IMG/VR virus record: IMGVR_UViG_3300047547_000384
Span: 1 to 23,639 of that record
Reading direction: 5' to 3' (one strand)
DNA: 23,639 bases
Source: a virus
The notes under the pieces were generated by a model. That model had not been told where the DNA came from, did no database searches, and was given only the letters and a program-made list of their open reading frames with translations. This document shows, piece after piece, positions 1 through 23,639 of this stretch (position 1 is its first letter; each line of letters starts with the position of its first letter). Position numbers and translations under genes: made by a program.

Positions 1-127
1 GATTGTCGAATTTTGATTGCTAGAATCTTGTTGAGTGGTGCTGAATGTTTACGTAGTCTTGATGGTTGATTGTTGGCATTGGGCTTAATCTGAAGATTGC
101 GTATCCTAGGGCGTCAAGGGGATGGTC
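1..127. repeat. Left copy of 127-bp terminal inverted repeat
   Basis: Bases 1-127 are the exact reverse complement of 23513-23639. The match stops abruptly: position 128 (c) no longer pairs with 23512. The right copy is the last 35 codons of the large terminase gene, its stop codon and 19 further bases, so this left copy carries an antisense fragment of that gene on the minus strand (stop codon at 20-22). No regulatory element is apparent in it. It may be a real inverted terminus, an amplification chimera or an assembly-graph overlap; the exact length of 127 and the location inside a coding gene favour an artefact. Confidence 0.95.
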
Positions 128-208
128 CTTCGCTCCGCTAACGCTACGCTCCACTTCTACCACAATGGCAGCATTCGCCGCCATTGTTCACGAAGTTTAA
201 ATCATTTT
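128..208. other. Intergenic segment with GC-rich tract and hairpin
   Basis: This stretch has no convincing reading frame. It opens with a tract in which CGCTCC occurs twice (131-136 and 147-152) around GCTAACGCTA, richer in G+C than its surroundings. It continues with a hairpin at 162-187: an eight-pair stem (ACAATGGC with GCCATTGT), one A/C mismatch, two more pairs and an ATTC loop. No T-run follows the hairpin, so it is not a classical intrinsic terminator. It could be a processing site or protein-binding site upstream of the portal operon. Confidence 0.5.
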
Positions 209-228
209 GATAAATAGACAACTAACTT
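209..228 (+). promoter_or_regulatory. TAAATA-type late-like promoter for the portal operon
   Basis: GATAAATA (209-216) is followed after four bases by ACTAAC (221-226), and lies 34 bases before the portal start codon. The same layout, TAAATA-N4-ACTAAY, recurs before the genes at 7977 and 22370. There is no recognisable -35 box. The core resembles the T4 late promoter consensus TATAAATA, which is known to need a phage sigma factor. Promoter activity is inferred from recurrence and position. Confidence 0.55.
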
Positions 229-249
229 CTAATCAACTTGAGATTCCTC

Positions 250-2391
250 ATGGCAAAGAATAAGAAATCACTCAGCGAGATACATGCCTTAGCAATCACG
301 CGATGTACAAATATCACTGAAGTGTTATACCAAGAACGACAGTCTAATTGTGATGACAGACGATTCGCCTTTGTTGCTGGAGCACAATGGGAATCATTAC
401 TCAATGGTGCTTTTGAAAATAAACTGAGAATGGAAGTCAATAAATTACCACAAGCGATTGAGAGAGTTTATACCCAGTGGTGTCAGAACTCAGTTGACGT
501 TAAGTTTGTTCCTAAAAATGGCACCAAAGGCGATGCACTTTCTGATTTATGTCAAAAGTTATACCGTGCGAGCGAAACAGATTCAAATGCTCAAGATGCT
601 TATCGTAATTCATTTAGGGACGCCTTAGCCGGTGGCTTTAGTGCTTTTCGCCTTAGCAATGAATATATCGATGAGAGCGATTGTGATAATGACGAACAAA
701 AAATAACTTGGCACCCAATCAAAGATGCCGATACTAGCGTGTTCTTCGACTTAAGTTGTAAGTTGCAAGATAAGAGTGATGCAAAATATGCGTTTGTTCT
801 CGCATTTCTAACTAACGAAGAATATGAGGAGCGATTTGGTAGACCAGTTTCCTCATTTCCAAAAGACATTCGACAATCAGCATTCGATTGGTATACACCA
901 ACTGGCGTTTATATTGCTGAGTACTTCGTTAAAGAAGAGGTTAGCGATTGGAAAATCACTTACGAGACGATGGTTGGCGATGAAGTAGTAAAACTCAGTG
1001 AACTTGATGACGCAAAGATGCAAGAATTAGATGCCATCGGTGCTACTGAGATTTCTCGACGAAAATTCACCAAATGCAAAGTTAGAAAATATATTCTGGA
1101 CGGCAATTGCGTCCTTGAGGACTGTGGCTATATCGCCGGAACAGAGATACCCATCATTCCAGTATATGGCCATGTCACTTATATCGACAATGTTGAGCGA
1201 TGCACTGGGATGGTGCGTCCTGTTAAAGACATTCAGCGATTGAAGAACATGCAAGTTTCTAAGTTAGCGGAAATTGCTTCCCTGTCATCACATTCAAAAC
1301 CAGTTTTCACTCCGCAACAGATTTCTGGACATCAGCAAATGTGGGCTGAGGACAACATCAAGAATTATCCATATTTGACGATTAATCCAACAATGGACCA
1401 AAACGGAAATGTTGTTCCTGCTCCTCCAGTGATGTACACGCAACCACCTGTTGTTCCAGCAGCGATTGAAACATTGTTAAACGTCACTGAGATGGATATC
1501 CAAGATGCACTTGGAAAACCGATGACAATGTTGACACCAGCCCCAAATACGTCTGGTTATGCGATGGAAATACAACAACAAGCGGTGGAAAGCCCGAACT
1601 ACATTTACTTGGATAACTTTCGCCAAGCGATTAAACGCTGTGGGCAGATTTGGCTGTCTATGGCAAAAGACGTCTACTCAAGTAATCGCAAAGTTAAGTT
1701 GTTGGATAAAGGTGGTAAAGCATCAGTTGCTGAGTTGATGCAATTGAACTTAGATGATGGCGGCAGCGTGTACTACGCTAATGATTTGAGTAAAGCAAAC
1801 CTTGATGTCATGGTAGATGTTGGGGCCAGCACATCAACACAACGCCAAGCAATTTTGAGGAACATCATCCCAATGCTTGGTTTAGTTAGTGATGAAAGTG
1901 CGAAGATGGTTTTGATGAGTACGGCTCTGATGAACATCGAAGGCGAAGGCATGGGAAATATCCGTGAGTACTTCAGAACACAACTTGTTAAACTCGGTGT
2001 TGAGAAACCAACCGAAGAAGATTTGGCTGCTGCTGCTAATCAAACAGAACAACCTAACGCTGAACAAAATTACTTGGTGGCTTTGGCTGAAGCCGAGATG
2101 AGCAAATCTACCAAATATCGTGCTGACTCCATGGTTGCTTTGGCTAAGGCCGAGAAAACTGAGGCTGAGACCTTGGAAATTATGATGAGTATCTCTGACC
2201 AGCCATTTGAGCAAATACAGGAACTGGTTGAGGAGAAGCGCCAGCCATTTAATCCAAACCCAAGTGAGCCATATTATGACGGAAGTGATGTTCTTGATTT
2301 CTATGAGGCCGCGAAGGTTGAGAATCCAGAGATTGCTCAAGAACTGGATGCGCCTTCCATTAATGATTTACTGCCACCTGGAGAAGTGTAA
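250..2391 (+). CDS. Portal protein, P22 gp1 family
   Basis: This 713-residue protein forms the dodecameric ring at the packaging vertex through which DNA enters and leaves the head. P22 gp1 is similar in length (725 residues). Matching blocks include a KSDAK motif at about residue 176 and the stretch running IAGTEIPIIPVYG followed by a VKDIQRLKNM segment at about 295-330, which parallels IAGEHIPIVPVFG and TKDGQRLRNM in P22. The C-terminal third is rich in Ala, Glu and Gln and probably helical, like the P22 barrel. I chose ATG 250 over an upstream TTG at 238 because the segment before it (ttgagattcctc) closely matches the one before the ATG at 7977. The stop overlaps the next start by one base (TAATG). 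Confidence 0.95.
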   Translation: MAKNKKSLSEIHALAITRCTNITEVLYQERQSNCDDRRFAFVAGAQWESLLNGAFENKLRMEVNKLPQAIERVYTQWCQNSVDVKFVPKNGTKGDALSDLCQKLYRASETDSNAQDAYRNSFRDALAGGFSAFRLSNEYIDESDCDNDEQKITWHPIKDADTSVFFDLSCKLQDKSDAKYAFVLAFLTNEEYEERFGRPVSSFPKDIRQSAFDWYTPTGVYIAEYFVKEEVSDWKITYETMVGDEVVKLSELDDAKMQELDAIGATEISRRKFTKCKVRKYILDGNCVLEDCGYIAGTEIPIIPVYGHVTYIDNVERCTGMVRPVKDIQRLKNMQVSKLAEIASLSSHSKPVFTPQQISGHQQMWAEDNIKNYPYLTINPTMDQNGNVVPAPPVMYTQPPVVPAAIETLLNVTEMDIQDALGKPMTMLTPAPNTSGYAMEIQQQAVESPNYIYLDNFRQAIKRCGQIWLSMAKDVYSSNRKVKLLDKGGKASVAELMQLNLDDGGSVYYANDLSKANLDVMVDVGASTSTQRQAILRNIIPMLGLVSDESAKMVLMSTALMNIEGEGMGNIREYFRTQLVKLGVEKPTEEDLAAAANQTEQPNAEQNYLVALAEAEMSKSTKYRADSMVALAKAEKTEAETLEIMMSISDQPFEQIQELVEEKRQPFNPNPSEPYYDGSDVLDFYEAAKVENPEIAQELDAPSINDLLPPGEV

Positions 2392-2867
2392 TGGGCTGGA
2401 CGAAGAAGGACGTTATCAACAAGGCATTTGCTCAAATTGGGCTTGCCAGTTATGAATTTGATATTAGTGCTGAAGAATATGCTAGTGCGTTAAGCACATT
2501 GGACAGCATGTTTGGCACGTGGGCTAGCCTTGGGTTTTTCAAAGGTTATTTGATGAATGCGAGTGTTGTTGGAGACATTACTGCTCCGATGTATATTCCT
2601 GCTATCTACCACGAAGCAGCGTACACAAATTTGGCAGTTGCTCTTTGCCCAGAGTTTTCAGCAGCACCAAACCCATTTCTGGTTCAACGGGCGGTATTAG
2701 CATACAACGCTTTAATGCAGGCGGCAGCCGCACCGATTGAACAGAACTTCACGAGCACAACCCCACTTGGCGCTGGTAATACAAGAAACGTATATAACCA
2801 GACGTTCTATCAAGGCAGCAGTGATGTCGTGAATGGCCCGTCAATCGTACCAAACTTTCTGCCATAA
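2391..2867 (+). CDS. Head-completion / tail accessory factor, P22 gp4-like
   Basis: This 158-residue protein is about the size of P22 gp4 (166 residues), which binds beneath the portal and seals the packaged head so that the tail can assemble. Visible similarities are the N-terminal layout (a basic helix, KAFAQIGLAS, then a Leu-rich helix around TLDSMFGTWASLGFFKGY), a middle helix of the AVALCPEF type, and a C-terminal LGAGNTRN segment comparable to TGSGNSFAN in gp4. It begins one base inside the portal stop codon with GGAG nearby, so it should be translationally coupled to the portal. P22 gp4 has been reported to have muramidase activity; I see no catalytic motif here that would support or exclude that. 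Confidence 0.85.
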   Translation: MGWTKKDVINKAFAQIGLASYEFDISAEEYASALSTLDSMFGTWASLGFFKGYLMNASVVGDITAPMYIPAIYHEAAYTNLAVALCPEFSAAPNPFLVQRAVLAYNALMQAAAAPIEQNFTSTTPLGAGNTRNVYNQTFYQGSSDVVNGPSIVPNFLP

Positions 2868-2875
2868 GGAGATAT

Positions 2876-3033
2876 ATGCATATTTTAGTTGGTTACGCAT
2901 TGAAAATACTAACTGTCACAGTTGTTGAGAAACTGGCCATCATTGCGTTAAGCACTTAGTGGCACATACAGAATCAAAGGTTGATGACGAAATACTCGCT
3001 GTTGTTGAAGCAGCAATCAAAGGAGAGAAATAA
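2876..3033 (+). pseudogene. Small hydrophobic/amphipathic protein, frameshifted
   Basis: ATG 2876 has a good ribosome binding site (AAGGAG ending seven bases before it) and opens a frame that stops after 27 codons at 2957-2959. The -1 frame continues without interruption to a stop at 3031-3033. Joined at the TTAAGC around 2948-2953, where one extra A would restore the frame, the two parts read as a coherent product of about 52 residues: a hydrophobic N-terminal helix (HILVGYALKILTVTVVEKL) and a charged amphipathic tail (HTESKVDDEILAVVEAAIKG). Small proteins of this shape are common among phage structural genes, but I cannot assign a function. It could be a true mutation, a homopolymer sequencing error or, less likely, programmed frameshifting, since no slippery heptamer is visible. 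Confidence 0.6.
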
Positions 3034-3034
3034 C

Positions 3035-3478
3035 ATGAACTTAAATCGAATAACCACCCCAACGTCGGGAGACATGTACGTTCTCTGGAGTGGGAATAGC
3101 AATCAATACTCGGCGTTATCGCTCGGTGATTTTATCACTTACTTGGAAGGGACTGGAATTATTCCAGCGCCAGCCCCAGAGATAACTTCTCAGTATTACG
3201 CCCCAAGCGCCACAGGCTGGACAGCAACTGTCACTGTTAGCAACACGCGATTAATAATCACTCCTGCTGCTGGTTATGCGACGGCTACTATTGCTCTGCC
3301 AAGTGTTGCCGTAGACAAGGACGTTGTTATCGTGACATGCACAAACCAAGTGACAACCTTAACTGTTACTCCTGGTTCTGGCCACTCAGTAACTGGTGCC
3401 CCTGCTGCTTTGGCTGCAAATGCATATTTCACCTTGATGTTTGATTCACTGACATCTACTTGGTATCGAACTGCTTAA
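3035..3478 (+). CDS. Small probable virion protein, beta-rich
   Basis: This 147-residue protein of unknown function starts at ATG 3035, preceded by AAAGGAGAG, rather than at an upstream in-frame ATG that lacks a ribosome binding site. Residues 1-38 contain a GDMYVLWSGNSNQYSALS-type segment. The rest is Thr/Val/Ala-rich with alternating hydrophobic residues, suggesting a beta-sandwich, and ends in the pattern LAANAYFTLMFD followed by STWYRTA. That ending, with Val/Thr-rich strands before it, is typical of small phage particle-surface or head-associated proteins. Its place between gp4-like and gp10-like genes supports a virion role, which is inference. It lacks transmembrane segments and catalytic motifs. 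Confidence 0.75.
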   Translation: MNLNRITTPTSGDMYVLWSGNSNQYSALSLGDFITYLEGTGIIPAPAPEITSQYYAPSATGWTATVTVSNTRLIITPAAGYATATIALPSVAVDKDVVIVTCTNQVTTLTVTPGSGHSVTGAPAALAANAYFTLMFDSLTSTWYRTA

Positions 3479-3504
3479 TTTTAACATATTTGAGGAATTA
3501 CACA

Positions 3505-3789
3505 ATGGCATGGATTAATTTAACACTCAACGCCGCGGGCCCAACCGCAGACATTTCATTTGTTGGTGAAGGTACAATTTATTGCGACGGTACATTCGTT
3601 GGGTCAACTTTACAAGTAAAACCAAGAGTCGATGCTTTAATTGCTTCTGGTTTCATCGCTGGCCTTAACGCATCCACTAAGTCAGTGACTGTTCCAAGTG
3701 GACAATATCGTCTTAATTTGGATACACCTGCTGGCGCAACAGTAAATGTTTACTACAATGACGCAACAATAACTGCTCGTAAGGTGTAA
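3505..3789 (+). CDS. Small hypothetical virion-region protein
   Basis: This 94-residue protein is not assigned to a family. ATG 3505 follows TGAGGAATTACACA, a plausible ribosome binding site; the longer in-frame extension upstream overlaps the previous gene and has none. The sequence is dominated by short strands with Gly, Thr and Asn turns, starting MAWINLTLNAAGP and ending in a VNVYYNDATITARKV segment. Its look is that of a small all-beta domain with about four residues' gap to the next gene. Given its neighbours it may decorate the head or the head-tail junction, but nothing in the sequence proves it. Confidence 0.7.
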   Translation: MAWINLTLNAAGPTADISFVGEGTIYCDGTFVGSTLQVKPRVDALIASGFIAGLNASTKSVTVPSGQYRLNLDTPAGATVNVYYNDATITARKV

Positions 3790-3793
3790 CTTT

Positions 3794-5188
3794 ATGCAAC
3801 TAGGCATTTTGAATGGAATTTACTCCGATGGTGCCTCGCAGTTAAATGTGGCATTTCCGAGGAATGTCATCCCAACAGCCGTTGCCAGCGGGATTTCTGA
3901 GGGCAACTTACAACCAGCAGAGGGCATAGATTTATGTCTAAGCCTCTCCGGTTTGGATAGAGGCGGCATTAATTGGAATGACGAACACTATCGAGTGATT
4001 GGGGCTGATTTGGTTAAGATTTCTCGCGATAACACAATCACCGTGTTGGGAAGTGTTGGGAATACGGGTGGTGGCATTGTCAAGTTTGATTACTCGTTTG
4101 ACTATCTAGCAGTTCTCAGCGACGAATCCGTCTATCTCTACAATGGAACATTAACGAAAATAACTGACATTGACCTCGGGCCAGTCATCGATTTTTGTTG
4201 GGCTGATGGCTACTTTATCTTCACAGATGGTGAGTTTTTAATTATCAACGAACTCAATGACCCGTTTGCAATCAATCCACTGAAATACGGCAGTTCTGAA
4301 ACAGACCCCGACCCAATCACTTCTGTGATTCGTATTCGAGACGAAGTTCTAGCAGTAAACCGCTACACAATCGAATTCTTCACTAATGTTGGCAGTGACA
4401 ACTTCCCGTATCAGAGAATCAACGGTGCTCAAATTCAAAAGGGCGCCATTGGCACTAGGATGGCGGTTCAACTTTCTGATGCTGTGGCTTTTGTTGGCGG
4501 TGGTCGTAATGAAGCACTTGGTGTTTATGTTGGTAGTAGCGGTAATACTGTAAAAATATCCGACAAAACAATTGATGGTTTACTCGCTAGTTATGATATC
4601 AGAACTTTGTCTCAAGGCCAAGTTGAAACTCGCGTGTATGATGATAGAATTTTACTGTTGATTCATTTGCCAAAAGAGACCTTGGTTTATGATGCCGCAA
4701 TGAGCAAAGCGGTCAACAAACACATTTGGTATCTTCTTGATTCCGGTGTCCTAGGACGAGAACGATATTGCGTTCGTAACTTCGTCTGGGTGTACAACTC
4801 CTGGTACTGTGGACATAAAACAGAAAACAAATTGGGAAAAATTAGCAAAACTCACTCCCTCCAATTTGGGGGTGCTGTTGCTTGGGATATTAGCACCGCG
4901 ATGATGTACGCAGAAGGCAAAAAGTTTTATATTGCTTCTCTTGAATTAGTTGCATTACCAGGACGAGTCGCTGCTGGTGTTGACTCAACAGTTCATATGA
5001 GATACACTTTGGACGGGATGTCTTGGAGTCAACCAAAATATATTCCAGCAGGCAATGTTGGGGAAAGATTAAAACGCCTCCAGTGGCGTCGAGTTGGTAT
5101 GGTGAGCAACTGGGTGGTGTTTAAGTTCGGTGGTGATACAAGTTCACATCTTGGTATACTTGCACTCCAAGTTGGTACACAACAATGA
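3794..5188 (+). CDS. Packaged-DNA stabilisation protein, P22 gp10-like
   Basis: This 464-residue protein resembles P22 gp10 (472 residues), which binds the gp4 ring, closes the DNA channel and forms part of the tail hub to which tailspikes attach. Shared segments include a YTIEFFTNVG block at about 192 (P22 STIEYFSLTG), QIQKGAIGT (P22 MVQKGIAGT), the run ILLLIHLPKETLVYDA (P22 LLIIHLPRHVLVYDA), and a C-terminal LQWRRVGMVSNWVVFKF (P22 LWKRVGRIRKNVGFKL). Multiple W/G/D-rich repeats fit a beta-propeller. ATG 3794 follows AAGGTG, and the stop overlaps the next start as ATGA. Confidence 0.9.
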   Translation: MQLGILNGIYSDGASQLNVAFPRNVIPTAVASGISEGNLQPAEGIDLCLSLSGLDRGGINWNDEHYRVIGADLVKISRDNTITVLGSVGNTGGGIVKFDYSFDYLAVLSDESVYLYNGTLTKITDIDLGPVIDFCWADGYFIFTDGEFLIINELNDPFAINPLKYGSSETDPDPITSVIRIRDEVLAVNRYTIEFFTNVGSDNFPYQRINGAQIQKGAIGTRMAVQLSDAVAFVGGGRNEALGVYVGSSGNTVKISDKTIDGLLASYDIRTLSQGQVETRVYDDRILLLIHLPKETLVYDAAMSKAVNKHIWYLLDSGVLGRERYCVRNFVWVYNSWYCGHKTENKLGKISKTHSLQFGGAVAWDISTAMMYAEGKKFYIASLELVALPGRVAAGVDSTVHMRYTLDGMSWSQPKYIPAGNVGERLKRLQWRRVGMVSNWVVFKFGGDTSSHLGILALQVGTQQ

Positions 5189-5925
5189 CAGATTTCCGCC
5201 AACCAGTAGCCCCAACACGAGCCGAACTTTCAACATTCTTGAAGGACCAAAAACTAATCAAGGCATTTGAGGCATTGTTCAATTTGGTCCCTTCTGAATT
5301 TGACTTGGCGGATGTCCGAATACAAGAAATAATGATTGATATTGGTAACATTGCAGCGGCAAGTAATGAGACTGCTGCTTTATTGACCAGATTAGTTGAT
5401 GAAGTTGAACTATTAAATAGACACAATTGTTGTGAGGTCATTGAGGAGAATGTCGAAAATCGAACAATCTCAATAAATGATGACAACTGGAATGGTACTC
5501 CGCTGGCCATTGAACACGGCGGAACTGGCGCTGATAACTTGGTGGATGCTCAAATAAACTTGGGAATCACTGGTGGAGTGGGGGAAAACTTGATTTTTAC
5601 TTTAGTGACACAGGTTGCTCATGGATTTTTGAGTGGTGAGGCCGTGTATTTTGATGGAGCGAATTGGTTGTCGGCTGATAATACTGCGGCAGCAACAGTT
5701 TGTGGATATGTCGTCGATTATGTTGACGCGAATCACTTCAAGGCTGTCACAGACGGTGTTATAGTTGTTGCTGGATTGACGAGCGGGGCTTGGTACTATT
5801 TGGGGACAAGTGGTGCTCTGACGACAACCGCTCCAGTTGCTTCTGGCACATTTGCTCAGAGTGTCGGGCAAGCGATTTCCACAAACAATTTATTTGTCAA
5901 TGTTCACCAAGCAATCGAGAATTAA
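5185..5925 (+). CDS. Tail-fibre-associated protein with GGTGA fibre motif
   Basis: This 246-residue protein probably links the tail fibre to the tail hub. Residues 1-45 hold a helical segment (TRAELSTFLKDQKLIKAFEA) of a kind often found at the start of phage tail proteins. A predicted helix follows to about 75, and the segment PLAIEHGGTGA at about 107-117 is the classic phage tail-fibre repeat motif. The C-terminal 110 residues form a Gly/Ala/Thr-rich beta domain with a GLTSGAWYYLGTSGALTTT stretch, a module seen in many fibre proteins. The start overlaps the gp10-like stop by four bases, implying coupling. The long fibre gene begins three bases after the stop, so the two products probably form one appendage. 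Confidence 0.75.
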   Translation: MTDFRQPVAPTRAELSTFLKDQKLIKAFEALFNLVPSEFDLADVRIQEIMIDIGNIAAASNETAALLTRLVDEVELLNRHNCCEVIEENVENRTISINDDNWNGTPLAIEHGGTGADNLVDAQINLGITGGVGENLIFTLVTQVAHGFLSGEAVYFDGANWLSADNTAAATVCGYVVDYVDANHFKAVTDGVIVVAGLTSGAWYYLGTSGALTTTAPVASGTFAQSVGQAISTNNLFVNVHQAIEN

Positions 5926-5928
5926 TAT

Positions 5929-7920
5929 ATGACAACTCCAATAATTAAACTGGGCAGCAAGTTAGATGCAGACGCAAATATTTCCGAATTAACGAATGAC
6001 TCAGGCTTCATTACTGGAATTGGCGCATTATCAATCAATGCGCTCAGCGACGTCGATACAACTGGCTTAAGCACAAACCAAGTTTTACGTTACAACGGCA
6101 CAAATTTTGTTCCTTATACACTTGTCGGTGGTGGGGATGTCACTGGTGGCTCCAACCTCGATGGCGGTGTTGGTGTATTCGAATCCAAGGTCGGCGGAAA
6201 TCTTCGCTTTAAATCTTTGCTTGCCGGAACAGGCATCAGCATAACGGGTGGTTCCGAGTCGATTGAAATAAGTTCAACCATCGGGTCGCTCTCATTGACT
6301 GACTTAGCAGATGTGACGATTTCTGCACCGGCTGCTGGAAAATATTTGCGGTATACTGGCGCTGAGTGGGTGGATGTCGTCCCAACAAAACTTGATATTG
6401 GCCTTGGTAACGTGGATAATACGAGTGACATGAGCAAACCAGTTTCTACGGCAATGACGTCAGCCTTATCAATGAGGGCACCAATTGATGCCAACGTCAG
6501 CATATTCACCAATGATGCTGGATACGTGACTGCACTGTCAGCCCCAGTGACGTCAGTAAACTCACAAACTGGTTCTGTTGTTTTAACTAAAAACCACGTT
6601 GGCTTAAACAATGTCGATAATACGAGCGACATCAATAAACCAATCTCGACCGCCACACAGACAGCACTCAACGGCAAGGCAGCAACTGGGGCCAATGTGA
6701 GTATATTCATAAATGATGCTGGCTATCTGACATCGGCGCCAGTTTCATCGGTGAATGGACAAACTGGTGTTGTTGTAATAACTAAAACGAACGTTAGTCT
6801 TGGCAACGTAGATAATACCAGCGACATCAATAAACCAATCTCGACCGCCACACAGGCAGCCTTGAATGCCAAGGCGAATATTGGTGGCAACGTGAGTGTG
6901 TTCACCAATGACTCCGGCTTCATCACTGGCATTGGTGCGCTTTCAATCAATGCGCTCAGCGACGTCGATACAACTGGCCTAGCAACAAACCAAGTTTTAC
7001 GTTACAACGGCAGCCAATTTGTTCCTTATACAATCCCAGCATCTTCTACGACATGGGGAAGCATAACTGGGACATTAAGTTCCCAAACTGATTTGCAATC
7101 AGCACTTGATGCAAAATCAGCAACAAGTCACAACCACACTGGAGTATATGCAAATGTTGCACATACTCACGTTATATCTGATATTACGTCTCTACAGACA
7201 TCACTTGATGCGAAAGTTGCAACAGCATCAAATCTTGGCGCTGGCACTGGGGTATTTGAATCTAAAGTTGGTGTTGATTTAAGATTTAAGTCTTTAGTCG
7301 CTGGTACAAACGTCACTTTATCCAATGACGCAAACACCATAACAATCAACGCAACAGGCGGTGGTGGTGGTGGAAACCTTGACTCATTGACTGATGTTGT
7401 GATTACGAGTCCAACAAACAGGCACACATTCGTGTACAATGGTACAAACTGGGTGAATGAACCAGGAATCACTGTAGAAACGATGACAAGTACACAAGCG
7501 TTCTCGGCTGTCACTTACGCTAACGTAACACAGTTGGTTTCTTCCGTAGTAGCAAACGCCACTTATCGAGTTGATGCTTTCATAACTTTTCAGAGTGCTG
7601 CAACGACAACTGGGATTGGCATTCAACTTCTTGGGCCAACTGGGTCAACTTTTCGTGGAGAGATAGTAGTTCCAATCACGAGTACTGCTGCTGCATCACA
7701 ACTGAGAATCATTTTCCCAAACACAACATCAACCAACTCAGCAACTGTGCTAGGAACTGGTGTCACTGCAATTAATAGTAACCACACGTGCTTAATCCGG
7801 GGAATCGTAGAAGTTACTGGTACTGCGGGAACTATCCAAATTCTCGCTGCGAGTGAAGTAGCAGCATCTGCTGTGACTTTGCAAATCGGAAGCAAGATGA
7901 TAATTACTAGATTGCTGTAA
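5929..7920 (+). CDS. Tail fibre protein with long internal repeats
   Basis: This 663-residue protein is a probable receptor-binding fibre. Two near-identical segments (residues about 23-64 and 327-368) contain GIGALSINALSDVDTTGL and a VLRYNG/FVPYT ending, and are 304 residues apart. Between them are three copies of a 65-67-residue unit centred on NVDNTSD followed by KPxSTA and ALxxKA, a widespread tail-fibre shaft repeat. A second paired block, VFESKVGxxLRFKSLxAGT, occurs near 85 and 445. After a Gly run and a DSLTDVxITSP segment, the last 170 residues differ and probably form the trimeric receptor-binding tip. No chaperone-like autoprotease is seen. The ribosome binding site is weak (GAGA), consistent with coupling to the gene before. 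Confidence 0.88.
   Translation: MTTPIIKLGSKLDADANISELTNDSGFITGIGALSINALSDVDTTGLSTNQVLRYNGTNFVPYTLVGGGDVTGGSNLDGGVGVFESKVGGNLRFKSLLAGTGISITGGSESIEISSTIGSLSLTDLADVTISAPAAGKYLRYTGAEWVDVVPTKLDIGLGNVDNTSDMSKPVSTAMTSALSMRAPIDANVSIFTNDAGYVTALSAPVTSVNSQTGSVVLTKNHVGLNNVDNTSDINKPISTATQTALNGKAATGANVSIFINDAGYLTSAPVSSVNGQTGVVVITKTNVSLGNVDNTSDINKPISTATQAALNAKANIGGNVSVFTNDSGFITGIGALSINALSDVDTTGLATNQVLRYNGSQFVPYTIPASSTTWGSITGTLSSQTDLQSALDAKSATSHNHTGVYANVAHTHVISDITSLQTSLDAKVATASNLGAGTGVFESKVGVDLRFKSLVAGTNVTLSNDANTITINATGGGGGGNLDSLTDVVITSPTNRHTFVYNGTNWVNEPGITVETMTSTQAFSAVTYANVTQLVSSVVANATYRVDAFITFQSAATTTGIGIQLLGPTGSTFRGEIVVPITSTAAASQLRIIFPNTTSTNSATVLGTGVTAINSNHTCLIRGIVEVTGTAGTIQILAASEVAASAVTLQIGSKMIITRLL
6031..6978 (+). 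repeat. Duplicated DNA blocks inside the tail fibre gene
   Basis: A 36-base block at 6031-6066 is repeated exactly at 6943-6978, within a longer near-identical region covering roughly 6004-6120 and 6915-7032. A second 36-base block at 6625-6660 is repeated exactly at 6820-6855. Both offsets (912 and 195 bases) are multiples of three, so recombination between copies would keep the frame and change fibre length by 304 or 65 residues. Flanking synonymous differences show that the copies are diverging but were duplicated or homogenised fairly recently. Confidence 0.9.
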
Positions 7921-7940
7921 CATCAAATCGCTCACTTTTT

Positions 7941-7960
7941 GCTAAATACCGGACTAATAG
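7941..7960 (+). promoter_or_regulatory. TAAATA-type late-like promoter before the HTH gene
   Basis: GCTAAATA (7941-7948) is followed after four bases by ACTAAT (7953-7958). The TAAATA begins 34 bases before the ATG at 7977, exactly the spacing seen before the terminase gene at 22370. The leader then reads ttgagattctcATG, closely matching the portal leader. It sits in the 56-base gap after the tail fibre gene and would start the second structural operon. Confidence 0.55.
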
Positions 7961-7976
7961 TTTAATTGAGATTCTC

Positions 7977-8387
7977 ATGGGAAGAAAAACAAAAATAACG
8001 GCAGTCACCAAGGAGCAACTTGAGAAAGTTACTTCATTAATATCGAATGGCGTAATCGTCGAAAATATTGGTAAAATGGTATTTGGTGTATGTCGATTCA
8101 CGTTTAATGATTTGCGTAAACGCTTCCCAGAATTAGAAGAAGCAGTTCAAGATGGAATGAACGCACAAGAACAAGCACTTGCTGGTAAAGTTTTTAAAAT
8201 CGCCATGGAAGATGGTAGTAAATCACAAGTTGCTTGCTTGTTCTTTCTGTTAAAATGCGTACACAGATGGCGCGAAAAGGAACCAGCAATCACTTTAAAT
8301 GTTGTCCCAGAGACGACTACAATGCTAACCGCAATATCAGATAAAGTGGTTGGTAAAAAAGAACCCAAAACAGACGAGGACGAATAA
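7977..8387 (+). CDS. Helix-turn-helix protein, possible small terminase subunit
   Basis: This 136-residue protein has the usual plan of small terminase subunits with an N-terminal DNA-binding helix-turn-helix. Residues 1-12 are basic. A helical region at about 15-55 follows, with a turn at the GVCRFTFNDLRKRFPELEEA segment (compare the general GVSxxTFxxWxxxxPEFxEA pattern). A second pair of helices (about 60-100) contains LFFLLKCVHRWRE, close to the LKxxxxxWRE seen in many TerS-like proteins, and the tail is acidic. Small terminase recognises the packaging site and feeds DNA to the large subunit. Its position far from the large terminase gene is unusual, so a transcriptional or morphogenetic regulator remains possible. 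Its stop overlaps the next start by one base. Confidence 0.6.
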   Translation: MGRKTKITAVTKEQLEKVTSLISNGVIVENIGKMVFGVCRFTFNDLRKRFPELEEAVQDGMNAQEQALAGKVFKIAMEDGSKSQVACLFFLLKCVHRWREKEPAITLNVVPETTTMLTAISDKVVGKKEPKTDEDE

Positions 8388-8719
8388 TGTCAACTACTGT
8401 AATACAAATTTTTCCTGCTGGACAAGTTCCAAATTCTAGCACGACAATCTACACGTCAACTGGCGTGAAAACCATCATTGACAAAGTTTCGCTTTTGAAT
8501 ACAAGCGGGAGCAACGTAACATTCTCAGCAAACATTGTGGAGATATCAGAATCTGCTGGGGCTGACAATCAATTGGTTTCAAAAACACTGACGCCTGGGC
8601 AGGTTTATAGTTGCCCTGAGTTAGTTGGGCAAATTTTGGTTAATGGCTCATTCATTAATGTAACGGCTGGCGCAGCCACTTCGTTGACATTGATGATAAG
8701 TGGGCGGGTGATATCGTGA
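8387..8719 (+). CDS. Small probable structural protein
   Basis: This 110-residue protein is not firmly assigned. It is rich in Ser, Thr, Val and Asn, has no transmembrane helix and no catalytic motif, and reads as a short beta-sandwich (strands around TGVKTIIDKVSLLNTSG, VTFSANIVEIS and a C-terminal ATSLTLMISGRVIS). Proteins of this look, ending in an xSLTLxISGR pattern, recur next to cupin-like and ejection genes in podophages, so a minor virion role is likely. It starts inside the preceding stop (TAATG), and its own stop overlaps the GTG start of the cupin gene by four bases. Confidence 0.7.
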   Translation: MSTTVIQIFPAGQVPNSSTTIYTSTGVKTIIDKVSLLNTSGSNVTFSANIVEISESAGADNQLVSKTLTPGQVYSCPELVGQILVNGSFINVTAGAATSLTLMISGRVIS

Positions 8720-9183
8720 GTAATGATTTACGGGATAGTAGACCTGTAACGAGAGACATACTCATGGAATTACAGGTTGCAGTGGAAGACCTCGACGCAC
8801 CAAGCGTTTCGCTTGAAGCAGAGCATTATTTCCACGGTGGCGTATATTTAAGAAAACTCAGTTTCCCAAAAGGAACTGTGGCCGTAGGGGAAACACACAT
8901 TTTTGACCATGGGTTCATTTTGGCAAAAGGAAAAATATTGGTGGTTGACGAGTTTAACCAAAGAACAATAATCGAGGCCGGACACGTCAGCATAGGGCAA
9001 CCTGGTACTAAGCGGGTTGCGTATGTGTTAGAGGATTGCGTGATGGTAAACACTCACTTCAACCCCAATGACTGCACTGACATGGATGTTTTGCGCGAAG
9101 TTTATATTCAGCACGATGACTCTTCTGAATACAGAGCCAGAGTGGGGCATGTCAGTAAATTAGAGTTAGAGGAGAAAAAATGA
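8716..9183 (+). CDS. Cupin-fold protein, probable minor virion component
   Basis: This 155-residue protein begins at GTG 8716, overlapping the preceding stop as GTGA. A central segment fits a single cupin barrel: LSFPKGTVAVGETHIFDHG (about 48-66), then KGKILVVDEFNQRTIIEAGH (71-90), then a second strand block ending in MVNTHFN (110-116). His61, His65 and His114, with Glu79, are candidate metal ligands of the kind found in cupins. Cupins of this type occur in phage structural operons, but their substrate is unknown and they may be purely structural. The stop overlaps the next gene's ATG (ATGA), placing it firmly in the ejection-protein operon. Confidence 0.7.
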   Translation: MSNDLRDSRPVTRDILMELQVAVEDLDAPSVSLEAEHYFHGGVYLRKLSFPKGTVAVGETHIFDHGFILAKGKILVVDEFNQRTIIEAGHVSIGQPGTKRVAYVLEDCVMVNTHFNPNDCTDMDVLREVYIQHDDSSEYRARVGHVSKLELEEKK

Positions 9184-9893
9184 GTTGGGGAATTGTAGCA
9201 AAAGTAGGAATCGCAGTCGGGTCTGCGGTTTTATCCAATAGCCAGTCGAAGAAAGCAGCCAAAAAAGCGAGAAACGCACAGTCAGCGTCAGAGGCTAGAG
9301 CAGCAGAAGAACGAGAAGCAGCACTGGAATCAACCAGAAAACTATTTGAGCCTTATCTTGCAGCCGGTAATGCCGCCGTTGGTGCTCAGAATGATTTGAT
9401 TGGTTTGAATGGCAATGTACCGCAACAAGCAGCCATTAATCAAATAACAAACTCTGCACAGTACGACACGATGCTTAAAGCGGGCGAGAGTGCTATCAAC
9501 CAAAACGCATCCGCGACTGGTGGTTTACGTGGTGGTAATAATCAGCGAGCACTGATGGAATACCGTCCAACATTGTTGAACCAATTGATTCAGCAAAAGT
9601 TTAATAACCTCGGTGGGTTAACAAGACTTGGACAAAATAGTGCAGCGGGACAAGGCGCCAACGCAATGACTACTGGAAACTTAAATGCTGAGGGGCAACA
9701 AAATATTGGTGGCTATAATTCTGGGGCCATTTTACAAAATGGTGCTGCGAATGCGAACTTGACAAGCCAGTTAGGCACAATTGGCGCTGGTTTGGCTACA
9801 AATTATTTGAACAGCAGACCGAGCAACAGTACTGGTAGTAACGCAAGTGATTACGCGGGTGATTTGATGGCTGCTTGGGTCAATAAACAATAA
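9180..9893 (+). CDS. DNA transfer / ejection protein, P22 gp7-like
   Basis: This 237-residue protein is a likely internal head protein expelled into the cell with the DNA. It has a hydrophobic N-terminal segment (about 5-19, IVAKVGIAVGSAVLS), then a highly charged Ala/Lys/Glu helix (22-60), the LFEPYLAAGNAAVGAQNDL block, and the hallmark NASATGGLRGGN at about 109-120, followed by LLNQLIQQKFNNLGGLTRLG. The rest is Gly/Ala/Asn-rich with low complexity. These blocks are typical of the phage DNA-transfer protein family found between head and tailspike genes. GAGGAG precedes the ATG. Its neighbours downstream are two larger ejection proteins, as in the P22 order 7-20-16. Confidence 0.85.
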   Translation: MSWGIVAKVGIAVGSAVLSNSQSKKAAKKARNAQSASEARAAEEREAALESTRKLFEPYLAAGNAAVGAQNDLIGLNGNVPQQAAINQITNSAQYDTMLKAGESAINQNASATGGLRGGNNQRALMEYRPTLLNQLIQQKFNNLGGLTRLGQNSAAGQGANAMTTGNLNAEGQQNIGGYNSGAILQNGAANANLTSQLGTIGAGLATNYLNSRPSNSTGSNASDYAGDLMAAWVNKQ

Positions 9894-9911
9894 TTTTCAG
9901 GAGATTCCATA

Positions 9912-11411
9912 ATGGAACCAATTAACTACGGAAAATATCTACCACAAGTTGATGCTCTTGGAACTTTGTCCAATGGCATTGACTTAGGTAACAAACTATC
10001 TGCTCAGCAATTGATGCCCGATAAAATTCGCCAAGAAGTTATTAAGAATCAGCGCCTTACAGCAATTCATGAAGCGGCTTTAGACAGAGGTGGCTTTGAT
10101 TCCAATGAGTTAACTGAATTGATGTCACTTAACCCAGAGGCGGCTGCCGCTTATAATGCAGCATGGGCTGGAAAATCAGAAGAGCAAGCCAAGAAAGATT
10201 TGGTTGAAGGCGCATTGGCGATGGATGTTCTCTCAAGCGGAGACGAATCTAGAATCAATGAGTTCTTTGATACGCGAATCACTGCCGCAAAGAATGCCGG
10301 TAATGAAGAAATGGCGAAGTACTTAAGTAGTGCAAAAGAAGCAAGCAAAACGCGTGAGGGTAGAGCGATTGTCAGTGGTGGTTTGCAACAGATGATGTAC
10401 TCCAAGTTGGGGCCATCTCAATTTGCAAAGTGGCAAGAAAATCTAGTTTCTAGGCAGAACAACATTAACACGAACATCACAAGCCTTCAACGTGCCGAAA
10501 TTACAAGCAGAACCGAACTCAAAAAATTAAATGATGAACTCGCTAATGCTGTTGCAAGTGGTAATCACCACTTGGCTCATAGTTTGCGAACAAAGATTAA
10601 TGGTATTGCACAGAGTGACGCCGTAGCAGGCAAGACGGAAGCACAAAAGAATCTTGAATATGACAATCGAATTCTTGGAAGTACCGCTCAACCTGCTGAT
10701 GAAGAAGAAGATGTTGACTCCGAAGTGGCGAGTATCAGAAACCTTGGGGTTGTTGCTGGACAAGGACGACCCAGAACTCTGCAAGAATCAAGTATGCAAC
10801 GAGCAAAAGCATCAAGCCAGCCAGGAATGGTTAAGTCATATCGCGATGAGTTTAAGAAAGTTAACGAAGACCAGATTGTTGTGGATAGAGCAAGCGAATC
10901 AATCGCGAATTTGGATACCGACACCGCGCTTGGACAACACTCGATGATTTACCAATATTTCAAAACATTGGACCCAAACTCAACGGTGATGGTGTCAGAA
11001 TTCCAAACTGTTGCTAGAAACCGAGGTGTTGCTGATGCCGTTGTTCAAACTTTTGAGCGATTAGTCAATGGTGAATCCTTGACACCAGAGCAAGTGAAAC
11101 AAATAAAAGACAACATCGGCGTTATACGAGAAGCAGCACAACGAGTGACGGACCGAAATGCACGAAGAATAATCGACTCCGCCGCAGTAAATGGCGTGTC
11201 TGGTGACCAGATTCTCGGCCCCAACGAAATGAATGGCTTGAAAAAACGATTGGAAAGTGCGTACACTGAAAAGAGAACAAAGGAATCAGCCAAAACAGCA
11301 CAAAAAGATGAACCAACCAAAACAGCAACAGCACCCAAAGAGGGAGCAACAAAAACAATTGGTGGAGTGAATTACACACTTGAGAATGGCAAGTGGAAGG
11401 CGGGTGAATAA
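9912..11411 (+). CDS. Ejection protein, in the position of P22 gp20
   Basis: This 499-residue, mostly helical, Ala/Gln/Lys-rich protein is preceded by a clear AGGAG at the right spacing before ATG 9912. It lacks transmembrane helices and enzymatic motifs. Predicted coiled coil covers much of 30-260. At about 355-400 there is a more conserved-looking segment, VSEFQTVARNRGVADAV followed by LVNGESLTPEQVKQIKDNI, a pattern I associate with phage ejection or transglycosylase-associated proteins, but no catalytic domain is attached. The C-terminus is a Lys/Thr/Ala linker ending in a short VNYTLENGKWKAGE-type segment. Assignment rests mainly on gene order and composition. P22 gp20 is of comparable size. 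Confidence 0.7.
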   Translation: MEPINYGKYLPQVDALGTLSNGIDLGNKLSAQQLMPDKIRQEVIKNQRLTAIHEAALDRGGFDSNELTELMSLNPEAAAAYNAAWAGKSEEQAKKDLVEGALAMDVLSSGDESRINEFFDTRITAAKNAGNEEMAKYLSSAKEASKTREGRAIVSGGLQQMMYSKLGPSQFAKWQENLVSRQNNINTNITSLQRAEITSRTELKKLNDELANAVASGNHHLAHSLRTKINGIAQSDAVAGKTEAQKNLEYDNRILGSTAQPADEEEDVDSEVASIRNLGVVAGQGRPRTLQESSMQRAKASSQPGMVKSYRDEFKKVNEDQIVVDRASESIANLDTDTALGQHSMIYQYFKTLDPNSTVMVSEFQTVARNRGVADAVVQTFERLVNGESLTPEQVKQIKDNIGVIREAAQRVTDRNARRIIDSAAVNGVSGDQILGPNEMNGLKKRLESAYTEKRTKESAKTAQKDEPTKTATAPKEGATKTIGGVNYTLENGKWKAGE

Positions 11412-11412
11412 C

Positions 11413-13431
11413 ATGATTGCTCACACCAATATGCCGTTAGATTTTAAACCAAAGCCTCTAATCCAACTCAAACCAGAAATGACCGTTGAAGAGATGGATG
11501 CTTACGAGAAGCAGGAAGCAGAACTTGCTAAAGAAACTAAGCCTCGAATCCGACTCAAAACAGAAATGACTGTTGAAGAGATGGATGCTTACGAGAAGCA
11601 GGAAGCAGAACTGAAAGCATCATTTTTAGCAGATACAGCAATCGCTGGCGCCAGAGAAGCAGCCGGAAATATCGTAAAAGGTATTGGTGGGTTTGCAGAT
11701 GCGACAGACCCACAACATCTTTTCATGTCTGACGAGGAAGATAAAGCGTTCAATGAGATGGGGGCAAAAACTGGATTACAAGCCATCGGTGATTCAATCA
11801 AGGTCCCAAGGGCTGAGTACGAACTTGCAAAAGAGAAAAGCCCAATATCAACAGCGGTTGGTGAAATTGGAACTGAAGTTGCATCTTTTTTAATTCCAGG
11901 GGCACGGGCCGCAAAACTTGCCTCAACGGGTGGTAGGATTGCCGCTCAAGCAGGAGTTGGCGCAACTGCATCAGGTTTAGTTTCGAGTGGTAAGGGTAAC
12001 ACTGGCGAAGAAGTTTTTAAGGATGTAATGGTCGGTGGTGTTCTTGGTGGTGTTGGACAAGGTGTTGGCGAAGTGCTTTCAAAAATAGCAATACCCAGTG
12101 GCGAAGTGGCCAAAGATGTTGCCAAAGATGTGAGCAACAAATTATCAGAAATAAGAGTCAACAAGGCTGGAAAACCAGTGGAAAAACTGGCCGAGGTATT
12201 GAAAAATAACAAGACATCCATTGATGCTTTCCAAAAGCATCTCTCATCAAACTTCAGTGAAGAAGGCGGTGATGTTCTCAGCAAAGCAATTTTGGATTCA
12301 GTTGGTGTGGATACTAACTCACTTAATGCAACTCAGCGCGGGCATATTGTTAGTGAGACACTGACAAAAAATATTGGCAAGTTGTCCCCCAACGCCAGTA
12401 AAATTAAAGCAGGCGTCCAATCTTTTGCTGAACAACAAGCCGCCCATGAGAAGATTGTTAACAAGTTGTTCGATAACCAAATATCTGCAACGACCAATGT
12501 ACCAGACGCGTTTAATGATGTCATCACAGAAGTGACGAACTCATTAAAGACTGGAACGTATAACACTACTCAATCTAATACAATGAAGCGAGTGAAAGAT
12601 GCGCTTAGTTCAAATAACCAAAGTAATATCACTGCTCTAAGAGATTCATTGTCAAAATCATCATCCAAGTTTGACAGAGATTATCTTGAAAAAATTGATA
12701 GAGCACTTTTTCCCGATGTATACGACGACATCATGTCATTAAAAACAGCACCCACATCCGATTTTGCCAAACTGGTGTTCAATAAAAATAAATCGGACGA
12801 TGATTTGGTGAGGGTAATTCTGGCTTCACCTGGCAAATATTCAGCAAAAGACCTGTCCGAAATTGCTGATTACACGAAGACATTTGAAAAGGTAGGACTC
12901 GATGGTTTGCTCGAAGATGATAAACTCGTCAACGACACGGCTAAGCACGGCTGGAGCAATCTCCAAAAGAAACTTACACAATCGCTTATTAATTCGGCAA
13001 AAACCGACGGCGACATCATCGACAATAAGTTGTTAGTGACAAACCTCAACAAATTTGGTGATGACCGACTGAAGGCTATCATGTCGCCAAGTGAGTTTAA
13101 TCTCTACAAAACAATCAAAGCATTACCCAAAGAAACTGTAAAACCCGTTGGTAGAGTTGAAGGTCTTAAGGATAAAATTCTCAGCAAAGATAACAGACAA
13201 GCATTGGTCGTTGATGCAGTGACACTGGCAACGGGTGGAACACCAATGGCAAGTATACTAAAAGCCATTCTAAAAACAAAGCACGATGTCGATGGAAAAG
13301 TTTACAGCGCCATTGATGACTTAGTAAAACAGCAATCAAAAACAACATCGACGATTCCACGTAAATATATTGCTCCAGTAATAACAACACCGGCTGGCGC
13401 CCAATTAAGTAAAAAAGAGGAAAGAAAATAA
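11413..13431 (+). CDS. Ejection protein, in the position of P22 gp16
   Basis: This 672-residue protein probably forms part of the DNA translocation conduit through the cell envelope. The first 68 residues carry a duplicated unit (EMTVEEMDAYEKQEAEL twice, 29 residues apart). A hydrophobic Gly/Ala-rich region follows at about 150-235 (SFLIPGARAAKL, GVGATASGLVSSG, GGVLGGVGQGVGEVL), compatible with membrane insertion. The remainder is helical and charged with no recognised enzyme domain. P22 gp16 is of similar length (609) and has the same place before the tailspike. I preferred ATG 11413, directly after the preceding gene, over a longer frame overlapping it, because the extension has no start site support. 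The stop overlaps the tailspike ATG by one base. Confidence 0.75.
   Translation: MIAHTNMPLDFKPKPLIQLKPEMTVEEMDAYEKQEAELAKETKPRIRLKTEMTVEEMDAYEKQEAELKASFLADTAIAGAREAAGNIVKGIGGFADATDPQHLFMSDEEDKAFNEMGAKTGLQAIGDSIKVPRAEYELAKEKSPISTAVGEIGTEVASFLIPGARAAKLASTGGRIAAQAGVGATASGLVSSGKGNTGEEVFKDVMVGGVLGGVGQGVGEVLSKIAIPSGEVAKDVAKDVSNKLSEIRVNKAGKPVEKLAEVLKNNKTSIDAFQKHLSSNFSEEGGDVLSKAILDSVGVDTNSLNATQRGHIVSETLTKNIGKLSPNASKIKAGVQSFAEQQAAHEKIVNKLFDNQISATTNVPDAFNDVITEVTNSLKTGTYNTTQSNTMKRVKDALSSNNQSNITALRDSLSKSSSKFDRDYLEKIDRALFPDVYDDIMSLKTAPTSDFAKLVFNKNKSDDDLVRVILASPGKYSAKDLSEIADYTKTFEKVGLDGLLEDDKLVNDTAKHGWSNLQKKLTQSLINSAKTDGDIIDNKLLVTNLNKFGDDRLKAIMSPSEFNLYKTIKALPKETVKPVGRVEGLKDKILSKDNRQALVVDAVTLATGGTPMASILKAILKTKHDVDGKVYSAIDDLVKQQSKTTSTIPRKYIAPVITTPAGAQLSKKEERK
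11466..11612 (+). repeat. Tandem 87-bp-offset duplication in the gp16-like gene
   Basis: The segment 11466-11525 recurs at 11553-11612 with only a few mismatches, one of them a silent third-position change (ACC/ACT) in the first Thr codon of the unit. The 87-base offset equals 29 codons. Each copy encodes LKxEMTVEEMDAYEKQEAEL. The near identity at DNA level points to a recent in-frame duplication at the N-terminus of the ejection protein. Confidence 0.9.
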
Positions 13432-15524
13432 TGAGCAACGAAATCACAAATCCCTATGAGTTTTTCACCGATGTGGATGGCTCTCGTTTAGAACAAGGCT
13501 ACATTTACGTTGGCACTGCTGGCCTAAACCCAATAACAAACCCAATATCGGTTTTCGCAGACTCAGAGTTAACTATTCCTCTGGCGCAGCCGCTCCGAAC
13601 TGTTTCTGGATATGTCTCCAACAATGGCACACCAACTAATATTTTCGTTGATGCCGATGATTGGTCAATCGCAGTTAGGAATGTGAACTCTACTACTGTT
13701 TTCACAAACTTACACGCTGGCTCAGTCGTAGATGTGCCAGTCACAACATCAGTTGCCACTTACGCAGAATTGCTGGCGCTAGACCCAGCCCTGTATGTAG
13801 TGGGTGACATTGTCCGAGTAACAGACCAAAACATCTTTGGATACTTTCGCGTAACAACTGGCTCAACCACTGATGACGGCGGCATTAAGAAAACTAACGG
13901 CACTTGGAATTTGGCATTAAAACATTTTCAAAGAATGTTTGTGAGTGATATATCTCCAAAATGGTTTGGGGCTATCGGTGACGGAACAACCAATGACGCA
14001 GTTGCTGTTCAAAAATGTTTCAATTACGCCGCTGGCGCGTCCATTGCTTTTGATGGCGCAACATACAAACTTGATGACGAAATTATCATGCTTGACAACC
14101 AAGTAGTAAAACTTAATGGTTCAATGTTGAGGTTCAACGTCACCGGCGGTAAGTACTGCCTGAAAGTTGGTAATGGTTGTCGAGTTGGTTGCGGTATTAT
14201 CAATCAGATTAACACCACAAATGAGCCTGGCGTGAATGGCTCGCATCGTTGCCCAATAACTGTCGGTGGTTTTAACCAAGGTTTTGTTAACCAAGGCAAA
14301 CAAAACGTCGTTCTTGAAAATTTAACACTTGATAATGCTCGCCCAGATGGACAATCGCTGTCTGTGTACTCCGACTCGTATAATGTGTCAGTCACTAATC
14401 TGGTAATCACGAATACAACCGGTAATGCAAAAAACGGAATTGCTTGTCACTGGAGTTTAAATGACTCAGCGGGCGCCGCAAATGGAACAATGCACCCAAG
14501 CGGCATTTCCATCAATGGGGCGGAATTCTCTGACTTAGAAGTTGGCACATACTTAAGTGCTGCGTATCAGATTAAAATCGAAAATGCAAAGTATGACAAC
14601 TGTGGGAAAGCAATCGAAGCATATCGCGGTGATTACTCGAACACATACGCACCAACTAATATTCAACCGCTGATTGGAAAACAAATTTACGTAAGAAACT
14701 GTATTACACAAGATTGCCCAATTGGGATTGAGATTGATGGAATTGAGGGATTGGTTGCTGCCCAAAATATCATGGAAGTCCACGTTGATTCTTGTATATT
14801 CAATGGTGACACTGCTGGCTCATCTAGTGAAAACGCAATACAAATTCGTGGAAATCTTGGTGGTTCAGTCAAGAACACCACTATCTTGAATTATCAAGGG
14901 TATGCTATTGACTTCTTTGGAGATGGTGATTCTTTCGAGATTGATAATTGTATTTTACGAAACAACAACTTGTCCGCAATTTACACCAGGAATACGGACA
15001 ATGTTATAAATGTTACAGTGAGCAAGTCTTACATCCACAGCAACTGTGCTGGAAGTGGATTATCAACGAAACCAGCAATAAACGTCGAAGCCCTTTGTAA
15101 GAATTGGGTGATTGACAACAACCGATTTGGTTTGGCTTCAAGTGAAACACAAGCAACAAGTGTTGCGATAAACCCAGGAGTAGTTGGTATTACACTAACG
15201 AATAATCACACTTACGACGTGGTTGATTATTGTTACCGAGTAACAGGTGCCACTTCAACTGCGACGACTAGCACGTTGAACATGACGTACCACGGTAACA
15301 CGGCAGCAGCCGGCCTTGTCATTTATGATGGTAGCCCATGTTCAACTATTACTGGTGACAACTCCGTGAAACATGTCTGGTATGCTGGTGCGATGTCGGC
15401 TGGTACTTGGAAGCAAGGAGACATTACTTGGAATACCAATGCCGCCTCCGGCGACCCAATCGGCTGGGTGTGTACGGTTGGTGGAACCCCTGGCACGTGG
15501 ATTGGTTTTGGTGTTGTTCTGTAA
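13431..15524 (+). CDS. Tailspike with P22-type head-binding domain and beta-helix
   Basis: This 697-residue protein is a probable host-surface-binding and depolymerising spike. Residues about 1-105 match the P22 tailspike head-binding domain layout (NPYEFFTDVDGSRLEQGYIYVG, then SVFADSELTIPLAQPLRT and SGYVSNNGTPTNIF). A linker with a YAELLALDPALYVVGDIV segment leads to the pectate-lyase-like entry motif KWFGAIGDGTTNDAVAVQ at about 175-193. The next 400 residues are Asn/Gly/Val-rich with turns such as VLENLTLDNA and IEIDNCILRNN, as expected of a right-handed beta-helix. The C-terminal 70 residues (GDITWNTNAASGDPIGWVC) form a separate cap. The substrate cannot be read from sequence. A terminator follows directly. 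Confidence 0.9.
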   Translation: MSNEITNPYEFFTDVDGSRLEQGYIYVGTAGLNPITNPISVFADSELTIPLAQPLRTVSGYVSNNGTPTNIFVDADDWSIAVRNVNSTTVFTNLHAGSVVDVPVTTSVATYAELLALDPALYVVGDIVRVTDQNIFGYFRVTTGSTTDDGGIKKTNGTWNLALKHFQRMFVSDISPKWFGAIGDGTTNDAVAVQKCFNYAAGASIAFDGATYKLDDEIIMLDNQVVKLNGSMLRFNVTGGKYCLKVGNGCRVGCGIINQINTTNEPGVNGSHRCPITVGGFNQGFVNQGKQNVVLENLTLDNARPDGQSLSVYSDSYNVSVTNLVITNTTGNAKNGIACHWSLNDSAGAANGTMHPSGISINGAEFSDLEVGTYLSAAYQIKIENAKYDNCGKAIEAYRGDYSNTYAPTNIQPLIGKQIYVRNCITQDCPIGIEIDGIEGLVAAQNIMEVHVDSCIFNGDTAGSSSENAIQIRGNLGGSVKNTTILNYQGYAIDFFGDGDSFEIDNCILRNNNLSAIYTRNTDNVINVTVSKSYIHSNCAGSGLSTKPAINVEALCKNWVIDNNRFGLASSETQATSVAINPGVVGITLTNNHTYDVVDYCYRVTGATSTATTSTLNMTYHGNTAAAGLVIYDGSPCSTITGDNSVKHVWYAGAMSAGTWKQGDITWNTNAASGDPIGWVCTVGGTPGTWIGFGVVL

Positions 15525-15528
15525 GTGA

Positions 15529-15537
15529 TGGTATAAT
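15529..15537 (+). promoter_or_regulatory. Extended -10 promoter-like element before the terminator
   Basis: TGGTATAAT at 15529-15537, five bases after the tailspike stop, is the same nonamer as in the three leftward sigma-70 promoters. The -35 region is poor (TTGGTG at 15508-15513, 18-base spacer), so any activity would rely on the extended -10. The expected start near 15544 would put the terminator stem at 15553 almost at the 5' end of the transcript. Confidence 0.35.
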
Positions 15538-15550
15538 CTAAGTGAGATGG

Positions 15551-15590
15551 GAGGGAGTAGAGTAAAATCTACTCCCTTTTATTTTTGTTC
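15551..15590 (+). terminator. Intrinsic terminator after the tailspike gene
   Basis: A stem GGGAGTAGA (15553-15561) pairs with TCTACTCCC (15568-15576) across a GTAAAA loop, extended by A52-T77, and is followed by a T-rich run (TTTTATTTTTG). This fits a strong rho-independent terminator ending the 7977-15524 operon. In the opposite direction no T-run follows the stem, so the convergent small gene ending at 15579 is probably not terminated here in the same way. Confidence 0.88.
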
Positions 15591-15818
15591 TATTTTTAAT
15601 ATTGTTTCAATGCGAGTCAATCGCTCATTTATAGCGTAAATCGTTTTCATAAGTTCCCTATCCTCAGCCCTCTGCTCTTTCATTTGCGCAACATTCGATT
15701 CAAGATGTTGAATTCGCGCTTGGTTCATCGAGTGATTCTGTGCTAACCAACAGACAAAGGCAATAACCAGCCCTTGGAGAATATGCATTGCTGTCTGAAA
15801 GAATGGATGATTTAACAC
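15579..15818 (-). CDS. Small single-pass membrane protein with coiled coil
   Basis: This 79-residue protein starts at GTG 15818, preceded by AAGGAG with seven-base spacing. Residues about 9-25 (TAMHILQGLVIAFVCWLA) form one hydrophobic helix. Residues 30-79 are charged heptad-like helix (IQHLESNVAQMKEQRAEDREL, then INERLTRIETILKIEQK), so a membrane-anchored coiled coil is likely. It lies alone on the minus strand between tailspike and scaffold, with a GAATAAATA element upstream. No lysis gene is otherwise recognisable in the window, so a holin-like or inner-membrane spanin-like role is possible; that rests on topology alone. It could equally be a superinfection-exclusion or membrane-tethering protein. 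Confidence 0.75.
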   Translation of the reverse strand: MLNHPFFQTAMHILQGLVIAFVCWLAQNHSMNQARIQHLESNVAQMKEQRAEDRELMKTIYAINERLTRIETILKIEQK

Positions 15819-15852
15819 AAGTTGACTCCTTATTAGTTTTAGTTATTGTACG

Positions 15853-15862
15853 GGTATTTATT
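15853..15862 (-). promoter_or_regulatory. TAAATA-type element for the leftward membrane-protein gene
   Basis: On the minus strand AATAAATA, preceded by G, reads leftward from about 15862 with TAAATA at 15860-15855, 42 bases before the GTG start at 15818. It lacks the ACTAAY downstream element found in three rightward copies. Assignment rests on the shared core and on its spacing. Confidence 0.4.
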
Positions 15863-15901
15863 CAAGTCTCAACCAAAGTGTGCACAATTTTGTTTCACAA
15901 T

Positions 15902-15909
15902 GATAAATA
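15902..15909 (+). promoter_or_regulatory. TAAATA-type element before the scaffold gene
   Basis: GATAAATA (15902-15909), followed by GACA as in the portal copy, lies 65 bases before the scaffold ATG. An imperfect palindrome CGCAT-A-ATGCG at 15917-15927 lies just downstream and could be an operator or start-site element. This element and the leftward one at 15855 are divergent and share the 155-base gap. Confidence 0.5.
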
Positions 15910-15973
15910 GACATACCGCATAATGCGAGTTGTAATAAATTAAAATTCCACGTAAGTGAGTAGAGGTAGTAAA

Positions 15974-16882
15974 ATGAGTGATGAACAGAAAACAGAAAAT
16001 CTTGATGTAGAGGCTAACTTCGTAATTGAAATTGACGAGGTTGATGAATCAGTGGACTCAAGCCACGATGTTGATGTAGAAGCAGTTGATGGTGATGTTG
16101 TTGAAGGCGAATTGGTTGAAGATGAATCAGAAGATGAATCAGAAGATGAATCAGAAGATGAATCAGAAGATGAATCAGAAGATGAATCAGAAGATGAATC
16201 GACAGTAGAACAAAAAGCACCAAGTTGGGTTAAGGAACTGCGGAAGTCACACAAAGAAGCAAAACGAGAAAACGATGAACTTAAGCGCAAACTCGCTGAA
16301 TTAACAAACGTACCAAAACCCGAGGTTGTTGAGTTAAAGAAACCGACTATCGATGAGTTTAATTACGATGTTGATGCTTACGAAGAAGCGTTAGTTGGGT
16401 ACATTGAAAATAAAAAAGAGTTAACTGCTAAACAAGAGTTGAGTCGAAAGCAAGAAGAAGAAGCAAAGAATGCATGGAATCAGAAGTACGAAGGCTATAC
16501 TAACGCCAAAAAAGCGTTGAATAAGCCCGACTTCACAGATGCAGAATCACTTGTTTCAACAAAACTTTCACCAGTTCGTCAAAGCATGTTAGTTCAATTT
16601 AGTGAAAACCCAGCGCACTTGGCGTACATTCTCGGCAAGAACCCAAAAGAACTTGACAGACTATCTGACATCAAAGACGAAGCGACGTTCATTTTTGAAT
16701 TAGCGAAAATCGATAGTAAAGTCAAGACTGTCAAAACAAACAAAAGTGTACAACCAGAACGAACCGTAACACCAACTGGAACTAAAACTTCCAATAAGTC
16801 ATATGACAAAATGTTGGATGAGGCAGTTAAGACAGGCGATTACACAAAACTGAATAAATATTTCGATAAGCGAAATGCTTAA
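15974..16882 (+). CDS. Scaffold protein, P22 gp8-like
   Basis: This 302-residue acidic, helical protein is the probable internal scaffold of the procapsid. It lies directly before the coat gene, and P22 gp8 is 303 residues. Residues 1-75 are extremely acidic and include seven DES units. A helical middle part (about 80-170) has Lys/Glu-rich heptads and the segment PTIDEFNYDVDAYEEALVGY, commonly seen in phage scaffold-like proteins. The last 60 residues turn basic (VKTVKTNKSVQPERTV and a KLNKYFDKRNA end), which matches the basic coat-binding C-terminus of scaffolds. ATG 15974 has AGGTAG upstream; a longer frame from a GTG at 15956 has no better site. Confidence 0.85.
   Translation: MSDEQKTENLDVEANFVIEIDEVDESVDSSHDVDVEAVDGDVVEGELVEDESEDESEDESEDESEDESEDESEDESTVEQKAPSWVKELRKSHKEAKRENDELKRKLAELTNVPKPEVVELKKPTIDEFNYDVDAYEEALVGYIENKKELTAKQELSRKQEEEAKNAWNQKYEGYTNAKKALNKPDFTDAESLVSTKLSPVRQSMLVQFSENPAHLAYILGKNPKELDRLSDIKDEATFIFELAKIDSKVKTVKTNKSVQPERTVTPTGTKTSNKSYDKMLDEAVKTGDYTKLNKYFDKRNA
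16121..16200 (+). repeat. 12-bp tandem repeat (GATGAATCAGAA) in the scaffold gene
   Basis: Six perfect consecutive 12-base units start at 16121 and are followed by eight bases of a seventh before GACAGT. They encode repeated Asp-Glu-Ser-Glu at residues 50-76. Perfect identity between units indicates recent expansion, and changes in copy number would stay in frame. Confidence 0.97.
16852..16860 (+). promoter_or_regulatory. TAAATA-type element before the coat gene
   Basis: GAATAAATA at 16852-16860 lies inside the last codons of the scaffold gene, 54 bases before the coat ATG. It shares its nonamer with the leftward copy at 15855. Being inside a coding region it could be fortuitous, but a dedicated promoter for the most abundant virion protein would make sense. 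Confidence 0.35.
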
Positions 16883-16914
16883 AACAAATTTAATTAATTA
16901 CGTGGAGTAATAAT

Positions 16915-18180
16915 ATGGCTAATAATTTTTCAAAACAAACTCTTGTTGAGTTTGACAAATTGGTTGCTGGTTTTGATGATGCTTGTACCATCAGTAAATT
17001 AGTTTCTAAAGACTCAGTGTCAATGCAGAATATCACCCGTTCTGAGAACAGCACCATTTGGCGCCCAATTCCTTACATCGCTAACTCATACGATGGCTTG
17101 GACCAAACTGCTAACTTCAACGACATCACTCAGTTATCTGTTCCTACAACTGTTGGTAGTGTTAAGTCAGTTCCTTTTAAATTAACATCTATCGAATCCA
17201 ACGACCCACGTCGTGTTGCTGACATGTTCGCAGCCGCTAAGTTGAAATTGGCTTCAGACATCAACCTCGCAGTTTTAAACGCTGTTTCCTTACGCGGAAC
17301 TAATGTTGTGAAAGTTACTGCTGCCGCTTCTGGTTTCAGTGACATCTCTAAAGTTAAAGCACAACTTGATTTGTTGGGTGTTCCTATGGGCAACCGTCAT
17401 TTAGTAATGAACCCCACTGACTATTTGGGTGCTGCTTCTAACTTGAGCGGATTGTCTCGTTCATTCGGTAACTCTACTTCTGACAAAGCATTAGAAGAAG
17501 GTTATGTTGGTCGCATTTCTGGTATCGATACACACGAAAGTGAGTACGGTTATGCATTAGGTGCTGCTGCTGGTGGTGCTATCACTATCGACACACGTGT
17601 TGCTGGTGCTCAGTTCTACACTCCAGTTGCAATGTCTGCTGGCTTATTGGTTGATAACCGCACTGACGTTGTTACTGTTTCCTCTACCACTGGCGTTGCT
17701 GCTGGTGATTGCTTCACAATTGCTGGTGTTACTTCAGTGAATATGGTTAACAAATCATCCACCGGTCAATTGAAAACTTTCCGAGTCATTTCTGTTGACT
17801 CTGGTACTACAATGACTATCTCTCCTCCAATCATCTCAGCACAAGGTGGCACTGCTGCTGAACTGCAATACAAAAACGTCGCTATTTCCGGCGCTGGTTC
17901 TGCCACGGCTGCAATAACCTGGCTCAACACTGCTGCTGCTCCTACTAACGTATTCTTCGCAAAAGACGCCGTTAGTTTGATTCCTGGTTCCTTGCACATC
18001 CCTGCGCAAGCCGGTGCTGGTGCTGTGATTTCCGGCACCTCTAAGAATGGCATTCCTGTTCAGTTGAGTGCGTTTTTCGATATAAACACTTCTAGCATTA
18101 AATATCGTCTTGATGTTCTCTGGGGGGTCTCTGTTCTCGCTCCCGAGATGGCTGGTGTTTTGATTTGTAATCAGGTGTAA
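16915..18180 (+). CDS. Major coat protein, P22 gp5-like
   Basis: This 421-residue protein is close to P22 coat (430 residues), a HK97-fold shell protein with an inserted I-domain. Diagnostic segments are the N-terminal SMQNITRSENSTIWRPIPY (P22 SMQRSSNTIWMPV), RHLVMNPTDYLGAASNLSGL (P22 TSYFFNPQDYKKAGYDL), and the I-domain at about 254-305, with VTVSSTTGVAAGDCFTIAGV and a TFRVISVDSGTTMTISPP block (P22 [20 protein letters not shown] and SVVRVVDGTHVEITPKP). The end IKYRLDVLWGVSVLAPEMAG parallels P22 CRIALWYGVNATRPEAIG. TGGAG precedes the ATG. Codons look more regular than in neighbouring genes, as expected for very high expression. A strong terminator follows. Confidence 0.93.
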   Translation: MANNFSKQTLVEFDKLVAGFDDACTISKLVSKDSVSMQNITRSENSTIWRPIPYIANSYDGLDQTANFNDITQLSVPTTVGSVKSVPFKLTSIESNDPRRVADMFAAAKLKLASDINLAVLNAVSLRGTNVVKVTAAASGFSDISKVKAQLDLLGVPMGNRHLVMNPTDYLGAASNLSGLSRSFGNSTSDKALEEGYVGRISGIDTHESEYGYALGAAAGGAITIDTRVAGAQFYTPVAMSAGLLVDNRTDVVTVSSTTGVAAGDCFTIAGVTSVNMVNKSSTGQLKTFRVISVDSGTTMTISPPIISAQGGTAAELQYKNVAISGAGSATAAITWLNTAAAPTNVFFAKDAVSLIPGSLHIPAQAGAGAVISGTSKNGIPVQLSAFFDINTSSIKYRLDVLWGVSVLAPEMAGVLICNQV

Positions 18181-18207
18181 TAATAATCTTATAATTATAA
18201 AATGCTT

Positions 18208-18236
18208 AAAAGCCCTCTTTCGAGGGCTTTTTTTAT
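18208..18236. terminator. Bidirectional intrinsic terminator between coat and HNH genes
   Basis: AAAAGCCCTC (18208-18217) pairs perfectly with GAGGGCTTTT (18222-18231) around a TTTC loop and is followed by further T residues. Because the stem ends in an A-run on one side and a T-run on the other, it can stop transcription from both directions: the rightward coat operon and the leftward HNH gene ending at 18236. It marks the boundary between structural and accessory regions. Confidence 0.92.
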
Positions 18237-18733
18237 TATCTGCCGTGACGTTCCGTGTATGATGGAATTTTATTGATGTGACTGATTCGTGCCGCTGCCG
18301 CTTCGAAAATGTGAGAAAAATAACCAAGGTGCTTTTTTTCCCCAGGATTCTCGCGAACGGCACGCACCTCCCATTTTCCTCTGGCTTTTATGAAACTCAC
18401 GCCTGCTATACCGCTAGCGTTGTCTATTCGCTTCTTTGAGTTTCGACTGTTTTCTCGAGAAGTGACTTCACGCAAATTTGCTATTTTGTTATTAAGTCTG
18501 TTTTGGTCTATATGGTCAATGAAAATTGGGAGATATCCGTGTGCCATCAAAAAAATCAACCGGTGAGCGTAGTACTTTTTTTCGTCCACCTGTACTTTCC
18601 GATAACCTTTGTCGTCAACACACCCAGCCTCATCGCCCACGCGAATCCCCCGTTGAGCAACTTTCCAGTAAAGTTTTCCCAATTTGTAATCAAAATATTT
18701 CAAACATCTTTGTTGCAACTCTAAATCCGTCAT
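18236..18733 (-). CDS. HNH endonuclease with AP2-like DNA-binding domain
   Basis: This 165-residue protein is a probable free-standing homing endonuclease. The HNH core of the HNH_3 type is complete: AHRLIFLMAHG with His57, IDHIDQN with Asp73-His74, then NNKIANLREVT with Asn82 and Asn86. Residues about 105-150 (SGIAGVSFIKARGKWEVRA, then LGYFSHIFEAAAA) match an AP2-like DNA-binding domain. I chose ATG 18733, with GGGAGG six bases before it, over upstream TTG codons. It is a paralogue of the gene at 21702-22262, sharing length, domain order and a RHGR C-terminus. It has its own sigma-70-type promoter and shares the bidirectional terminator with the coat gene. Confidence 0.92.
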   Translation of the reverse strand: MTDLELQQRCLKYFDYKLGKLYWKVAQRGIRVGDEAGCVDDKGYRKVQVDEKKYYAHRLIFLMAHGYLPIFIDHIDQNRLNNKIANLREVTSRENSRNSKKRIDNASGIAGVSFIKARGKWEVRAVRENPGEKKHLGYFSHIFEAAAARISHINKIPSYTERHGR

Positions 18734-18759
18734 AAAACCTCCCAATATTTAAAACCCCA

Positions 18760-18788
18760 ATTATACCACAAATCGCTTTGGTTGTCGA
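18760..18788 (-). promoter_or_regulatory. Sigma-70-type promoter for the HNH gene at 18236
   Basis: On the minus strand TCGACA (18788-18783; five of six matches to TTGACA) is separated by 17 bases from a perfect TATAAT (18765-18760), preceded by TGG as an extended -10. The start site would fall near 18752. The leader continues TTGGGG, then TTAAATAT, and a ribosome binding site, much like the leader of the second HNH gene. It overlaps the end of the upstream operon's untranslated tail. Confidence 0.8.
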
Positions 18789-18806
18789 GCGCCAGGTTAT
18801 TATATT

Positions 18807-19118
18807 TTATATTTTCAAATCAAGGATTTCATTTCTTTTTTGTTTCGCATGCTTTATACATTCACGGAAGGCGTTTCGCTCATACTCGTTAAGTCTGTCA
18901 TCGTGAACGAGTTTCGTACACTCAACAACATCAGTTCGGTACTTCTCAAGCACTACTTCCTTGATTTTTAATAATGCGAACTCATTCTCCCTGGCATTCA
19001 TGGTGTGCTGCATCAACACAATCATTTGTGCATTTAACACTTTGTGCAAACCGGCATCGTCGATGATTTTCTGAATATCTCTCAACTTGTCACCTGTAAA
19101 CCCGCATTTAGTACACAT
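18807..19118 (-). CDS. Small unknown protein with N-terminal CxxC
   Basis: This 103-residue protein is not assigned. It begins MCTKCGFTGDKLRDIQ, with a single CxxC that could be half of a zinc knuckle; another lone Cys lies in ECTKL and one in ECIKHAK, so a four-ligand site (Cys2, Cys5, plus Cys or His later) is conceivable but unproven. The rest is a charged helical protein. GAGGAG precedes the ATG, which overlaps the previous stop by one base (TAATG). It is the last gene of the leftward operon that starts at 20339, and no terminator hairpin follows before the HNH promoter. Confidence 0.75.
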   Translation of the reverse strand: MCTKCGFTGDKLRDIQKIIDDAGLHKVLNAQMIVLMQHTMNARENEFALLKIKEVVLEKYRTDVVECTKLVHDDRLNEYERNAFRECIKHAKQKRNEILDLKI

Positions 19119-19516
19119 TATTTCTCCTCCATTTTTGAACAGTAGTACTCAACAGCAGTGCGTTTTAACTCACCTGGCAATGTTATTTTTGTCAAACCAT
19201 CCAATTTTACAGTAGAAGCGTTTTTGAATATTTCCATCTTCAACAAATTCTCAAGGCCTTTAGCAAAAATCAAGTGGTGGTTTTCAGTTGATTCCATTTC
19301 ATCCAAATCTGTATCAACATCTACCACACAAACGTGGCAACTCACGTCAAAAACTTCAACTATTGATGCTGATTTCCCAACCTCAATATCCTCGTGAAAT
19401 AATCTCGGTCTCGCGATGGCCATACACTCAAGACCTCCAAATTCAAATGGCACGACGTGTGCTTTAGAAAAAACAGTCCACTCCTTCGCCAAAATATTAT
19501 TCAAAGCACTCATCAT
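19118..19516 (-). CDS. Unknown protein in the leftward operon
   Basis: This is a 132-residue protein of unknown function. I start it at the ATGATG at 19516-19511, which overlaps the stop of the 20-residue peptide before it. A longer frame from ATG 19597 (159 residues) lacks a ribosome binding site and would fully overlap that peptide. Visible features are a helical N-terminus (SALNNILAKEWTVFSKA), a VVPFEFGGLECMAIARP block, an acidic beta-strand run (CHVCVVDVDTDLDEMES) and a basic helical tail. No catalytic motif is recognised. Tight coupling with its neighbours suggests they act together, probably early in infection. Confidence 0.7.
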   Translation of the reverse strand: MMSALNNILAKEWTVFSKAHVVPFEFGGLECMAIARPRLFHEDIEVGKSASIVEVFDVSCHVCVVDVDTDLDEMESTENHHLIFAKGLENLLKMEIFKNASTVKLDGLTKITLPGELKRTAVEYYCSKMEEK

Positions 19517-19575
19517 AGCCCCCAAGTGTGAATGATTATTAAAATTACGATAAACCCTATAATTGACAAAATCAT
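19513..19575 (-). CDS. 20-residue membrane peptide
   Basis: ATG 19575 has a perfect AAGGAG (19588-19583) seven bases upstream. The 20-codon product is almost entirely Ile, Leu, Val and Phe (MILSIIGFIVILIII followed by HTWGL), which is one transmembrane helix. Its ATG overlaps the stop of the preceding 39-residue gene as ATGA, and its TGA stop overlaps the ATGATG start of the following gene. This chain of overlaps makes a chance ORF unlikely. Function is unknown; such peptides in phages can be lysis or membrane modulators, which is inference only. Confidence 0.6.
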   Translation of the reverse strand: MILSIIGFIVILIIIHTWGL

Positions 19576-19691
19576 TTTGAATCTCCTTCGTCGTCATGAC
19601 ATACGCAAGTGCAGTCGCAATTAATTTTTCTCATCACTACGCCAAGAATGAATCCCAACACAAATGCAATACCAACAAATAAAAATGTCAT
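19572..19691 (-). CDS. 39-residue membrane protein with Cys-rich tail
   Basis: ATG 19691 follows AAAGGAG with nine-base spacing and lies one base after the preceding gene's stop. The longer upstream frame overlaps that gene entirely and is rejected. The product is one hydrophobic helix (TFLFVGIAFVLGFILGVVM, about 2-20), then a short basic stretch (RKIN) and a tail CDCTCVCHDDEGDSK with four cysteines and a histidine. The positive-inside rule puts the Cys-rich tail in the cytoplasm, where it could bind metal. Function unknown. Its stop overlaps the 20-residue peptide's start by four bases. Confidence 0.75.
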   Translation of the reverse strand: MTFLFVGIAFVLGFILGVVMRKINCDCTCVCHDDEGDSK

Positions 19692-19692
19692 A

Positions 19693-20052
19693 TTAAACTT
19701 CTCCTTTAGATTTTCGTGGGCCACGTTTATTTTGACGTGGGTCAATACCAAGAGATTTGGCTTCTGGATATAGCAATAAATTATCGATTGCGACATTTGC
19801 CAAGTTGCCATCACGACGACAGACTTGATATTGTGGAATCTCTTCATAGTGCATCACCCAAGCAATCACCGATGTTGAGTACTTACGACCGCGAAAATAA
19901 ACTTGTCTTGAACCAAATGCTGCTTCTACGCCAGCGATTTTTCCATTTCGAAATATATCACCAGTGCTTGGGTTGTATTGGAAATATTCGCGTAACTCTT
20001 GAACATTGAGTTCAGAATAATCGCGGGTTGATACGCCTGTTGACTTGCCCAT
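19693..20052 (-). CDS. HNH-like protein lacking catalytic histidines
   Basis: This 119-residue protein has the layout of a HNH_3 nuclease: FQYNPSTGDIFRNGKIAG (24-41), then VYFRGRKYSTSVIAWVMHYEEIP (51-73), CRRDGN (78-83) and IDNLLLYPE (89-97). Compared with canonical YxxHRxxW, DHxNGN and NRxxNL, the first His is Ser61, Asp-His is Cys78-Arg79, and only Asn91 of the final NL motif stays. It therefore looks like a nuclease-derived protein that has lost cleavage activity and may only bind DNA. The C-terminal tail is basic (NKRGPRKSKGEV). AAAGGAGAG precedes the ATG, which overlaps the preceding gene's stop by one base. Confidence 0.7.
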   Translation of the reverse strand: MGKSTGVSTRDYSELNVQELREYFQYNPSTGDIFRNGKIAGVEAAFGSRQVYFRGRKYSTSVIAWVMHYEEIPQYQVCRRDGNLANVAIDNLLLYPEAKSLGIDPRQNKRGPRKSKGEV

Positions 20053-20339
20053 TATTTCTCTCCTTTGGATTTAGATTTTGATACTTTTGCTTTTGGTAAC
20101 TTTGGTTCCTCGACTTCGGGCGATACTTCGGGTTCGTAATCACCGGCCAATTCATTGAATTTGGCTAGAATGTCACTTCGATAAATTTCGTATGAATCAT
20201 CAATCGCTAAAAGTTCCACCCACTGGCTTGAACTTAAATCTAGAAACATCCCGCGACGATTCAACTCTTCTCTTTCTAATACTGTTAACTTCTCCAACTC
20301 AGTTCTAGAGAAATCTTCAAATTTTTTGTTAATGTTCAT
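20052..20339 (-). CDS. Unknown small protein, first gene of leftward operon
   Basis: This 95-residue protein is not assigned. It starts at ATG 20339 with AAAGGAG six bases upstream. The N-terminal half is helical and charged (FEDFSRTELEKLTVLEREEL, then QWVELLAIDDSYEIYRSDIL), followed by an acidic Pro/Glu linker (about 68-80) and a basic Lys/Ser tail (KAKVSKSKSKGEK). The tail resembles that of the next gene (RKSKGEV), as if the two bind the same partner or nucleic acid. It overlaps the HNH-like gene by one base (TAATG) and heads a chain of six tightly packed genes. Confidence 0.75.
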   Translation of the reverse strand: MNINKKFEDFSRTELEKLTVLEREELNRRGMFLDLSSSQWVELLAIDDSYEIYRSDILAKFNELAGDYEPEVSPEVEEPKLPKAKVSKSKSKGEK

Positions 20340-20365
20340 TTTTTACTCCTTTTTGTTGTATATTG

Positions 20366-20373
20366 TATTTATC
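20366..20373 (-). promoter_or_regulatory. TAAATA-type element before the leftward operon
   Basis: GATAAATA on the minus strand (20373-20366) begins about 32 bases before the ATG at 20339, the same spacing as in other copies. A sigma-70-type promoter lies about 55 bases further upstream, so this operon may be transcribed in two phases. It lacks the ACTAAY element. Confidence 0.4.
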
Positions 20374-20423
20374 ACCATTGAAAGGAAAGTACGCTAAAAC
20401 AGTGTCTTTTTCTTAGTAGAGTA

Positions 20424-20452
20424 ATTATACCAAAGATTTATACTAAAATCAA
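20424..20452 (-). promoter_or_regulatory. Sigma-70-type promoter for the leftward operon
   Basis: On the minus strand TTGATT (20452-20447; four of six) is followed after 17 bases by a perfect TATAAT (20429-20424) with TGG before it. The 17-base spacing and extended -10 match the two HNH promoters. The start would be near 20416, giving a leader of about 77 bases before the first gene, with the TAAATA element inside it. Confidence 0.72.
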
Positions 20453-20483
20453 GCATTTTGAACATTATTTTTAGCACAATAGA

Positions 20484-20491
20484 CTAAATAG
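20484..20491 (+). promoter_or_regulatory. TAAATA-type element before the nuclease-like gene
   Basis: ACTAAATA (20484-20491), the same octamer as before the large terminase, starts 49 bases before ATG 20533. It diverges from the leftward sigma-70 promoter at 20424-20452 across the 193-base gap. No other rightward promoter is evident there. Confidence 0.4.
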
Positions 20492-20532
20492 TATGTAGCA
20501 CAAAATAACAACGAAGTCAAGGAGAAAACAAG

Positions 20533-21096
20533 ATGAGCACTTTTAAAATATCAGCGGAAGAGGGAGAACAAATCGCTTTCAAAGCACTTGGTAAGAAGCA
20601 TAAGGTTCGCATGAGCAACCCAGATGAGAATAAATTTCAGAGGTTTGACATTCAGGCGGATGACATGCTTATTGACGTGAAGACACAAAATCGTGCTGGA
20701 GAAACAAACAATATTTCGTTCGAACTTTTTCAATATCACGAAAGTTATATTGTCACCAGCGCAAATTGGATGACTTATCTCAAAGATGCTCACCCAAAAG
20801 GAACTTGGAACGTGTTGTTGCCTGGATGTTTACATGAAAGCACTGGGAAGTATAGTAATCGAGCAACCCATTTCTATATTGTCACTCCAAGTCAAAACTA
20901 TCTGATTCCGAGAGATATTATGCGAAAGTTCGTGGATGAGATGATTGCTGCTAGGATTGACAAACTGAATGATGGGGTATATATCTCATTTGGGTTTAGT
21001 AAAGCAACTGCCGCTAATAATCACGGCAGGCATTCAATGCAGAGTTGCAATCTCATATTTCCGATGAAACTTTTAAGCGGGTTCGAGCACGAGTAG
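20533..21096 (+). CDS. PD-(D/E)XK-like nuclease candidate
   Basis: This 187-residue protein lacks an assigned name. Residues 8-20 form an acidic helix (AEEGEQIAFKALG), followed by FDIQADDMLIDVKTQ, in which Asp39, Asp48 and Lys50 (the D-x-K of IDVKTQ) fit the D...(D/E)xK signature of the PD-(D/E)XK nuclease fold, with Glu10 or Glu12 as the usual helix acid. A strand (NISFELFQY) comes next, as in that fold. The rest has no recognised domain. ATG 20533 follows CAAGGAG with a proper spacer. It is flanked by HNH genes, so it may itself be a mobile endonuclease, or a recombination or junction-resolving enzyme. Its last 44 bases overlap the convergent gene ending at 21053. Confidence 0.6.
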   Translation: MSTFKISAEEGEQIAFKALGKKHKVRMSNPDENKFQRFDIQADDMLIDVKTQNRAGETNNISFELFQYHESYIVTSANWMTYLKDAHPKGTWNVLLPGCLHESTGKYSNRATHFYIVTPSQNYLIPRDIMRKFVDEMIAARIDKLNDGVYISFGFSKATAANNHGRHSMQSCNLIFPMKLLSGFEHE

Positions 21097-21697
21097 TAAT
21101 CATAAGAGGCCCTCTGTCGAAGAAAAACAATTCGTAAGGCATCAACGTGTATGTATTCTTATTTCTTCCTCCATTCTTAATTGAAAACTTCGCAACATCG
21201 TGATAACCACGTACAAGCCTGAGTTCATTTGCATCATAATTCACAAAAACTTGAATATCTCCAACAAGGTATTTGGTGTATTCAAGTCCTTTGATATATT
21301 TTTTCTTAGAACGTAAGGTTGCACAATCAGCCAATAATTTCCGTATTTGAGGTTGCGTGAGGTCTGTCAATTTCTCGCAGAATATTGGGGCGTGTTCTAT
21401 ATTATTCTTGGTAAAGGAATTGTTTGTCATTGCGTAAAGATTCTCAATTCTATTGTCTGTCGAATCTTGATTCAAATGACCAACGTACTTTGGAAGAGAG
21501 TAATGGTGCATGAGATATATCAGACGATGAGTTGCGTACTTGGCGCCAGCGATTGCGATTTGACGACGACCACCTTGGAAAGTTCCGGCTTCCGTGTTGA
21601 CTTTTACTGCATTGGAGTATCGGGTTTTTATAAAAAGTTTGCCGGACTCGTAGTAAAAGCGTTCGTTGCAGATTTTTAGAAGATTTTCATTTTTCAT
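21053..21697 (-). CDS. HNH-like protein with an unrelated C-terminal domain
   Basis: This 214-residue protein starts at ATG 21697 with GGAAG upstream, four bases after the stop of the HNH gene before it. The N-terminal half is a HNH_3 fold: THRLIYLMHHYSLP with His57, then YVGHLNQD with Gly73-His74 and TDNRIENLYAMT with Asn82 and Asn86. The usual acidic residue before the second His is Gly73, so activity may be reduced. Where the paralogues have AP2-like domains, residues 105-214 hold something different (LTQPQIRKLLADCATLRSKK, then IQVFVNYDANELRLVRGYH), possibly a new DNA-recognition part. The gene's end overlaps the nuclease-like gene by 44 bases. Confidence 0.78.
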   Translation of the reverse strand: MKNENLLKICNERFYYESGKLFIKTRYSNAVKVNTEAGTFQGGRRQIAIAGAKYATHRLIYLMHHYSLPKYVGHLNQDSTDNRIENLYAMTNNSFTKNNIEHAPIFCEKLTDLTQPQIRKLLADCATLRSKKKYIKGLEYTKYLVGDIQVFVNYDANELRLVRGYHDVAKFSIKNGGRNKNTYTLMPYELFFFDRGPLMITTRARTRLKVSSEI

Positions 21698-21701
21698 AAT
21701 A

Positions 21702-22262
21702 TTATCTTCCGTGTCTGAGTGTGTATCCGGGTATGGTGGCGATATAATCGTTTCTCGCCTTGATGGCGTCTTCGATGTCTGTGAAATCCCCAAGGGAGAA
21801 CTGCTTGCCCGTCTCTGGACTATACGCTCGGGCGGCCCACTTACCATTTGGTAATCTGTGAACCCCCGCGTGTCCACTTTTGTTGTTCTTATACATCCTC
21901 TTATTTCTCATATTTTTCGATTGGGTCACCGCTCGTAAATTAGAGATTCTATTGTTACTGGGGTTTTGGCTGAAATGGTCGATGAATTTTGGGAGGAACC
22001 CATGTTCAAGCAGGAATATGATTCGATGCGACTTGTGTATTCTACCATCTATCTTCACGCACCGGTACCCGTATCCATCAAATGAACCAGCCTCATCGCC
22101 AGCACTCACCGGTCCTCGAGACACTTTCCAAAACAACTTCCCATTTTCAGCATCATACTCAAACAACTCCAAAAATCTTTCTCTCAAATCCACCACCGCC
22201 TTTGGCGTTATCACAAGGCCATTCAAATTCGTAAACCGATTCTTATCTACTAAAATATTCAT
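21702..22262 (-). CDS. HNH endonuclease with AP2-like DNA-binding domain, second copy
   Basis: This 186-residue protein is a probable homing endonuclease adjacent to the large terminase gene. The HNH core is complete: SHRIIFLLEHG (His79), IDHFSQN (Asp95-His96), then SNNRISNLRAVT (Asn104, Asn108). An AP2-like domain follows (SGHAGVHRLPNGKWAARA, then LGDFTDIEDAIKARND), and the end is TLRHGR, like the copy at 18236. The N-terminal 25 residues are an extension absent from that paralogue. ATG 22262 has GGAGG seven bases upstream. A consensus sigma-70 promoter drives it leftward while the terminase is transcribed the other way. HNH proteins beside terminase can act in packaging, but the AP2 domain favours a homing role. 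Confidence 0.92.
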   Translation of the reverse strand: MNILVDKNRFTNLNGLVITPKAVVDLRERFLELFEYDAENGKLFWKVSRGPVSAGDEAGSFDGYGYRCVKIDGRIHKSHRIIFLLEHGFLPKFIDHFSQNPSNNRISNLRAVTQSKNMRNKRMYKNNKSGHAGVHRLPNGKWAARAYSPETGKQFSLGDFTDIEDAIKARNDYIATIPGYTLRHGR

Positions 22263-22297
22263 AATTCCTCCAAATGATATTCATATATTTAGCCTCA

Positions 22298-22326
22298 ATT
22301 ATACCACGCATTCCAGGAAATGTCAA
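22298..22326 (-). promoter_or_regulatory. Consensus sigma-70 promoter for the HNH pair
   Basis: On the minus strand a perfect TTGACA (22326-22321) lies 17 bases from a perfect TATAAT (22303-22298), with TGG before it as an extended -10. This is the strongest promoter-like sequence in the window. Its leader carries CTAAATAT at about 22292-22285, matching the layout of the 18760 promoter. It faces away from the terminase gene and its -35 lies nine bases from the terminase TAAATA element. Confidence 0.88.
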
Positions 22327-22333
22327 CGACATT

Positions 22334-22353
22334 ACTAAATATAAAACTAATTC
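22334..22353 (+). promoter_or_regulatory. TAAATA-type late-like promoter for the large terminase
   Basis: ACTAAATA (22334-22341) is followed after four bases by ACTAAT (22346-22351). The TAAATA starts 34 bases before ATG 22370, the same as at 7943-7977. This is the third full TAAATA-N4-ACTAAY copy, and it is placed back to back with the HNH promoter. Confidence 0.55.
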
Positions 22354-22369
22354 TTCACAGGAGTCAACA

Positions 22370-23620
22370 ATGTCGAAAACACACACAATATCACTGATGC
22401 CTAAGCAGTTGGAATTCTTCAATGACCGAGAGCACAAATACCTACTGTTTCTCGGCGGTTTCGGCTCAGGCAAGAGTTTCGCGTTACTAAACAAATGCAT
22501 TCACACTTGTCTCGTCAATCAAGGCTCAAATATCGGTCTCGTCGCCCCGCAATTGTCAATGCAAAAGCGAATTCATATCCCAGATATCCTGAAATTTCTT
22601 CAAGAATACGGAATAGAGCACAAGTACTTCAAGCAAGATAAGTATTTCCAAATCGGCCCAAAGAAAAATCCAACAAATTTATACTTGTACTCAGGCGAAG
22701 AACCAGATAGAATTGCTGGTCTAAATGCGACAGCATTTTTCATTGACGAAATCGACTTAATGCGAAAGGACGCCGCTTATAAGTTAGTGAACCAAGTCTC
22801 ATCGCGGATTCGAGTATTAGCACCAATCAACCAAATTTGTATGTCCAGCACACCAGAAGGCTTTAAGTTTTTATACGAATTCTTTGAAGTTAATGCAGCA
22901 CCAGATAGAAGAATAATTCGTGGACGAACTTATGACAACTATCATGTTCCACCAACATACGCCGATGACTTAAGGAAAGTTTTCACAGAGCAACAAGTTA
23001 ACGCATATCTCAATGGCGAATTTGTTAACATGTCAGGTGGTAGCGTCTACAACAACTTCCAAGTTATCAATCAAGATTTTGATGAAACCAAAACTTTACA
23101 TGTTGGAGTAGACTTTAACGTCGATAACACAGCGGCAGTCATTATCCAAAAGTTTGGTGAGAAATACGTGGTTGTTGCTGAAGTGACAAAATGTAAGGAC
23201 ACTCACCATCTTGTTGAAACTATGAAAGAGAAATATGCCGGTAAACAAATAATTTGGTATCCTGACGCAAGTGGTGCTCAACGTAAAAGTTCAGCAATGG
23301 GACAGACAGACAACAAAATTCTATTGTCATATCCAAATTCATCTATTAATACTGTGGGGTTCAACCCATTGATTAAAGACCGAGTGAATACTGTGAACTA
23401 TAACTTCAGGAACAACATTCTAACTTTATCGAATAATGCCCCCGTGTTACTTGATGCATTAAAACGTCAGACTTATGATTCGAACCAATTACCAGACAAG
23501 ACGTCCGGCTTAGACCATCCCCTTGACGCCCTAGGATACGCAATCTTCAGATTAAGCCCAATGCCAACAATCAACCATCAAGACTACGTAAACATTCAGC
23601 ACCACTCAACAAGATTCTAG
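22370..23620 (+). CDS. terL: Terminase large subunit
   Basis: This 416-residue protein is the packaging motor ATPase and nuclease that pumps DNA through the portal. The ATPase domain has Walker A GGFGSGKS (29-36), Walker B AFFIDEID with Asp126-Glu127, and coupling motif SSTPEG (159-164). The RNase H-like nuclease has acidic residues in VGVDFNVD (Asp248), WYPDASG (Asp299) and DHPLDALGYA (Asp382, Asp386). ATG 22370 follows AGGAG; the longer upstream frame lacks a start and overlaps the promoters. In P22-like phages the large terminase immediately precedes the portal, so the portal at the other end of this window is what would be expected next. The last 35 codons are duplicated in inverted form at 1-127. 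Confidence 0.96.
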   Translation: MSKTHTISLMPKQLEFFNDREHKYLLFLGGFGSGKSFALLNKCIHTCLVNQGSNIGLVAPQLSMQKRIHIPDILKFLQEYGIEHKYFKQDKYFQIGPKKNPTNLYLYSGEEPDRIAGLNATAFFIDEIDLMRKDAAYKLVNQVSSRIRVLAPINQICMSSTPEGFKFLYEFFEVNAAPDRRIIRGRTYDNYHVPPTYADDLRKVFTEQQVNAYLNGEFVNMSGGSVYNNFQVINQDFDETKTLHVGVDFNVDNTAAVIIQKFGEKYVVVAEVTKCKDTHHLVETMKEKYAGKQIIWYPDASGAQRKSSAMGQTDNKILLSYPNSSINTVGFNPLIKDRVNTVNYNFRNNILTLSNNAPVLLDALKRQTYDSNQLPDKTSGLDHPLDALGYAIFRLSPMPTINHQDYVNIQHHSTRF

Positions 23621-23639
23621 CAATCAAAATTCGACAATC
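23513..23639. repeat. Right copy of 127-bp terminal inverted repeat
   Basis: This is the exact reverse complement of 1-127. It begins with the first base of codon 382 of the large terminase gene, includes the stop codon at 23618-23620 and ends 19 bases later. If the window were closed head to tail, this copy and the left one would form a perfect 254-bp palindrome directly behind the gene. Confidence 0.95.

Follow-up and report, generated by a model that had tools for sequence, protein, structure and literature searches.

The window analyzed here is the whole of a 23,639-base IMG/VR virus record. It encodes P22-type portal, adaptor, head closure, small terminase, ejection, tail, scaffold and coat proteins, and the portal, coat, scaffold, head closure and ejection proteins place the phage among the P22-like podoviruses. 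The features at and near the two ends are as follows.

1–127, minus strand: left repeat copy, the reverse complement of 23513–23639, carrying, inverted, the final 35 codons of the large terminase gene, its stop and 19 downstream bases; the secondary copy
127/128, no strand: inner junction between the inverted terminase fragment and portal-upstream DNA, where identity is abruptly lost; modeled in the graph simulation
128–249, plus strand: non-coding stretch upstream of the portal gene, for which DNA searches found no relative
153–196, plus strand: hairpin next to the junction (ACTTC...ACAATGGC/GCCATTGT...GAAGT), z-score about −3 when a 110-nt stretch is folded as single-stranded DNA
250–2391, plus strand: P22-like portal gene (PF16510, E=1.1e-129; phrog_156), in an ORF open from 238 with a likely ATG at 250
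22370–23620, plus strand: complete large terminase gene (PF03237/PF17289; phrog_2), in ORF 22274–23620 with a likely start at 22370 (MSKTH...)
23513–23639, plus strand: right repeat copy, in its natural place at the 3′ end of the large terminase gene and extending 19 bases past the stop; the C-terminus it encodes was compared with the TerL proteins of relatives

End-to-end comparison bears out the original prediction that the first 127 bases are the perfect reverse complement of the last 127. All 127/127 bases are identical and the inner edge is abrupt; the next bases are C and T, and beyond base 128 the match is at chance level. Apart from this terminal pair, the whole window has no inverted repeat reaching 25 nt. 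The repeat had also been described as the 3′ end of the large terminase gene from codon 382, and reading the ORF from its likely start at 22370 gives the same codon. From there (GAC CAT CCC CTT GAC GCC, D-H-P-L-D-A) it runs through 35 terminase codons, the stop codon at 23618–23620 and 19 more bases to the contig end. The left copy, an inverted fragment lying 122 bases upstream of the portal ATG, has its inner edge at this same codon 382, the start of the conserved D-H-x-x-D-A motif. The C-terminus of the terminase shows the conserved DH..DA motif, and its tail resembles those of the relatives G002 and G006 in the TerL comparison, so the right copy is the original one, and the left is secondary and inverted. 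A search of the terminase against solved structures gave no match.

In 23.6 kb, chance cannot produce 127 matching bases in a row. The complete identity and the abrupt edge argue against the ends resembling each other by chance or being a functional repeat that relatives conserve, and no copy of the repeat was found in any fetched relative or in viral_contigs; we give this explanation a negligible probability. A 25-mer of the repeat, searched in viral_contigs for a partner contig, had no match there, in a set from which near-identical records may be absent. Since a portal-upstream 30-mer likewise found no match in viral_contigs, nor a portal-upstream 25-mer in genome_contigs, these searches brought to light no partner contig and no host repeat. 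A DNA search of positions 1–600 against phages gave no match, and a portal protein search of genome_contigs found no relative. Rfam and tRNA scans were empty, so the ends are not explained by a tRNA or a known RNA. The hairpin at 153–196 is stable and 25 bases away from the junction. An inverted match of 9 bp between 14–22 and 290–298 was weighed as a case of microhomology but dismissed as due to chance.

The gene content bears on whether the contig is a whole genome. No replication or recombination gene was recognized among the window's ORFs, and the early-module ORFs of the relatives MW202867 (34,522 bp) and MW202475 (39,997 bp) had no match in the window at E 1e-3. Both relatives are complete, with circular maps that include the early module, so the contig is very probably a fragment that holds only the late genes of a P22-like phage. 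The full genome is probably 34–40 kb. In the two complete relatives the terminase lies directly before the portal gene, with 27 and 42 bases from terminase stop to portal start, and in G002 the gap is two bases. Terminase and portal genes were adjacent and in the same orientation in the relatives seen; none of them carries a piece of the terminase gene ahead of portal.

Several other features of the window were recorded. The Ad3 adaptor gene directly follows the portal gene, and the scaffold and coat genes (15956–18180) lie downstream of the tail gene; the relatives seen have both of these between portal and Ad3 adaptor. The large terminase (22370–23620) belongs to a lineage different from that of the nearest complete portal relatives, since the terminases of MW202867 and MW202475 gave no match at E 1e-3; those of G002 and G006 match it at about 35%. 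A small terminase-like gene (7977–8387, phrog_309) stands among tail and other late genes, far from the large terminase, and four HNH endonuclease-like ORFs (phrog_99) occupy the minus strand between coat and terminase (18236–22262). Internal repeats are present in a tail-fiber-like gene at 5989–7032 (direct repeats of 132 nt at 87% and 187 nt at 75%), near the start of the gene in the P22 gene 16 protein (gp16) position (two 79-nt copies, 92% identical, at 11447–11612) and in the scaffold protein, where a tandem 12-bp repeat (16118–16201) encodes an acidic EDES repeat.

The length of the repeat is exactly 127, an assembler k value and a usual last k in SPAdes runs. The relative G005 (40,246 bp), from the same collection, carries at its ends a direct repeat that is also exactly 127 bp long. 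As a control, 80 microvirus contigs were taken from the collection: direct terminal repeats occur in 28 of them and inverted ones in none. The lengths of these direct repeats are mixed and include 55, 99, 121, 123 and 127, and that 127 is one of several counts against a k=127 origin. The authors of CheckV noted preferred direct-repeat lengths (e.g., 55, 77 and 99) that are likely assembler k-mers, and reported that 33.2% of IMG/VR contigs with inverted repeats are >90% complete, as against 90.0% of those with direct repeats (PMC8116208).

Graphs with k=127 were built from the window's unique core joined to various hypothetical surroundings; they comprise unitigs only, whereas a real assembler also corrects errors and extends paths. 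A circle lacking an inverted repeat gave a direct repeat of 127. When the circle was given a 427-bp inverted repeat, the result was the 23,639-bp core contig with inverted ends of exactly 127, together with a second contig having the same inverted ends. The core contig of 23,639 bp, with inverted ends of exactly 127, also came from linear genomes whose inverted ends were 427 or 127 bp long and from palindrome-bearing circles. A fold-back chimera reproduced the window's pattern only when the natural portal-upstream junction was left uncovered; with that junction covered, the contig began at 128 and had no inverted repeat. Thus the k=127 graph reproduces the pattern, and in this model any inverted repeat of at least 127 bp would yield a contig with inverted ends of exactly 127. 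Because differing repeats give the same ends, 127 would be only a lower bound imposed by k, and the true repeat may be longer; the 127/128 edge alone would reflect the input sequence, as a true divergence among the assembled k-mers. The earlier reading of the exact 127 as a k-mer size therefore holds as a sign of graph overlap, although not as the size of the underlying repeat.

The simulated linear genomes and palindromic circles leave room in principle for true physical termini, that is, a linear genome with protein-primed inverted terminal repeats or with covalently closed hairpin telomeres. Among the ORFs searched in this incomplete contig, we found neither the DNA polymerase and terminal protein of a protein-primed linear phage nor the protelomerase of an N15-like hairpin-telomere phage. 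The repeat, moreover, is cut from a coding gene; among the P22-like relatives, maps are circular or, in G005, the ends carry a direct repeat, as expected of headful packaging; and a natural repeat whose length exactly equaled a k value would be coincidental, unless a longer one had been cut at k. We therefore judge true termini very improbable.

The repeat is real in the sequence, and its length and terminal position are almost certainly products of assembly and not phage genome ends. That the contig ends are vertices of a k=127 de Bruijn graph is, taken by itself, a conclusion we hold with high confidence. As to how the inverted connection came about, the terminase-end 127-mer would have been reached both from the terminase gene and, inverted, from the portal-upstream DNA; reached from two sides, it would have stopped the assembler, which kept this shared k-mer on both contig ends. 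The inverted connection would most likely be a fold-back (inverted) chimera from DNA amplification or library preparation, with the coverage of the natural portal-upstream junction too low for it to have entered the graph. Inverted joins make up 85% of multiple displacement amplification chimeras, mostly within 10 kb (PMC1855051). The closeness of terminase end and portal start that the relatives lead us to expect on this genome would fit such an event, as would the hairpin adjoining the junction. The coverage gap, however, has to be assumed, because with the natural junction covered the contig would break at 128.

This requirement that the natural junction be absent from the graph is also why a real inverted duplication keeps some weight. 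The phage genome, as a circular map or in a subpopulation, would then truly have a second, inverted terminase 3′ end upstream of the portal gene, in a repeat whose length is 127 bp or more; a second arm between the copies would hold the missing early genes, and the contig would have been cut at k. Such a genome simulates to the window's contig plus a second contig with no coverage gap assumed, it gives the absent early module, which should be located somewhere, a place, and the genome is rearranged relative to its relatives in any case. Against it, the repeat 25-mer led to no other contig in viral_contigs (a set that may lack near-identical records), the relatives seen offer no precedent for a terminase fragment upstream of the portal gene, and a mismatch-free secondary copy would need a very recent origin. 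We consider a real duplication unlikely, although well short of negligible. One form of it, in which a long inverted repeat from the phage's own terminase 3′ end divides a late arm (the window's contig) from an early arm, seems to us improbable; if true, recombination between the terminase-derived copies could flip one arm against the other.

Two steps in this account are inferred, a k of 127 for this assembly and a chimeric origin of the join in preference to a true duplication; k=127 graph ends together with a fold-back chimera are in our view the probable joint cause, held with moderate confidence. The original prediction favored a de Bruijn overlap or an inverted amplification chimera. The 127-bp direct repeat of G005, the published k-length repeats, the simulation and the incomplete gene set all strengthen that explanation; it needs amending in that a chimera alone is insufficient and the natural junction must also be missing.

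CheckV, a common pipeline, takes contigs with inverted terminal repeats as candidate complete genomes (PMC8116208), and the window is an example of a k-length inverted repeat on a contig without early genes. Because of these two properties, it would be wrong to label this contig “complete” or “linear with inverted termini”, and its repeat should be read neither as the end of a genome nor as a sign that the genome is complete.

Compared with the P22-like podoviruses MW202867 and MW202475, the window has the portal, coat, scaffold, head closure and ejection proteins in common, whereas its gene order is rearranged, the early module is absent from the contig and the large terminase is of another lineage. 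Inverted sequence at both ends is shared with phi29 and PRD1, which are linear and protein-primed, and with the hairpin-telomere phage N15, but a matching polymerase, terminal protein or protelomerase was not found among the ORFs searched, and the window's repeat is part of the terminase gene. The inverted chimeras of multiple displacement amplification (PMC1855051) resemble its inverted join in linking two sites expected to be close on the genome, a comparison that would hold for a sample amplified in that way; the natural portal-upstream sequence, where microhomology with the terminase end would be sought, lies outside the contig. Finally, like the k-length terminal repeats of de Bruijn assemblies (PMC8116208), its repeat has an exact common k value on a metagenomic viral contig and a sharp edge unrelated to gene boundaries; those repeats are usually direct and come from a circular template, whereas the window's is inverted and needs an inverted connection in the graph.
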